Source: Thiogranum longum (lineage in GTDB: Bacteria > Pseudomonadota > Gammaproteobacteria > DSM-19610). From it: DNA of 64,000 bases. How positions within the stretch are numbered: the stretch's first letter is position 1; every line of letters starts with the position of its first letter. Position numbers and translations under genes: made by a program. The stretch covers positions 505,580-569,579 of the forward strand of contig NZ_SMFX01000001.1 in the NCBI RefSeq assembly GCF_004339085.1, written 5' to 3'. The notes under the pieces are model-generated. The model worked only from the letters and a program-made list of their open reading frames with translations, was not told where the DNA came from and made no database searches. Positions 1-64,000 of this stretch are shown here, piece after piece.

Positions 1-97
1 GATTGCACCGATCGCGATGGAAGAAGGATTACGTTTTGCGATTCGTGAAGGTGGCCGTACCGTCGGCGCCGGCGTGGTCGCAAAAATCATCGAGTAA
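1..97 (+). CDS. tuf: Elongation factor Tu, 3' end (partial)
   Basis: The window opens inside a gene whose last 31 codons read from base 2 and stop at a TAA at 95-97. The visible tail ends in [14 protein letters not shown], the standard bacterial EF-Tu C-terminus (end of beta-barrel domain 3). EF-Tu is the GTPase that delivers aminoacyl-tRNA to the ribosome. Its place directly before rpsJ matches the str-S10 junction of gammaproteobacteria. The 5' part, including the GTPase domain, lies outside the window, so whether this is the tufA or the tufB copy cannot be told from sequence; position favours tufA. Confidence 0.95.
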
Positions 98-115
98 TTA
101 AACAATGGTGAGGAT

Positions 116-191
116 GGGGACAGCATTCAATTCTGTTCCCGGTTCTACCGCAATCGGAACGGATTAAACGCTGTTCCAGTTCTTTTTAGAG
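116..191 (+). promoter_or_regulatory. Candidate S10-operon leader with alternative hairpins
   Basis: The tuf-rpsJ gap holds three possible pairings. A pairs GGGGACAG (116-123) with CTGTTCCC (133-140). B pairs GTTCC (135-139) with GGAAC (156-160). C pairs the same GGAAC with GTTCC (173-177), and C is followed by a T run at 183-187 that touches the rpsJ Shine-Dalgarno AGAGG. B excludes both A and C. In E. coli the S10 leader is controlled by protein L4 through such folding. That a similar control works here is inference; stems B and C are only five base pairs. Confidence 0.35.
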
Positions 192-197
192 GTTGAC

Positions 198-509
198 ATG
201 GCAAATCAAAGAATTCGCATTCGGCTGAAAGCGTTCGATCATCGCTTGATCGATCAGTCAGCACGTGAAATTGTCGAAACAGCTCGTCGTACCGGTGCGC
301 AAGTGCGCGGTCCGATTCCGTTGCCGACCAAGAAGGAGCGGTTCACCATCCTGATTTCGCCGCACGTCAACAAGGACGCCCGCGATCAGTACGAAATCCG
401 CACCCACAAGCGTCTGATGGACATTGTGGATCCCACAGACAAAACCGTTGATGCACTCATGAAGCTGGACCTTGCGGCCGGCGTTGACGTGCAAATCAAA
501 CTGAACTGA
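198..509 (+). CDS. rpsJ: 30S ribosomal protein S10
   Basis: The 103-residue product has the length and sequence of bacterial S10, starting [19 protein letters not shown] and keeping the [13 protein letters not shown] loop. S10 sits in the 30S head and, as NusE, also joins NusB in antitermination complexes. The ATG follows an AGAGG Shine-Dalgarno. It is the first gene of the S10 operon here, 100 bases after tuf and 10 bases before rplC, so it probably carries the leader that controls the whole operon. Nothing is odd in the protein. Confidence 0.98.
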
Positions 510-519
510 GGGCGCAGGA

Positions 520-1161
520 ATGGCAATCGGATTAATTGGTAGAAAAGCAGGTATGACCCGCATCTTTACAGATGCCGGTGAGTCGATACCTGTCACAGTC
601 ATCGAAGTCGAACCGAACCGTGTCACCCAGATCAAGGGTCAGGACACCGACGGCTACCGGGCTTACCAGGTTACAACCGGGTCACGCCGCGCATCGCGCG
701 TGAACAAGGCGGCTGCCGGGCACTTCGCTAAAGCAGGTACCGAGGCGGGTCGCGGGTTATGGGAATTCCGCCTGGGTGACGGTGAAGGTGATGACATCGA
801 AGTTGGCAAGCAGCTGGGTGTAGACCTGTTTGAAGCCGGCCAGAAAATCGATGTTGCCGGCACGACGATTGGTAAGGGTTTCGCCGGCGGTGTGAAGCGT
901 CACAACTTCTCTATGCAGGATGCTACCCACGGTAACTCGCTGTCGCATCGTGCGCCGGGTTCCATCGGTCAGTGTCAGACGCCGGGTCGCGTGTTCAAGG
1001 GCAAGCGTATGGCAGGTCACATGGGTAATGCGCGACGCACGCAACAGAATCTGGAAGTGGTTCGTGTCGATGCCGAACGCAACCTGTTGCTGGTCAAGGG
1101 TTCACTGCCGGGTTCACGCGGCGGAGACGTGATTGTTACGCCCGCGGTCAAGGCGCGGTAA
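520..1161 (+). CDS. rplC: 50S ribosomal protein L3
   Basis: The 213-residue protein starts [16 protein letters not shown], the classic L3 N-terminus, and carries the long loop around [19 protein letters not shown] that reaches the peptidyl transferase centre. The glutamine in that loop is the residue methylated by PrmB in E. coli; whether it is modified here is not visible. L3 is an early-assembly 50S protein. The gene lies 10 bases after rpsJ with a GGGCGCAGGA Shine-Dalgarno region, and rplD follows after 11 bases, so it is within the S10 operon. Confidence 0.98.
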
Positions 1162-1172
1162 AGGGGTCGGAC

Positions 1173-1775
1173 ATGAATATCAATATGCATGGTGGTTCGA
1201 GCCTGGACGTTGCCGAGGCAGTATTTGGGCAGGAATTCAATGAAACCCTGGTGCACCAGGTTGTGGTGGCCTACATGGCGGCAGGGCGTTCCGGCAACGC
1301 CGGGCAGAAGAATCGCTCCGCAGTCAGTGGCGGCGGCGCCAAGCCCTGGCGACAAAAGGGGACAGGACGCGCGCGTGCTGGTACAATCCGCAGCCCGCTA
1401 TGGCGTGGCGGTGGTGTGACGTTTGCGGCAAGTGCGCGTGATTACTCGCAAAAGGTCAATAAAAAGGCGTATCGCTCGGCCATCCGTTCGATCCTTTCAG
1501 AGCTGGTCCGTCAGGACCGCCTGGTCGTGGTTGACGAATTCGCGGTCAGTTCTGCGAAGACGAAAGAGCTGGTCGCCAAACTGAATAGCATGGATCTCGG
1601 TAACGTACTGATCGTTCACGAGGATCCGGATGAAAATCTGTACCTGGCCGCACGCAATCTGCACAAGGTTGATGTCGTCGACACGTCAATTACTGATCCG
1701 GTCAGTCTGGTCGGTTTTGACAAGGTGCTGATGACCGTTGCTGCGCTGAAGCAGTTTGAGGAGAGGCTCGTATGA
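1173..1775 (+). CDS. rplD: 50S ribosomal protein L4
   Basis: The 200-residue protein is L4 (uL4). The conserved extended loop is clear at about residues 45-75 ([18 protein letters not shown], then RSPLWRGGG), which lines the polypeptide exit tunnel. In E. coli L4 also represses its own operon by acting on the S10 leader; a possible target is the folded leader ahead of rpsJ. The ATG at 1173 follows AAAGGGG. The last codons overlap the rplW start by four bases, suggesting translational coupling. Confidence 0.98.
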
Positions 1776-2068
1776 ATACCGAGCGATTGAGCAAAATTCT
1801 GGTGGGTCCGGTGGTCTCTGAGAAGAGCACGCGTGCGGCCGACCTCAACCGTCAGTATGTCTTCAAGGTGCTGCGCGATGCCAGCAAGCCTGAAGTGCGC
1901 AAGGCGGTGGAAAAAATGTTTGACGTAAAAGTCACCAGCGTGCAGCTGTTGAACGTCAAGGGCAAGGTAAAACGCTTTGGGCAGACGATGGGCCGCCGTT
2001 CCGACTGGAAGAAGGCATACATCACACTGGCTGAAGGTTCAGACATCGATTTCGCGGGCGCAGAATAA
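1772..2068 (+). CDS. rplW: 50S ribosomal protein L23
   Basis: This 98-residue protein is L23 (uL23), with the typical N-terminal [11 protein letters not shown] and the loop around [20 protein letters not shown]23 lies at the tunnel exit, where trigger factor and the signal recognition particle dock. The start ATG overlaps the rplD stop (ATGA), and the stop shares one base with the rplB start (TAATG), so translation along rplD-rplW-rplB is probably coupled. Confidence 0.98.
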
Positions 2069-2895
2069 TGGCTATCGTCAAGTCAAAACCGACATCACCC
2101 GGACGCCGTTTTGTCGTCAAGGTTGTTGAGAAAGCATTGCACAAGGGTGAACCCTGGGCGCCGTTGCTTGAAAAGAAAAACAAGAACGGTGGCCGTAACA
2201 ACAAGGGCCGCATCACTACACGTCATCGTGGTGGCGGACATCGTCAGCGCTATCGTATTATCGATTTCAAGCGCAACAAGGACGGTGTGCCGGGTCGCGT
2301 AGAGCGTCTGGAATATGATCCGAACCGCAGTGCGCACATCGCACTGGTGTTGTACGCCGATGGCGAGCGTCGTTACATTCTCGCGCCGAAGGGCATTTAC
2401 GCGGGCGCCGAGATACATAACGGTATTGATGCGCCGATCAAGCCGGGCAGTGCGCTGCCGCTGCGCAACATCCCGATGGGTACGGTTGTGCACAACGTCG
2501 AGATGAAGCCGGGCAAGGGTGGGCAGATTGCCCGCAGTGCAGGCGCCGGCGTACAGTTGGTGGCGCGTGAAGGTCAGCACGCTACCCTGCGTTTGCGCTC
2601 CGGCGAAATGCGCAAGGTGCCGGTCGATTGCCGTGCCACCATTGGTGAAGTCGGCAACTCCGAGCATAACCTGCGTTCACTGGGCAAGGCAGGTGCTACC
2701 CGCTGGCGCGGTGTTCGCCCGACCGTCCGTGGTGTTGCCATGAACCCGGTCGATCACCCGCACGGTGGTGGTGAAGGCCGCACCTCCGGTGGCCGACATC
2801 CGGTGAGCCCCTGGGGCATGCCGACCAAGGGTTACAAGACCCGGAAAAACAAGCGCACGGACAACATGATTGTCCGCCGTCGCAATCAGAAGTAA
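2068..2895 (+). CDS. rplB: 50S ribosomal protein L2
   Basis: The 275-residue protein is L2 (uL2), close to the usual 273-276 residues. It has the [19 protein letters not shown] segment near residue 50 and the conserved [20 protein letters not shown] stretch near residue 225, which includes the histidine linked to peptidyl transferase function. L2 binds 23S rRNA domain IV and helps subunit joining. It begins on the last base of the rplW stop codon, and rpsS follows after 18 bases. Confidence 0.98.
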
Positions 2896-2913
2896 CGACA
2901 GAGGTTAAAGACA

Positions 2914-3186
2914 GTGCCACGTTCCGTAAAAAAAGGACCTTTCATTGATCTTCATCTGACGAAGAAAGTTGATGAAGCTGTGAGCAGCAACAGCCGCAAA
3001 CCGATCAAGACCTGGTCGCGGCGTTCCATGGTGTTACCCGATATGGTTGGCCTTACCATCGCTATACATAACGGTCGCCAGCATGTGCCGGTTCTGATCA
3101 ACGAGAACATGGTGGGTCACAAATTGGGTGAGTTCGCTGTGACGCGTACCTTTCGGGGTCACGCCGCGGACAGAAAGTCCAAATAA
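2914..3186 (+). CDS. rpsS: 30S ribosomal protein S19
   Basis: The 90-residue product begins [14 protein letters not shown] after a GTG start at 2914, which is the S19 signature, and contains the [19 protein letters not shown] core. S19 sits in the 30S head, binds 16S rRNA next to S13 and contacts the 50S subunit. GTG is supported by an AGAGGT Shine-Dalgarno about eight bases upstream and by family alignment; no ATG gives the correct N-terminus. It belongs to the S10 operon between rplB and rplV. Confidence 0.97.
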
Positions 3187-3197
3187 GGGTAAAGATT

Positions 3198-3533
3198 ATG
3201 CAAGCGTCTGCAAAACTGAGTCACGCGCGTATTTCTGCGCAGAAGGCCCGGCTGGTCGCTGACCAGGTTCGTGGTCTGCCTGTCGAGAAAGCGCTTGAAT
3301 TGCTGACATTCAGCAACAAGAAAGCTGCCCACATGGTGCGCAAGGTGCTCGAATCGGCGATTGCCAATGCCGAGCACAACGAAGGTGCGGACGTGGACGA
3401 ATTGAAAGTTTCCGAGATTTGTGTGAATGAGGGGCGCACCCTCAAGCGCTGGAACGCACGTGCCAAGGGCCGTGCCAACCAGATTCTGAAACGCACGAGT
3501 CATATCCAGATTACTGTTGCTGAACAGCAGTAG
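3198..3533 (+). CDS. rplV: 50S ribosomal protein L22
   Basis: The 111-residue protein is L22 (uL22). It has the [18 protein letters not shown]-terminal region and the long beta-hairpin ([20 protein letters not shown]) whose tip lines the nascent-peptide tunnel, where mutations give macrolide resistance in other bacteria. The gene lies 11 bases after rpsS, and rpsC follows after 25 bases with an AGAAGAGAG Shine-Dalgarno. Confidence 0.98.
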
Positions 3534-3558
3534 TCCCGAGTAGAGAAGAGAGTACGGC

Positions 3559-4242
3559 ATGGGCCAGAAAGTACATCCAACAGGTATTCGCCTCGGCATC
3601 GTCAAGGACTGGACGTCGAAGTGGTATGCAGATTCGAAGAATTATGCAGATTTCCTGAACCTCGATATCGAAGTGCGGGATTTCATCAAGCAGAAGCTGA
3701 AACATGCGTCTGTGAGCCGCATCCAGATCGAACGCCCGGCGAATAATGCAATCATCACTGTGCACACGGCGCGGCCGGGCATCGTGATCGGCAAGAAAGG
3801 CGAGGATATCGAAAAGCTTCGCGCCCTGGTGTCGCAGAAGATGGGTATGCCGGTTCATGTGAATATAGAAGAGATTCGCAAACCCGAAATCGAGGCGCAG
3901 CTGGTTGCCGAGAGTGTTGCGCAGCAGCTGGAGCGTCGTATTATGTTCCGCCGCGCCATGAAGCGCGCCGTTGGTAACGCCATGCGTCTGGGTGCCGAGG
4001 GCATCAAGATCATGGTCGCCGGCCGACTGAATGGTGCTGAAATCGCACGTACCGAATGGTACCGCGAAGGTCGTGTGCCGCTGCATACGCTGCGCGCCGA
4101 TATCGACTATGGCGTGACGCGTGCCAATACCACCTACGGTGTGATTGGTGTGAAAGTCTGGGTGTTCAAGGGTGAAATCCTTGATCGCGATGAGCAGAAC
4201 GTTGAGCCCGAGCCTGCCAAGAAAGCGGCCGGTGCCAAATAA
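3559..4242 (+). CDS. rpsC: 30S ribosomal protein S3
   Basis: The 227-residue protein is S3 (uS3), starting [20 protein letters not shown] type-II KH domain is visible with its GXXG turn at [15 protein letters not shown] (about residues 74-88). The C-terminal domain follows with [19 protein letters not shown]. The tail ends in a short charged and Ala-rich stretch, common in the family. S3 lines the mRNA entry tunnel with S4 and S5. It is part of the S10 operon, followed closely by rplP. Confidence 0.98.
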
Positions 4243-4257
4243 GGGAGTCGCGAAGAA

Positions 4258-4671
4258 ATGTTACAGCCCAAGAGAACAAAATTTCGCAAGCAGCAGAAGG
4301 GCCGCAACCGTGGTCTGGCGCTTAGCGGTAACAAATGCAGCTTCGGCGAATACGCCCTGAAGGCGACTACGCGCGGTCAGCTTACTGCCCGCCAGATCGA
4401 AGCAGCGCGTCGTGCCATTACCCGCCACGTAAAACGTGGTGGCAAATTGTGGATCCGTGTGTTCCCCGATGTGCCGATCACCAAAAAGCCTATTGAGGTT
4501 CGTCAGGGTAAGGGTAAGGGTAATGTGGAATACTGGGTTGCCAAAATTCAGCCTGGTCGTGTGCTCTATGAAATGGAAGGTGTGTCGGAAGAGCTGGCGC
4601 GGGAAGCTTTCAAGCTTGCTGCTGCGAAACTTCCGGTGCGTACCACCTTTATTAACCGGACGGTGATGTGA
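4258..4671 (+). CDS. rplP: 50S ribosomal protein L16
   Basis: The 137-residue protein is L16 (uL16), starting [18 protein letters not shown] and carrying [20 protein letters not shown]. The arginine in this segment corresponds to the one hydroxylated by YcfD/RoxA in E. coli. L16 helps position tRNAs in the A and P sites and is a late-assembly protein. The stop TGA overlaps the ATG of rpmC (TGATGA context), pointing to coupled translation. Confidence 0.98.
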
Positions 4672-4874
4672 TGAACGCGAGTGATCTTCGTGCGAAATCA
4701 GCCGATGAGCTGAAGCTTGAGCTTGATGGCCTGTTGAAGGAGCAGTTCAATCTGCGTATGCAGCAGGGATCCGGTCAGCTGACACGTCCTGATCAGGTGA
4801 AAAAGGTACGCCGCGACATCGCGCGTATCAAAACCGTATTGAACGAGAAGGCCAAAGCAGGTGAAGCGGCATGA
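4671..4874 (+). CDS. rpmC: 50S ribosomal protein L29
   Basis: This 67-residue, two-helix protein is L29 (uL29), recognised by [15 protein letters not shown] and [19 protein letters not shown]. It sits beside L23 at the tunnel exit. I chose the ATG at 4671, which shares its first base with the rplP stop; a GTG one codon earlier (4668) is in frame but unnecessary. The 3' end overlaps the rpsQ start by four bases (ATGA). Confidence 0.97.
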
Positions 4875-5134
4875 GTGAAGACAGCAAGACAATCCGTACG
4901 CTGACCGGCCTGGTCGTCAGCGACAAGATGGAAAAAAGTGCAGTGGTGAAGGTTGAGCGCAAGGTGCGCCATCCGCTGTACGGCAAGTACATCCGTCGTT
5001 CAACCAAGCTGCACATTCATGACGAAAACAATGAATGCCGCGCCGGTGATACGGTATCCATTAAACAATGCCGACCGCTGTCCAAGAATAAATCCTGGAC
5101 ACTGGTTGAAGTCGTCGATCGGCCTGCTGGCTGA
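4871..5134 (+). CDS. rpsQ: 30S ribosomal protein S17
   Basis: The 87-residue OB-fold protein is S17 (uS17), with [20 protein letters not shown], the [12 protein letters not shown] loop and [18 protein letters not shown]. It is a primary 16S rRNA binder of the 30S body. It overlaps rpmC by ATGA. It is the last gene of the classical S10 operon; rplN follows after 34 bases, where no convincing promoter or terminator was seen, so transcription probably runs into the spc genes. Confidence 0.98.
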
Positions 5135-5168
5135 TTGAACCAAAGAATTGCTTGAACGGGGTTAAGTC

Positions 5169-5537
5169 ATGATCCAGATGCAGACCAAATTGGATGTCGC
5201 AGATAACAGCGGCGCCCGTCGTCTCCAGTGCATTAAGGTACTGGGCGGCTCGCACCGACGTTATGCCGGTATCGGCGATATCATCAAGGTGAGTATTAAA
5301 GAGGCGATCCCTCGTGGCAAGGTCAAGAAGGGTGAGGTCTACAACGCTGTTGTGGTGCGTACTGCCAAGGGTGTACGTCGCCCTGACGGCTCCCTGATCC
5401 GCTTCGATGGTAATGCAGCGGTACTGCTGAATGCCAAGCTCGAGCCGATCGGTACCCGCATCTTTGGCCCGGTTACGCGCGAACTTCGCAGTGAACGGTT
5501 TATGAAGATTATTTCGCTTGCACCTGAAGTGCTGTAG
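5169..5537 (+). CDS. rplN: 50S ribosomal protein L14
   Basis: The 122-residue protein has the exact usual length of L14 (uL14), starting [18 protein letters not shown] and ending near [15 protein letters not shown]14 forms part of the subunit interface (bridge B8 region) and is the docking site of the silencing factor RsfS. It is the first gene of the spc group. The ATG follows a GGGGTTAAG stretch. rplX comes 15 bases later. Confidence 0.98.
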
Positions 5538-5552
5538 GCGGGAGTCAGGATT

Positions 5553-5873
5553 ATGCGCAAGATACGTAAAGGCGACGATGTCGTTGTGATGACAGGCAAG
5601 GATAACGGCAAGCGCGGTAACGTGCTGAAGGTACTGCCTGAAGCTGACAAGCTGATTGTGGAAAACGTCAATATCGTGAAGAAGCACACCAAGCCCAATC
5701 CGCAGGCGGGTGTTTCCGGTGGCATCATCGAGAAAGAGATGCCGATTCACGTGTCCAACGTTATGTTGTACAACCCGCAGACCAAAAAAGGTGACCGCGT
5801 TGGCTTCCGTACGCTGGAAGATGGACGCAAGGTGCGAGTATTCAAGTCTAACGACGAAGTCGTAGACGTCTGA
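5553..5873 (+). CDS. rplX: 50S ribosomal protein L24
   Basis: This 106-residue protein is L24 (uL24). The KOW motif is visible at residues 3-30 ([20 protein letters not shown]), followed by the typical [20 protein letters not shown] segment. L24 is an assembly initiator that binds the 5' end of 23S rRNA. Its spacing (15 bases after rplN, 14 before rplE) places it in the spc operon. Confidence 0.98.
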
Positions 5874-5887
5874 GAGAGTAGCTGAAG

Positions 5888-6427
5888 ATGGCCAGGTTGC
5901 AAAAACAGTATCACGACGAAGTTATCGGCAAGCTCCAGGAGCAGTTCGAGTACAAGAACTCCATGGAGATACCGCGCATTACCAAGATCACCATTAACAT
6001 GGGTGTTGGTGAAGCACTCGGTGACCGCAAGGTGATGGAACACGCAGTGTCAGATATGACAAAAATTTCCGGTCAGAAACCGATTGTGCGCAATGCGCGC
6101 AAATCCGTGGCGGGCTTCAAGGTGCGGGAAGGCTGGCCTATTGGCTGTAAGGTGACGCTTCGTCGGGAACGCATGTACGAGTTCCTGGATCGCCTGGTTT
6201 CCATTGCGATTCCGCGTGTACGTGATTTCCGCGGGATGAGCCCGAAGTCTTTTGACGGCCGAGGCAATTACAACATGGGCGTGAGTGAGCAGATCATTTT
6301 CCCCGAAATCGATTACGACAAGATTGATACCTTGCGTGGTATGGATATCAATATCACTACCACGGCAAAAACCGACGAGGAAGGTCGTGCGCTGCTGGCA
6401 GCGTTCAACTTCCCGTTCAGGAACTGA
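5888..6427 (+). CDS. rplE: 50S ribosomal protein L5
   Basis: The 179-residue protein matches the E. coli length of L5 (uL5) and contains [16 protein letters not shown], the [18 protein letters not shown] segment and the [21 protein letters not shown]-terminus. L5 binds 5S rRNA and makes the B1b bridge to S13. The gene sits between rplX and rpsN with short gaps, as in the standard spc order. Confidence 0.98.
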
Positions 6428-6439
6428 GGAAAAGGCACG

Positions 6440-6745
6440 ATGGCCAAACAATCCATGATCCAGCGCGAAATCAAACGCGCCAAGATGGTCAAGAAATACG
6501 CGACAAAACGTACGGCGCTGAAGGCGATCATCGCCGATGCGGGCAAGTCTGAAGAGGAGCGCTACGAGGCTCAGCTGAAGTTGCAGGCACTGCCACGTAA
6601 CGCCAGTCCATGCCGTCAGCGCAATCGTTGTCGCATTACCGGTCGCCCGCACGGTTACTACCGCAAGTTTGGTCTTGCGCGTAACAAGCTGCGTGAACAT
6701 GCCATGCAGGGCGATGTGCCTGGCCTGGTCAAGGCCAGCTGGTAA
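6440..6745 (+). CDS. rpsN: 30S ribosomal protein S14 (zinc-free form)
   Basis: The 101-residue protein is the long, zinc-independent form of S14 (uS14): it has [21 protein letters not shown] and ends PGLVKASW, but lacks the paired CXXC of the 61-residue zinc form. S14 packs into the 30S head with S3 and S10. It lies 12 bases after rplE, with GAGGAAAAGG as Shine-Dalgarno. Confidence 0.97.
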
Positions 6746-6777
6746 CAGCGCAGAATTCAGATAGAGGTACGCAGATT

Positions 6778-7170
6778 ATGATGACAGATCCTATCGCCGA
6801 CATGCTGACCCGCATCCGTAACGGCCAGCGGGCGGGCAAGGTAACGGTGTCAATGCCTTCTTCAAAGCTCAAGCAATCCATTGCGAGCGTGTTGAAAGAC
6901 GAAGGCTATATCGCTGATTTCAGTGAGCAGGACGAGGACGGAAAACCGTCGCTGAATGTTTCGCTCAAATATTATGATGGCCAGCCGGTTATAGACACGC
7001 TGAAGCGAATCAGTCGTCCCGGTTTGCGTATCTACAAGGCAAAAGATGAGCTGCCCAAAGTCATGGGTGGTCTGGGTGTTGCCATTGTCTCAACCTCGAA
7101 AGGTGTTATGAGTGATCGTGCCGCACGCGCTGCCGGAGAAGGTGGTGAAGTGTTGTGCTACGTATCCTGA
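6778..7170 (+). CDS. rpsH: 30S ribosomal protein S8
   Basis: The 130-residue protein is S8 (uS8), with [14 protein letters not shown] at the start and the C-terminal [20 protein letters not shown] ending in [10 protein letters not shown]8 is a central 16S rRNA binder and in E. coli represses spc operon translation by binding its own mRNA near rplE; no such target was checked here. Two ATG codons stand in tandem (6778 and 6781); the first gives 130 residues and has an AGAGGT at proper distance. Confidence 0.97.
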
Positions 7171-7183
7171 TGAGTAAATAACC

Positions 7184-7717
7184 ATGTCCAGAGTTGCAAA
7201 AAATCCGGTTGAATTGCCAAAAGGCGTCGAATTCGCCATCAGTGGTCAGGAGGTTACCGTCAAGGGAACCAAGGGCTCACTGCAGCGTGATGTACATGCC
7301 TCGGTAAAAGTCGAGCAAAATGACAACGTGCTGACCTTTGCGCCGAAAGACGGCTCAAAGGCTGCGATGGCGATGGCGGGAACCACGCGTGCCCTGATCA
7401 ATAATATGGTCATTGGCGTCACGCAAGGTTTTGAAAAGAAACTTCAACTGGTCGGCGTTGGTTACCGTGCCCAGGCGCAGGGCCAGAAGCTCAATCTGAC
7501 ACTGGGTTTCTCGCATCCGGTTGACTATGCCGTGCCGGAAGGTGTGACAGTTGAAACGCCGAGTCAGACAGACGTTATCGTAAAGGGTATGGACAAACAG
7601 AAGGTCGGGCAGGTAGCTGCGGAAATTCGTGCCTATCGTCCGCCTGAACCCTATAAAGGCAAGGGCGTCAAATACGTCGATGAAATTATCGTGCGTAAAG
7701 AAGCCAAGAAGAAATAG
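7184..7717 (+). CDS. rplF: 50S ribosomal protein L6
   Basis: The 177-residue protein has the length of E. coli L6 (uL6), starts [16 protein letters not shown] and carries the conserved [16 protein letters not shown] motif near the C-terminus. Its two similar domains bind 23S rRNA close to the sarcin-ricin loop and the GTPase-factor site. It is within the spc operon, 13 bases after rpsH. Confidence 0.98.
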
Positions 7718-7736
7718 TTAATTCGAAGGTATCAGC

Positions 7737-8090
7737 ATGGACAAGAAAGCATCACGACAGCGGCGCGCTCGCAAGACCCGCGCCAAGATCCGCGAACTCG
7801 GCAGGCCGCGTCTGTGTGTCCACCGTACCCCGCGTCATATTTATGCGCAGGTCATCGATGGAAGCGGCGACAAGGTTCTGGTCAGTGCATCGACCCTGGA
7901 CAAAGAGTTGCGCAAGGACGTCAAAAGCACCGGCAATACCGACGCAGCAGTAGCGATCGGCAAGGCGGTTGCAGAACGGGCTAAAGCTGCTGGTATCTCT
8001 GCGGTCGCGTTTGACCGTTCCGGTTTTAAATATCACGGCCGAGTGAAGGCGCTGGCGGATGCCGCGCGTGAAAACGGTCTGGAATTCTAG
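7737..8090 (+). CDS. rplR: 50S ribosomal protein L18
   Basis: The 117-residue protein is L18 (uL18), recognised by [36 protein letters not shown] and the C-terminal [20 protein letters not shown]. It binds 5S rRNA together with L5 and L25. The gene follows rplF after 19 bases with a GAAGGTA Shine-Dalgarno and precedes rpsE by 15 bases. Confidence 0.98.
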
Positions 8091-8105
8091 TTTAAGGGTT
8101 GCACT

Positions 8106-8612
8106 ATGGCGAATGTCGAGAACCAGACGAACACCGACGGTCTGAATGAAAAGCTGATCGGAATTAATCGTGTTGCCAAGGTTGTTAAAGGTGGCCGTCA
8201 ATTTGGCTTTGCAGCCCTGACCGTGGTCGGCGATGGCGAAGGCAAGGTTGGTTTCGGTCGCGGCAAGGCGCGCGAAGTTCCGGTCGCCATACAGAAGGCG
8301 ATGGAAAATGCCCGCAAGAACATGAAGCAGGTCGCCCTCAAGGACGGCACGCTCCAGTACCCGATCACCGCTACCTTCGGTGCCGCCAAGGTGCATATGC
8401 AGCCTGCCTCTGAAGGTACCGGCATTATCGCTGGCGGCGCCATGCGCGCCGTATTTGAAGTTGTCGGTGTGCGTGATGTGCTGGCGAAATGCATCGGCAC
8501 CAACAACCCGATCAATGTTGTTCGTGCAACCATGAAAGGCCTGGCCGAAATGAGCTCCCCTGAAATGGTGGCAGCCAAACGCGGCAAAAAGGTCGATGAG
8601 ATTCTGGGGTAA
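8106..8612 (+). CDS. rpsE: 30S ribosomal protein S5
   Basis: This 168-residue protein is S5 (uS5). The double-stranded RNA-binding-like N-terminal domain is seen at [20 protein letters not shown], and the C-terminal domain at [20 protein letters not shown]5 takes part in mRNA unwinding at the entry tunnel and in decoding fidelity. Only three bases separate its stop from rpmD. Confidence 0.98.
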
Positions 8613-8615
8613 GCC

Positions 8616-8801
8616 ATGGCAGACAAGAAATTAAAGGTGACTCTGCTGAAGAGCACCAGTGGTCGACTGAAATCACACAAGGCGTGTGTAGCCGGACTCG
8701 GCCTGCGCCGGATTCGTCATACAGTCGAGGTAATTGATACGCCGGAAAATCGCGGCATGATCAACAAGGTTTCGTACCTGTTACAGGTAGAGGATATCTG
8801 A
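8616..8801 (+). CDS. rpmD: 50S ribosomal protein L30
   Basis: The 61-residue protein is L30 (uL30), with [19 protein letters not shown] and the [20 protein letters not shown] core. It binds 23S rRNA at the back of the 50S subunit. It is fitted tightly between rpsE (three bases upstream) and rplO (one base downstream), which suggests coupled translation of the three genes. Confidence 0.97.
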
Positions 8802-8802
8802 T

Positions 8803-9237
8803 ATGCGCCTGAATACACTGAAACCCGCAGAGGGTAGCCGCCCTGACGGCAAACGCGTCGGCCGTGGTATCGGCAGCGGTCTGGGCAAGACCGGTGGTCG
8901 CGGCCACAAGGGTCAGAAGTCCCGCTCTGGTGGTTTCCACAAGATCGGTTTCGAAGGTGGCCAGATGCCCCTGCAGCGACGTTTGCCGAAAGTCGGCTTT
9001 ACTTCGCGCAAGTCTATGGTGACCGAGGAAGTGCGACTGCACGAATTGGGCGCTGTTGAAGATGGCGCTGTAGATCTCGATTCGCTTAAGGCGGCAGGTG
9101 TCCTCAAACAAAGTACGCTGTTTGCAAAAATTATTGCATCCGGTGAAATCACTACGGCGGTTACGGTGAAGGGTTTGCGTGTGACCAAGGGTGCACGCGC
9201 AGCCATCGAAGCCGCCGGCGGTAAGGTAGAGGATTAA
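8803..9237 (+). CDS. rplO: 50S ribosomal protein L15
   Basis: The 144-residue protein has the length of E. coli L15 (uL15). The glycine- and basic-rich N-terminal part [20 protein letters not shown] reaches deep into the 50S, and a globular C-terminal domain follows. L15 is a late assembly protein. It lies one base after rpmD and five bases before secY, the conserved end of the spc operon. Confidence 0.98.
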
Positions 9238-9242
9238 TCCGG

Positions 9243-10601
9243 GTGGCAGGCGCTGGTGCAGCAGGTCTGACCGGGGGTCTCGGTGATATCGGCAAACTGA
9301 AGGAGCTGCGGCAGCGCATCTTCTTTGTGTTGGGCGCGATCCTGGTTTTCCGCATCGGGTCATTTATCCCGCTGCCGGGTATTGACCCGGTTGTATTGGA
9401 AATTCTGGCCGAGCAGCAAAAAGGCACGATCCTGGACATGTTTAACATGTTCTCGGGTGGCGCACTGAAGCGGTTGTCACTGTTTGCGCTGGGTATCATG
9501 CCGTATATTTCGGCGTCGATTATCATGCAGCTGCTGTCGTATACCGTGCCGACGCTGGAGCAGTTGAAGAAAGAAGGCGAGGCTGGTCGTCACAAGATTA
9601 CGCAATACACGCGCTACGGTACCGTTGTACTGGCTACATTCCAGGCTATCGGTATTTCGACCGCGCTGCAGGGGCAGATGGTTGGCGGGCAGCCACTGGT
9701 CATTTTGCAGGGATTGCCGTTTGTTATTTCATCAGTGGCCTGCCTGGTGACAGGAACACTGTTCCTGATGTGGCTGGGTGAGCAGGTAACAGAACGGGGT
9801 ATCGGTAACGGCATCTCGATCATCATTTTCTCGGGTATTGTTGCCGGTTTGCCAGCGGCGATCGGCGGCTCACTGGAGCTGGTGCGGACCGGTGAGATGA
9901 ACACGCTGAGCATTCTGTTCCTGTTTGCACTGGCGGTTGCAGTGACGGCGTTCGTGGTGTTTGTCGAACGCGGTCAGCGACGTATTACGGTGAATTACGC
10001 AAAACGGCAGCAGGGCCGCAAGATGTACGCGGCGCAGAGCACGCATCTGCCGTTGAAGCTGAACATGGCGGGCGTCATCCCGCCGATTTTCGCGTCGAGC
10101 ATCATCCTGTTCCCGGCAACAGCGGGTCAGTGGTTCGGCAGCAATGAAGGATTTGGCTGGCTGAAGGATATTTCCTCGGCGCTATCGCCGGGACAGCCCC
10201 TGTATATATTGTTTTATGCAGCGGCGATTATTTTCTTCTGCTTTTTTTACACGGCGATCGTCTTCAATTCGAAGGAAACCGCTGACAACCTGAAAAAGTC
10301 GGGTGCATTTATCCCGGGTATTCGTCCGGGTGAACAGACGGCGAGGTACATCGATGGCGTGATGACGCGCCTGACGTTGGCAGGCGCAATCTACATTACC
10401 GCGGTCTGTCTGTTGCCGGAGTTTTTGATTTTGTACTGGAACGTGCCTTTCTACTTTGGTGGTACGTCCCTTTTGATTATCGTGGTCGTAGTTATGGACT
10501 TTATGGCCCAGGTTCAGTCTCACATGGTGTCTCACCAGTATGAGAGTCTGATGAAAAAAGCTAACCTCAAGGGCCAGGGTCGCTCCGGGCTATTGCGTTA
10601 G
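9243..10601 (+). CDS. secY: Sec translocon channel subunit SecY
   Basis: The 452-residue polytopic protein is SecY, the channel for Sec-dependent export and membrane insertion. It shows about ten hydrophobic helices, the early [20 protein letters not shown] helix 1, the plug-region [20 protein letters not shown], and the cytoplasmic loop [13 protein letters not shown] that contacts SecA and ribosomes. It starts with GTG at 9243, five bases after rplO; no ATG is suitably placed upstream. secA itself is far away at 43,158. Linkage with ribosomal genes is universal in bacteria. Confidence 0.98.
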
Positions 10602-10622
10602 CGCTGATTTAACAGGTGAAAC

Positions 10623-10736
10623 ATGAAAGTACGTGCATCAGTAAAGCGCATTTGCCGCAACTGTAAAATTGTCCGTCGCAAGGGCGTGGTCCGGGTTATC
10701 TGCAAGGATGGCCGCCACAAGCAGCGTCAGGGTTAA
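10623..10736 (+). CDS. rpmJ: 50S ribosomal protein L36 (zinc-binding form)
   Basis: A short gene of 37 codons with an AACAGGTGAAAC Shine-Dalgarno region encodes L36 (bL36), starting [20 protein letters not shown]. Zinc ligands are visible as C11, C14, C27 and H33, so this is the zinc-binding form. It lies 21 bases after secY, as in E. coli, where it ends the spc operon. A good sigma-70 promoter for the alpha operon stands between it and rpsM. Confidence 0.96.
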
Positions 10737-10773
10737 TACAGGCGTCAAACGTTACTAATTGTTTGGTTTTGGA

Positions 10774-10802
10774 TTGAAATAAGGGGCAAAATCCGGTATT
10801 CT
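10774..10802 (+). promoter_or_regulatory. Alpha-operon promoter (sigma-70)
   Basis: TTGAAA (10774-10779) and TATTCT (10797-10802) are separated by exactly 17 bases, a good sigma-70 match. Transcription would start near 10809, giving a 5' leader of about 45 bases to rpsM. The site lies in the only sizeable gap within the ribosomal cluster after secY-rpmJ, so it probably drives rpsM-rpsK-rpsD-rpoA-rplQ. Confidence 0.65.
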
Positions 10803-10854
10803 TGCGCGTTTCGCGACACGCAGACCGCTTTGTCCCGTTGAGGAGATCAGATTC

Positions 10855-11211
10855 ATGGCTCGTATAGCCGGGATTAATGTACCGCCGCAGAAACACGCAG
10901 TGATTGCGCTGACATCCATTTATGGAATCGGCCGCACGACGGCGAAGAAAATTTGTGAAGCGACGGGTGTCGGCACGGACACGAAGATCAAGGATCTTTC
11001 CGAGCCAGAGATCGAGAACATTCGTAGCGAAGTGGCCAAGTACACGGTGGAAGGTGATCTACGCCGTACCGTGTCCATGAACATCAAACGACTGATGGAT
11101 CTGGGTTGCTACCGTGGCATGCGTCACCGTCGTGGCCTGCCCATGCGCGGACAGCGCACGCGCACCAACGCACGCACCCGCAAGGGCCCGCGTCGTCCGA
11201 TTCGTCGATAA
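10855..11211 (+). CDS. rpsM: 30S ribosomal protein S13
   Basis: The 118-residue protein has the E. coli length of S13 (uS13), starts [20 protein letters not shown] and carries the basic C-terminal tail ([18 protein letters not shown]) that touches P-site tRNA. It forms bridges B1a and B1b to the 50S. Its ATG follows GAGGAGAT and it heads the alpha operon. Confidence 0.98.
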
Positions 11212-11235
11212 GTATTCGTAACAGGTAGATAGAAC

Positions 11236-11625
11236 ATGGCAAAAGCACCGACTCGTACGCGGAAAAAGGTCAAAAAGAATGTGGTTGATGGTATCGCCCA
11301 CATTCACGCGTCGTTCAACAACACGATCGTGACCATTACCGATCGCCAGGGTAATGCGCTGGCGTGGGCCACTTCAGGTGGTTCCGGCTTCCGCGGCTCT
11401 CGCAAGAGCACACCGTTTGCTGCACAGGTTGCTGCTGATCGTGTGGGTGAAGTGGTCAAGGAATTCGGTCTCAAGAATCTCGAGGTCGAGGTGAAGGGTC
11501 CGGGACCTGGTCGTGAGTCTGCCGTGCGTGCCCTGAACAATGCCGGATTCAAAATTACCAACATTACCGATGTGACCCCGATTCCGCACAACGGTTGTCG
11601 TCCGCCCAAAAAGCGACGCGTGTAA
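11236..11625 (+). CDS. rpsK: 30S ribosomal protein S11
   Basis: The 129-residue protein is S11 (uS11), with [20 protein letters not shown], the [17 protein letters not shown] segment and the C-terminal [19 protein letters not shown]11 lies in the 30S platform near the mRNA exit. It is the second gene of the alpha operon, 24 bases after rpsM. Confidence 0.98.
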
Positions 11626-11640
11626 GGCGGAGGAGAGCAA

Positions 11641-12267
11641 ATGGCCAAGTACACAGGACCAAAATGTCGCCAGTGCCGTCGTGAAGGCACCAAGTTATTT
11701 TTGAAAGGCGAGAAATGTTACACCGCGAAATGTGCGATCGAGAATCGTCCATTCCCGCCAGGTCAGCATGGGCAGCGTCGTACGCGCCTGTCTGACTACG
11801 CGACCCAGTTGCGCGAAAAACAGAAAATGCGTCGTATCTATGGTGTGCTGGAACGCCAGTTCCGCAACTATTACAAGGCTGCTGCCGGCAAGAAAGGCTC
11901 CACAGGTGAAAATCTGCTGCAGCTGCTGGAAGGTCGTCTGGACAATGTGGTCTACCGCATGGGCTTCGCGGCTTCCCGTACCGAAGCGCGCCAGTTGGTA
12001 CGTCACAATGCTATTACCGTGAACGGTCGACGGGTAACCATCCCGTCCTACCAGGTCAGGCCGAATGATAATCTGGCGATTGCGGAAAAATCACGTAAGC
12101 AGTTGCGCGTGCAGTCTGCACTTGAAGTTGCCGAGCAGCGCGGCTTTGTAGACTGGATTGACGTGGATGCGAAAAAGATGGAGGGCGTGTTCAAGGCGCT
12201 TCCAGAGCGTTCCGATCTGCCAGCCGAAATCAATGAACATCTTGTTGTCGAGTTGTACTCCAAGTAA
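11641..12267 (+). CDS. rpsD: 30S ribosomal protein S4
   Basis: The 208-residue protein is S4 (uS4). The N-terminal part has CRQCRREG then the [20 protein letters not shown] stretch, followed by an S4 RNA-binding domain (about residues 95-160: [20 protein letters not shown]). S4 starts 30S assembly and in E. coli represses the alpha operon through a pseudoknot in the rpsM leader. The leader here, about 45 bases, is shorter than that of E. coli, so the same control is uncertain. Confidence 0.98.
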
Positions 12268-12291
12268 AGCAACAGCTTAAGAGGGCTATTC

Positions 12292-13305
12292 ATGCAGGGC
12301 AAGGTTACCGAGTTCCTGAAGCCACGTATTGTAGACGTGCAATCTGTAAACGAGCGTACTGCGCGAGTCGTGCTGGAGCCGCTTGAGCGCGGTTTTGGTC
12401 ACACACTGGGCAATGCCCTGCGTCGTATCCTGCTGTCGTCCATGCCGGGTTGTGCTGTTACCAGCGTCGAGATAGACGGTGTGCTTCATTCCTATTCCTC
12501 GATCGAGGGTGTGCAGGAAGACGTGATGGAAATCATGCTCAACCTGAAGGGTGTTGCATTGAAGATGCATAATCGCGACAAGGCCGCGCTGAGACTGAGC
12601 AAGAAGGGTCCGGGCGCTGTTACTGTGGGCGATATCACCCTTGATCACGATGTTGAAGTGGTGAACCCCGACTATGTCATCGCCAACCTGACCAAGGAAG
12701 GCGAGCTGAACATGACGCTGAACGTGGAAATGGGCCGTGGCTATGTACCCGCCAAGGCACGCGCCGACCAGGATGAAGAAGAAAGCACCAATGTTGGCGC
12801 ACTTCGTCTGGATGCCAGCTTCACGCCGGTATACCGGGTTTCCTACACGGTGGATTCAGCGCGTGTTGAACAACGCACCGATCTGGACAAGCTGATTATC
12901 GATATCGAGACCAACGGAACCATTGATCCTGAAGAATCCATACGTCGCGCAGCAACAATTTTGCAGGATCAATTGTCCGTGTTCGTCGATCTGCAAGGTA
13001 AGGAAGAAGTTACCCAGGAAGCGCCTGAAGCGGACGTTGATCCGATTCTGCTGCGCCCGGTTGATGACCTTGAACTCACGGTCCGTTCGGCCAATTGCCT
13101 GAAAGCAGAAAGCATTTACTTCATTGGTGACCTGATTCAGCGCACCGAAGTCGAGCTGCTCAAGACCCCGAACCTTGGCAAGAAGTCACTCACTGAAATC
13201 AAGGATGTCCTGGCATCACGTGGACTGTCACTGGGCATGCGCCTGGAGAACTGGCCACCGGCAGGACTCAAGGAAAGCGAGAAACAGCCCGTTTCTGCCC
13301 TGTAA
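12292..13305 (+). CDS. rpoA: RNA polymerase alpha subunit
   Basis: The 337-residue protein is RpoA. The N-terminal dimerisation and assembly domain (about 1-235) includes [21 protein letters not shown] linker of about 15 residues leads to the C-terminal domain (about 255-325), which contains [18 protein letters not shown]; the arginine there corresponds to R265 of E. coli, which binds UP elements and activators. It lies between rpsD and rplQ in the alpha operon. Confidence 0.99.
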
Positions 13306-13329
13306 GACTTTTAGAGTAGGTATAGAACA

Positions 13330-13725
13330 ATGCGTCACCGTCAAAGTGGACGAAAACTGAATCGTAACAGCAGTCACCGCAAGGCCATGTTCAGTAATAT
13401 GGCAGCGTCACTGCTGAATCACGAAGTCATCAAGACAACCCTTCCGAAAGCCAAGGAGCTGCGTCGTGTCGCAGAGCCTTTGATCACCATGGCCAAGACT
13501 GACAGCGTGCACAAGCGTCGCCTGGCATTCTCCCGCTTGCGTGATCGTGACGTCGTGACCAAGCTGTTTAATGAACTCGGCCCGCGTTACAAGGATCGTC
13601 CTGGTGGTTACCTGCGTATCCTGAAAATGGGTTACCGGACCGGCGACAAGGCCCCTATGGCGCTGGTGGAGCTGGTCGACCGTCCGGAAACCGATGGTGA
13701 AGCGTTCGAGGCTGTCGACGAATAG
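13330..13725 (+). CDS. rplQ: 50S ribosomal protein L17
   Basis: The 131-residue protein is L17 (bL17), with [20 protein letters not shown] at its start and [20 protein letters not shown] later. L17 lies next to the tunnel exit. It is the last gene of the alpha operon, 24 bases after rpoA, and is followed within 25 bases by a strong intrinsic terminator. Confidence 0.98.
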
Positions 13726-13747
13726 ACTCTGTTACTGCCGTATCCTG

Positions 13748-13773
13748 AAAGCCGGGCAACGCCCGGCTTTTTT
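13748..13773 (+). terminator. Intrinsic terminator of the alpha operon
   Basis: A perfect stem GCCGGGC (13751-13757) / GCCCGGC (13761-13767) with loop AAC is preceded by AAA and followed by six T. It stands about 25 bases after the rplQ stop and closes the ribosomal cluster. Confidence 0.93.
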
Positions 13774-13803
13774 GTGCCTGAATGAGTCTACACCGTAACG
13801 CAT

Positions 13804-13871
13804 CGTCATTCCGGCGGAAGCCGGAATCCATCGTCCCGGCGCACTGGATGCCGGTTTGCACCGGCATGACG
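13804..13871. repeat. REP/MITE-like inverted repeat (CGTCATTCCGGC type)
   Basis: This 68-base element has imperfect inverted ends: CGTCATTCCGGC...GCCGGAATCCA on the left and TGGATGCCGG...CCGGCATGACG on the right. Such CGTCATTCCGGC repeats are dispersed in many beta- and gammaproteobacterial genomes. It lies between the rplQ terminator and the next gene. It holds no ORF of its own. Confidence 0.7.
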
Positions 13872-13916
13872 ACATTGGCTATTGAAGTGGCAGCGGGTGG
13901 GTCATAGCATGTCACC

Positions 13917-14648
13917 ATGATCGCAATCATGACCGACTTCGGTGTTTCCGGGCCATACATTGGCCAGATGCGGGCTGTTATTCACGCGCAAGCGCCTGGC
14001 GTGGATGTGGTTGATCTGTTTCCCGATCTCCCGGCCTGTAACGTGAAGGCCGCCGCCTACCTGCTACCGGCCTACACGCAGTATCTTCCCGAGGGGACGG
14101 TGTGTCTGTGTGTGGTTGATCCTGGTGTGGGGACTCATCGCAGGGCACTTGCCTTGCAGATTGACAGGCGTTGGTTTGTCGGGCCGGACAACGGGCTCTT
14201 TAGTGTGCTGCTCAATCGTGGAGAGGAAATAACAACAAAGGAAATCCATTGGCGCCCCGATCAGTTATCTGACAGTTTTCATGGGCGTGATCTGTTTGCA
14301 CCGGTCGCTGCAAGACTGGCGAAGGGGGTTGATGATGGAATTGAAACGATCGAGGCCGGAGCGCTGGTTATGCCGGACTGGCCCGATGAGTTGTCTGAAG
14401 TGATATATCTCGACAGTTTCAGCAATGCCATTACCGGGCTGACGGCGACAGATTTGCCGGAGACGACCGTGCTCGAGGTTGCCGGTTATCAATGTCAGTA
14501 CACCCGAACCTTTGCCGAGGCCGGGCCTGGCCGGCTTTTCTGGTATAGAAATTCAAATGGGCTGGTGGAAATTGCCATGAACCAGGCAGGCGCTTCGGAA
14601 AAGACGGGGATTCGCGTTGGCGATACCATCAGAATCGTATCGAACTGA
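13917..14648 (+). CDS. SAM hydroxide adenosyltransferase family protein (DUF62)
   Basis: The 243-residue protein matches the fluorinase/chlorinase-related family whose common bacterial members hydrolyse S-adenosylmethionine to adenosine and methionine. Visible family marks are the N-terminal TDFGVSGPYIGQMRAVI, the VDPGVGTHRRALAL loop, FVGPDNGLFS and the FHGRDLFAPVAARLA segment; the last third forms the C-terminal domain. The protein is a little shorter than typical members (250-280 residues). A second in-frame ATG at 13929 would trim four residues. The physiological role of this family is poorly settled. The gene stands alone between a repeat and an unknown membrane-protein gene. Confidence 0.88.
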   Translation: MIAIMTDFGVSGPYIGQMRAVIHAQAPGVDVVDLFPDLPACNVKAAAYLLPAYTQYLPEGTVCLCVVDPGVGTHRRALALQIDRRWFVGPDNGLFSVLLNRGEEITTKEIHWRPDQLSDSFHGRDLFAPVAARLAKGVDDGIETIEAGALVMPDWPDELSEVIYLDSFSNAITGLTATDLPETTVLEVAGYQCQYTRTFAEAGPGRLFWYRNSNGLVEIAMNQAGASEKTGIRVGDTIRIVSN

Positions 14649-14666
14649 CATGATGCAGGAGGGCGT

Positions 14667-15254
14667 GTGAAAAAGCTTGGAGATAACCTGTTGCTTTTAT
14701 TTCTGACCGCAGTCGTTGTGGTAGGCGGTTATGCGTACCTGCGTTATGCCTACAGGGTAACTGACAGCACACCTTTCACCCAGGAGATCGTACTTATCAT
14801 CCTGGGGACAGTTGCAACCATTCTTATTACTGCAGCGCTCCTCAATAAACAGTCTGCGGTGGAAATTGATAAAGAGCAGAGTGTTAAATTTATCGATTTG
14901 AAGACGCGGACCTACGAAGAACTGATTAATCAGATAGAACAGATAGTGTTGTCAAAGGAAGTCACTGACAGGGACCTGGTGCGCTTGCAGTTTACGACAC
15001 ATCGGCTGGCAATATTTGCAGCCCCGGCAGTGCTCGAGGAGTACCAGGAGTTTTTGCGTGTGTTCAATCGCGCTGCAGTGGACGGTGCGGTTTCCGCAAT
15101 TGAATCAGACCAGTTGACTGACTCGTTGGCCAGATTGACGGTTGAGATTCGGGCAGATCTGATTGGCGAACTGGATCGTGAAAGTGATATTGGGCTTCAG
15201 AAAATCGCAGAACAGATTGTAGAAAACGCCAGTGAGACAACGGGTCGTGGCTGA
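14667..15254 (+). CDS. Unknown membrane protein with two N-terminal helices
   Basis: I do not recognise this 195-residue protein. Two hydrophobic segments (about residues 7-24 and 39-60) form a hairpin at the N-terminus; the remaining 130 residues are acidic, rich in helix formers and probably cytoplasmic, with a predicted coiled-coil flavour (YEELINQIEQIVLSKEV). It starts with GTG at 14667 after GCAGGAGGGC, a strong Shine-Dalgarno, 18 bases after the SAM hydrolase-type gene, so the two are likely cotranscribed. No catalytic motif or cysteine cluster is visible. The gene after it points the other way. Confidence 0.75.
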   Translation: MKKLGDNLLLLFLTAVVVVGGYAYLRYAYRVTDSTPFTQEIVLIILGTVATILITAALLNKQSAVEIDKEQSVKFIDLKTRTYEELINQIEQIVLSKEVTDRDLVRLQFTTHRLAIFAAPAVLEEYQEFLRVFNRAAVDGAVSAIESDQLTDSLARLTVEIRADLIGELDRESDIGLQKIAEQIVENASETTGRG

Positions 15255-15269
15255 CCGGCGTGACAGGTG

Positions 15270-15806
15270 TTATTTGCTACCGGCTTCATCGATTAACTGC
15301 TGAATCAGCGCGCGAACGTCAGGGTGATTGAAATTGCGCCCCCCCACGGCGCGGTAGACAACACGCCCCTGCTTGTCGATCAACAGGGTGGTAGGCAGAC
15401 CTTTTACGCCGTAACTGTCCGAAACACTGCTGTCGCGGTCAAACAGGATGGGGAAGGTCGGGTATACATCCAGTTGTCCCATATAGGAAAAAACGTGGTC
15501 CGGGGATTCCCACTGGTTGATCGCCAGCACAATAAAATCTTTATCGCGCAGTGACTGGTACACAGCCTCCATGGACGGAATTTCTTCCCGGCAAGGCGGG
15601 CACCAGGTTGCCCAGAAGTTGATCATGATGACTTTGCCACGCAGTGATGACAGCGTGTATTTCTCGCCATCCATGTCTTCCAGGGTGAAGTCCGGGGCAG
15701 GAACGGGTGTGGGCAATCGTGACAGTGTATGTCCCAGCGCCGCATAGGATGTCGAAGACGCAAAACAGGTCAGTACCAGGGCGGCGGCGGTAAGGAAATT
15801 ACGCAT
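15270..15806 (-). CDS. TlpA-like periplasmic thioredoxin
   Basis: The 178-residue protein has a signal peptide (residues 1 to about 22, MRNFLTAAALVLTCFASSTS) and an AhpC/TSA-Redoxin type thioredoxin fold of the TlpA/ResA class. The active site is WCPPC (C69, C72), and the cis-proline loop reads GVKGLPTTLLID. Such proteins reduce or supply disulfides in the periplasm, often for cytochrome c or copper-site maturation. The start at 15806 is chosen because it begins the signal peptide and overlaps the stop of the upstream gene by eight bases. A longer in-frame reading to 16016 has no signal peptide and is rejected. Confidence 0.9.
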   Translation of the reverse strand: MRNFLTAAALVLTCFASSTSYAALGHTLSRLPTPVPAPDFTLEDMDGEKYTLSSLRGKVIMINFWATWCPPCREEIPSMEAVYQSLRDKDFIVLAINQWESPDHVFSYMGQLDVYPTFPILFDRDSSVSDSYGVKGLPTTLLIDKQGRVVYRAVGGRNFNHPDVRALIQQLIDEAGSK

Positions 15807-16356
15807 CGGGTGTTTTCGCCGGTGCGCAGTGAACAGCTTCGATTTTTTCTTCATGGGTTTTATCTCCCTGCGTCCAGGAATAGTACAGGTCAAAAACGCT
15901 ACCTGCCGGTAGTGGTACGGTCGTGAATCCCTGTCCCCAGTCGCCGGGTTGATAGGTCTGCTCCTCGTGCAGGAGTACCCAGCGGAATGCGAGACTGCGG
16001 TCTTTCCACTCTTCAAGCCACTGTGTCTTGGTTTTCAGGTGGTGCGTTTTGCCGTCGGGTGTAACGTAGCGCCAGTCGGACAGGTTGTAATGTAATGGCT
16101 GATGGCCGGTGTTCTTCAGAATGGTGCCGAAGGTGCAGTAGTCTCGCGTGGTATCGACAATATCTTCCGGCAATCCACGTGCACTGAACACGGCAGCGAC
16201 ATAATCGGGTGACAGGGGCAACAGTCGCAGGCTGAATCCAGGGTGTTCCACCTGGATGCGCTCTATGCCGGATTGCGGGTTGAATTCACGCTGCACTTCG
16301 GCCGCGTTTACAAGTAACGGCCAGAGCAGGCAGATTATGATTGGGCTGTAGCGCAT
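15799..16356 (-). CDS. Unknown exported protein with two cysteines
   Basis: I do not recognise this 185-residue protein. It has a signal peptide (MRYSPIIICLLWPLLVNAAE) and a mature part with only two cysteines, C74 (DYCTF) and C177 (VHCAP), plus many aromatic residues (W95, W113, W117, W126, W140, W161) suggestive of a beta-rich fold. Its stop overlaps the start of the TlpA-like gene by eight bases, so the two are translated together. A reasonable inference is that the two cysteines form a disulfide handled by that thioredoxin. An upstream in-frame ATG at 16416 lies near a repeat and gives no signal peptide at the terminus. Confidence 0.8.
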   Translation of the reverse strand: MRYSPIIICLLWPLLVNAAEVQREFNPQSGIERIQVEHPGFSLRLLPLSPDYVAAVFSARGLPEDIVDTTRDYCTFGTILKNTGHQPLHYNLSDWRYVTPDGKTHHLKTKTQWLEEWKDRSLAFRWVLLHEEQTYQPGDWGQGFTTVPLPAGSVFDLYYSWTQGDKTHEEKIEAVHCAPAKTPDA

Positions 16357-16391
16357 GTTTCCTCGCGGGGAGCATGAAATTACCGGCGCAC

Positions 16392-16473
16392 TGTCATTGC
16401 GAGCCAGGCACGGCAATCTCTCCGGGCTTCATTGCGGATACCTTACCCTTCAGTTCAAGGCATCGCAATGACA
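16392..16473. repeat. CGTCATTGCGAG-type MITE, composite copy
   Basis: The 82-base element has perfect nine-base inverted ends TGTCATTGC / GCAATGACA and the CGGCAATCT core typical of the CGTCATTGCGAG repeat family. Its right half (16423-16463) is, on the opposite strand, a 41-base module found again at 62766-62806 with three differences. It lies between the 3' end of uvrA and the next minus-strand gene. Confidence 0.75.
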
Positions 16474-16523
16474 AGGGCGCTTTGATGAAGCAGGATTTTT
16501 TTCTCAGACGGTACCCGCATCGG

Positions 16524-19373
16524 TCAGGCGGCATCTGTATCGGAATCACTTCGTTCCCGCTCCAGTATCGGGCGAAGAAAGTGCCCGGTGTGCGAGATTT
16601 TACTGTCCGCGACCCGTTCCGGTGTGCCGGTGGCGATAATCTCGCCACCGCCATTCCCGCCTTCCGGGCCAAGGTCGATCACCCAGTCCGCTGTTTTGAT
16701 GACGTCCAGGTTATGTTCGATGATAACTACAGTGTTGCCGTGGTCACGCAGGCGATGCAGTACGCGCAGCAGTTGTTCGATATCGTAGAAATGCAGTCCG
16801 GTGGTAGGTTCGTCAAGAATATACAAGGTCTTGCCGGTATCACGCTTGGATAATTCACGTGACAGCTTGACGCGTTGCGCTTCGCCGCCGGACAGCGTGG
16901 TGGCGTTCTGCCCGAGGCGCAGGTAGGAAAGTCCAACATCCAGCAAGGTTTGTAATTTCCGTGAAATTACCGGTACGGCACTGAAAAATTCTGCTGCGAC
17001 CTCAACTGTCATTTCCAGCACTTCGTGGATATTGCGCCCCTTGTAACGAATATCCAGCGTCTCGCGGTTATAGCGCTGGCCCTTGCAGACATCGCAAGGG
17101 ACGTAGATGTCAGGCAGGAAATGCATTTCAACCTTGATAACGCCGTCGCCCTGACAAGCCTCGCAGCGGCCACCTTTAACGTTGAAGCTGAACCGTCCCG
17201 GTTTGTAGCCTCGTGAACGAGACTCCTGGGTGCCGGCAAACAGTTCGCGGATAGGTGTAAACAGGCCGGTGTAGGTGGCCGGGTTTGAGCGCGGTGTGCG
17301 ACCGATGGGGCTCTGGTCGATGTCCACCACCTTGTCGAACTGTTCAAGTCCGTCCACTGAAGCATACGGGGCTGGTTCGGTGCTGGCGCCATTCAGTTCC
17401 GCCGCCACGAGCCGGTATAGCGTATCGTTGATCAGGGTGGACTTGCCGGAGCCGGAAACGCCGGTGACACAGGTCATCAGGCCAACCGGGATGTCCAGGT
17501 CCACATCTTTCAGATTGTTGCCACTGGCCTTGAGAATACGCAGCTGGTGCTGTGGGTCATTGGGTGTGCGTTGGTCCGGTCCGTGGATACGCCGCGCACC
17601 ACTCAAATATTGCCCGGTCAGCGATGCCGGGTTGTTGATGACGTCCTCCGGGGTACCCTGCGCCACGATCCTGCCGCCGTGTATGCCGGCGCCCGGGCCC
17701 ATATCGACCAGGTGGTCGGCGGAGCGGATGGCATCCTCGTCGTGCTCGACCACGATGACGGTGTTGCCGAGGTCACGCAGGAAAGTCAGCGTGTTGAGCA
17801 GTCGCTGGTTGTCGCGCTGGTGCAGGCCGATGGAAGGCTCATCGAGGATATACATGACACCGACCAGCCCGGCGCCAATCTGGCTGGCGAGGCGAATGCG
17901 CTGTGCTTCACCACCAGACAGGGTGTCGGCGCTACGTTCCAGTGACAGGTAGTTGAGCCCGACATTGACCAGGAAATCCAGACGGTCACGAATTTCCTTG
18001 ACGATTTTTTTGGCAATGGCGCCACGTCGGCCAGGCAGTTGCAAGCCGGCAAAAAAATCGCTCGCTTCACCTACCGGCAGAGCTGCAATTTTCGGAAGCG
18101 TGCAGTCATTGACGAATACGTTGCGCGCTGACCGGTTGAGGCGTGTTCCTTCGCATTCAGGGCAGGGGTGCGTGCTCAGATAACGTGCCAGTTCGTCACG
18201 CACCACGTTTGATTCGGTTTCGCGGTAGCGCCGTTCCATGTTGCGCAGAATGCCCTCGAAGGGATGCCGCTTGACCTTGATGCCGTTGCGTTCGTTGATG
18301 TAGCGGAACTCGATTTGCTCACGGCCACTTCCGTACAGAATAATTTGCTGGATGTGTTCTTCCAGCTCATCGAACGGTGTTTCAATATCGAAGCCATAAT
18401 GATCCGCCAGCGAGCTGATGAGCTGGAAATAATAGGCGTTGCGCCGGTCCCAGCCGCGTACTGCACCACCGGCCAGACTCAGGTGCGGGTTGGCAACCAC
18501 GCGCTTCGGGTCGAAAGACTGCTGGACGCCAAGTCCATCACAGGTCGGGCAGGCGCCAATCGGGTTGTTGAACGAGAACAGCCGGGGTTCCAGCTCAGTC
18601 AGTGAATAGCCGCATTTCGGGCAGGCGAACTTGGCGGAAAATGTGACCTCTGCCTTGTCGTCCATATTGACTACCCGCGCCAGACCATCGGCGAGACGCA
18701 GTGCGGTTTCAAAGGATTCGGCAAGCCGTAGTTTGAGGTCGTCACGGATCTTGAATCTGTCGACTACCACTTCGATACTGTGCTTGCGGCGCAGGTCCAG
18801 TTCAGGCGGATCGTCCAGTTCCACCACTTCGCCATCAATTCGTGCACGTATAAAACCGTGAGCGCGCAGCTCTTCAAGTAACGCCAGGTGTTCACCCTTG
18901 CGATCCTGGACTACCGGAGCCAGCAGCATCCAGCGCGAGCCGTCAGCCTGTTCCAGCACGTGATCAACCATCTGACTGATGGTCTGTGCTTCCAGGGTGA
19001 TGCCGTGTTCGGGGCAACGTGGTGTGCCGACGCGTGCAAACAGCAGGCGCAGGTAGTCGTAAATTTCGGTAATGGTGCCGACTGTCGAGCGTGGATTATG
19101 CGAAGTGGACTTCTGTTCAATAGAGATGGCCGGCGAAAGACCTTCGATATGGTCGATGTCGGGTTTCTCCATCATCGACAGGAACTGGCGCGCATAGGCG
19201 GACAGGGATTCCACGTAACGGCGCTGGCCTTCCGCATAAATGGTATCGAACGCCAGCGAGGATTTACCGGAGCCGGACAGGCCGGTAATCACGATCAGCC
19301 GGTCACGCGGCAGGTCGAGGTCGACGTTTTGCAGATTGTGCGTGCGCGCACCGCGCAGGCGAATGGTATCCAT
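16524..19373 (-). CDS. uvrA: UvrABC excinuclease subunit A
   Basis: The 949-residue protein is UvrA, the damage-sensing ATPase of nucleotide excision repair, which loads UvrB. Both ABC cassettes are complete: Walker [15 protein letters not shown] near residue 31 and [16 protein letters not shown] in the second half, with signatures [14 protein letters not shown] and [15 protein letters not shown]. Zinc modules appear as [24 protein letters not shown] and [15 protein letters not shown]. The length fits the E. coli protein (940). It is divergent from an MFS gene; I found no LexA box (CTGT-N8-ACAG) in the short gap between them. Confidence 0.99.
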
Positions 19374-19447
19374 ACTGTTTCCGGCAAATTGGGCAACCTG
19401 ATACTATACGGCGTTTCGTGATGGCTGACCAAAGGGAAATCTGTTTT

Positions 19448-20836
19448 GTGAACGAGACCACGCCCCCTGACCAGAGCATGACCCGGGCGGAGGCGCGTAC
19501 CGCTGCCTCCATGGCGGGCATCTATGCCTTACGGATGCTGGGGTTGTTCATGATCCTGCCGGTTTTTGCCCTGTACTCCGAGCACCTGGAGGGTGCAACG
19601 CCGGCTTTGGCCGGTCTGGCGATCGGTATCTACGGCATGACCCAGGCTTTCCTGCAGATTCCGTTCGGATTGTTGTCGGATCGTATCGGACGCAAGCCGG
19701 TAATAGTGTTCGGTTTGCTGGTGTTTGCCCTTGGTAGTGTCATGGCGGCCAGTGCCGACACGATCTGGGGCGTTATTGCAGGGCGCGCCATGCAGGGTGC
19801 CGGTGCGATTGCCGCTGCCGTCATGGCGCTCACGGCGGATCTTGTCCGCGAGGAACACCGGGTCAAGGCCATGGCCATTATCGGTATGAGCATCGGCGCA
19901 TCATTTGCCGTTGCCATGGTGCTGGGGCCGTTACTGAATAGCTGGATAGGGGTGCCGGGAATTTTCTGGCTGACGGCTGTGCTGGCGCTGGGAGGTATTG
20001 CAGTTATCCTGCTGATCGTGCCAAACCCGGTGGTTTCGAGAGTGCGACGCGATGCCGAAGCGGTACCCGAACAGTTTACCAGCGTGTTGCGCAACCCGCA
20101 GCTACTGCGGCTGGATGCCGGCATTTTCTCGCTCCACCTGATCCTGACCGCCAGTTTCGTGGTGTTGCCACTGGCATTGCGTGACCTGGCCGGGCTGGAT
20201 GCGTCAAGGCATTGGGAAGTCTATCTGCCGGTATTACTGCTTTCTCTGCCAATGGCGGTGCCTTTTATTATCCAGGCCGAGAAGCATCAACGGATGAAGC
20301 AGGTCTTCGTTGTCTCGGTCATCGTTGTGGCGCTGGCAGAACTCGTCCTGTTCAGGTTTCATAACCAGGTGTTGGCAATAGGTATTGGATTGTTCATCTT
20401 TTATTCAGCATTTAATTTGCTCGAGGCCCTGTTGCCCTCGCTGATCGCCAAGATGGCGCCGCCGGACAGCAAAGGGACTGCCATGGGCTTCTATTCCAGC
20501 GCCCAGTTCTTCGGTGCCTTTGTCGGTGGTACGGTCGGGGGGTGGTTACACGGACGCTTCGGCCTGTCTTCGGTGTTTCTGTTCTGTGCGGTTGTGGCGC
20601 TGGCGTGGCTGGTGCTGGCTTTGGGGATGGAAGCGCCGGGATACCTGAACACCCGCTTACTCAGAATCGGGGCGCTGGACCCGGATGCGGCCCGGCAGCT
20701 TGCCCGGCGCATTACTGCAGTGCCAGGCGTGGCTGAGGTGGTAGTGATTGCCGAAGACGAGGTCGCCTACCTGAAAGTTGACCCACGACTGCTCGACGAG
20801 GATGTACTGGATGCTGTCGTCGAGAACCGGGGCTGA
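19448..20836 (+). CDS. MFS transporter with C-terminal ferredoxin-like domain (YajR type)
   Basis: A major facilitator superfamily protein with twelve hydrophobic segments. The loop 2-3 signature reads GLLSDRIGRKPV. After the last helix (ending near MEAPGY) about 70 soluble residues follow, with a VPGVAEVVVIAEDEVAYLKVD pattern like the YAM domain of E. coli YajR; this is family resemblance by eye. The substrate is unknown. I prefer the GTG at 19448, which has AAAGGGA ten bases upstream; GTG 19418 or ATG 19421 would add nine or ten residues without a Shine-Dalgarno. The order uvrA (divergent), MFS, ssb matches Pseudomonas. Confidence 0.88.
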   Translation: MNETTPPDQSMTRAEARTAASMAGIYALRMLGLFMILPVFALYSEHLEGATPALAGLAIGIYGMTQAFLQIPFGLLSDRIGRKPVIVFGLLVFALGSVMAASADTIWGVIAGRAMQGAGAIAAAVMALTADLVREEHRVKAMAIIGMSIGASFAVAMVLGPLLNSWIGVPGIFWLTAVLALGGIAVILLIVPNPVVSRVRRDAEAVPEQFTSVLRNPQLLRLDAGIFSLHLILTASFVVLPLALRDLAGLDASRHWEVYLPVLLLSLPMAVPFIIQAEKHQRMKQVFVVSVIVVALAELVLFRFHNQVLAIGIGLFIFYSAFNLLEALLPSLIAKMAPPDSKGTAMGFYSSAQFFGAFVGGTVGGWLHGRFGLSSVFLFCAVVALAWLVLALGMEAPGYLNTRLLRIGALDPDAARQLARRITAVPGVAEVVVIAEDEVAYLKVDPRLLDEDVLDAVVENRG

Positions 20837-20934
20837 CTGGAAATCAATGGCTTACACGGCTCCGCTCGAACCGTCCACGCCACTTCGACGGCGGGCTGGG
20901 AACTGGCGCGATCAGCCGTTATCATGGCCGCTGG

Positions 20935-20963
20935 TTGAAGTACACGGCACACAAAAATATTAC
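20935..20963 (+). promoter_or_regulatory. Putative ssb promoter (sigma-70)
   Basis: TTGAAG (20935-20940) and TATTAC (20958-20963) are 17 bases apart in the gap between the MFS gene and ssb. Transcription would begin about 35 bases before the ssb ATG. No LexA-type operator was seen beside it. Confidence 0.5.
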
Positions 20964-21005
20964 AGAGGAAGCGCAGGGACGGCGCTTCCCGGACAGGAGT
21001 AAAAC

Positions 21006-21452
21006 ATGGCAAGAGGCGTAAACAAGGTCATTCTGGTGGGTAATCTGGGCGCTGACCCGGAAGTGAAATACATGCCTAACGGCAATGCGGTAGCGAATGT
21101 CACGCTGGCAACCAGCGAAACCTGGAAAGACAAACAGAGTGGTGAGAACAAGGAAAAGACCGAGTGGCATCGCGTCGTGTTCTTCCGTCGGCTGGCCGAG
21201 ATTGCCGGTGAATACCTTAAGAAAGGTTCACAGGTATATATTGAGGGCAAGCTGCAGACTCGCAAGTGGCAGGACAAGAATGGTAACGATCGCTATACCA
21301 CCGAAATTATTGCCAACGAGATGCAAATGCTTGGCGGACGTGGTGGTGGAGGCAGTGCAGACTTCGGTGGTGCATCGGCTTCACAGTCGGCACCTGCTGC
21401 TGCGCCTGCGGCAGCAGGCGGAGGTGACTTCGATGATGATATTCCGTTCTGA
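21006..21452 (+). CDS. ssb: Single-stranded DNA-binding protein
   Basis: The 148-residue protein is SSB. The OB-fold domain occupies about residues 1-110 ([20 protein letters not shown], then [20 protein letters not shown]), followed by a short Gly/Ala-rich linker and the acidic tip DFDDDIPF, which recruits replication and repair partners. The linker is short compared with E. coli (178 residues in total). The ATG follows GGACAGGAG. Its nearness to uvrA is conserved in gammaproteobacteria, and a strong terminator follows the gene. Confidence 0.98.
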
Positions 21453-21472
21453 CAGTGTTTGCCGGACGGAAT

Positions 21473-21502
21473 AAAAAAGGCCGGCATTCGCCGGCCTTTT
21501 TT
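21473..21502. terminator. Bidirectional intrinsic terminator
   Basis: The stem GGCCGGC / GCCGGCC with loop ATTC is flanked by six A on the left and six T on the right, so it can stop transcription from both sides. It lies between ssb (plus) and the metallo-hydrolase gene (minus). Confidence 0.92.
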
Positions 21503-21519
21503 ATTCCTGTGCTCCGGCT

Positions 21520-22425
21520 TCAGCCGACCTTGTCGAGTTCCAGGCTTTCAGCACTGGTATCGGGGCGGAAGATGTTAATCGGTATCTTCAGGAAACGTTT
21601 GCCGTTGGCTTCGCTTTTCGGCAATGAGCCGGCATCGACATTCACCTGGATACTTTGATAAAGCAGTTTCGGGGCGCTGAGCTCCTTGTCGCGTTCGTTC
21701 CGGAAGCGAATGAATTCCTCTTCACTCATACCTTCGTTCAGATTGATATTGTTTCTTTTCTGTTCGCCAATGGTTGTTTCAAAGTCCAGCTCGCGTCCGT
21801 TTGGCTGGTAGTCATGTCCCACGAATACGCGTGTTTCATCCGGCAGCGTATATAGCTTCTGCGTAATAGAGTGATACATGTCTTTTGCGCTGCCTGCGGG
21901 GAAGTCGCAGCGACCTGTACCGCCATCCGGCATGAACAGGGTGTCGCCGGTAAAGATGGCGTCACCGAAACGATAAGTGGCGCAGGCAGGGGTATGCCCC
22001 GGCGTAAAGATGACCGAGAAGTTGAGTGTGCCGGCCTGCACTGTTTCGTTTTCCTTGAGCAGGCGGTCAAACTGGCTGCCGTCAGTGAGGAAGGTATCCG
22101 GCAAGTTGAGTTCTTTCTTGAAGACGTCCTGAACGATAGTAATGCGTTCCCCGATAGCAACCTGCGCTTCAGGATAAGCCTCCCTGATCATCTGCGCGCC
22201 TGACAGGTGGTCGGCATGTGCATGGGTTTCCAGAACGAAATGTGGCGTCAGCGTATTCCCGTCAAGGAAAGCCAGGATTTTATCAACTGACTCGGTCCAG
22301 ACTTTTGATCCAACGGGGTCGTAGTCAAGCACCGTGTCGATAATGACGGCATCCTTGCTGGACGGGTCATAGACCACGTAGGTCAATGTGGACGTGCGGG
22401 TATCAAAAAAGGCCTTTATTTCCAT
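21520..22425 (-). CDS. MBL-fold metallo-hydrolase, persulfide dioxygenase-like
   Basis: The 301-residue protein belongs to the metallo-beta-lactamase fold. The metal motif THAHADHLSG (about residues 67-76), the second histidine in TPGHTPACATY, the aspartate in FTGDTLFMPDGGTGRCDF and a third histidine in VFVGHDYQPNGR are all present. The GGTGRCDFP and GHDYQPNGR segments resemble persulfide dioxygenase/Blh-type proteins rather than glyoxalase II, so sulfur oxidation of glutathione persulfide is plausible but not proven. No rhodanese domain is fused. It faces ssb across a shared terminator and has an unusually AT-rich upstream region. Confidence 0.82.
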   Translation of the reverse strand: MEIKAFFDTRTSTLTYVVYDPSSKDAVIIDTVLDYDPVGSKVWTESVDKILAFLDGNTLTPHFVLETHAHADHLSGAQMIREAYPEAQVAIGERITIVQDVFKKELNLPDTFLTDGSQFDRLLKENETVQAGTLNFSVIFTPGHTPACATYRFGDAIFTGDTLFMPDGGTGRCDFPAGSAKDMYHSITQKLYTLPDETRVFVGHDYQPNGRELDFETTIGEQKRNNINLNEGMSEEEFIRFRNERDKELSAPKLLYQSIQVNVDAGSLPKSEANGKRFLKIPINIFRPDTSAESLELDKVG

Positions 22426-22676
22426 GTTGGGGGTCTCTTTCAGAGATTAAATTTGATTTAGGCTAGTATAAATAGATAATTAGAATTTAACCATACATAG
22501 AAATAATTATATACTATTGGCTATTCTGCACTCAAAGTTGAAGCATTTCCGTAGCAAGCTGTAGCAACTATCTGATTTCCTGTTTAAACCTCATTTTGTG
22601 ATCTGGTGATAAATCCACCACCCCTGTCCATCATCGCTAAGTTACTGTCCTTAAAGCAGGATTTTTCATTTCTTAC
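22426..22676. other. Intergenic region, AT-rich, upstream of the metallo-hydrolase gene
   Basis: Together with the mraZ promoter this makes a gene-free stretch of 341 bases. Bases 22445-22520 are strikingly AT-rich. AGTATA (22465-22470) and TATACT (22510-22515) bracket it as an interrupted inverted repeat. On the minus strand TATACT at 22470-22465 could be a -10 element for the metallo-hydrolase gene, with a weak -35 (TGGTTA). The rest, to the mraZ promoter, shows no feature I can support. Confidence 0.4.
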
Positions 22677-22677
22677 C

Positions 22678-22707
22678 TTGACAAGGTGGGGATTTGCTAC
22701 CTATAGT
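22678..22707 (+). promoter_or_regulatory. Promoter of the dcw cluster (Pmra)
   Basis: A full-consensus TTGACA (22678-22683) and TATAGT (22702-22707) are 18 bases apart. Transcription would start near 22713, about 55 bases before the mraZ start. It is the only strong promoter at the head of the cell-division and wall cluster. Confidence 0.8.
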
Positions 22708-22716
22708 GTCGAAAAG

Positions 22717-22741
22717 TGGGAATCAGTGGAATTTAGTGGAA
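22717..22741 (+). promoter_or_regulatory. MraZ operator repeats
   Basis: Three direct repeats, TGGGA (22717-22721), TGGAA (22727-22731) and TGGAA (22737-22741), recur every ten bases just downstream of the mraZ -10. MraZ of E. coli and other bacteria binds such TGGGN repeats spaced by five bases upstream of its own gene and represses the cluster. The second and third repeats deviate from the consensus in one base. Confidence 0.7.
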
Positions 22742-22766
22742 AATCGAGGAGGTCGAGGGGAGTCCG

Positions 22767-23216
22767 GTGTTTCGAGGTGGTAGCACAGTCAAGCTCGATG
22801 CCAAGGGGCGGTTGGCCTTGCCAACCCGTTACCGCGGCGAAATCGGTGAACGCTACGAGGGCCGCCTGGTGGTGACGGTTCACGATGATGGCTGCCTGTT
22901 GCTTTATCCCCAGCCCGAGTGGGAGCAAATCGAACACCGTCTTATCAATACCCCGAACCTGGATCGCCGTACGCGCGACATGCAGCGTATGTTGGTCGGT
23001 TATGCCACAGAAGTCGAGATGGACGGAAATGGCCGTATTCTACTGACGCCGCGCCTGCGCGATTTTGCCGAGCTGGACAAGGCGGTAGCACTGGTGGGCG
23101 TAGGCAAGAAATTTGAAATCTGGAATGACGAAACCTGGATGAATATCGGTAGTAGCTGGAAGGGGCGTGCAGAAGACAGTGACAAGCCGTCCCCTCTTGA
23201 ATCGCTGACGTTGTAA
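22767..23216 (+). CDS. mraZ: Transcriptional regulator MraZ
   Basis: The 149-residue protein is MraZ, made of two AbrB-like half-domains: [17 protein letters not shown] near residue 8 and [20 protein letters not shown] near residue 88. MraZ forms rings and represses the dcw promoter by binding TGGGN repeats, which are visible just upstream. It starts with GTG at 22767 after GAGGGGAG. It is the first gene of the cluster and is followed six bases later by rsmH, the invariant neighbour. Confidence 0.96.
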
Positions 23217-23221
23217 CAGCG

Positions 23222-24151
23222 ATGAGTCACCAGCATCAGCCGGTACTGTTGGCACAGGTACTGGACGCACTCCGGGTGAAACCGGATGGCCTCTATATAG
23301 ATGGAACCTTTGGACGTGGCGGACATGCGGCAGCGCTTCTGGAAAAGCTCGGCCCCGAAGGGAGGCTTCTGGCCTTCGACAAGGATCCTGACGCTCTGGC
23401 TTTTGCGGCCAGCCGGTTTTCCGGCGAGGCGCGGTTACTGATGCGCGAAGGCAGCTTTGACAACCTGGCGAGCGAAGTGTCAGCCCTTGGCTGGCAGGGG
23501 CGAGTGGATGGAATCATGCTGGATCTTGGTGTGTCGTCACCGCAGCTCGATGACGCCGCGCGCGGTTTCAGCTTCATGCAGGCGGGACCCCTGGATATGC
23601 GTATGAACCCGCAGGCAGGCCCCAGTGCAGCCAAGTGGCTGGCGCAGGCGCCGGAACAGCAAATTGCCGATGTGCTGTGGAAGTACGGCGAGGAGCGGTT
23701 TTCGCGCCGTATTGCGCGTGCGATTGTGAACACTCGTGACGAGTCACCAATTACGACCACACTGCAGCTCGCCAGTCTGATTCAGTCAGCCGCCCCCGGC
23801 CGCGAACGTCACAAGCACCCTGCAACACGCAGCTTCCAGGCAATACGTATTTTCATTAACCGGGAGCTGGAAGACCTTGAGGCCGTTTTGCCGCAGGCAG
23901 TCGAGGTGCTGGCACCCGGTGGGCGGCTGGCGGTGATCAGCTTCCATTCGCTCGAGGATCGTATCGTTAAGCGGTTTATCCGCGAGCAGCACCGTGGTCC
24001 ACAGCTGCCACCGGACTTCCCGGTGATCCCGGAAGGTTATGCGCCGAAGCTGAAGCCGGTAGGCAAGCAGATTCGTGCTGATGAAGCTGAAATTAATATC
24101 AACCCACGCGCTCGCAGCGCGGTATTGCGTGTAGCAGAGCGAATCGTATGA
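23222..24151 (+). CDS. rsmH: 16S rRNA m4C1402 methyltransferase
   Basis: The 309-residue protein is RsmH (MraW), which methylates N4 of C1402 in 16S rRNA using S-adenosylmethionine. It starts [20 protein letters not shown], has the SAM motif [20 protein letters not shown], and later [20 protein letters not shown] and [16 protein letters not shown]. Its length fits E. coli RsmH (313). The stop overlaps the ftsL start by ATGA. Confidence 0.98.
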
Positions 24152-24411
24152 GGGCGTTGCTTTTCCCTGTGTTGCTGGTTGCGGTAATTGTAAGTGCCAT
24201 GAGTGCTGCCTGGTCGCGGCATGAAAGCCGCAAACTGTTCAACCAGCTGCAACAGCTTGAGGGTGAGCGCGACGCCATGAATGTGGAATGGGGGCAGTTA
24301 CAGCTTGAGCAAAGTACATATACCACGCACGGCAAGATCGAATCGGCTGCGCGGGAACGGCTGGGGATGCATATACCCGGTGCACAACAGGTGATGATCC
24401 TGAAACCATGA
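24148..24411 (+). CDS. ftsL: Cell division protein FtsL
   Basis: The 87-residue bitopic protein has one N-terminal membrane helix (about residues 3-21) followed by a periplasmic coiled coil ([20 protein letters not shown]). FtsL forms a complex with FtsB and FtsQ and activates FtsWI. The sequence is poorly conserved, so the call rests on topology, size and position between rsmH and ftsI. Both ends overlap neighbours by ATGA. Confidence 0.93.
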
Positions 24412-26114
24412 CGCGCAAACCACATATCAGTCGGGCGAGACGGTTCGTTTTAATCGGGCTTATGCTGGTTGGCTTCTCTGTGCTTGCAGGGCGTAGTGCC
24501 CAGCTGCAGCTGGTCGATGAGGCTTTCCTCCAGGAGCAAGGTGATGCGCGTCATTTGCGCATCGTGCCGGTGCCTGCGCACAGGGGCATGATTACAGATC
24601 GTAACGGTGAGCCGCTGGCCATCAGTACGCCGGTGAAGTCGGTATGGGTTAACCCTCAGGAGCTTGTTGCTTCGCCCAGCAAGATGTCGCGGGTGGCGCA
24701 GTTACTGGCGCTGGATGTGGACAAGCTGCAGCGTCTGATTGGCCAACGCAAGGATCGTGAGTTTGTTTACCTGCGTCGACATGTTGCACCTGATCGGGCG
24801 CAGCAGGTTATGGCGCTGGGCGTACATGGCATTTATCTGCAGCGTGAATACCGTCGTTATTACCCGGCAGGTGAGGTAGCCGGTCACCTGGTCGGTTTTA
24901 CCAATGTGGATGATCGTGGTCAGGAAGGACTGGAGCTGGCTTATGACGAATGGCTTACAGGTGAGCCGGGGGCCAAGCGTGTGATCAAGGATGGCCAGCG
25001 TAAGATTGTCGAGGATGTGGAGAATATACGTTCTGCGCACCCGGGTCGTGATCTGTCGCTGAGCATCGATCGTCGTATCCAGTACCTGGCCTATCGTGAG
25101 CTGAAGGCAGCCGTCACCCAGCATCATGCCCGATCAGGATCGGTAGTTGTGCTCGACAATCATACGGGCGAGGTGCTGGCCCTGGTCAATCAACCCTCTT
25201 TCAACCCGAACAATCGCAAGCGCCTGAAACCGGGAAAGCTTCGCAATCGCGCCGTTACCGATGTCTTCGAGCCGGGATCGACAATGAAGCCGTTTGTTAT
25301 CGCGGCTGCTTTGCAGACCGGGAAATACCGTGCTGATACGCAGATCAATACCTCTCCGGGTATGTTTCAGGTAGGTGTACACACCATTCGTGACATGCAT
25401 GACTATGGTGTGCTGGACATGACCGGCGTTATACGCAAGTCCAGCAACGTGGCGGCCAGCAAGATTGCGCTGTCACTGGAGCCGGAAACCCTGTGGGGAT
25501 TTTTATCAGAGGCCGGTTTTGGTGTGTCCACAGGCAGCGGCTTTCCCGGTGAAGCGGATGGCCATATGGCCAACTACCATCGATGGCGCGATATCGAGCG
25601 CGCAACACTCGCTTACGGCTATGGGCTTTCTGTGACAGCGATGCAGCTGGCGCAGGCTTACAGCGTATTCGCAAATGATGGATATCGCGTGCCGGTAACC
25701 CTGTTGAAGCGAGAGCAGAAGCCGCTGCGTGAAGTGGTTTATTCGCCGGGAGTGGCGCGCAGCGTGCGAGGCATGATGGAGGCTGTGGTGCATAAGGGAG
25801 GGACCGCACCTAAGGCCGCTGTACCTGGATACCGGGTGGCAGGCAAAACCGGAACAGTGCACAAGTCCATAGCCGGTGGCTATGCGGAAGATAAATATAT
25901 TTCAGTATTTGCCGGCATGGCGCCGGCCAGCAAACCGGAGCTGGTGATCGCCGTTGTGATCAATGAGCCACGTAATGGCGAGCATTTTGGCGGGCTGGTA
26001 GCCGGCCCGGCCTTCTCCCGCATCATGGCGGGCGCATTGCGCTTGCTTAACGTTACACCGGATGACATTCAGTTATTGCATACGCAGCGTGACAGGCAGG
26101 GGGGTCCGACATGA
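24408..26114 (+). CDS. ftsI: Septal peptidoglycan transpeptidase FtsI (PBP3)
   Basis: The 568-residue protein is the division-specific class B penicillin-binding protein. A membrane helix lies at about residues 11-30, followed by the PBP dimer domain (RGMITDRNGEPLA from 59). In the transpeptidase domain the catalytic S291 is in STMK (291-294), the SSN motif is at 344-346 and KTG at 479-481. It crosslinks septal wall with FtsW as glycosyltransferase partner. It overlaps ftsL and murE by ATGA. Confidence 0.99.
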   Translation: MTRKPHISRARRFVLIGLMLVGFSVLAGRSAQLQLVDEAFLQEQGDARHLRIVPVPAHRGMITDRNGEPLAISTPVKSVWVNPQELVASPSKMSRVAQLLALDVDKLQRLIGQRKDREFVYLRRHVAPDRAQQVMALGVHGIYLQREYRRYYPAGEVAGHLVGFTNVDDRGQEGLELAYDEWLTGEPGAKRVIKDGQRKIVEDVENIRSAHPGRDLSLSIDRRIQYLAYRELKAAVTQHHARSGSVVVLDNHTGEVLALVNQPSFNPNNRKRLKPGKLRNRAVTDVFEPGSTMKPFVIAAALQTGKYRADTQINTSPGMFQVGVHTIRDMHDYGVLDMTGVIRKSSNVAASKIALSLEPETLWGFLSEAGFGVSTGSGFPGEADGHMANYHRWRDIERATLAYGYGLSVTAMQLAQAYSVFANDGYRVPVTLLKREQKPLREVVYSPGVARSVRGMMEAVVHKGGTAPKAAVPGYRVAGKTGTVHKSIAGGYAEDKYISVFAGMAPASKPELVIAVVINEPRNGEHFGGLVAGPAFSRIMAGALRLLNVTPDDIQLLHTQRDRQGGPT

Positions 26115-27634
26115 TGGCGGCACATGCTTCTCCGCATGGCGTATCGCTCACTGACCTGTTGGCAGGGTTGGCTGATGTCAGTGTGTCTGCCGACGTCACT
26201 GTGCAGGGTATAGCGACAGACAGTCGTAGCATACAGCCTGGTGACCTGTTCCTGGCCTGTAGAGGATTGCAGGTGCATGGACTGGAGTTTCTGGCGCAGG
26301 CTGTCGGGCAGGGTGCCGTGGCAGTGGTTTATGACCCTGAAGGTTGTCAGGGCGCTGATGCCCTGCTCGCGAATGTTCCTGTGCCGGCCATAGCGGTTGC
26401 CGGGCTTGCCCGTCAGCTTGGTGAAATTGCCGACCGCTTCTATGCCGGACCCTCGCGTGACATGCATGTAATTGGCGTGACAGGTACGGATGGCAAGACA
26501 TCGGTGAGCCATTTTATTGCCCGGGCCCTGTCGCGGCCGGGAAAGCCGGCCGGCCTGCTGGGGACACTGGGTTACGGTGTGTATGGCGACCTGAGTGTAC
26601 CGACACATACCACACCGGATGCCTTGCGCCTGCAGGAAGAACTTGCAGCATTGCGCGACCTCGGTGTAACGCAACTTGCGATGGAAGTCTCATCGCATGC
26701 GCTGGAGCAGTATCGCTGCGCCGGCGTTCATTTTCATACCGCAGTGCTGACCCAGCTCAGCCGTGATCACCTTGATTACCACGGTAGCCTGAAGGCTTAT
26801 GCCGATGCCAAGCGCCGCCTGTTCCGCTCGCCTGGGCTGCAGTGCGCCGTACTCAATGCTGATGACCCTTTCGGGCAAGAACTGGCGGCCGGACTGGCAG
26901 ACCATGTTCGGGTCATCAGCTGGCAGGCGCGAGTTGATACAAAACCGCTGGCTGATGAGTGGCTGTTGCTACGTTCACTGTCTGTCTTGCCACAAGGTAT
27001 GGCGCTGAGTGTGGACTCAAGCTTCGGCAAGGCGGAGTTTGAAACCCGGTTGCTGGGCGATTTCAATGCAGAAAATCTGCTTGCAGCGCTTGGTGCCCTG
27101 CTGGCTTCCGGTTTGTCGCTGGATGATGCCGTGCAACGGCTGTCGCAGGTGGAAACCGTGCCGGGACGAATGGAGTTGTTCAGTGAGTCGGGGCGCCCGA
27201 ACGTCGTGGTTGATTTCGCGCATACCCCCGCTGCGCTCGAGGCCGTGTTAAAGGCGCTCCGCCCGCATTGCAAGGGTGAGCTGGTGTGTGTGTTTGGCGC
27301 TGGCGGAGACCGTGATACAGGCAAGCGTCCGGCGATGGGTGCTGTTGCCGGCCACTATGCGGACCGGGTCATTATAACCAGCGATAACCCGCGTCATGAG
27401 AAGCCGCAGGATATCATGACGCAGATTATGGCGGGTATAACGCAACCACAATGTGCAACCCGTATTGAAGATCGGGGTGCGGCGATTCGTGCTGCACTGT
27501 CGGGCGCTGGAAAAGACGACCTGGTGTTAATCGCAGGCAAGGGGCACGAAGAAACTCAGCAGATCGGTGATATGAAAACAGTCTTCAGCGACCGCCGTTT
27601 TGTAGCGGAGTGGCTGAGAGGTGGCGAGGCATGA
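26111..27634 (+). CDS. murE: UDP-MurNAc-L-Ala-D-Glu:meso-diaminopimelate ligase
   Basis: The 507-residue Mur ligase adds the third stem-peptide residue. The ATP loop GTDGKT lies at 125-130, and the DNPR motif (425-428), which marks enzymes using meso-diaminopimelate rather than lysine, is present. Domain order is Mur ligase N-terminal, central ATPase (THTTPDALRLQ region) and C-terminal. It overlaps ftsI upstream and murF downstream by four bases each. Confidence 0.99.
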   Translation: MMAAHASPHGVSLTDLLAGLADVSVSADVTVQGIATDSRSIQPGDLFLACRGLQVHGLEFLAQAVGQGAVAVVYDPEGCQGADALLANVPVPAIAVAGLARQLGEIADRFYAGPSRDMHVIGVTGTDGKTSVSHFIARALSRPGKPAGLLGTLGYGVYGDLSVPTHTTPDALRLQEELAALRDLGVTQLAMEVSSHALEQYRCAGVHFHTAVLTQLSRDHLDYHGSLKAYADAKRRLFRSPGLQCAVLNADDPFGQELAAGLADHVRVISWQARVDTKPLADEWLLLRSLSVLPQGMALSVDSSFGKAEFETRLLGDFNAENLLAALGALLASGLSLDDAVQRLSQVETVPGRMELFSESGRPNVVVDFAHTPAALEAVLKALRPHCKGELVCVFGAGGDRDTGKRPAMGAVAGHYADRVIITSDNPRHEKPQDIMTQIMAGITQPQCATRIEDRGAAIRAALSGAGKDDLVLIAGKGHEETQQIGDMKTVFSDRRFVAEWLRGGEA

Positions 27635-28986
27635 TGAGTATGCCGCTATCCGAAGTCGCCCGTGTGTTGAAAGGCGTTTTGCATGGAGAGAACGTCACTT
27701 TTACCGGCCTGAGCACGGATACTCGCACGATCTGTGAAGGAAATTTGTTCGTGGCTCTACAGGGGCCGAATTTTGATGGCCATGATTACTTGCAACAAGC
27801 GCAGCATGAAGGCGCGGTGGCAGCGGCCGTCAGTCATGTTGTACAAATGCCATTGCCGCAGGTCGAGGTCGAGGATACACGTCATGCGCTGGGTCAGCTG
27901 GCGGCGTACTGGCGATCACGGTTCGAGCTGCCGGTTGTTGCCGTGACAGGTAGTAATGGCAAAACCTCGGTCAGGGAAATGATTGCAGCGATTTTGCGTT
28001 CCTGTGGTGAAACGCTGGTGACGCGTGGGAACCTGAATAATGATATCGGTGTGCCGTTGACGCTGTCCGGATTGTCCGAAGTACACCGCTATGCAGTGAT
28101 AGAGCTTGGCGCCAATCATCCGGGAGAAATTGCTTACCTGGCGGATATCGTCAAACCCACTGTTGCAGTGGTTAATAACGCCGCGGAGGCGCACCTGGAA
28201 GGCTTTGGTGATCTGGATGGCGTTGCGCGCGGAAAAGGCGAGTTATTTGAGCGCTTGCCTGATAGTGCTGTTTGCATCATCAATGCAGATGATGCCTATG
28301 CCGGGTTGTGGTTATCGCTGGCCGGTTCGCGCAAGGTGATTACCTTCGGTCTTGAAGCTGATGCGGATGTGCGTGCCAGCTGGCAGGGAGATCTGGATGG
28401 CAGTGATATCAGGCTTCAAACGCTGTCCGGTGATGTAGCGTTCCGGTTGCCGCTGCCGGGTCGGCACAATGTCATGAATGCGCTGGCCGCGAGTGCGGCT
28501 GCGATTGCGCTGGAGTTGTCGCCTGAAACTATTGCGCGTGGCTTGTCTTCCATGCAGGCCGTTGGAGGCCGTTGGCAGCCGCGCAAGGGTTTGCAGGGTG
28601 CGCGACTGATTGATGATACCTATAACGCGAATCCGGGTTCACTTGCTGTTGCGCTGGAGTTGCTTGCTGACAGTAATGATGAATGCTGGCTTGTGCTGGG
28701 TGACATGGGTGAGCTTGGAGATGCCGGTGAAGCCTTGCACCGGCAGATGGGTGAGTATGCACGTAACGCAGGTCTGCACTATCTGTTTGCACTGGGCTCA
28801 CTGGCGGCTGTCGCTGCAGAGACTTTTGGTGCAGGTGGTGAAGCCTTTGAGTCGCAGGATACGCTGGTAAGTCGCTTGCGTGAGCAGTTGCATCCAGGTG
28901 TCACCATACTGGTCAAGGGGTCACGTGCCATGCATATGGAGCGTGTCGTCGATGCCTTGTGCGAACACAGCGGGGAGGCGGCCTGA
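27631..28986 (+). CDS. murF: UDP-MurNAc-tripeptide:D-Ala-D-Ala ligase
   Basis: The 451-residue Mur ligase completes the cytoplasmic UDP-MurNAc-pentapeptide by adding D-Ala-D-Ala. The ATP loop GSNGKTS is near residue 107, followed by [15 protein letters not shown] and, in the C-terminal domain, [12 protein letters not shown], all typical of MurF. I chose the ATG at 27631, which overlaps the murE stop (ATGA), rather than an in-frame GTG at 27610 inside murE. Confidence 0.98.
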
Positions 28987-28987
28987 T

Positions 28988-30070
28988 ATGCTGGTCTATC
29001 TCGCCGATTACCTGAGCCAGTTCCATAGTGGTTTCAACGTCTTCCAGTACCTGACCTTGCGCGCCATTCTGGGTGTGCTGACAGCATTGTTACTGTCTTT
29101 CGTGGTCGGTCCTGTGATGATCCGTCAGTTGAGTTTTCGTCAGATCGGGCAGCAAGTGAGGGATGACGGCCCCGAGTCACATCTGTCCAAGGCCGGTACA
29201 CCGACCATGGGGGGTGCGCTGATCCTGGTAGCAATAGCGGTCTCTACACTTTTATGGGCCGACCTTGGTAATCGTTACATCTGGGTTGTGTTGCTGGTCA
29301 CATTGAGTTTCGGCGCCATCGGCTGGGTCGATGATTACCGCAAGATTGTCTACGGTAACAGCAAGGGGTTGTCTGCAGCAGCAAAATACAGCTGGCAGTC
29401 ACTGGCGGCAATCATTACAGGCCTGTATCTGTACTACGCTGCACAGTCCCCGGTGGAAACAGAGTTGATCGTGCCTTTCTTCAAGGACGTGGCGGTGCCA
29501 CTTGGCCTCTGGTACATCGTGCTGGTTTATTTCGTGGTGGTCGGTTCCAGTAATGCGGTTAACCTGACTGATGGCCTTGATGGGCTGGCAATTCTGCCCA
29601 CTGTACTGATTGCCGGTGCGCTGGCCGTGTTTGTGTATGCCACAGGTAATGTCTACTACGCCAAATACCTTGGCATTCCCTACATTCGTGAGGTGGGTGA
29701 AGTCGTGGTGTTTTGTGGCGCGATCGTCGGCGCCGGACTTGGTTTCCTGTGGTTCAACGCCTATCCCGCGCAGGTTTTCATGGGAGATGTAGGTGCCCTG
29801 GCGCTGGGCGCGGCACTTGGCACAGTTGCGGTCCTGGTGCGCCAGGAGCTGGTGTATTTTCTGATGGCCGGTGTGTTCGTCATGGAGACCGTGTCGGTCA
29901 TTCTGCAGGTGGCGTCATTCAAATTAACCGGGCGGCGTATTTTCCGCATGGCGCCGCTGCATCACCACTTTGAACTCAAAGGCTGGCCGGAGCCACGCGT
30001 TATTGTGCGCTTCTGGATTATCACGGTAATCCTGGTGCTGAGCGGTCTGGCGACGCTGAAGTTGCGCTGA
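28988..30070 (+). CDS. mraY: Phospho-MurNAc-pentapeptide transferase MraY
   Basis: The 360-residue polytopic enzyme (about ten membrane helices, same length as E. coli MraY) makes lipid I from UDP-MurNAc-pentapeptide and undecaprenyl phosphate. Conserved acidic motifs are GWVDDYRKI and [11 protein letters not shown], and the [11 protein letters not shown] motif stands near the C-terminus. The ATG at 28988 lies one base after the murF stop. A longer in-frame reading from 28880 overlaps murF and is not supported. Confidence 0.98.
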
Positions 30071-30081
30071 GAGGAGTATAG

Positions 30082-30156
30082 ATGGACGAGAAAAGTCAGA
30101 TTGTACTGGTGGGTTTGACCTTTGCGGTAATCGCCGTATTGCTGGTCATCCTTTGA
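30082..30156 (+). CDS. Possible 24-residue single-helix membrane protein
   Basis: A short ORF between mraY and murD begins with ATG 6 bases after a good GAGGAG Shine-Dalgarno and encodes 24 residues: MDEKSQ, then an almost fully hydrophobic run (IVLVGLTFAVIAVLLVIL) long enough to cross a membrane once, with a charged N-terminus. Without it the mraY-murD gap would be 104 bases, odd in a cluster where most genes overlap. I know of no described protein at this place in the dcw cluster. It may be real and act on MraY or the divisome, but expression is unproven. Confidence 0.5.
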   Translation: MDEKSQIVLVGLTFAVIAVLLVIL

Positions 30157-30174
30157 CAGGTCACTAGAACGGGA

Positions 30175-31539
30175 ATGTTGGCAGTAACAAACATCATGGA
30201 ACAGGACATGCAGCAGGTATTGCGTACTCTGGTGGTCGGACTCGGCACTACCGGTGTGTCGTGCGCGCGATTTCTGTCGCACATCGGTGTGCCGGTAGCG
30301 GTGACCGACAGTCGCGAGCAGCCCCCCGGACTGGAAACCCTGCAGCGGGAATTGCCTGATGTGGCCCTGTTCCTTGGCGGGTTCGACAAACAGGCGTTCG
30401 AACGGGCTGAGCGTATTGTGGTGAGTCCCGGTGTTTCATTGCGTGAACCGTTACTGGTCGATGCGCGAGCGCGTGGCGTGGAAGTGATCGGGGATATTGA
30501 ACTGTTTGCGCGGCATGCCAGCGCGCCGGTTATCGGTATCACAGGTTCCAATGGCAAGAGTACGGTGACCACACTACTGGGTCTTATGGCACAACAGGCA
30601 GGGCGTAGTGTTCGTGTCGGGGGAAACCTCGGTGTGCCGGCCCTTGATCTGCTTAAGGAGGACGAGCCGGACCTGTACGTGCTGGAATTATCCAGTTTTC
30701 AGCTGGAGACTGTGCAGAGCTTGTCATGCCTTGCAGCAGTCGTGCTGAATGTCAGCCCGGATCACATGGATCGTTATGACTCTCTTGGCGACTACGCAAA
30801 GGCCAAGCAGACCATCTTTCATCACGCCCGTTTGCAGGTGGTCAACCGTGACGATGAATATGCCGCGGCACTTGCCCATGAGCATGCGCCTGTAGTCAGT
30901 TTTGGCGTGACAGAGCCGAAAGGCAAAGACTACGGGCTGCGCACCATGGATGGTGAGATGTGGATTGCTTGTGGAGATACGGCATTAATGCCTGTTGCAG
31001 AACTGCGTATGCCGGGTCGTCATAACCTCGCCAATGCCTTGGCGGCGCTGGCGCTTGGCGCTGCAGCTGGTTTACCGGTTGAGGCGATGTTGCGAGCATT
31101 GCGTGAATTTCAGGGCCTGCCACACCGTACCGAGTGGGTGGGTGAGTACCAGGGCGTGCGCTGGTTCAATGATTCCAAGGCAACCAATATTGGCGCTGCA
31201 CTGGCCGCCATACAGGGCTTCGAGGGGCCGCTGGTATTGATCGCCGGTGGTCAGGGCAAAGGCGCAGACTTCACTGAGCTGGCAGCAGGGCTGGATGCGC
31301 GGGTACGCCATGTGGTGGTAATGGGTGAAGCGGCTGACGAAATTGAATCTGTATTGCAGGGACGTATTCCTGTCAGTCATGCAACTGACATGCAAGAGGC
31401 AGTCAGGCTCGCCGCAGCCCGGTCACAACCGGGGGATACTGTGCTTCTGTCACCGGCCTGTGCCAGTTTCGATATGTTCAGGGGATACCAGCACCGCGGT
31501 GAATGTTTCGTACAGGCATTGCGAGGTATGTTCGAATGA
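30175..31539 (+). CDS. murD: UDP-MurNAc-L-alanine:D-glutamate ligase
   Basis: The 454-residue Mur ligase adds D-glutamate to UDP-MurNAc-L-Ala. The N-terminal Rossmann-like part holds TLVVGLGTTGVSCARFL, the ATP loop GSNGKS is near residue 124, and the C-terminal domain has WFNDSKATNIGAA and a late LSPACASFDMFRGYQHRGE. The start is uncertain: ATG 30175, 30196 and 30208 are all in frame and none has a well-placed Shine-Dalgarno; the last gives a more usual N-terminus. The stop overlaps the ftsW start (ATGA). Confidence 0.97.
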   Translation: MLAVTNIMEQDMQQVLRTLVVGLGTTGVSCARFLSHIGVPVAVTDSREQPPGLETLQRELPDVALFLGGFDKQAFERAERIVVSPGVSLREPLLVDARARGVEVIGDIELFARHASAPVIGITGSNGKSTVTTLLGLMAQQAGRSVRVGGNLGVPALDLLKEDEPDLYVLELSSFQLETVQSLSCLAAVVLNVSPDHMDRYDSLGDYAKAKQTIFHHARLQVVNRDDEYAAALAHEHAPVVSFGVTEPKGKDYGLRTMDGEMWIACGDTALMPVAELRMPGRHNLANALAALALGAAAGLPVEAMLRALREFQGLPHRTEWVGEYQGVRWFNDSKATNIGAALAAIQGFEGPLVLIAGGQGKGADFTELAAGLDARVRHVVVMGEAADEIESVLQGRIPVSHATDMQEAVRLAAARSQPGDTVLLSPACASFDMFRGYQHRGECFVQALRGMFE

Positions 31540-32741
31540 GCCTGGCGCTGCTATTGCCCGATATGCCGGTACGTCGTGGTGCAGCCTGCCCGCGACTGGA
31601 TTTTGCCCTGCTTACCGCCGTAGCGATTTTGTTTTCCCTGGGGCTGGTCATGGTGGCATCAGCTTCCATGCCGGTTGCAGAGCGGCTCGGCGTCAGCACC
31701 TTGCATTTCACCATACGTCAAACGATATACCTGCTGATGGGGCTTGGGCTGGGGCTGCTGGTGTTGCGTATCAGGCTGGCCTGGTGGGAGCAGTGCAGCC
31801 TGTTGTGCATTTTGCTCGCTATCCTGATGTTAGTGGTTGTCCTGGTGCCGGGTGTCGGTGTTGAGGTAAACGGAAGTACCCGCTGGATCAATCTGGGAGT
31901 GTTCCGCCTGCAGGTGTCGGAGCCGGCCAAGTTGCTGGCACTGATCTACATGTCGGGTTACCTGGTGCGGCACGGTGAGGCAGTGCGTGAAACGCGTGCA
32001 GGCTTTATCAAGCCGCTGGCACTGTTACTGGTGGCGGCTGTCTTGCTGTTGGTAGAACCTGACTTTGGCGCGACTGTAGTCATGTTGGCGGCAGCCCTTG
32101 TGATGATGTTCATGGCCGGTGTCAGTTTGTGGAAGTTTGCTGCGCTGGTCGGTGTTGCTGTTGCTGGATTTGCCGCACTGGCCATTTCCTCTCCCTACCG
32201 TCTGGAGCGTCTGACAACATTCCTCAATCCATGGGCGGATCCGTTCAACAGCGGCTTCCAGCTGACCCAGTCACTGATTGCAATCGGTCGTGGCGAGTTA
32301 TTCGGCGTGGGTCTTGGCGCCAGTGTGCAGAAGCTGTTCTATTTACCGGAAGCGCATACGGATTTTGTATTTGCCGTGCTGGCCGAAGAGCTGGGCCTGG
32401 TTGGCATCCTGGTGCTGCTCGGCCTGTACCTGTTTATTGTGTTGCGCGCCTATCGTATTGCCTCTGTCGCTGAGCAAGGCGGCAATCTGTTTGCGGCCTA
32501 TCTCGCATATGGCATCGGAACCTGGTTGGGATTACAGGCATTGATCAATGTTGGCGTCAATACCGGCCTGCTTCCAACCAAGGGCCTGACGTTGCCGCTG
32601 ATGAGCTACGGGGGCAGTAGCATGCTGGTGACCTGCGTTGCCATTGCACTTTTATTGCGTATTGATTACGAAACACGTTGTACGGTCAACAGCCTGCCGG
32701 CTTCCGGGATATCCATGCATCCCCGCAGGAGGGTGCGATGA
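31536..32741 (+). CDS. ftsW: Septal peptidoglycan glycosyltransferase FtsW
   Basis: The 401-residue SEDS-family protein has about ten membrane helices and polymerises lipid II at the septum with FtsI. Family marks are the SGFQLTQSLIAIGRGELFG loop, YLPEAHTDFVFAVLAEELG and, near the end, LPLMSYGGSSM. I chose the ATG at 31536 because it overlaps the murD stop; an in-frame ATG at 31503 lies inside murD. The stop overlaps the murG start. Confidence 0.98.
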   Translation: MSLALLLPDMPVRRGAACPRLDFALLTAVAILFSLGLVMVASASMPVAERLGVSTLHFTIRQTIYLLMGLGLGLLVLRIRLAWWEQCSLLCILLAILMLVVVLVPGVGVEVNGSTRWINLGVFRLQVSEPAKLLALIYMSGYLVRHGEAVRETRAGFIKPLALLLVAAVLLLVEPDFGATVVMLAAALVMMFMAGVSLWKFAALVGVAVAGFAALAISSPYRLERLTTFLNPWADPFNSGFQLTQSLIAIGRGELFGVGLGASVQKLFYLPEAHTDFVFAVLAEELGLVGILVLLGLYLFIVLRAYRIASVAEQGGNLFAAYLAYGIGTWLGLQALINVGVNTGLLPTKGLTLPLMSYGGSSMLVTCVAIALLLRIDYETRCTVNSLPASGISMHPRRRVR

Positions 32742-33817
32742 ATATGCAGCGCCCGATCCTGATCATGGCTGGCGGCACCGGTGGGCACGTATTTCCGGCA
32801 CTCGCTGTCGCAGAGCAATTGCAGAAGCGTGGCTGGCCGGTTGAATGGCTGGGTACGCAGGCCGGACTGGAGGCGCGCGTGGTGCCGCCAACCGGTATTC
32901 CGGTGCATTGGGTCAACGTAACAGGGTTGCGTGGCAAAGGACGTCTTCGGCAGCTGCTGGCCCCCTTTATGTTGCTGGGGGCCTTGATGCAGGCCGCACT
33001 CGTCATGCTGCGTGTACGGCCCGCGGCAGTGCTGGGCATGGGTGGGTTCACGACCGGCCCCGGTGGGTTGATGGCCTGGTTGCTGCGCCGGCCGCTGGTT
33101 ATTCATGAACAAAATTCCGTGGCGGGTCTGACCAACCGGTTACTGGCACCACTCGCCAGCCCGGTGCTGGAAGCGTTCCCCGGCAGCCTTCGCGGCGCGA
33201 TTCATACCGGGAACCCGGTTCGTGATGACATCGCGCAACTGCCGTTCCACGAACCCGATACGGCAAACCGGCGCCCGCGCCTGCTGGTGGTAGGCGGTAG
33301 CCTCGGAGCGGCAGCACTCAATGAAACCGTTCCCGCCGCACTGGCGCTGATCGAGAAGGCGCAGCGGCCGGAAGTCTGGCACCAGACCGGCCTGAAGCTT
33401 GTCGATTCAGCGCGTGGTGCCTATACAAAAGCCGGAGTCGATGTGCGCCTCGATGCCTTCATCGATGATATGGCACAAGCCTATCAGTGGGCCGACCTGG
33501 TGTTGTGTCGTGCCGGGGCCATGACGATTGCCGAACTTTCCGCAGCGGGTGTGGCTTCGATACTGGTGCCCTATCCATATGCCGTCGATGACCATCAGAC
33601 CGGTAATGCGCGTTATCTGGTCGATGCCGGCGCGGCTTGTCTGGTAGCGCAGTCAGAAATGACTGTTGAACGGTTACGTAAGGAACTGGATTTGTTACAA
33701 CAGCCCGGGCGTCTCGCGGGTATGGCAAAACGCGCCCGCGAGCACGCCATGCCGGATGCAGCGCAGCAGGTTGCGATGTATTGCATTCGTGCCACTGGCT
33801 GGCAGGAGGCGGCATGA
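32738..33817 (+). CDS. murG: Lipid II synthase MurG
   Basis: The 359-residue GT28 glycosyltransferase adds GlcNAc to lipid I on the inner leaflet. The glycine-rich loop GGTGGH is at 12-17, the second loop reads [15 protein letters not shown], and the UDP-GlcNAc site has [15 protein letters not shown]. The ATG at 32738 follows CAGGAGGG and overlaps the ftsW stop; the upstream in-frame ATG at 32678 lies within ftsW. The stop overlaps murC. Confidence 0.98.
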
Positions 33818-35262
33818 TGACAGCACCACAGCAGCTGCCGGTGCAGTCAGAAACGATGGGACGTATCCGTTGTGCGCATTTTGTCGGTATTGGTGGTGCC
33901 GGTATGGGCGGGATCGCTGAAGTGTTGCTGAATCTGGGGTACAAGGTCAGTGGTTCCGACCTGCGTGAGAATGCTGTTACCCGGCGGCTGGCACTACAGG
34001 GCGCGCGTATCTGGTTTGGCCATGACGCGAGTCATGTCGCTGACTGCGACGTGGTCGTGGTATCTACAGCAGTTAATGAAGATAACCCGGAGGTCAGGGC
34101 GGCCCGTGAACGTCGTATCCCGGTAGTTCCGCGCGCCGAAATGCTGGCTGAGATCATGCGGTTCCGTCATGGCATTGCCGTCGCCGGAACACACGGCAAG
34201 ACGACAACGACCAGCCTGGTCGCCAGTCTGCTGGCAGAAGGCGGGCTGGATCCGACCTATGTTATTGGCGGTCGCCTTAACAGCTCAAACAGTCATGCGC
34301 GGCTGGGCAGCAGTCGATACCTGGTGGCCGAGGCTGACGAAAGTGATGCGTCATTCCTGTACCTGCAGCCCATGCTGGCGGTTGTTACAAATATAGACGC
34401 TGACCACCTGTCAACCTACGAGGGTGATTTCCGTCGCCTGCGCCAGACTTTTGTCGAGTTTTTACATCACCTGCCTTTCTATGGTCTGGCAGTAATGTGT
34501 GTCGATGATCCCAATGTACGGGACGTGCTGCCTGAGCTTACCCGCCAGGTGCGGAGTTACGGTATCGATGCCGAGGATGCCGATATCCGCGCTGTAAATC
34601 TGCGCCAGCAGGGGCAACAGATGTCCTTCGATATACACCAGAAGGACCACCCGGTACTGAGTGTTGTCCTTAATCTTCCGGGTCGGCATAACGTTCTGAA
34701 TGCCCTGGCGGCCGTTGCGGTGGCGCGTGAGCTGGATGTGGCGGATGCCGCTATCCAGCATGCGCTGGAAACATTTGAAGGGATCGGTCGGCGCTTCCAG
34801 ATCAACGGCGAAGTCGGGATCGAAGGCGGCTCGGTGCTGTTGATCGACGACTATGGTCATCATCCGCGGGAAATTGCAGCCACACTGGACGCGGTGCGTA
34901 ATGGCTGGCCTGAGCGGCGCCTGGTGGTAGCGTTCCAGCCTCATCGGTACAGCCGTACGTTTGACCTGTTCGACGACTTTGCACAGGAGCTGGTCAATTG
35001 TGACCTGTTGCTGATAACCGAGGTGTACGCAGCCGGCGAATCGCCTGTCACCGGTGCCGACGGGCGTGCCCTGTGCCGGGCGGTGCGCGGACGTGGCAGG
35101 GTTGACCCGGTGTTTGTCGAAGATGTTGAAACTCTGCCCTCTATTTTGAAGGACCTGCTTAAACCCGGTGACGTAGTGTTAACGCTTGGTGCCGGCTCCA
35201 TCGGCGCCGTAGCGGCGACCTTGCCGGCGGTGCTCGGTGACAATCAGGGAGTGGATGGATGA
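33814..35262 (+). CDS. murC: UDP-MurNAc:L-alanine ligase
   Basis: The 482-residue Mur ligase starts stem-peptide synthesis. It has the N-terminal [16 protein letters not shown] nucleotide loop, the ATP loop GTHGKTTTT near residue 125, and the [14 protein letters not shown] motif of the C-terminal domain. It overlaps murG by ATGA at its start. Its stop overlaps, again by ATGA, a 58-codon ORF that fills the gap to murB. Confidence 0.98.
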
Positions 35263-35435
35263 GTTCTGATAACGATCGAATGCGTTTTCACATGGGCTGC
35301 GGTGAACGCCTGCAAAGCCGTCGCTGGATTGTTCGATGCGTATCCGGGGTATTGCCGGGAAGCGAGATCAAGTCCGGGGCAAACATCGCGGGGCGTGAAC
35401 AACCCCGGCGTGAGGAGGATAGGGACGAATCATGA
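35259..35435 (+). CDS. Possible 58-residue protein between murC and murB
   Basis: An ATG overlapping the murC stop opens a 58-codon frame that runs through the whole gap and ends in a TGA overlapping the murB ATG, so both junctions are ATGA. The product is hydrophilic and arginine-rich (12 of 58 residues), with two cysteines (C14, C27) and no membrane segment. I do not recognise it. Against it: codon choice looks unbiased, with several CGA, GGA, GGG and AGG codons, and no Shine-Dalgarno beyond re-initiation. It could be a real small gene or a frame kept open only for translational coupling. Confidence 0.4.
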
Positions 35436-36331
35436 TGACAGCAGAATCGATGCCAGTGTTGCGCGGTGAACTGAAATTCAACGAACCCCTGTCGGCTTAC
35501 ACCAGCTGGCGTGTAGGTGGCCCGGCAGACCGCTGTTACCGGCCTGCCGACCTTGAAGATTTGCAGACTTTTCTTGCCAGCCTGCCGGAGGACGAACCAC
35601 TGGAGTGGATCGGGCTGGGCAGTAATATTCTGGTACGTGATGGTGGTTTGCGTGGCACCGTCATCCTGCCATTCGGTGGCCTCGACAGTCTGGAACAGCT
35701 GGATGACAACATAGTACGTACCGGTGCAGGTGTTGCCTGCAACAAGGTGGCGCGTTTTGCGGCGCGCGCCGGGCTGACCGGTGCGGAATTTCTGGCTGGC
35801 ATCCCCGGCACCATGGGTGGCGCACTGGCCATGAATGCAGGCGCTTTCGGTGGTGAGACCTGGCCGCTGGTAGCGCGAGTGGAAATGCTGGACCACCATG
35901 GTGAATTACATTTGCGCGATCGTAGTGATTTTGATGTGTCCTACCGCACGGTGACCGGTTTGCGAGACGAGTGGTTTGTCTCTGCAGAACTGCAGCTGGA
36001 GCCGGGTGATGCCCAGGCTGCGCTTGAAAATATCAAGGCGCTACTGGAGCAGCGATCCGCAACCCAGCCGACCGGTCTGCCAAGTTGCGGCTCGGTGTTT
36101 CGTAACCCCCCCAATGATTTTGCTGCACGTTTGATCGATACCTGTGGGCTGAAGGGTGAGCGTATCGGTAATGCGCAGGTATCAGAGAAGCATGCCAATT
36201 TCATTATAAATCTTGGAGAAGCGAAGGCGGAAGATATTGAAGCGCTGATACGTTATGTGCAGGAAAGAGTGGCGCAGGTACATGGCGTGCGTCTGGAGCC
36301 GGAAGTTCGCATTATCGGAGTGTTTGCGTGA
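35432..36331 (+). CDS. murB: UDP-N-acetylenolpyruvoylglucosamine reductase
   Basis: The 299-residue flavoprotein reduces UDP-GlcNAc-enolpyruvate to UDP-MurNAc with NADPH. It is a type II (shorter) MurB, with TSWRVGGPADRCYRPADL, GLGSNILVRDGGLRG and GIPGTMGGALAMNAGAFGG for FAD binding, and a catalytic-serine region PSCGSVFRNPPND. The ATG follows GAGGAGGATAGGGA. The stop overlaps the GTG of ddlB. Confidence 0.98.
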   Translation: MMTAESMPVLRGELKFNEPLSAYTSWRVGGPADRCYRPADLEDLQTFLASLPEDEPLEWIGLGSNILVRDGGLRGTVILPFGGLDSLEQLDDNIVRTGAGVACNKVARFAARAGLTGAEFLAGIPGTMGGALAMNAGAFGGETWPLVARVEMLDHHGELHLRDRSDFDVSYRTVTGLRDEWFVSAELQLEPGDAQAALENIKALLEQRSATQPTGLPSCGSVFRNPPNDFAARLIDTCGLKGERIGNAQVSEKHANFIINLGEAKAEDIEALIRYVQERVAQVHGVRLEPEVRIIGVFA

Positions 36332-37281
36332 ATGAAAGCATCAGCAATCCCGCAGTATTCGGGAGAGTTGCCGTGTTGATGGGCGGCTGTTCCGCCGAAC
36401 GCGAGGTCTCGCTGCGGAGTGGAAAAGCCGTGCTCGGTGCATTGCTGTCAAAAGGCATAGATGCTGTTGCTGTAGATGCCGGATCGCCGAATTTTGTTCC
36501 GCAATTGCAGGCTGGTGCATTTGATTGCGCATTCAATATTGTTCATGGCCGTGGTGGTGAAGACGGTGTGTTGCAGGGGCTTCTTGATTATCTTGATATA
36601 CCTGTCACAGGAAGCGGCGTGCTGGGGTCGGCGTTGGCTATGGATAAGCAGCGCGCCAAGCATGTGTGGCAGGGGCTGGGTTTGCCTACCCCCGACTTCA
36701 ACATGCTGGCATCTGAACAGGACCTTGAAAGCGCAGCGCAACGCATTGGTTTTCCAATGATGCTCAAGCCGGTGCACGAAGGCTCCAGCATCGGCATGGC
36801 ACGTGTCGAAAAACCGGAAGCACTTGAGCGGGCGTGGCGAGAAGCTGACAAGTACGACCATAACGTTATGGCGGAGCGCTGGGTCAGTGGTGAGGAATAT
36901 ACAACGGCTATTGTCGGTGATGTTGTGCTGCCACTGATCCGGTTGGAGACGCCACGGGAATTTTATGACTATGAGGCGAAGTACCAGTCCGATAGTACGC
37001 AGTATCACTGTCCCTGCGGTCTGCCGGCATCACGTGAGCTGGAACTACAGCAATTATCACAACGGGCATTTGATGCTGTGGGTGCGAGTGGCTGGGGACG
37101 GGTGGATCTGTTCCTCGATGAAGATGAGGCGCCCTGGCTGATCGAGGTGAATACTGTGCCGGGCATGACCGACCACAGCCTGGTGCCTATGGCGGCAAAG
37201 CAGCATGGGTGGGATATGGAAGAACTTGTATGGCGCATTCTCGAGACGGCACTGGACGGGAGTAAAGCCTGTGGCGGCTAA
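36328..37281 (+). CDS. ddlB: D-alanine:D-alanine ligase
   Basis: The 317-residue ATP-grasp enzyme joins two D-alanines for MurF. Visible motifs are VLMGGCSAEREVSLRSG at the N-terminus, FNIVHGRGGEDGVLQG, KPVHEGSSIGM and the metal-binding end LIEVNTVPGMTDHSL. It starts with GTG at 36328, overlapping the murB stop (GTGA). The last 11 bases overlap the start of ftsQ. Confidence 0.98.
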   Translation: MNESISNPAVFGRVAVLMGGCSAEREVSLRSGKAVLGALLSKGIDAVAVDAGSPNFVPQLQAGAFDCAFNIVHGRGGEDGVLQGLLDYLDIPVTGSGVLGSALAMDKQRAKHVWQGLGLPTPDFNMLASEQDLESAAQRIGFPMMLKPVHEGSSIGMARVEKPEALERAWREADKYDHNVMAERWVSGEEYTTAIVGDVVLPLIRLETPREFYDYEAKYQSDSTQYHCPCGLPASRELELQQLSQRAFDAVGASGWGRVDLFLDEDEAPWLIEVNTVPGMTDHSLVPMAAKQHGWDMEELVWRILETALDGSKACGG

Positions 37282-38050
37282 ACGCAAACTGCAGGCGAGG
37301 CGCAGGCAGAAGCCGGCACGCAAGCCTTTGTCGTTCTGGTTGCGCCCGGTTTTTGTTGTGCTGGTCGTTAGCAGCAGTGTTGCCGGTCTGGCGCTGATGC
37401 TGGAGTGGATGAAGGACCCGAGTGCCTGGCCAGTACAGAACGTGCAAATCGAGGGCGACTTGAACCATCTTGATGCCGATGTATTGCAATCGTTTCTTGA
37501 GCCAATGACAAAACAGGGTTTTTTCAGTGTGCAGGTGGGAGAAATCCAGTCGCAGCTGCAGGCGCGGCCATGGGTCGAACAGGTATCGGTGCGCCGGGTA
37601 TGGCCGGACCTGGTGCAGGTCCACATTCGTGAGCAACAGCCCGTGGTTCGCTGGGGTGAAACGGGTTTTCTGAATCCGCGTGGCGAATATTTTTCACCGC
37701 AGGCCCACGTGGAAATAGCCGGCTTGCCCTGGCTGGCGGGGCCGGATGGCTATGAGAAAAGGGTGTTATCCATGTTTGCACAAATGCGCAAGTCCTTGCG
37801 GCCGTTGCAACTTGAAGTTGTCCGGTTGCAGCTGGATGCGCGACGCGCCTGGCATGTGACGTTGAATAACGGATTGAAAATGGAGTTGGGCCGGCGTGAT
37901 CCACTGCAAAGAGTGGCGCGTTTTATTCGTGCTTACCCGGAGATTATGGCGGCAGGGAGCGGCAGGGTGGTGTCAGTAGATTTACGCTACAGCAATGGTG
38001 TGGCAGTGCGCTGGCAGTCGATGAACAAACAGGCTAAAAGTACCGGTTGA
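37271..38050 (+). CDS. ftsQ: Cell division protein FtsQ
   Basis: The 259-residue bitopic protein has a basic cytoplasmic N-terminus, a membrane helix at about 24-44, a POTRA domain (about 55-125, VQNVQIEGDLNHLDADVL) and a beta domain with WVEQVSVRRVWPDLVQVHI. It links early and late division proteins and binds FtsLB. I chose the GTG at 37271, which follows GGGAG and overlaps the ddlB end; a start at 37205 would put 22 residues inside ddlB. Confidence 0.96.
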   Translation: MAAKRKLQARRRQKPARKPLSFWLRPVFVVLVVSSSVAGLALMLEWMKDPSAWPVQNVQIEGDLNHLDADVLQSFLEPMTKQGFFSVQVGEIQSQLQARPWVEQVSVRRVWPDLVQVHIREQQPVVRWGETGFLNPRGEYFSPQAHVEIAGLPWLAGPDGYEKRVLSMFAQMRKSLRPLQLEVVRLQLDARRAWHVTLNNGLKMELGRRDPLQRVARFIRAYPEIMAAGSGRVVSVDLRYSNGVAVRWQSMNKQAKSTG

Positions 38051-38057
38051 ATACCGT

Positions 38058-39293
38058 ATGACAAAGAAATCAGAGAAAAACATGATTGTCGGACTCGACA
38101 TCGGCACCTCGAAGGTAGTTGCCATTGTCGGTGAAATTTCGCCAGATGGCGGAATCGATATTATCGGTATTGGTTCGCATCCATCCAAGGGGCTGAAGAA
38201 GGGTGTGGTAGTAAATATCGAGTCGACTGTGCATTCCATCCAGCGTGCTGTGGAAGAAGCGGAGTTGATGGCAGGGTGTCAGATTCACTCTGTGTATGCG
38301 GGCATTGCAGGCAGTCATATTCGCAGCCTTAACTCGCACGGGATCGTGGCAATTCGAGACAAGGAAGTGACGCCGAGCGACGTGGAGCGTGTTATTGATG
38401 CTGCGCGCGCAGTTGCGATACCTGCAGACCAGAAGATGCTCCATATCCTGCCGCAGGAATATGTTATCGACGATCAGGATGGTATTCGCGAGCCGATCGG
38501 TATGTGCGGTGTGCGCCTGGAAGCCAAGGTGCATATGGTGACGGGCGCGGTCAGTGCTGCGCAAAATATTATCAAGTGTGTGCGGCGTTGTGGGCTGGAA
38601 GTGGACGACATCATCCTGGAACAGCTCGCTTCCAGTTACTCGGTGCTGACCGAGGACGAGAAAGACCTTGGTGTATGCCTTGTTGATATTGGTGGTGGAA
38701 CCACTGACATCGCAGTGTTTACTGAAGGTTCGATCAGTCACACAGCAGTGATTCCTATTGCAGGGGACCAGGTGACCAACGACATTGCGGTCGCGTTGCG
38801 GACCCCCACCCAATACGCCGAAGACATCAAAATCAAGTACGCCTGTGCGCTGCGCCAGCTGGCATCCAGCGATGAAAATATTGAAGTGCCAAGTGTCGGC
38901 GACCGCCCCCCGCGCCGCCTGGCACGACAGACATTGGCAGAGGTTATTGAACCCCGTTATGAAGAGTTGCTCGCGCTGGTGCAGGCTGAGTTGCGGCGTA
39001 GCGGATTCGAGGACCTTATTGCCGCCGGTATTGTACTGACCGGCGGGAGTTCAAAGATTGAAGGCCTTGTGGATCTTGCAGAAGAAGTATTCCACATGCC
39101 GGTGCGCCTTGGCGTGCCACAAAGTATTACAGGACTTGTTGATGTCGTGCGCAACCCGATTTATGCGACGGGTGTCGGGTTGTTGCTGTTTGGTCATCAG
39201 AATCGCACCCGTCGAAATTTTGATGCAGAGATAGGTCAAGGTATGCGCGGAGTGTGGGAACGAATGAAAAGCTGGTTTCAGGGCAACTTCTAG
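38058..39293 (+). CDS. ftsA: Cell division protein FtsA
   Basis: The 411-residue actin-like ATPase tethers FtsZ to the membrane. Phosphate loops are visible at VGLDIGTSKVVAIVGE and LVDIGGGTTDIAVF, with the later VLTGGSSKIEGL adenosine motif. The C-terminal amphipathic membrane-targeting helix is RGVWERMKSWFQGNF. It lies seven bases after ftsQ; ftsZ follows after 76 bases. Confidence 0.98.
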   Translation: MTKKSEKNMIVGLDIGTSKVVAIVGEISPDGGIDIIGIGSHPSKGLKKGVVVNIESTVHSIQRAVEEAELMAGCQIHSVYAGIAGSHIRSLNSHGIVAIRDKEVTPSDVERVIDAARAVAIPADQKMLHILPQEYVIDDQDGIREPIGMCGVRLEAKVHMVTGAVSAAQNIIKCVRRCGLEVDDIILEQLASSYSVLTEDEKDLGVCLVDIGGGTTDIAVFTEGSISHTAVIPIAGDQVTNDIAVALRTPTQYAEDIKIKYACALRQLASSDENIEVPSVGDRPPRRLARQTLAEVIEPRYEELLALVQAELRRSGFEDLIAAGIVLTGGSSKIEGLVDLAEEVFHMPVRLGVPQSITGLVDVVRNPIYATGVGLLLFGHQNRTRRNFDAEIGQGMRGVWERMKSWFQGNF

Positions 39294-39369
39294 GTTCAGG
39301 TCGGGACACAGATTTGTTTTTAACGGAACGCGAAGTTTTCAGGATATAAATTAGAGAGGAGAAGTCATC

Positions 39370-40524
39370 ATGTTTGAGCTAATGGATTCATACAGTCAGA
39401 ATGCTGTTATCAAGGTAATCGGTATCGGGGGTGGTGGTGGCAATGCCGTCCAGCACATGGTTGAGGCCGATATTGAAGGTGTTGAGTTCGTCTGCGCCAA
39501 TACAGACGCGCAGGCACTTACCAACATGAATGCCCGCACCACATTGCAGTTGGGAAACAGTATCACCAAGGGACTTGGTGCGGGTGCCAACCCGGATATT
39601 GGTCGGCAGGCGGCTATGGAAGATCGTGATCGCGTGGTTGAGTGTATCGAGGGATCCGATATGTTGTTTATCACCGCCGGTATGGGCGGAGGAACCGGAA
39701 CCGGGGCAGCGCCTGTGGTTGCACAGGTGGCCAAGGAGATGGGTATTCTTACCGTCGCTATTGTAACCAAGCCTTTCCCGTTTGAAGGTGGTAAACGTCT
39801 CAGTGTTGCAGATCGCGGTTTGAAGGAGCTGGGGCAATACGTTGATTCCCTGATCACCATTCCCAATGAAAAGCTGTTGTCGGTACTGGGCAAGGACATC
39901 AGTCTGCTGAATGCCTTCAAGGCGGCCAATGGTGTATTGCAGGGTGCAGTACAGGGTATCGCCGAGTTGATTACCCGGCCGGGTCTGATCAATGTCGACT
40001 TTGCAGACGTTCGCACAGTGATGTCGGAAATGGGTATGGCCATGATGGGCTCCGGTTCTTCGACTGGGCAGGATCGGGCCCGCGAAGCTGCCGAAGCGGC
40101 AATTCACAGTCCGTTGCTGGAAGACATCGATTTAATGGGTGCGCATGGCATACTCGTTAACGTTACAGCAGGCCTGGACCTGTCGATCGGCGAGTTCGAG
40201 GAAGTCGGCAACACCATAAAGGAATTTGCCTCCGGAGATGCCACCGTCGTGGTCGGCACAGTCATTGACCCTGACATGCACGACGAACTGAGGGTAACCG
40301 TGGTGGCCACCGGCCTGGGCGCCGAACAAACCGGGGTCGAGGAAAAGCCTGAGCCGGTACAACTGGTACATCGGAACAAACGCGGTGAAGTGGATTATGC
40401 GGAACTGGATCGTCCTGCAGTGATTCGCAAAAAAGCTTCCGGCGACCCGACACCGCCGCCGGCCTCAGCCGATGACCTGGATTACCTTGATATTCCGGCT
40501 TTTCTGCGGCGCCAGGCGGACTAA
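39370..40524 (+). CDS. ftsZ: Tubulin-like division protein FtsZ
   Basis: The 384-residue GTPase forms the Z-ring. The tubulin signature GMGGGTGTG lies at 104-112, the T7 loop reads NVDFADVRTVMSEMG, and the conserved C-terminal peptide DYLDIPAFLRRQ, which binds FtsA and ZapD-type partners, ends the protein. The ATG follows AGAGGAG. zapD is also in this window (48,841). A TATAAA sits in the ftsA-ftsZ gap, but without a convincing -35. Confidence 0.99.
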   Translation: MFELMDSYSQNAVIKVIGIGGGGGNAVQHMVEADIEGVEFVCANTDAQALTNMNARTTLQLGNSITKGLGAGANPDIGRQAAMEDRDRVVECIEGSDMLFITAGMGGGTGTGAAPVVAQVAKEMGILTVAIVTKPFPFEGGKRLSVADRGLKELGQYVDSLITIPNEKLLSVLGKDISLLNAFKAANGVLQGAVQGIAELITRPGLINVDFADVRTVMSEMGMAMMGSGSSTGQDRAREAAEAAIHSPLLEDIDLMGAHGILVNVTAGLDLSIGEFEEVGNTIKEFASGDATVVVGTVIDPDMHDELRVTVVATGLGAEQTGVEEKPEPVQLVHRNKRGEVDYAELDRPAVIRKKASGDPTPPPASADDLDYLDIPAFLRRQAD

Positions 40525-40706
40525 CCCCGCCGTGACCATGTGTTTTTATCTCGGGGAGGTTAGCCTTATGTAAAGGGCTGGCCGGTTGAAAATCATGTGT
40601 GGCCAGGTTTTTCGGGTGATGCCGGGGGGGTATGGTAGACTCTGACGGCATTTACATAATCTGAAAACGATGAGAAGGCGAGCGCTGTGCAGCTTGCTCG
40701 AAAAAT

Positions 40707-41621
40707 ATGATTTGTCAGAGAACTTTGAGAAATATCGTCCGTGCGAAGGGTGTCGGCCTGCATAGTGGGGAGCAGGTCTACCTGACACTGCGACCTGCCC
40801 CGCCCGATACGGGGATCATATTTCGCCGGATCGATCTTGACCCGCCGGTGGCGGTTCCGGCCAGAATCGCCAATGTGGGTGATACCCGGCTATCGACAAC
40901 CCTGATGTCCGGTGATGTCCGTGTATCCACTGTGGAACATTTGCTGTCAGCATTTTCCGGGTTAGGTATCGATAACGCGATTGTGGATCTCAGCGCAGCG
41001 GAAGTGCCGATTATGGACGGCAGCGCGGGACCTTTTGTGTTCCTGATTCAGTCCGCTGGTATCGAGGGGCAGCGCAAGGCCAAGCAGTTCCTGCGTATAC
41101 TGGATACAGTCGAGGTGAGAGAGGGCGACAAATGGGCAAGGTTTTCTCCCTTCAAGGGTTTCAAGGTAGGTTTTACCATTGATTTCAAACACCCGATGTT
41201 CAAAGGCGACAGCCGTCACTCGGAAATAGACTTCTCAAACAGTTCCTTTGTTCGCGAAGTCAGCCGGGCACGAACCTTCGGTTTTATGCGTGATATCGAA
41301 AAATTACGTGAAAATAATCTGGCGCTGGGTGGAAGTCTTGATAATGCCGTCGTGCTGGATGACTACCGCGTTGTGAACGAGGACGGTCTTCGCTACGAGG
41401 ACGAATTTGTCAGACACAAGGTGCTGGATGCCGTTGGTGATCTCTACCTGCTCGGTCACAGTCTGATCGGCGAATTTACCGGGCATAAATCCGGGCATGC
41501 ACTGAATAACCGCCTGTTGTGTGAGTTACTGGCTTCTCCCGGTGCCTGGGAACTGAGCAGTTTCGGTAATGCCGCACGGGCACCACACTGGCTTAATCTG
41601 CCACAAATCGCATCTGTTTGA
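40707..41621 (+). CDS. lpxC: UDP-3-O-acyl-N-acetylglucosamine deacetylase
   Basis: The 304-residue zinc enzyme commits precursors to lipid A. Motifs: [19 protein letters not shown] near the start, the zinc histidine in [13 protein letters not shown], and the [14 protein letters not shown] and [10 protein letters not shown] segments. The length matches E. coli (305). It is placed after ftsZ as in other gammaproteobacteria. The gap (182 bases) holds a run of seven G and a weak -10-like TATGGT but no promoter I would defend. Confidence 0.98.
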
Positions 41622-41638
41622 AATTCTTGCCGAAAGGC

Positions 41639-42079
41639 TCAGGATTCGCGTGCTTTTGCCGCTAATCGGTATAGCGCTTCGCGCAGTCCCGGGTGATCAA
41701 CATCCTCCGCCGTCTGTGCCAGCAGTGTAGCGTTGTGCATGGACAGGCCTTCAGGTTTCTTGCTAACGGCTTGAATATCAAGTGTTTCCGGGATAACCCG
41801 AACCTCTATTCCGGTAACCGCCAGGGAAAGTTGGCACTGCAGTTGCTTGGTGAAGTCCGGAGCGGCGAATCTTAGGCGCGCTGCCCAGGCCGGTGATGGC
41901 ACGCCGAGTATCAGGATTTCATTTTTGAGGTTCATGACACTACAATGCGCGGCTAGATCATCGGGTAACAGACGTAGTGCGGCCTGTTCCAGACGTTGCA
42001 GGCTGCGGGCGCGCTGCAGTAACGGCAGCTCGGCTTTGCCAAGAATTTTTGCACATGTGAAGGCGTTATTTTGACGCAT
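41639..42079 (-). CDS. dciA: DUF721 protein, DciA-like
   Basis: The 146-residue protein belongs to the DUF721 family, whose bacterial members (DciA) help load the replicative helicase DnaB in species lacking DnaC. Family traits are the N-terminal helical stretch ILGKAELPLLQRARSLQRLE and the KH-like core with NEILILGVPSPAWAARLRF. I chose the ATG at 42079; a TTG three codons earlier is in frame. The gene is convergent with lpxC (17-base gap) and divergent from the M23 peptidase gene, an order also known from Pseudomonas. Confidence 0.85.
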   Translation of the reverse strand: MRQNNAFTCAKILGKAELPLLQRARSLQRLEQAALRLLPDDLAAHCSVMNLKNEILILGVPSPAWAARLRFAAPDFTKQLQCQLSLAVTGIEVRVIPETLDIQAVSKKPEGLSMHNATLLAQTAEDVDHPGLREALYRLAAKARES

Positions 42080-42115
42080 CAGTTTCAACCAGGATTATTC
42101 GGGTAAGCACAATCA

Positions 42116-43042
42116 ATGAAGTTTTTACTCTACACGACAAAATACGGCAAGTCCGGCAGCGTTCAGCTGAATCGACCACTGGTCTGGGTTCCCGCCACAC
42201 TGGCATTACTGGGTGTTCTGCTCGGAGTTGGCCAGCTGGGGTATTCTCTGGGTACGGCGCGTCAGCCCGAGGTTGTCGCCAAGGGTGGTGCACAGTGGCA
42301 GGTACTCCTCGATGAGCAAAAGCAGGATCTGGATCTGGTGCGTAATGAAGCGCAGGACCAGCTAAATGCACTGGCAGTCCGGCTGGGTCAAATGCAGGCA
42401 CAGATGTTGAGAGTTGAAGCACTGGGCCAGCGGGTAAAGCAGATTGCCCACCTGAAGAAATCCGAATTCGATTTTGACCAGCTGCCGGCCCAGGGTGGTC
42501 CGGTTGACCCGGCTGATGCCGAGTTACTGAAAACCCCTGATTTTCTCAAGGCGCTGGATGATATGGCCATGCAGATGGATGACCGTGCCCGCCAGCTGGA
42601 ATTGCTGGAGCAGGTTGTAAGTCGTCGCGAACTCAGCCATGCCGTTTCGCCGGCTGGACAGCCGATTTCCAAGGGCTGGCTGTCCTCTTACTATGGCATG
42701 CGCACCGACCCGTTCAATGGTCGGCGGGAAATGCACAAGGGTATTGATTTCGCGGGCCAGATGGGAACCGACATTGTCGCTACAGCGGCCGGTGTTGTGA
42801 CCTGGGCCGGCAAGCGTTACGGTTATGGCCAGCTGGTTGAGATTAACCACGGCAAGGGCTATTCCACCCGCTACGGGCACTGCAAAGAGATCCTGGTAAA
42901 GGCCGGTGACAAGATCAAGCCCGGGCAAAAGATCGCCCTGATGGGTTCCAGCGGTCGTTCTACCGGCCCGCACGTACACTACGAAGTCCTGAAAAACGGG
43001 CGTCAGATCAATCCTACCAAGTTCGTCCGCGCCAGCCGCTAG
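42116..43042 (+). CDS. M23 family peptidoglycan endopeptidase
   Basis: The 308-residue protein has an N-terminal membrane helix (about residues 23-45), a periplasmic coiled coil (LLDEQKQDLDLVRNEAQDQL to about 180) and a C-terminal LytM/M23 domain. Zinc ligands of an active enzyme are present: HKGID and HVHYEV, with a middle motif YGHC. It is therefore a likely active endopeptidase rather than an EnvC-type activator, but which bonds it cuts is unknown. It stands before secA, as in pseudomonads. Confidence 0.92.
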   Translation: MKFLLYTTKYGKSGSVQLNRPLVWVPATLALLGVLLGVGQLGYSLGTARQPEVVAKGGAQWQVLLDEQKQDLDLVRNEAQDQLNALAVRLGQMQAQMLRVEALGQRVKQIAHLKKSEFDFDQLPAQGGPVDPADAELLKTPDFLKALDDMAMQMDDRARQLELLEQVVSRRELSHAVSPAGQPISKGWLSSYYGMRTDPFNGRREMHKGIDFAGQMGTDIVATAAGVVTWAGKRYGYGQLVEINHGKGYSTRYGHCKEILVKAGDKIKPGQKIALMGSSGRSTGPHVHYEVLKNGRQINPTKFVRASR

Positions 43043-43157
43043 ACACCAGGCCTTCTGTCAAGGTGAAGAAACCGTGAAGTCCTGTCCGCGGGCGGCTAAT
43101 GCGGTATGATGCCTGCTCCAGATTTTCCAATACATTAACGGATTTCCCGCATACATC

Positions 43158-45863
43158 ATGGTTACAACGATACTGCGTAAGGTTTTTGGTAGCCGGAATG
43201 ACCGAATTCTTAAGCGCCTCCAAAAAAACGTAAATAAAATCAATGCACTTGAGCCTGAAGTGCAAAAACTCAGCGATGACGAGCTGCGCGCCCGCACCGA
43301 TGAATTCCGTCAGCGCTACCAGGATGGCGAGACACTTGACCAGATGCTGGTGGAAGCCTTCGCCGTCGTCCGCGAGGCTTCTCGCCGGATTCTGAATATG
43401 CGCCACTTCGATGTTCAGCTGATTGGCGGCATGGTGTTGCACGAAGGCAAGATCGCCGAGATGCGTACCGGTGAAGGCAAGACGCTGGTCGCCACCCTGT
43501 TTGCCTATCTCAATGCGCTGTCCGGCAAGGGTGTACATGTTGTGACAGTGAACGACTATCTTGCCAGCCGGGATGCCGAGTGGATGGGAAAACTGTACGG
43601 TTTTCTTGGACTGTCGACCGGCGTGGCCGTGGCGGGTATGAACAGCGACGAGAAGCGCGCAGCTTATGCGGCTGACATTACCTATGGTACCAACAACGAA
43701 TTCGGCTTCGATTACCTGCGCGACAATATGGCGTTCCGGCTTGAAGACAAGGTGCAGCGGGAACTCAATGCAGCAGTCGTCGATGAAGTGGACTCCATCC
43801 TGATTGATGAAGCGCGTACACCGCTGATCATTTCCGGTGCCACCGACGATAACTCCGAATTGTATACCGTCATGAAAGACCTGGTCACGGAACTGGTGAA
43901 ACAGGAAGAAGAAGACGGTCCCGGCGATTACAGCATCGACGAAAAACAGAAACAGATCCATTTTACGGAAGAGGGTCACCAGCACGTAGAAGAGTTGCTG
44001 GAAAAACGCGGCCTGTTGAAAGAAGGCCAGAGCCTCTACGACGCTGCCAACCTGAGCCTGATGCACCACCTGAATGCAGCGTTGCGCGCACTGGCACTCT
44101 ATAACCGCGATGTCGAATATATTGTGCAGGACGGTCAGGTAGTGATCGTCGATGAATTTACCGGCCGCACCATGCCGGGCCGGCGCTGGTCGGAAGGTCT
44201 GCACCAGGCCGTGGAAGCCAAGGAAGGGGTGAAGATCCAGAACGAAAACCAGACCATGGCATCGATCACCTTCCAGAACTATTTCCGCCTGTATAACAAG
44301 TTGTCCGGCATGACCGGTACCGCTGATACCGAAGCGCCGGAGTTCCAGCAGATTTACGGGCTCGAGGTGGTGGTGATCCCTACCAATACACCGATGATCC
44401 GCAACGATATGGGTGACCTGGTTTTCCTCACAGAGAAAGAAAAATTTGATGCGGTTGCCGAGGACATCCGCGACTGTCGCAAACGTGGCCAGCCGGTACT
44501 GGTGGGCACGACTTCGATAGAAGTTTCCGAATACCTGTCGAAGTTGCTCAAGAAAGAAGGCGTTGACCACGAAGTGCTGAATGCCAAGCAGCATGAGCGT
44601 GAAGCGCATATCGTGGCACAGGCGGGACGCCCCGGCGCGGTAACGATTGCCACTAACATGGCTGGCCGTGGTACGGATATCGTGCTGGGCGGCAACCTGG
44701 ACGTCGAGCTGGCTGCGCTCGATAACCCTGATGAACACACGGAAGCGCGTATCCGTAAAGAATGGGAAACGCGCCACAAGCAGGTGCTGGAAGCCGGCGG
44801 TCTGCACATTGTCGGTACCGAACGCCATGAATCCCGGCGAGTCGATAACCAGCTACGCGGTCGTTCCGGTCGCCAGGGTGATCCCGGTTCCAGCCGTTTC
44901 TACCTGTCGCTTGAAGACAACCTGATGCGGATTTTTGCATCCGAGCGCGTGTCGGGCCTGATGCAGAAACTGGGTATGCAGGAAGGCGAGGCTATCGAAC
45001 ACCCGTGGGTCAGCAAGGCCATCGAGAATGCACAGCGCAAGGTAGAAGGGCACAACTTCGGTATTCGTAAAAACCTGCTGGAATTCGACGATGTCGCCAA
45101 TGACCAGCGCAAGGTGATCTACGCCCAGCGCAACGAGTTGATGTCGACCGATGATGTCTCTGACACCATCAAGGCGATCCGTGAAGATGTGCTGAACTCG
45201 GTTATCAACAACTACATCCCGCCGGGCAGTATGGACGAGCAGTGGAAGATTGCCGAACTCGAGGACGCAATAGAAACCGAGTTTGGGCAGCGCTTCGATA
45301 TCCAGGGCTGGCTGGATGCCGATGACAACCTGCATGAAGAAACCCTGCGTGCAAAACTGCTTGAAGAACTGGAACGCGTACACGAAGAAAAAGAGCAGTT
45401 GGCCGGCAGTGAAACCATGCGGCACTTCGAAAAGGCTGTCATGTTGCAGGTGCTGGACCAGGCCTGGAAAGAACACCTGGCGGCTATGGACTATCTGCGC
45501 CAGGGTATTCACCTGCGTGGCTATGCGCAAAAGAACCCCAAGCAGGAATACAAGCGTGAGGCATTCGAGATGTTCACCGATATGCTGGAGCGCATCAAGC
45601 TGGATGTGATCGGTATTCTCTCCAAGGTTCAGGTCAAGAACGAGTCGGATGTCGAAGCGGTGGAAGAACAACGACGTTCAACCGCACCCATGGACTTCCG
45701 TCACGATGAGGCGAGTGCCATGCCGGAAGGTGAAGAGCTGCCCGCCGATGAAGCTGAAGAGCACCAGCCGTTTGTGCGTGGCGACCGAAAGGTCGGACGC
45801 AATGAACCCTGCCCCTGTGGCTCAGGCAAGAAATACAAGCAGTGCCACGGCAAGTTGAGTTGA
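43158..45863 (+). CDS. secA: Preprotein translocase ATPase SecA
   Basis: The 901-residue motor drives proteins through SecYEG. The first nucleotide fold has GEGKT at 105-109 and the [20 protein letters not shown]-type motif; the second fold holds [14 protein letters not shown] and [14 protein letters not shown]. The C-terminal zinc tail [13 protein letters not shown], which binds SecB and lipids, is complete. A TATGAT stands about 45 bases upstream, without a strong -35. No secM-like ORF was found before it. Confidence 0.99.
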
Positions 45864-45880
45864 GGTACGACGTCTAGGCC

Positions 45881-47098
45881 ATGCCGGTTGGATATAGCGA
45901 GTTACCGGAACTGTCTGCAGTGGCCGGCGTCCGGTTGTCGGCACAGGCTGCGCAGGTTCGCTATGAAGGTCGTGACGATCTGGTTGTTATGGAGCTGGCC
46001 GAAGGGAGCCGTTGCGCGGCGGTGTTTACCCGAAATGCCTTTTGCGCTGCCCCCGTTATTGTCGCCAGAGAACACCTGGCGCAACACGCTCCCCGTTACT
46101 TGTTAATCAACAGCGGTAACGCCAATGCAGGTACCGGTGCGCCCGGGCTTGATGATGCGCGGCGAAGTTGTGCGGCGCTGGCGAAGCGAGCCGGCTGTGA
46201 TGCCGCACAGGTATTACCGTTTTCGACCGGTGTAATTGGCGAGCGACTGCCCGTGCAACGCATCGAGTCTGCACTGGATGGCGCGCTGGCCAACCTGTCG
46301 GAAAATAACTGGTCGGCTGCCGCACACGCCATCATGACAACCGACACAGTAGCCAAAGGCGTGTCGTTAACCCTGTCGATTGACGGGCAGACGGTAACCC
46401 TCACCGGCATGGCCAAGGGTTCCGGCATGATCCGCCCGGACATGGCCACCATGCTGGCGTACATTGCGACTGATGCCGCAGTCGAAAGTTCTGCCCTGCA
46501 AAACTGTATACAGCAGGCGGTAGAACAGTCCTTCAACCGGATCACGGTGGATGGCGACACCTCGACCAACGATGCCTGTGTGCTGGTAGCGACCGGTGCA
46601 TCGGGTGCCGCTGTGCTGGATGATGCCCACCCGGACTACCCGGCCTTTTGTGCTGCCGTCAGTGAAGTCAGTACCCGGCTGTCGCAGCTCATTGTGCGCG
46701 ATGGCGAGGGTGCGACCAAGTTTGTAACCGTTCGCGTGGAAGGCGGGCATGACAGCGCCGAGTGCTTGCAAGTGGCTTATACGGTTGCGCATTCTCCACT
46801 GGTGAAAACGGCATTGTTTGCCAGCGACCCGAACTGGGGGCGCATACTGGCAGCGGTTGGACGCGCCGGCCTGTCACAGCTGGATATCGAGCAGGTAGAA
46901 CTGTGGCTGGATGACGTTTGTATTGTTCGTGATGGCGGTGTGGCGCAAGACTACACCGAGGCAGACGGACAGCGCGTCATGAACCAGGACGAAATTCTTA
47001 TTCGTATTGCACTGGGTCGCGGCGCGGCCAGTGAAACAATCTGGACCAGTGATCTTTCCCACGACTATGTCAGTATCAACGCCGACTACCGTTCCTGA
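45881..47098 (+). CDS. argJ: Bifunctional ornithine acetyltransferase/N-acetylglutamate synthase
   Basis: The 405-residue protein is ArgJ, which transfers acetyl from N-acetylornithine to glutamate in the cyclic arginine pathway. It is made as a precursor that cuts itself before the catalytic threonine, here T190 in [15 protein letters not shown]. Also seen are the [11 protein letters not shown] and [17 protein letters not shown] segments. Whether it is mono- or bifunctional cannot be told by eye. It follows secA by 17 bases. Its end overlaps the next gene by 32 bases. Confidence 0.97.
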
Positions 47099-48050
47099 CC
47101 CGAACGATCCCGAAACACTTCACGTGGCCGTTGCCGCCATTGTTGACGATGCGCAGCGGGTATTGCTGGCACGTCGTCCCGAGCGCGCTCATCAGGGAGG
47201 TCTGTGGGAGTTTCCAGGTGGAAAATGTGAGCCCGGCGAGTCGGTTGAAGCGGCGCTGGAGCGAGAGATACACGAAGAGCTGGGTATTCGCATTGGTACC
47301 CGCAGGCCGCTGATACGTGTCCCTCATCGCTATACAGATCGCAGCGTGCTGCTCGACGTCTGGCGCGTGGATTCTTTCGAAGGCCAGCCACACGGCCGCG
47401 AGGGACAGGCTGTCGAGTGGGCGCACATCGAAGACTTGGGTGAACGGGCATTTCCGGCCGCCAACCTGCCGATTATCCGCGCCCTGCAGCTGCCCTCTGC
47501 CTGCCTGATTACGCCGGATCCCGGTGATGACCACGATGCCTTTTTTGCACAGTTACAACGTCGGCTGGATGAAGGCATCCGGCTGGTGCAACTCCGCGCT
47601 AAACGTCTGGGTGACAAGGCCTATCAGTCACTGGCTGAGCAGGTCATTGAACGGTGTCGGCATAGCGGGGCGCGGGTGTTATTGAATGCAGACGCAAGCC
47701 TGGCCCTGCAACTGGGTGCCGACGGTATCCAGCTCAGTAGTCAGCGCCTGCAGCAGGTGAACGAGCGGGGTCTGCCTGACAAGCTGCTGCTCGGTGCATC
47801 TTGTCACTCGGCAGGAGAGTTGGTGCATGCGCAGGCCATCGGGGCTGACTTTGCACTGCTCTCGCCCGTAAAACCCACAGCCAGCCATCCCGATGCACCG
47901 GCGCTTGGCTGGGAGGTCTTTGCCAGTCTGGTTGATGCCTGCGCCATGCCCGTTTATGCCCTGGGCGGTATGGCGCCGGCTGACCTCGATGAGGCGATTA
48001 CACACGGTGCACAGGGTATTGCCGCCATTCGCGCCTTGTGGGAAAGCTGA
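47067..48050 (+). CDS. MutT-type Nudix hydrolase fused to a ThiE-like domain
   Basis: The 327-residue protein has two domains. Residues 1 to about 135 form a Nudix hydrolase close to MutT (8-oxo-dGTP pyrophosphatase), with a complete Nudix box [20 protein letters not shown]. Residues 150-325 resemble thiamine-phosphate synthase (ThiE/TenI): [38 protein letters not shown] and [20 protein letters not shown]. This fusion is found in many gammaproteobacteria; the job of the second domain is unclear. The ATG at 47067 lies inside the argJ end in another frame; no Shine-Dalgarno decides it firmly. Confidence 0.92.
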
Positions 48051-48493
48051 TGTCGCGTATTCATACCTGCGGGCAGCTGGTTTTGTTGTGCCTGGCGTTG
48101 ACGGCCTGTAGTGAAAAGAGCGCCGAAGCACCACCCGTGCAAACCCTGCGGCTTGGTAGCGGTTGTGATGTGCGCGAAGGTTGCGCCGGCCGGGACGATA
48201 CCGGGTTATCGGTCACGGTGCGCATGGCGCCACACCGCTCGGCGCTCAAGCCATTCAATGTTTCACTATCCAGTAATACAACACTGGAATCAGTGACGGT
48301 CAGCCTGGAAATGCAGGGTATGGAGATGGGGCAGAACCGATATCGTTTACTGAAAACGGATGCAGGCAGCTGGCAGGCTGATATCACATTGCCCATCTGT
48401 ACGTCCGGGCGCAGTGACTGGATTGCGGTGTTTGATGTACAGGCTGAGGGCAGGCATTCCCGGTTGAGCGTGCCTTTCACGCTGGGGAATTAG
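48050..48493 (+). CDS. Small lipoprotein of unknown function
   Basis: The 147-residue protein has a lipoprotein signal ending in the lipobox LTAC, with C20 as the lipidated residue; S21 and E22 follow, with no Asp at +2, so outer-membrane sorting is expected. The mature part has four further cysteines, including DVREGC near residue 43-48 and LPICTSGRSDW near 116, and a Met-rich MQGMEMG. The pattern is reminiscent of FixH/YtkA-like domains tied to copper or oxidase assembly, but this is only an impression. Its ATG shares a base with the stop of the Nudix-ThiE gene. Confidence 0.8.
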   Translation: MSRIHTCGQLVLLCLALTACSEKSAEAPPVQTLRLGSGCDVREGCAGRDDTGLSVTVRMAPHRSALKPFNVSLSSNTTLESVTVSLEMQGMEMGQNRYRLLKTDAGSWQADITLPICTSGRSDWIAVFDVQAEGRHSRLSVPFTLGN

Positions 48494-48550
48494 CCAGGGT
48501 GGTTTCGATCCTGTTATGCGTTCACCGTCGGCGAAGTAATCCCCCCACAC

Positions 48551-48633
48551 CCGTCATTGCGAGCGCAGCGCGGCAATCTGTTTGACCTGGTGCGAGACTG
48601 TGGGAGATTGCCGCGCTGCGCTCGCAATGACGG
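48551..48633. repeat. CGTCATTGCGAG-type MITE with perfect 29-base arms
   Basis: Left arm 48551-48579 and right arm 48605-48633 are perfect inverted repeats of 29 bases (starting CCGTCATTGCGAGCGCAGCG), with a 25-base centre. No target duplication is obvious. It sits between two converging genes (lipoprotein and yacG) and could work as a terminator hairpin for both. Confidence 0.88.
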
Positions 48634-48638
48634 ATAAA

Positions 48639-48833
48639 TCAGTGCCCCGGGTCGAAGTCGTCCGGAGGGCGGTCATCGGGAATCCGGTTGCGTTCATCGA
48701 ACCAGTCACCGAGATCAATCAAACGGCAGCGCTCGCTGCAGAAAGGCCGCCAGGGGTTACTCTTGTCCCACACTGCCGGTTTCTTGCAGGTCGGGCAGGG
48801 GATCGTCTTGCGGGGTGTTTCCTGTCTGGCCAT
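48639..48833 (-). CDS. yacG: DNA gyrase inhibitor YacG
   Basis: The 64-residue zinc protein has the YacG pattern: CPTCKKP (first CXXC) and [17 protein letters not shown] with the second pair CX3C. In E. coli YacG binds GyrB and blocks DNA binding. The acidic, proline-rich tail ([14 protein letters not shown]) is usual. It lies seven bases after zapD on the same strand, as in E. coli. Confidence 0.96.
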
Positions 48834-48840
48834 GCCTGCT

Positions 48841-49611
48841 TTATATCACACAGCAGCCCAGCTCGAAGGGGATATTGTCTGTGGTCTGGTGAAGGTGCCC
48901 GTCTTCCTCCGAGGTGTAGAGAAAACGCACCGTAAATCGATGGCGGCCGCCGCTGATTTCAGCGAAGTACGGTACCTTGCGGTCAATCGACACACGCACC
49001 AGCTGACAAGGAAGATTGGGGTCGAGCGTTTTCTGGAAGAAACCGTTTTCGGCAACCACCGGCTTGATAGAGGCGCTTTCCCGGATCAGCATAAGAATAA
49101 GCTGGATGGCGCGGGCGATCGCCTCGAAATGATTCAGCCATTCGGCCAGGTCGCGAGTGCGCTGTGCAGCCGGCTGCTCCAGCCAGAAGTGATAACCGGG
49201 CAGGTCAAAATCACAGGTGCCACCGGCGATAGCCGAGCGCTGCTGGATGGCGGACAGAAATTCATTTTGCCTGAGCGATGCCGCAATCGGGCCGCCATTG
49301 CTGTGTAGCTGGTCAGTCAGGATTTCCAGCTCTCCCAACGTTTCACCAAGGCGCTTTCGGTCGACATCCGGGTTTTTTTCCAGCCGCGTCAGGGTGCCTG
49401 CATGACGCTCCAGTTCTTTCAGCACTTCGGTTTTGAGATCAGTGCGGCCAAATATCGCCATAACATCCAGCAGCGACGTCAGCGTGCTACGGCTGTCCCA
49501 GTGACTTTTGCCGCGCAAGTGGTGCGCAGCCTCGGCGAACAGGAATTCCAGCCGCAAAAAAGTGCGGATGCGCTCGTTCAGCGGTTGTTCATAAAAGATT
49601 TTTTGTTTCAC
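48841..49611 (-). CDS. zapD: Z-ring stabilising protein ZapD
   Basis: The 256-residue protein is ZapD (formerly YacF), which bundles FtsZ filaments through the FtsZ C-terminal peptide. Family segments are [19 protein letters not shown] at the N-terminus, [17 protein letters not shown] in the middle and the late [15 protein letters not shown]. It precedes yacG. About 90 bases separate its start from the end of coaE upstream. Confidence 0.96.
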
Positions 49612-49703
49612 CGGGCGCGCAATTCGGGGTGGCTAGGGCTGCGCTATTGTCCACCAGTCAGCGGTAGGGCGCAAATGTAGCCGGCTGGCGACAGACAGGT
49701 TGG

Positions 49704-50369
49704 TCAGGGCGTCCGTGCGTCCGGGCCATCAGCCAGTTGGTGATATTGCCTGTCCAGCCGCCTGACTTCACTTTCCAGGTGAGCCAGGTCGCTGTCATTC
49801 ACAATCACGTCATCTGCGATGGAGAGGCGTTGTTGGCGATCTGACTGACTGTTCAGGATAGCTTCGATTTCCTGGCGGGAAAGCGGGTCTCGCGCGGCGA
49901 CACGTTCGATCTGCTTTTCGGTTGGCGTGTCGATGACCAGTACGCGGTCCAGCGAATAGCCATTTTCGCCCAGGCGACCTTCTTGGCCCGTTCCGGGTCT
50001 TACCTCACCAGTTTCTGCCAGCAGAGGGATAACCAACAGACAGTAGGGTGTATCGGCCGCATCGGCAAGTTCGAGCGCACGGGCGCGAATACGGGGGTGG
50101 AGGATGGCTTCGAGATGCTGGCGTTTCTCCGGGTTGGCAAATACCTGCGCGCGTAGCCGGGCACGATCCAGCCGGCCCTCGTTGTCCAGCAGGTCAGCAC
50201 CAAAAGTATTGATAATTTCCTGCAGGGCTGGCTGCCCCGGCTCGACCAGCTCCCGGGCGATAACATCCGTATCAATGATTGTGGCGCCGCGCCCGGCAAA
50301 CAGGCGAGAGACTTCACTCTTGCCGCTGCCAATGCCGCCGGTCAGACCGATACGCAGCCGGCAACCCAT
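49704..50369 (-). CDS. coaE: Dephospho-CoA kinase
   Basis: The 221-residue P-loop kinase performs the last step of coenzyme A synthesis. The P-loop reads GLTGGIGSGKS (residues 8-18), followed by DTDVIARELVEPGQPAL and the lid RVAARDPLSRQEIEAIL. I chose the ATG at 50369, which lies one base after the pilD stop. A longer in-frame reading from 50480 overlaps pilD in another frame and is rejected. The pilD-coaE pairing is conserved in pseudomonads. Confidence 0.97.
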   Translation of the reverse strand: MGCRLRIGLTGGIGSGKSEVSRLFAGRGATIIDTDVIARELVEPGQPALQEIINTFGADLLDNEGRLDRARLRAQVFANPEKRQHLEAILHPRIRARALELADAADTPYCLLVIPLLAETGEVRPGTGQEGRLGENGYSLDRVLVIDTPTEKQIERVAARDPLSRQEIEAILNSQSDRQQRLSIADDVIVNDSDLAHLESEVRRLDRQYHQLADGPDARTP

Positions 50370-50370
50370 A

Positions 50371-51246
50371 TCAGGCCATGCCCGACCAGCGCAGGTAAGC
50401 GTGCGAGATGCGGTCACCCCAGAGCAGGGCGATCCAGCCCGCGATGGCCAGGTAGGGGCCAAACGGGATCGGCTGGGCACGGTCGCGCCCCTGAATGAGT
50501 ATCATCGCGCCACCCAGCACGGCACCCACCGCTGAGGACAACAGTACGATCATCGGCAGTGCCTGCCAGCCCATCCATGCACCCAGCAGGGCAAGCAGTT
50601 TGAAATCGCCATAACCCATGCCCTCCTTGCCAGTGACCAGTTTGAATACCTGGTAGACCGTCCATAGCGAAAGATAGCCGGCAATGGCGCCGATCAGGCT
50701 GTCGCGCATATCGGCAAAAACCGGGAACAGGCTCAGTAGCAGGCCAAGCCAGAGAAACGGCAAAGTGATCGAGTCGGGTAACAGCTGATGATCAATATCG
50801 ATCATGCTCAGCGCGATCAACGCCCAGGTCAGCAGCAGGGCTGCACCGGCCTGCCAGCCAAAGCCGAAATGCCAGGCGACGACTGCGCTGAGGACACCCG
50901 TCATAAGTTCGACAAGCGGATAGCGCAGCGAAATGGCGGTCTTGCAGGACGAGCACTTTCCGCGCAGCAGCAGGTAACTGACTACCGGGATATTTTCGTA
51001 GAAATGGATCTTGTGGTTACACGATGGACAACGCGAGGCCGGCCTGGACAGTGATAACGGCTCATCCTCGTCAGCCGCTCCGTCCTCTCCCATGTATTCC
51101 CGTGCCTGGGTTTTCCACTCCCGCTCCATCATGACCGGCAGGCGATAAATGACGACATTCAGAAAACTGCCGATCACCAGGCCAAGCACAAAGACAGTGG
51201 CGATAAAGAACGCGAAGTTGTTTTCGAGTAGTGAGATGAGTTCCAT
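50371..51246 (-). CDS. pilD: Prepilin peptidase/N-methyltransferase PilD
   Basis: The 291-residue polytopic enzyme cleaves and N-methylates type IV prepilins. The cytoplasmic zinc domain has two CXXC pairs (RCPSCNHK, KCSSCKTA). The two catalytic aspartates lie in MIDIDHQLLPD and GMGYGDFKLLA. Its substrates here are PilA and presumably pseudopilins elsewhere. An 11-base-pair hairpin stands between pilC and its start, and no ordinary Shine-Dalgarno is visible. Confidence 0.98.
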   Translation of the reverse strand: MELISLLENNFAFFIATVFVLGLVIGSFLNVVIYRLPVMMEREWKTQAREYMGEDGAADEDEPLSLSRPASRCPSCNHKIHFYENIPVVSYLLLRGKCSSCKTAISLRYPLVELMTGVLSAVVAWHFGFGWQAGAALLLTWALIALSMIDIDHQLLPDSITLPFLWLGLLLSLFPVFADMRDSLIGAIAGYLSLWTVYQVFKLVTGKEGMGYGDFKLLALLGAWMGWQALPMIVLLSSAVGAVLGGAMILIQGRDRAQPIPFGPYLAIAGWIALLWGDRISHAYLRWSGMA

Positions 51247-51258
51247 GGGGGGAGTTTA

Positions 51259-51282
51259 CCCCACGGCAGCCCTGCCGTGGGG
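51259..51282 (-). other. Perfect 11-bp hairpin between pilC and pilD
   Basis: CCCCACGGCAG (51259-51269) pairs perfectly with CTGCCGTGGGG (51272-51282) around a two-base loop. In the minus-strand transcript it follows the pilC stop by ten bases and ends 12 bases before the pilD ATG. No T run follows, so it is not a classical terminator. It could protect the pilC 3' end or damp pilD translation. Confidence 0.7.
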
Positions 51283-51292
51283 AGTGGTTTTT

Positions 51293-52513
51293 CTAGATAG
51301 CAGAACCCATTTTGAAGATTGGGAGGTACATGGCAACGATCAGGCCGCCGACCAAAACGCCAAGGACGGACATGATGATGGGTTCCAGCAGGCTGCTGAG
51401 TCCATCCACAGCATCATCGACTTCTGCTTCGTAGAAGTCTGCAACTTTACTCAGCATGGCATCCAGTGAGCCGGACTCTTCGCCGATGGCAACCATTTGT
51501 ACAACCATGTTTGGGAAAAGCCCTGTTTGGTTCATTGACATTTGTAATTGCTGCCCGGTCGCGACATTGTCACGCATCTGGAGTATACCAATTCTGTAGA
51601 CCTCATTGCCCGCAGCGCCCGCAACTGACTCCATTGCGTCGACAAGTGGGACGCCGGCCGCAAACATGGTTGAAAGTGTTCGTGCATAACGTGCAATTAT
51701 AGCCTTGGTTACGATTTCCCCAACAACTGGCATTTTCAAAATTAAGCGGTCTAGTGTATGACGGACCTTGGGAGATCGAAGTTTGGCTTCCTTGAACCCA
51801 TAAACCATACCGGCAACACCAAGAAGCGCCATCCACCAGTTCGCTTGCATCCATTCAGACAGATCGACAACCAGCCGTGTGAAGGCGGGGAGATCTGCGC
51901 CAAATCCTGAAAATAAGGCTTCGAACTGTGGTACTACAAAGATGAGTAGTATGGCAGTAACTACAAATGCAACAACAACAACTGCTGCCGGGTAGGTTAA
52001 TGCCTTCTTGATCTTGGCCTTCATGGCCTCGGTTTTTTCTTTGTAGGTTGCGATCTTATCCAGGAGCCCTTCCAGGATGCCTGCCTGCTCGCCAGCGGAT
52101 ACAAGGTTGCACACCAGTTCGTCAAAATGTGCGGGGTGTTTCCTGAGTGCGTCGGCCAGAGTTGCTCCGGATTCGACATCTGCTTTTATTGCCAGGACAA
52201 GTTCCTGCATTCCAGGGTTTTCGTGTCCACGGCCTATGATCTCGAATGATTGTACTAGTGGAACACCAGCAGACATCATGGTGGCAAGCTGACGAGTAAA
52301 AACTGAAATATCCTTTGGGAGGATTTTGTTGTTTTTGGCGGAGCTGAAAAGCGCAGACTTCTTACGAACCTTGGTCGGGTTTATTCCTTGCCGGCGTAAG
52401 TCTGCTTTCACCATGGAAGGGTTGGTCGAGTGAGCTTCGCCCTTGACCCTGTTGCCCTTCCGGTCTTTGCCTTCCCATGTAAATACGCTGGGTTTGATCG
52501 CTGCTGTTGCCAT
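51293..52513 (-). CDS. pilC: Type IV pilus inner-membrane platform protein PilC
   Basis: The 406-residue protein is PilC, the GspF-family platform that couples the PilB/PilT motors to pilin addition. Two GspF domains are visible (FTRQLATMMSAGVPLVQSFE near residue 75 and FAAGVPLVDAMESVAGAAGN near 290), with three membrane helices (about 175-200, 225-245, 375-400). It follows pilB after three bases on the same strand. Confidence 0.97.
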   Translation of the reverse strand: MATAAIKPSVFTWEGKDRKGNRVKGEAHSTNPSMVKADLRRQGINPTKVRKKSALFSSAKNNKILPKDISVFTRQLATMMSAGVPLVQSFEIIGRGHENPGMQELVLAIKADVESGATLADALRKHPAHFDELVCNLVSAGEQAGILEGLLDKIATYKEKTEAMKAKIKKALTYPAAVVVVAFVVTAILLIFVVPQFEALFSGFGADLPAFTRLVVDLSEWMQANWWMALLGVAGMVYGFKEAKLRSPKVRHTLDRLILKMPVVGEIVTKAIIARYARTLSTMFAAGVPLVDAMESVAGAAGNEVYRIGILQMRDNVATGQQLQMSMNQTGLFPNMVVQMVAIGEESGSLDAMLSKVADFYEAEVDDAVDGLSSLLEPIIMSVLGVLVGGLIVAMYLPIFKMGSAI

Positions 52514-52516
52514 GAT

Positions 52517-54232
<1,716 letters not shown>

Positions 54233-54399
54233 ATCAAAAATATCCCTGCCTCGTCATGTTAAATCCGTGATCTGTTTCGCAATATGGCCAAGCCCACAAG
54301 GGTTTAGGTTTCTCCTTAACATGGAGCGATTCGGGATCAGGCCAGCTATCTTAATATGTCGTCAAAACTGGACCAAACTTTACTAAATCAAGTAAAGAC

Positions 54400-54426
54400 A
54401 AAAAGCCCCTCTGACACCAGAGGGGC
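54400..54426 (-). terminator. Intrinsic terminator after pilA
   Basis: The stem GCCCCTCT (54405-54412) / AGAGGGGC (54419-54426) with a six-base loop is followed, in the minus-strand transcript, by a T run. It stands about 45 bases after the pilA stop and would limit read-through into pilB, giving much more pilA than pilBC mRNA. Confidence 0.88.
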
Positions 54427-54469
54427 TTTCCTACCGGGTTAACCCCGGATGTTTACCAACATTGAGTGC

Positions 54470-54913
54470 TTAGTTACGGCAGTTGGCAGGCACATGTTTG
54501 AACTCACCTGATGTGGTTGCGCATACCCAGGTGATCGGATCTTCTGGGTTGGCCTGTGTCGGCGTCATCGTCATTACAGGCTCAACAGTTGCACCAGTGC
54601 CTTTAGTTCCGCCCATCGTCACTGTGACCACGCCGGTAGCATCAGTAATGGCAATGCTGGCCACGTAATCAGTTCCAGCAGCAGGAAAGGAGTAGCCGGA
54701 ATTTGCGGCTGTGACGTTAGCCAGACCGCCAAGAGAGGAGGCTGTTTCCGCAACAGCGATTTTAGCTGCTGACGCAAGCAATACACCTTCACCTACTTTT
54801 GAACGAATGGTGTAATCCTGATAAGCCGGCAGTGCAATCGCGGCCAGAATACCGATGATCGCGATAACGATCATCAGTTCGATAAGTGTAAAGCCCTGTT
54901 GTACTTTCTTCAT
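54470..54913 (-). CDS. pilA: Type IV major pilin PilA
   Basis: The 147-residue type IVa prepilin has a short leader MKKVQQG cut by PilD before F8 (mature residue 1), with the key glutamate at mature position 5 (E12), then the hydrophobic helix [21 protein letters not shown]131 and C145 close a C-terminal disulfide loop of 13 residues between them. The start follows GAGGATT. It has its own sigma-54 promoter and terminator. Confidence 0.98.
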
Positions 54914-55042
54914 GAGTAAATCCTCTTAAACGTTAACGTATTGTCAAATAGCGTTGTTAAAACAGAAGCCCTGCCGTGCTTCCCTGCGGCTGACGTCGTG
55001 TCATTGGCAAGGCCGACCAGTTGCTTGGCTTGTCCTGTTTAA

Positions 55043-55058
55043 TGCAGGCGGCGTGCCA
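55043..55058 (-). promoter_or_regulatory. Sigma-54 promoter of pilA
   Basis: On the minus strand TGGCACGCCGCCTGCA matches the -24/-12 consensus TGGCAC-N5-TTGCA with one mismatch and has GG and GC exactly ten bases apart. Transcription would start near 55032, leaving a leader of about 118 bases to pilA. The neighbouring pilR encodes a sigma-54 activator, which supports the call. Confidence 0.78.
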
Positions 55059-55269
55059 GGTCCGTGGCGCTGCGTGCAAATCATTGACGGCAGCGGGCCC
55101 GGGCTTCTTTAATTTATTTCTGCGACAAGCAGATAGCGTGATTGGGGGTGTCAGGTGTGGTGGGGCATTTGCAGTTCCTCCCTGGATAATGTGTCACGAT
55201 CTTCCCTGATCGTCCGCGTCAGTCTGACGCGATGTTTCACTGAATGTGACGCAATGCGTCACTTTAGTT
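55059..55269. other. pilR-pilA intergenic region with three palindromes
   Basis: This is the upper part of a 356-base gene-free stretch (54914-55269). Besides the pilA leader and promoter it holds three back-to-back inverted repeats next to the pilR stop: ACGATC-N6-GATCGT (55196-55213), CGCGTCAGTCTGACGCG (55215-55231) and GTGACGCAATGCGTCAC (55246-55262). None is followed by a T run. The part between 55060 and 55195 may hold PilR sites, but I could not place them with confidence. Confidence 0.6.
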
Positions 55270-56613
55270 CTACTCCAGACCGAGTTTTTTCAGGCGGTAG
55301 CGCATGGCGCGAAAGGTGATGCCAAGCTGTTTCGCGGCAGCGGTCTTGTTATTCCCGGTCTGATCCAGCGCCTTGAGGATAGCCTGTCGCTCGATATTTT
55401 CAAGGTATTCTTCCAGCGCCACACCTTCGGGCGGTGTGGCCAGGGGTTCGTCATGGCTTGTTTCGATGGCATCTGTGGTTTCTGGCAGGGCCAGGTCGGC
55501 AGGCTGGATTTCATGGCCCTCGCAGAGGGTGATAGCGCGTTCGAGGATGTTTTCAAGCTCACGCACGTTGCCGGGAAAGGCGTAGCGCTGCAGGGTATTC
55601 AGTGCTTCTGCCCCAAGTCGCGTGCCGCTGTCGTCGGGTGAGAGTCGTGCCAGGATGTGCTCGGCCAGCTGCGGTATATCCTCACGGCGCTGACGCAGGT
55701 TAGGGACGGTAAGTTCGATTACGTTAATACGGTAAAAAAGGTCCTGCCGGAATACGCCTGCCTCGACCAGGCCGGCCAGGTTCTTGTGGGTGGCGGACAG
55801 CACGCGAACATCAACCGGGCTTTCTTTCTGCTCGCCAACGGGGCGCACGGCTTTTTCCTGAATCGCGCGCAGCAGCTTCACTTGCATGGACAGCGGCAGT
55901 TCGGCGACCTCGTCCAGGAACAGGGTACCGCCGTTGGCGGCCTGGAACAGGCCTTCCTTGTCAGCGGATGCGCCGGTGAAGCTGCCCTTGCGGTGTCCGA
56001 AGAACTCGCTTTCCATGAGCTCGGAAGGGATGGCGCCACAGTTGACGGGTACAAAAGGCTGCTCGCAACGTGGCCCCTTGGCGTGGATCAGCCGGGCCAC
56101 CAGTTCCTTGCCGGTGCCGGATTCACCACTTATATAGACCGGCGCCTGGCTGCGTGCCAGTTTGGCAATGGTGTGGCGAATGGTTTGCATGACGGCCGAT
56201 TCGCCCAGCAGGGTGTCGCGGCTGCGTCTGTCCCGTTCCGGGAACTCACTGAGCTTGAGTGCGCCATTGACCAGGTTGCGCAGTACGCCGAGATCAACCG
56301 GTTTGGAGACAAAGTCGAAAGCACCAACCTTCAGTGCCTGGATGGCGGTTTCCATGCTGCCGTGTGCGGTGATGACTGCGACCGGCAGGTCGGGTTGTTT
56401 CTGCTGGATGAACTCTACCAGCTCCAGGCCGTCGCCATCCGGAAGGCGCATGTCGGTCAGGCATAGATCGAACTGTTCGCTGGCCAGCATCTCTTTGGCC
56501 GCGGTGACGTTGGCGGCAGAGCGTGTGTCGATGTTCATGCGTCCCAGCGTCAGCTCCAGTAGCTCACGGATATCCGGTTCATCATCGACGATTAGGGCCA
56601 GTGGTGTGCTCAT
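55270..56613 (-). CDS. pilR: Sigma-54 response regulator PilR
   Basis: The 447-residue activator has a receiver domain (1 to about 118, phospho-acceptor D54 in LTDMRLPDGDG), an AAA+ domain with Walker A GESGTGKE at 163-170 and the sigma-54 contact loop GSFTGA at 210-215 (variant of GAFTGA), and a C-terminal Fis-type helix-turn-helix (TAAAKQLGITFRAMRYRLKK). With PilS it switches on pilA. It follows pilS after 68 bases. Confidence 0.97.
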   Translation of the reverse strand: MSTPLALIVDDEPDIRELLELTLGRMNIDTRSAANVTAAKEMLASEQFDLCLTDMRLPDGDGLELVEFIQQKQPDLPVAVITAHGSMETAIQALKVGAFDFVSKPVDLGVLRNLVNGALKLSEFPERDRRSRDTLLGESAVMQTIRHTIAKLARSQAPVYISGESGTGKELVARLIHAKGPRCEQPFVPVNCGAIPSELMESEFFGHRKGSFTGASADKEGLFQAANGGTLFLDEVAELPLSMQVKLLRAIQEKAVRPVGEQKESPVDVRVLSATHKNLAGLVEAGVFRQDLFYRINVIELTVPNLRQRREDIPQLAEHILARLSPDDSGTRLGAEALNTLQRYAFPGNVRELENILERAITLCEGHEIQPADLALPETTDAIETSHDEPLATPPEGVALEEYLENIERQAILKALDQTGNNKTAAAKQLGITFRAMRYRLKKLGLE

Positions 56614-56681
56614 GGCAGTAGTCGGGCCTGTTTCAGGGGTGTGTGCATGACGGTATTCTATCAGAGGTGGTTGGCGCTGGA

Positions 56682-58283
56682 TTAACCATTGCTGGCGGAA
56701 AATTCAATGCGAAAGCAGCTGCCACCTGCTTCACTGCGCCGGTGGTAGCTGAGGTGTGCGCGGTTTTGTTCACAGAGTTCGCGGGCGATATACAGGCCCA
56801 GACCGGTACCGCTGTTCTCCGTGGTAAAGAACGGCTCGAAGATTTGCGTAGCAACCTCCCGGTCTATACCCGGGCCATTGTCCAGTATTTCGATTCGGAC
56901 CCTGCCGGCATGGTTCCCCGTGGCGCGTAATTCCACCGTGGCCTGTTCGGGAGAATGGCGCAGCGCATTTTTAGAGAGGTTGGAAAGTACCTGGCGAAGG
57001 TGGCCTGGGTCACATTCTATGCTCAGCTCGTCGTCACCGATGTCCAGAACGAGACGTGCTGCGTCTGCACCTTCGGTTTCGATAAACTCACCGTGGAACA
57101 GTCGCAGCCACTCACCCAGTCGCAGCTCCTGTGGCTGGCTGACCGAACGCCGGGACAGTTGCAGTATGCTTTCGATGATTTCATTCACACGTCGACTGTG
57201 GTTGTTAATGATTTCCGTGAGTCGTTTGTCACCGCCATTCAACGACCCGGACTCGGACAGTAACTGCGCAGCGTGACTGATGGCGCCAAGCGGATTGCGA
57301 ATTTCGTGTGCAATACTGGCGCTCATGCGTCCCAGGGAGGCGAGTTTGAGCTGCTGGCTTTGTTGTGCCAGTAGCGTATCGTCATCCAGCAGTACCAGCG
57401 TACCCGAACCCTGCGATGTTTCCAGGCGGGCAAAACGCGGTGTGAGGTCGGCGCCAGAGGCGCCAGCCTGAATACTTTCCGGTTGCAGCGCCGGGTTGTC
57501 ATGCCATCGCTCGATCTGTTCAGCGAGTGCCGGGGATAGTTTGCCGAGCGGCTGGCCTTCAGCGGTATTGAGATTCAGCAGTGCGCGTGCCCGGTCATTG
57601 GCGAGTCGGACCACACCATCCGGATCAACCACCAGGATGCCGGATTGTAACTGGTGGATGACATACTGGTTGAGTTGCTGGAGATTGGCGAGATCAATTC
57701 CGCGTTGTGTCGCCAGTGCCTCGCTCTCTCGCAGTCGGATGGCGAGCACATGCGCCAGGGCGGCAGTTGCGAACAGTACCAGGCCCATCAGCCCGGCACG
57801 GGTGACGGAACTGATGCTGGTGTTCTCGAGTTCCAGCAGTGAGACGCCGGTTTCGAGTAGCAGGGCGATGGATGCTACGGCGGCAAACAGGTACGCCATA
57901 CGCCCCGGTAGCAGCAGGGCGCCAACTGCAATGGTAATGACAAGCAGGGCGGTAAGTGGGCTGGAGACGCCACCGGTGGCGTGAATCAACAGGGACAGTG
58001 CGCCGATATCAGTGAATAACTGTACCATGGCCTGGAAGCGGAAACCGGGGCGCTCCAGACGGGTGGCGGTACCGGCAGCCAGACTGAATACCAGCCAGGC
58101 CAGTAGCGTGAAACGAAACAGGCCGTGATCCTGGACACCAAACGGGTTGCTGTCCTGCAGGGCGAAATACAGGACTGCCAGCAGGCCGGCAAGGATCAGG
58201 CGGTAGAAGGTCAGCAGGCGGAGTCGCTGCCAGACGATACGGGTTTCTATTTGTGCGTTATCAGGGTTGGCAGGCTTTGCCAT
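56682..58283 (-). CDS. pilS: Sensor histidine kinase PilS
   Basis: The 533-residue kinase has about six membrane helices (residues 25-182), a PAS-like region (about 205-300), the phospho-acceptor H326 in SIAHEIRNPLGAISHAAQLL, and ATP-binding boxes LSNLSKNALRHSPEQA, ILDNGPGID and TENSGTGLGLYIARELCEQN. In P. aeruginosa PilS senses pilin in the membrane; the same is likely here. It overlaps no neighbour but starts five bases after the PP0621-type gene. Confidence 0.96.
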   Translation of the reverse strand: MAKPANPDNAQIETRIVWQRLRLLTFYRLILAGLLAVLYFALQDSNPFGVQDHGLFRFTLLAWLVFSLAAGTATRLERPGFRFQAMVQLFTDIGALSLLIHATGGVSSPLTALLVITIAVGALLLPGRMAYLFAAVASIALLLETGVSLLELENTSISSVTRAGLMGLVLFATAALAHVLAIRLRESEALATQRGIDLANLQQLNQYVIHQLQSGILVVDPDGVVRLANDRARALLNLNTAEGQPLGKLSPALAEQIERWHDNPALQPESIQAGASGADLTPRFARLETSQGSGTLVLLDDDTLLAQQSQQLKLASLGRMSASIAHEIRNPLGAISHAAQLLSESGSLNGGDKRLTEIINNHSRRVNEIIESILQLSRRSVSQPQELRLGEWLRLFHGEFIETEGADAARLVLDIGDDELSIECDPGHLRQVLSNLSKNALRHSPEQATVELRATGNHAGRVRIEILDNGPGIDREVATQIFEPFFTTENSGTGLGLYIARELCEQNRAHLSYHRRSEAGGSCFRIEFSASNG

Positions 58284-58288
58284 ACGTG

Positions 58289-58510
58289 TCAGCGATCCTC
58301 GTCCCGGTGCTGCGTGGAGCAGTAGTCGCGGTCACCTTCATGGATAGCCTCACTGCGTGGCACAAAGGTGCCGCAGCGCGCGCAGCGCACCATGTCATCG
58401 ACCTGCTTTTTCCCGGGCTTCTCAATCGACGGGCTACGCGCCAGCCGGAACAGGATCCACACCACCAGTGCGATGCCGAGTAAAAAAATGAGTACGCGTA
58501 TGCCGAACAT
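58289..58510 (-). CDS. PP0621 family small membrane protein
   Basis: The 73-residue protein has one N-terminal membrane helix (about residues 3-25) and a cytoplasmic zinc-ribbon-like end with MVRCARCGTFVPRSEAI and a later cysteine (DYCSTQH). This matches the PP0621 family of unknown function. It is only five bases before pilS on the same strand, so it probably shares the pilSR transcript. A link to pilus control is inference from position. Confidence 0.88.
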   Translation of the reverse strand: MFGIRVLIFLLGIALVVWILFRLARSPSIEKPGKKQVDDMVRCARCGTFVPRSEAIHEGDRDYCSTQHRDEDR

Positions 58511-58610
58511 GGTGGTCTAGTGTACCTTATATGTCACGGGCTGCCAGTAAGGCTTTACTCCACCCCCGCTCTTTCCGCAGAATACAGGCCTTCGAATTCA
58601 GGAACCTGCC

Positions 58611-59783
58611 ATGCATCTACACGAATACCAGGCCAAGCAACTGTTCCGCAACTATGCGGTTCCCGTCCCGGATGGTCGAATGGTGGAATCTGCACCTGCC
58701 GCTGCCGAAGCCGCCAAATCATTGGGTGGCGATCGCTGGGTGGTCAAGGCGCAAGTACATGCCGGTGGGCGCGGCAAGGCCGGCGGAGTGAAGCTGCTGG
58801 ATGACATTGACGCGGTTCGTCAGTTTGCCGATGAACTGCTCGGCGGCCGGCTGGTCACCAGACAGACCGGCGAACCCGGTTTACCCATCCATCGCCTGCT
58901 GGTGGAAGGCGGTGTGGATATTGATCGTGAGTTGTATCTCGGCTTACTGGTAGACCGGCAATCGGAACGTATCACGGTCATGGCATCGCGTGCCGGGGGT
59001 ATGGATATCGAAGAGGTTGCGGCGAGTCAGCCTGACGCCATTCTCACAGAGGCCGTACACCCGGCCGTCGGACTGCAGCCCTATCAATGCAGGAACCTGG
59101 CCTTTGGCCTGGGCCTTGCGGGAGACCAGGTCAAGGCGTTTACCCGTATGCTGGGCGGGTTGTTCCGGTTGTTTGAGCAGGAAGATGCAAGCCTGGTGGA
59201 GATCAACCCGCTGGTAGTGACGCGTGACGGCGAACTGCTGGCGCTGGATGCCAAACTGGATATTGAAGATAACGCGCTTTACCGGCACCCGGCCACCAGC
59301 GACCTGCGTGACCCGACCCAGGAAGATGAAAAAGAGCGTGCCGCCAGCGAACACGGGCTGAACTACATCACCCTCGACGGCAACATCGCCTGCATGGTTA
59401 ACGGTGCAGGCCTCGCCATGGCGACCATGGACCTGATCAAGTTACACGGCGGTGAGCCGGCCAATTTTCTCGATGTAGGCGGCGGGGCAACAGCTGACAG
59501 GGTATCGGAGGCCTTTAAACTGATCCTCTCCGACACCAAGGTGCGTGCCATCCTGGTCAATATATTTGGCGGCATCGTGCGTTGCGACCTGATTGCCGAG
59601 GGTATTATCCAGGCGGTGGAGGAAGTCGGTGTTGAGCTTCCGGTCGTGGTGCGGCTGGAAGGTACCAACGTGGACCAGGGCAAGCAGCGGCTTGCAGATT
59701 CAGGCTTAAGCATTATCGCAGCCGAAGGGCTGACCGATGCAGCGCAGAAAGTCGTTGCCGCGACTGCCGGGCAAACATCATGA
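58611..59783 (+). CDS. sucC: Succinyl-CoA synthetase beta subunit
   Basis: The 390-residue ATP-grasp subunit works with SucD in the citric acid cycle, making ATP or GTP from succinyl-CoA. It begins [20 protein letters not shown] and has [38 protein letters not shown] and the C-terminal [16 protein letters not shown]. The ATG follows CAGGAAC. The stop overlaps the sucD start (ATGA). It is divergent from the PP0621-type gene. Confidence 0.98.
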
Positions 59784-60651
59784 GTATTCTTGTCGATAAG
59801 AACACACGCGTCATTTGCCAGGGGTTCACTGGCAAGCAGGGCACATTCCATTCTGAACAGGCGCTGGCCTATGGAACGCAAATGGTCGGTGGGGTGACGC
59901 CGGGCAAGGGCGGCCAGACGCACCTTGAACTGCCGGTATTCAATACGGTGCAAGATGCAGTTGATGAAACCGCTGCCAATGCCAGCATGATTTATGTGCC
60001 TGCGGCATTTGCTGCCGACGCCATTCTGGAGGCTGCCGACGCCGGCATCGAGGTAATCGTCTGTATCACCGAGGGTATCCCGGTGCTGGATATGGTCAAG
60101 GTCAAGGCCGCGCTGGCGGGACGTCAGGTTCACCTGGTCGGCCCCAACTGCCCGGGCATCATTACCCCGGGTGAATGCAAGATCGGTATCATGCCCGGCG
60201 CCATTCACAAGCCCGGTAGCGTTGGTATTGTGTCGCGCTCAGGCACCCTGACGTATGAGGCGGTGTACCAGACCACCCAGGCGGGACTGGGGCAGACCAC
60301 CTGCGTGGGTATTGGTGGTGATCCTGTTCACGGACTGGAATTTATCGATTGCCTGGAACGCTTTGAGCGTGACCCGGATACCGAAGGAGTGATCCTGGTC
60401 GGAGAAATTGGTGGCAGTGCCGAAGAGGATGCTGCTGCCTTCATTGCGGATCACATGAACAAGCCGGTGGTTGCCTATATTGCGGGTGTGACGGCTCCGC
60501 CCGGCAAACGAATGGGCCATGCGGGCGCTATTATCAGTGGTGGCAAGGGAACTGCGGATGCCAAGTTTGCTGCGCTGGAGCAAGCCGGTGCGACAGTCGT
60601 GCGTTCTCCCGCTGACATGGGTGTGCGCATGCAGGAACTGCTGGCGGGATC

Positions 60652-60655
<4 letters not shown>
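59780..60655 (+). CDS. sucD: Succinyl-CoA synthetase alpha subunit
   Basis: The 291-residue subunit binds CoA and carries the phospho-histidine, here H247 in [15 protein letters not shown]. The CoA fold is at [16 protein letters not shown], and [19 protein letters not shown] is also typical. It overlaps sucC by four bases and the GTG of nadE by four bases (GTGA), so the three genes are translated in series. The 2-oxoglutarate dehydrogenase genes are not nearby. Confidence 0.98.
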
Positions 60656-62734
<2,079 letters not shown>

Positions 62735-62933
62735 GGGAAACTCTGACTACTTCGTCATTGCGAGGATGCCTTGATCTGAAGGGTAAGGTACCCGTAATGA
62801 AGCCCGTAGGGCTTCTATGGGCCGAAGTGGCGCGGCAATCTGTAACAGACTGATTCCATTGTATGAGATTGCCACGCTTCGCTCGCAATGACGTGAATTA
62901 TGAATCAAGTCAGAGGCTCTCTAAAACTTTCCC
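62735..62933. repeat. Nested inverted repeats between glnB and bamD
   Basis: An outer pair GGGAAA-CTCTGACT (62735-62748) and AGTCAGAG...TTTCCC (62908-62915 and 62928-62933) encloses a long CGTCATTGCGAG-type element (62753-62893). The inner element has ends CGTCATTGCGAG and CTCGCAATGACG, the CGCGGCAATCTG/AGATTGCC core, a small hairpin GAAGCCC-GTA-GGGCTTC, and the 41-base module (62766-62806) shared with the copy at 16,392. It separates two converging genes. Confidence 0.75.
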
Positions 62934-62936
62934 GGT

Positions 62937-63695
62937 TTACGGTGCAGCTTTCCCCGACACGGGGATCGCGGGCAAATTCCGGTCCAGCACACGCTGCGCG
63001 TCCTTGGCCAGATCGGTCATGCCCATCCGGGTGTAGGCCACGACCAGTACCTGCAATGCCTCACGGGCCGCCGGTGTGCGCTGGTAGTTCTCGATTACAT
63101 AACGTGCCCGGTTGGCAGCTGCAACCCAGGCTTCACGGCGCATGTAATAGCGGGCGACATTGATTTCATATTGTGCCAGCTGATTATGCAGGAAGATAAG
63201 CCGTTTTTTGCTGTCTTCCGCGTAGTGGCTGTCGGGAAATTTCTGTACCAGGGTTGTGAAATCGCTGAATGCATCGCGCAGGGCGCGTGTATCACGTTCT
63301 GACGGGTCGCGATTTGCCAGGCGATCGACAAGGCTCATGCCGCGGGTATAGTTGGCCAATCCCTTAAGGTAATAGGCGTAATCCAGGTGTTTGTTACCCG
63401 GGTTGTTGCGAATGAAGCGGTCCGCCGCGGCAATGGCTGAATCCGGCTCATCATATTTGTAGTAGGCATAGGCAATTTCCAGCTGTGCCTGCTGGGCATA
63501 TTTTCCGAACGGGTAACGGGCTTCCAGCTTCTCGAAGGTGTTGATGGCGGTTTCAAAATCCGACGAGGCGAGCGCATCCTTGGCGCGTTTATACAGTTCA
63601 TTGGCCGAGAGATTTCCCAGCTCGTCTTCGGCGGTCGTTGCGCAGCCGAGGGTGAATAATGCCGCCAGAAGCGGTATAAGGCGTAACCAGTGCAT
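62937..63695 (-). CDS. bamD: Outer membrane assembly lipoprotein BamD
   Basis: The 252-residue protein is BamD of the beta-barrel assembly machine. A lipoprotein signal ends in LGCA (C18 lipidated), and five TPR-like helical pairs follow (for example ELYKRAKDALASSDFETAIN and YAEDSKKRLIFLHNQLAQYE). The conserved LEARYPFGKYAQQAQLE and RYYMRREAWVAA segments are present. It is divergent from rluD, as in other gammaproteobacteria. Confidence 0.97.
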   Translation of the reverse strand: MHWLRLIPLLAALFTLGCATTAEDELGNLSANELYKRAKDALASSDFETAINTFEKLEARYPFGKYAQQAQLEIAYAYYKYDEPDSAIAAADRFIRNNPGNKHLDYAYYLKGLANYTRGMSLVDRLANRDPSERDTRALRDAFSDFTTLVQKFPDSHYAEDSKKRLIFLHNQLAQYEINVARYYMRREAWVAAANRARYVIENYQRTPAAREALQVLVVAYTRMGMTDLAKDAQRVLDRNLPAIPVSGKAAP

Positions 63696-63767
63696 CTGCC
63701 ATTTTTCCGGTTTTGAAAATCGAACCTAATTGTAAGGCCGCGAGCCGGCTGTTGGCCACCTGATTCC

Positions 63768-64000
63768 ATGTCTGAAACGATTTATCTCAACGGAACTATT
63801 CCCGAACAGGCTGCCGGAAGGCGCCTCGACCAGGTATTGGCCGAGCTTTTTTCCCGGTATTCCCGCAGCCGTCTCCAGCAATGGACGAAGCAGGGGCATG
63901 TTTTACTGGACGGAAAACCGGCCACGGTCAGGCAGCGGGTGCTGGGTGGCGAGGCGGTTGAGGTTCGCGCGGAGTTGCAGGAAGAAGGGGCTGTCGAAGC
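63768..64000 (+). CDS. rluD: 23S rRNA pseudouridine synthase RluD, 5' end (partial)
   Basis: The first 77 codons are visible before the window ends. They encode an N-terminal S4 RNA-binding domain (GRRLDQVLAELFSRYSRSRL, then GHVLLDGKPATVRQRVLGGE), typical of RluC/RluD-type synthases. The divergent place beside bamD identifies it as rluD, which modifies U1911, U1915 and U1917 in helix 69. The catalytic domain is outside the window. Confidence 0.9.
   Translation, partial: MSETIYLNGTIPEQAAGRRLDQVLAELFSRYSRSRLQQWTKQGHVLLDGKPATVRQRVLGGEAVEVRAELQEEGAVE

Follow-up and report, generated by a model that had tools for sequence, protein, structure and literature searches.

Comparison across genomes shows that the genes of a TlpA-type thioredoxin and of an exported two-cysteine protein, termed P1 in the following, belong together, that both cysteines of P1 are invariant, and that natural fusions of the two proteins exist, all at the level of sequence. 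As the pair is kept together across many bacteria and is occasionally fused, it very likely works as one redox unit outside the inner membrane. To the more specific reading, a dedicated periplasmic thiol-redox unit in which P1 would serve as the dedicated redox partner of TlpA, we give about even chances. Periplasmic TlpA-type thioredoxins are common, and few of them have known partners. TlpA-type reductants with particular partners are already known as such; the P1 family, an almost obligate and occasionally fused partner, is unnamed in the Pfam and NCBIfam copies that were searched, and we recognized no description of the pair in searches of the open-licence PMC literature. The view of an initial annotation, made from the DNA alone, that this small redox unit is not obviously described agrees with this.

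The overlapping genes and their products

The window, i.e., the whole stretch of 64,000 nucleotides that was analyzed, corresponds to C1:505580-569579 of a one-contig 2.9-Mb genome. Both genes lie on its minus strand, P1 at 15799..16356 (185 residues; characterized by translation, Pfam/NCBIfam scans, and AF2) and TlpA at 15270..15806 (178 residues; translation, Pfam/NCBIfam scans, and alignment), and their sequence bears out the eight-base overlap noted initially, which reads ATGCGTAA on the minus strand at 15799..15806 and comprises the TlpA start and the P1 stop. A simple sigma-70 scan of positions 14500-16700 returned no promoter-like site, a null result that is uninformative. On the plus strand, the end of a convergent ORF of 195 residues with a possible N-terminal transmembrane segment (14667-15254) is separated from the TlpA stop by 15 bases.

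Judged by eye, the N-termini of both proteins resemble Sec signal peptides, in agreement with the first reading, and span approximately residues 1-18 of P1 (16303..16356, minus strand) and 1-22 of TlpA (15741..15806, minus strand). Among the 179 unique P1 homologs whose matched domain spans 140 residues or more, the N-terminus is strongly hydrophobic in 177, and a loose lipobox-like motif is present in 19. The thioredoxin indeed carries the WCPPC sequence, with the CPPC active site (C69, C72) encoded at 15591..15602 on the minus strand, and W68, both cysteines, and P138, presumably the cis-proline, are invariant in 47 aligned P1-linked TlpAs. It scores 101.4 bits against PF00578 (AhpC-TSA; cut-off 26) and 99.3 bits against PF08534 (Redoxin; cut-off 26.6), and with its WCxxC motif, conserved proline, and AhpC-TSA/Redoxin domain it is a TlpA/ResA-type thioredoxin. 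Unlike a TlpA in the strict sense, it stays below the NCBIfam cut-off for TlpA (89.4 of 230 bits), as it does for ResA (123.3 of 170) and DsbE (61.2 of 123.15). The TlpA profile has 16 matches in this genome, the two best of which are the P1-linked copies. There are also two DsbD_TM matches, one of them inside a 760-residue DsbD-like frame, and such DsbD-like proteins could feed electrons to TlpA.

P1 has three cysteines, of which C9 lies within the signal peptide, so that the mature form has only C74 (codon 16135..16137, minus strand) and C177 (codon 15826..15828, minus strand), exactly as first noted. Conservation of these two had been proposed as a check on the pair, and it is complete: among 184 unique homologs examined, C74 is a cysteine in 181/181 that cover the column, C177 in 180/180, and both are kept in 179/179 that cover both positions. 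In 178 of these 179, there is no further cysteine from residue 25 on; in one complete homolog (L069), a third one lies close to the N-terminus, and five of the 184 are truncated or degenerate (L017, L185, L224, L225, L226). The invariant columns in 53 aligned P1 proteins, whose identity to P1 drops to 21%, are C74, N82, W95, G143, and C177. As W95, which is kept in 184/184 unique homologs, is as constant as the cysteines, the invariance of the latter is by itself no proof of a redox role.

P1 belongs to no family that we could find by sequence. It had no match in Pfam and NCBIfam up to E 10, and the families found with the 53 homologs were each matched by one member only, at best E 0.011 or worse. 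The SoxY domain PF13501 was found neither in P1 nor among the 12 families matched by these homologs, and DUF4369 was absent from the Pfam scans of P1 and of the 53 homologs. There was no match for P1 in PHROGs, and none for P1 or TlpA in PADLOC; sequence searches of the PDB gave chance-level matches only, and tblastn detected P1 in no plasmid record.

Linkage and partner types across genomes

P1 homologs were found in 43 of 144 relatives, a count that includes the own genome. Of 370 genomes sampled from the class, 78 carry one, corresponding to 61 of 272 genera, as do 6 of 397 genomes sampled from the phylum (own genome again included); three of the 78 rest on partial matches alone (G211, G246, G352). 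The initial annotation had named two outcomes that would refute it, free variation of the cysteines and rare adjacency of the two genes; neither was observed, and the adjacency is nearly complete. A profile re-scan of loci taken from 70 of 79 places in relatives, the best 80 of 136 relatives, 95 of 111 places from the class, and 5 further places from the phylum gave 226 P1 places, and 219 of them have a same-strand TlpA-like domain within 1000 nt downstream, whereas three of the other seven are cut by contig ends and four lack TlpA. Of the 184 unique loci, 177 have a TlpA-like gene directly behind P1, three are cut by contig ends, and four lack it. At 22 further places from the relatives and the class, kept separate from these counts, TlpA follows directly in 22/22, and the two domain cysteines are present in all. 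The median gap from the end of the P1 domain to the start of the TlpA domain is 37 nt. Since the TlpA profile has 16 matches in the 2.9 Mb of the own genome, few genes picked at random would have a TlpA gene next downstream, and the linkage of P1 exceeds chance. Two of the TlpA-less loci are fragments (L224, L225), and two are true exceptions (L068, L148), in which both cysteines are kept and no TlpA adjoins.

When the window TlpA was used as the query, 29 of the 30 matched loci had P1. P1 was absent beside 14 other TlpA loci that had been chosen for having no known P1 neighbor, and these include relatives of similar closeness to the window TlpA (L271, L273, L275). The dependence read from these loci is thus one-sided: P1 almost never occurs without TlpA, and TlpA occurs without P1. 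Natural fusions within a single ORF come from two genomes that belong to one genus (L021, L187), where a lipobox-like N-terminus is followed by P1 with both cysteines, a linker, and TlpA with WCPPC; as judged by eye, there is no second signal peptide.

The trees of P1 and TlpA correlate with r=0.86 over 173 unique pairs, as compared with a maximum of 0.157 in 200 permutations, a measure that ignores species relatedness. Sub-types of P1, assigned by motif patterns with nine proteins left unclassified, correspond to the active site of the partner: QGF/NWGM-type P1 is accompanied by a CPPC thioredoxin in 133/133 cases, and EGGN-type P1 by a CGPC, CAPC, CRPC, or CIPC thioredoxin in 31/31. The own genome carries one pair of each sub-type. 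At this level of comparison, the pair has been inherited and duplicated as a unit.

Two further loci may be described here. The second pair of the own genome, outside the window at C1:597496-598511 (L055), consists of a P1 of the EGGN type and a TlpA with CGPC. In L148, a Sulfuriflexus MAG, a plus-strand frame of at most 400 residues (locus 4862-6522) terminates in a P1 domain that has both cysteines; this frame directly follows a sigma-70-type gene (Sigma70_r2 and r4). The N-terminal part of this frame has one hydrophobic segment and no Pfam match, and it looks anti-sigma-like by position and by eye only; the P1 domain has possibly been reused there as a redox sensor.

Predicted fold and gene context

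The AF2 model of P1 (pLDDT 92.5, pTM 0.85) consists mostly of beta strands plus three helices, with C74 opening one strand and C177 placed just past the last strand, and the predicted fold is an Ig-like beta-sandwich. Its nearest solved folds are Bacillus subtilis YcdA (Z 9.3; Foldseek E 6.6e-4, at low TM-scores and with unrelated rows close behind) and YjhA (Z 8.6), followed by adaptin appendages, ApaG, and PCuAC domains; the model also resembles viral proteins named DUF4352. Although Ig-like sandwiches of the DUF4352, ApaG, and PCuAC kinds are thus the nearest predicted folds, P1 has no sequence match to them and does not contain the PCuAC motif. As all fold matches are weak, with TM at most 0.42 by query length and at most 0.51 by target length among the matches listed, we assign P1 to no fold family. 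When a natural fusion was modeled with AF2, its TlpA half came out close in fold to the reductant ResA (Z 22.4); the overall pTM of 0.67 and a pLDDT below 50 at linker residues 199-217 leave domain orientation and interface unfixed. Mean-field coevolution with 179 P1 homologs recovered some beta hairpins and no reliable C74-C177 signal. The fusions put an extra N-terminal domain before a TlpA-type thioredoxin, as do Bacteroidetes thioredoxins with an N-terminal DUF4369 domain, from which they differ in that P1 does not match this domain.

No third family appears to be fixed to the pair: in the neighborhood analysis, which relied on rough gene calls (longest open frames), none was present in more than nine of 80 loci, apart from the presumed P1, TlpA, and antisense clusters. 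The P1 carriers include, by record title, Thiohalobacter, Thiogranum, Thiohalophilus, Sedimenticola, Thiolapillus, Sulfuricaulis, Thiomargarita, and tubeworm symbionts, and many are titled only Gammaproteobacteria; we take the named genera and symbionts to be sulfur oxidizers. A gene of the metallo-beta-lactamase fold lies near the pair in L023, L024, L137, L141, and L155, where Pfam detects Lactamase_B only and where we presume a persulfide dioxygenase. As these loci come from two genomes of one genus only, we rejected this gene as a general partner of the pair.

Mechanism, rival readings, and meaning

In the mechanism that we propose, P1 would be exported, and probably lipid-anchored in some relatives, and its C74 and C177 would most likely be linked by a reversible disulfide. 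TlpA would be held reduced by a membrane transporter of the DsbD/CcdA type and would in turn reduce the disulfide of P1; once reduced, P1 would act on a periplasmic target, protect it, or supply it with electrons or sulfur, and this target probably belongs to sulfur oxidation. Apart from linkage, fusions, invariant cysteines, and the matching trees and sub-types, the closeness of the TlpA half of the fusion to the reductants ResA and Bradyrhizobium TlpA speaks for this mechanism, as do the DsbD-like frame of the genome, the near-universal presence of SoxY in P1 genomes, and the ArsR-rhodanese regulators upstream of some pairs. We infer the disulfide, the electron exchange and its direction, the link to DsbD, and the target. 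The initial annotation had suggested that P1 may be the substrate of the thioredoxin or a dedicated redox carrier. The tight coupling of two apparently exported proteins on which this was built stands, reinforced by the invariant cysteines, the linkage, and the fusions; P1 may be a substrate of TlpA, a carrier that hands on electrons or sulfur, or an adaptor with a structural disulfide. Against a dedicated redox unit, a structural disulfide would fit the invariance as well, given the equally constant W95; the two P1 genes without TlpA and the TlpA relatives without P1 also speak against it, as do the unfixed domain orientation in the fusion model, the missing coevolution signal between C74 and C177, and the lack of a fixed third gene that would name a pathway.

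The main rival, which we consider possible but doubtful, is that P1 is a non-redox adaptor whose C74-C177 disulfide is purely structural and whose Ig-like surface, like an extra domain, holds TlpA or presents the real substrate of TlpA. The fusions would be expected of such a domain, and so would the weak resemblance of the fold to interaction domains (adaptin appendages, ApaG), the structural look of the invariant N82, W95, and G143, and the existence of relatives of TlpA that manage without P1. However, retention of both cysteines in every one of the 179 homologs, at identities that fall as low as the alignment of 53 indicates, would be more than is usual for a stabilizing disulfide, and on this point we prefer the redox partnership.

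Two other readings start from known systems. In the parts of PMC10451225 that concern SoxS/SoxW with SoxYZ and SoxV, a dedicated periplasmic thiol-disulfide protein maintains the activity of a cysteine protein of sulfur oxidation. P1 could similarly be a SoxYZ-like carrier or guard of sulfane sulfur, which TlpA would free of wrong disulfides in the way that SoxS serves SoxYZ, a reading that we regard as improbable. P1 genomes do carry SoxY nearly throughout, in 75 of 78 as opposed to 124 of the 292 without P1 among the 370 class genomes (Fisher odds ratio 34, p 4e-20, with kinship ignored; genomes drawn with the same settings as for the class-wide P1 search). Regulators that combine an ArsR-type HTH with a rhodanese domain point the same way: they were seen in 7 of 37 scanned upstream neighbors. 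A search with one of them placed such a regulator immediately upstream of the pair and on its strand in 8 of 80 named-record loci (L076, L086, L095, L097, L110, L112, L114, L139), with Pfam confirmation of the domains for L110, and close by in opposite orientation in L135, L144, and L170. Yet P1 has no SoxY match, and it has two cysteines, whereas SoxY has a single one on its C-terminal arm. SoxY was also absent among the matches listed for the neighbors (25 families each for 37 upstream and 34 downstream), no sox gene was found beside the window pair, and the SoxY gene of the own genome lies far away at C1:620801. The 124 genomes with SoxY and without P1 count against this carrier and against the dedicated redox unit alike.

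For Bradyrhizobium, PMC6696091 describes, in the parts relevant here, TlpA as the periplasmic reductant of ScoI and COX II (CoxB), partners with paired cysteines, and H(M)X10MX21HXM as the copper motif of PCuAC. Our pair shares the TlpA-type periplasmic reductant, and the TlpA half of the fusion is close to Bradyrhizobium TlpA in fold (Z 19.9). P1 might be a copper chaperone that joins TlpA in assembling CuA, a task in which PCuAC and Sco cooperate with TlpA elsewhere; the weak structural similarity to PCuAC domains (Z 6.2-6.7) and a slight enrichment of COX2 in P1 genomes of the same 370-genome draw (69/78 vs. 211/292, p 0.003, kinship ignored) would agree with this. Unlike ScoI and COX II, however, P1 belongs to neither family, is a fixed operon partner, is occasionally fused, and has no conserved histidine: in the alignment of 179 homologs the best histidine column reaches 17% and the best methionine column 65% (the next 17%), and the PCuAC motif is absent from the family. 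With nine of 78 P1 genomes also devoid of a COX2 match, we set the copper chaperone aside as highly improbable on account of the lack of a conserved histidine and the incomplete COX2 linkage.

Returning to the redox partnership, a bolder version, which we think unlikely, would make P1 the founding member of a periplasmic family of redox or sulfane-sulfur carriers that pass electrons from their own TlpA to the extracytoplasmic sulfur-oxidation machinery, or take sulfur from it, with the two-cysteine Ig-like domain reused as a sensor on a membrane protein beside a sigma factor in L148. In any case, the genomes themselves point to a partner for TlpA, as an unannotated family is nearly always found beside it, and a reductase and an exported protein that were both orphans become one testable unit. 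Its carriers, nearly all of which possess sulfur-oxidation genes, have to cope with reactive sulfur in their periplasm and to keep thiols safe there.

Follow-up and report, generated by a model that had tools for sequence, protein, structure and literature searches.

A small gene in the gap between mraY and murD

The window, by which we mean the whole stretch of 64,000 nucleotides of Thiogranum longum DNA that was analysed, contains a complete dcw cluster. Its genes follow one another in the order mraZ, rsmH, ftsL, ftsI, murE, murF, mraY, the small gene described here, murD, ftsW, murG, murC, a second small ORF, murB, ddl, ftsQ, ftsA and ftsZ. The gene ftsL was assigned by its position, and murG by its position together with matches in other clusters. 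The upstream neighbour of the small gene is mraY (28988..30070, + strand, 360 aa; Pfam Glycos_transf_4, 1.9e-33, and MraY_sig1), and the downstream neighbour is murD (30175..31539, + strand), with the Pfam Mur ligase domains. Both are universal genes of cell-wall synthesis, and they are followed by ftsW (31536..32741, + strand; Pfam FTSW_RODA_SPOVE, 1.1e-106), which codes for the second polytopic membrane protein of the operon.

The stop codon of mraY (TGA, 30068-30070) and the ATG of murD at 30175 leave a gap of 104 nt. The small gene occupies 30082..30156 on the + strand of this gap and encodes a 24-residue single-helix membrane protein, MDEKSQIVLVGLTFAVIAVLLVIL, followed by a TGA stop that lies 18 nt ahead of the first murD ATG. 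A charged or polar hexapeptide is followed by 18 hydrophobic residues, and a Shine-Dalgarno sequence, GAGGAG (30071..30076, + strand), stands 5 nt ahead of the ATG. These features, on which the first-pass annotation of the locus had been built, were all confirmed from the sequence. Such a gap is unusual: across 101 other mraY-murD junctions of Gammaproteobacteria the genes were separated by a median of 5 nt, a distance of at least 60 nt occurred in only 2, and a hydrophobic ORF of 18-60 aa was found in none. A search of Rfam gave no match for the gap, its fold was unremarkable (z 0.5), and it contained no terminator-like site; no promoter-like site was found near it.

Another small gene, of 58 aa, lies in the murC-murB gap of the same cluster (window 35259-35435, + strand), where its ATG overlaps the murC stop and its TGA overlaps the murB start. 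Of the 20 genomes examined from the window's family, 18 have an ORF of 52-58 aa in this position that carries the N-terminal motif (R)xHMGCGEPLxSR. Matches to it also occurred about 5 kb beyond mraY in family f122, and weaker ones in families f35, f132 and f124; in Pfam and NCBIfam it had no convincing match.

Conservation, selection and history of the small gene

The small gene was looked for in the window genome and 19 relatives of the same GTDB family, 16 of the same genus and three from two further genera. It was present at the mraY-murD site with its frame intact in all 20 genomes. A second, order-level lineage was represented by 11 genomes, of which 10 also have it at this site, which gives 30 of 31 genomes overall. 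The exception, G389 of the second order, lacks the small gene, and its murD begins 15 nt behind mraY. Each carrier genome has one copy, and no copy was found away from mraY-murD.

Most copies in the window's family are 24 codons long and a few have 25 or 27 codons, with the family consensus MDEKSQIAxVGVTFAVIAVLLVLL; copies of the second order again have 24 codons, for example MDVRYQMKIVGLTFLVMSVFWLLV and MDLRIQMKIVGLTFLLMSLLWLVL. Over all carriers the small proteins measure 24-27 aa, form a single strongly hydrophobic helix (Kyte-Doolittle mean over 17 residues about 2.2-3.3), and are always encoded directly after mraY. In nearly all carriers the gene starts 7-17 nt past the mraY stop, with a G-rich or A/G-rich leader ahead of its ATG. 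The distance from its stop to the first murD ATG is 2-25 nt in most relatives and 55 nt in one. While these flanking spacers vary, no indel was found inside the small gene apart from its C-terminal end. In one genome only (L021, G017), the longer spacer from the small ORF to murD contains a near-perfect inverted repeat, GTACGAACATGCACCGTGCATGTTCGTAC.

A profile built from the window's family only was run, without positional guidance, on 369 genomes spread over the class. The only other strong matches came from two genomes of family f122, in the second order (E 8.6e-7 and 2.3e-4); a third match had an E-value of 0.08, and all three lay directly 3' of mraY. When 30 loci with profile matches were examined, mraY adjoined only those of the two carrier lineages. 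Weak matches elsewhere in the class (E 4e-4 and above) were partial and lay inside longer frames, and were rejected as homologues. A profile made from both lineages found no relatives in about 397-398 other genomes of the phylum.

Substitutions in the small gene showed the pattern of purifying selection on a peptide. In the window's family dN was about 0.22 and dS about 1.47, and the mean pairwise differences at codon positions 1, 2 and 3 were 0.30, 0.10 and 0.53. The pN/pS ratio was 0.28 against a mean of 0.89 for column shuffles, with none of 1000 shuffles as low, and only 0.7% of the shuffles were free of stop codons. The signal was weaker in the second lineage alone (pN/pS 0.62 against a shuffle mean of 1.07; 1 of 1000 as low). 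Since the peptide is conserved with near-saturated synonymous sites and the RNA tests were negative, what selection keeps is, on this comparative evidence, the amino acid sequence and not RNA. A conserved reading frame in the gap of related genomes and a bias toward synonymous sites had been proposed as checks on the ORF, and frame-breaking indels as grounds for dismissing it; the first two were found and the last were not. We consider it nearly certain, judging from these alignments, that the ORF is a selected protein-coding gene.

In a tree of MraY, MurD, FtsW and MurG, both carrier lineages fell in one clade with support 100/100, although its inner branching is only partly resolved. Families f153 and f83 fall in this clade but lack the small gene. 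The simplest account of this distribution would be a single gain at the base of the clade followed by a few losses. Because of these losses among clade members, the small gene is, as far as its distribution tells, useful but dispensable.

Two observations were made on the sampled genomes themselves. Genome G346, a member of the class, has two mraY-like genes (contigs C14 and C154), which share 74% and 73% identity with the MraY of the window. In a tree of MraY and MurD, a contig (L038) that bears the title of a Klebsiella pneumoniae MAG falls among unrelated MAGs of Gammaproteobacteria, and its label is probably wrong.

The small protein as a possible partner of MraY

The small-protein members and their profile had no meaningful match in Pfam, NCBIfam, PHROGs or PDB sequences. 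No resemblance to the phage E protein, which the first-pass annotation had cited as an inhibitor of MraY, or to any viral family was found: tblastn found no phage relatives at E-values up to 10, and the PHROGs matches were weak and scattered only. Phage origin and membership in the protein E family were therefore rejected, as there was no sequence relation to phage lysis proteins. Membership in the MgtR family (NF033229) was also rejected, because a score of 17.7 bits against a cut-off of 35 was reached by 1 of 27 members and nothing by the others, and this likeness is one of composition only. A search of the open-access literature found no description of a small gene between mraY and murD. 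These results are best read to mean that the gene belongs to a new and apparently undescribed family, restricted to this clade, of small single-helix membrane proteins encoded within an operon.

Conservation within the peptide follows one side of the predicted helix. In both lineages M1 and Q6 are invariant, V10 and F14 nearly invariant, and T13, I/M17 and L/W21 strongly biased. Conservation was periodic, with an angle of 98-100 degrees per residue. The p-value was 0.0035 over all copies and 0.011 in the window's family; in the second lineage by itself the periodicity did not reach significance (p 0.24). The conserved face consists of Q6, V10, T13, F14, I17, L21 and L24. Such face-wise conservation is the pattern that would be expected of a helix packing on a specific partner. 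In the second lineage, Arg and Lys in the N-terminal tail suggest an N-in topology by the positive-inside rule; the tail of the window's lineage is of mixed charge, and the topology there is less clear.

Since selection keeps the gene in 30 of 31 genomes of two lineages, the small protein probably serves the neighbouring membrane-bound cell-wall machinery. A partnership with MraY, MurG or the divisome is plausible on the basis of the operon position, the spacing for co-translation and the conserved helix face, and MraY, as the product of the gene just upstream, is the first candidate. Our preferred reading, which we put forward tentatively and as possible, is an accessory helix for MraY, with a stabilising or tuning effect on it. 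The small protein would be a single-pass inner-membrane protein. Because its start lies so shortly past the mraY stop, ribosomes coming off the mraY frame may go on to translate it, and the two proteins could meet during membrane insertion. Insertion would be N-in/C-out. The C-terminus of MraY is periplasmic, and a read-through fusion to MraY would place the helix on the wrong side. The face formed by Q6, V10, T13, F14, I17 and L21 might then pack against one of the polytopic enzymes of the lipid I/II pathway, in a groove of, most likely, the newly made MraY, and this packing may stabilise MraY or tune its activity, by analogy with CydX, KdpF and AcrZ. That MraY can be controlled through its membrane region is known from phage protein E, and a supported model holds that externalised lipid II in the MraY dimer interface acts as a control (PMC10914600). 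A more specific and rather doubtful form of the proposal is that lipid I synthesis in this clade is set by the small protein, which would act on MraY as a native single-helix subunit or regulator and be a host-side counterpart of the inhibitor E.

Residues specific to carriers did not point to one protein. They made up 2 of 233 conserved positions in MraY (0.9%), 6 of 176 in MurD (3.4%), 6 of 194 in FtsW (3.1%) and 3 of 178 in MurG (1.7%), so that the share was lowest in MraY and no signature naming a partner stood out among the four. When the clade was scanned by itself, single positions scattered over FtsW and MurG turned up. FtsW L134 and MurG T126 were isolated among 720 columns and confounded by ancestry. 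Of the first-pass proposal of an undescribed small partner of MraY, MurG or the divisome, the undescribed small membrane protein thus stands, but the partner was not singled out by the residue scan. It also speaks against MraY that G389, f153 and f83 lack the gene yet have an ordinary-looking MraY.

Part of these data would also fit a helix that accompanies another membrane component (FtsW-FtsI, FtsQLB, or MurG/MurJ at the membrane), with the slot after mraY merely convenient. FtsW, encoded two genes downstream, is the operon's other polytopic protein and the alternative partner, and it differs in the carrier lineages at L134 (22 of 22 carriers examined; elsewhere mostly F or A) and T329 (20 of 22; elsewhere hydrophobic). 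Both residues are, however, also present in the gene-less G389, so the pattern may be plain ancestry, and we regard this alternative as unlikely, if worth keeping in mind. It is less probable still that the peptide is a free-standing small membrane protein outside cell-wall synthesis, such as a protease adaptor or a stress or lipid-sensing peptide, riding on a strong constitutive operon. Reviews describe many small bacterial membrane proteins with roles in transport or stress, and one carrier peptide is weakly MgtR-like below the threshold, but in all genomes searched the small gene was found only between mraY and murD, which points to a link with its neighbours.

Two further explanations would assign no function to the peptide. 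A cis-acting translated spacer or leader might couple murD translation to mraY, as the closeness of the small-gene stop to the first murD ATG in most carriers would allow, and in G005, G011 and G019 murD has no clear Shine-Dalgarno sequence after the small gene. This is improbable, since conserved amino acids beside near-saturated synonymous sites contradict an idle peptide, most genomes manage with a few nucleotides between mraY and murD, and the gap was negative in the RNA tests for fold, Rfam families and terminators. As short hydrophobic ORFs arise easily, a chance ORF would be a natural suspicion from a single genome. In 30 genomes from two orders, however, the frame is conserved, under selection and free of indels, and the 101 other junctions hold nothing alike; this leaves a chance ORF hardly any probability, and it was excluded on these comparative data.

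The dcw cluster is among the best-studied bacterial operons, yet it contains a selected gene outside all family libraries used here. If the peptide binds MraY, as we prefer to think, it would show how the first membrane step of peptidoglycan synthesis, an antibiotic target, is tuned in some cells, and it would mark a natural helix-binding groove on MraY. Should FtsW or some other protein turn out to be the partner, the finding would still mean that selected genes can lie hidden in the short spacers of core operons. With thirty carriers and a few natural losses, the question is open to direct testing.

Comparison with known small membrane proteins

Several small membrane proteins resemble the small protein in some respects. 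YohP and YkgR of E. coli (27 and 33 aa) belong to the same size class but to other genes and another context, and homology is not claimed; the example of YohP shows that SRP, with SecYEG or YidC, can insert a protein as short as 27 aa (PMC7549839). MgtR of Salmonella is likewise a single hydrophobic helix, with which one carrier peptide aligns over 17 residues (E 0.0025), but its gene context is different and the score lies below the family cut-off, as given above.

Protein E of phiX174 acts on MraY through a membrane helix, as is proposed for the small protein. Protein E serves the phage in lysis, depends on SlyD and works via helix 9 of MraY (PMC10914600; PMC11812184). In contrast, the small gene belongs to the chromosome and is conserved there; no phage relative of it could be detected, and the Arg-Trp-x-x-Trp motif that has been reported for E is missing from it.

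CydX and, by analogy, KdpF and AcrZ differ from the small protein in sequence, without any match, and in operon. CydX moreover pairs with a co-varying feature of its enzyme, the CydA Q-loop, and no such feature was found in MraY. These proteins nevertheless share with the small protein a very small size, a single hydrophobic helix and few conserved residues. CydX and KdpF are encoded in their enzyme's own operon, and the CydX gene, which has a ribosome-binding site to itself, lies directly 3' of the genes for the enzyme (PMC4325964), as the small gene here lies directly after mraY. Like these subunits, the small protein is a single hydrophobic helix of less than about 50 aa from the operon of a membrane enzyme. 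By this analogy, the CydX type of operon-encoded single-helix subunit is the closest kind to the small protein encoded between mraY and murD.
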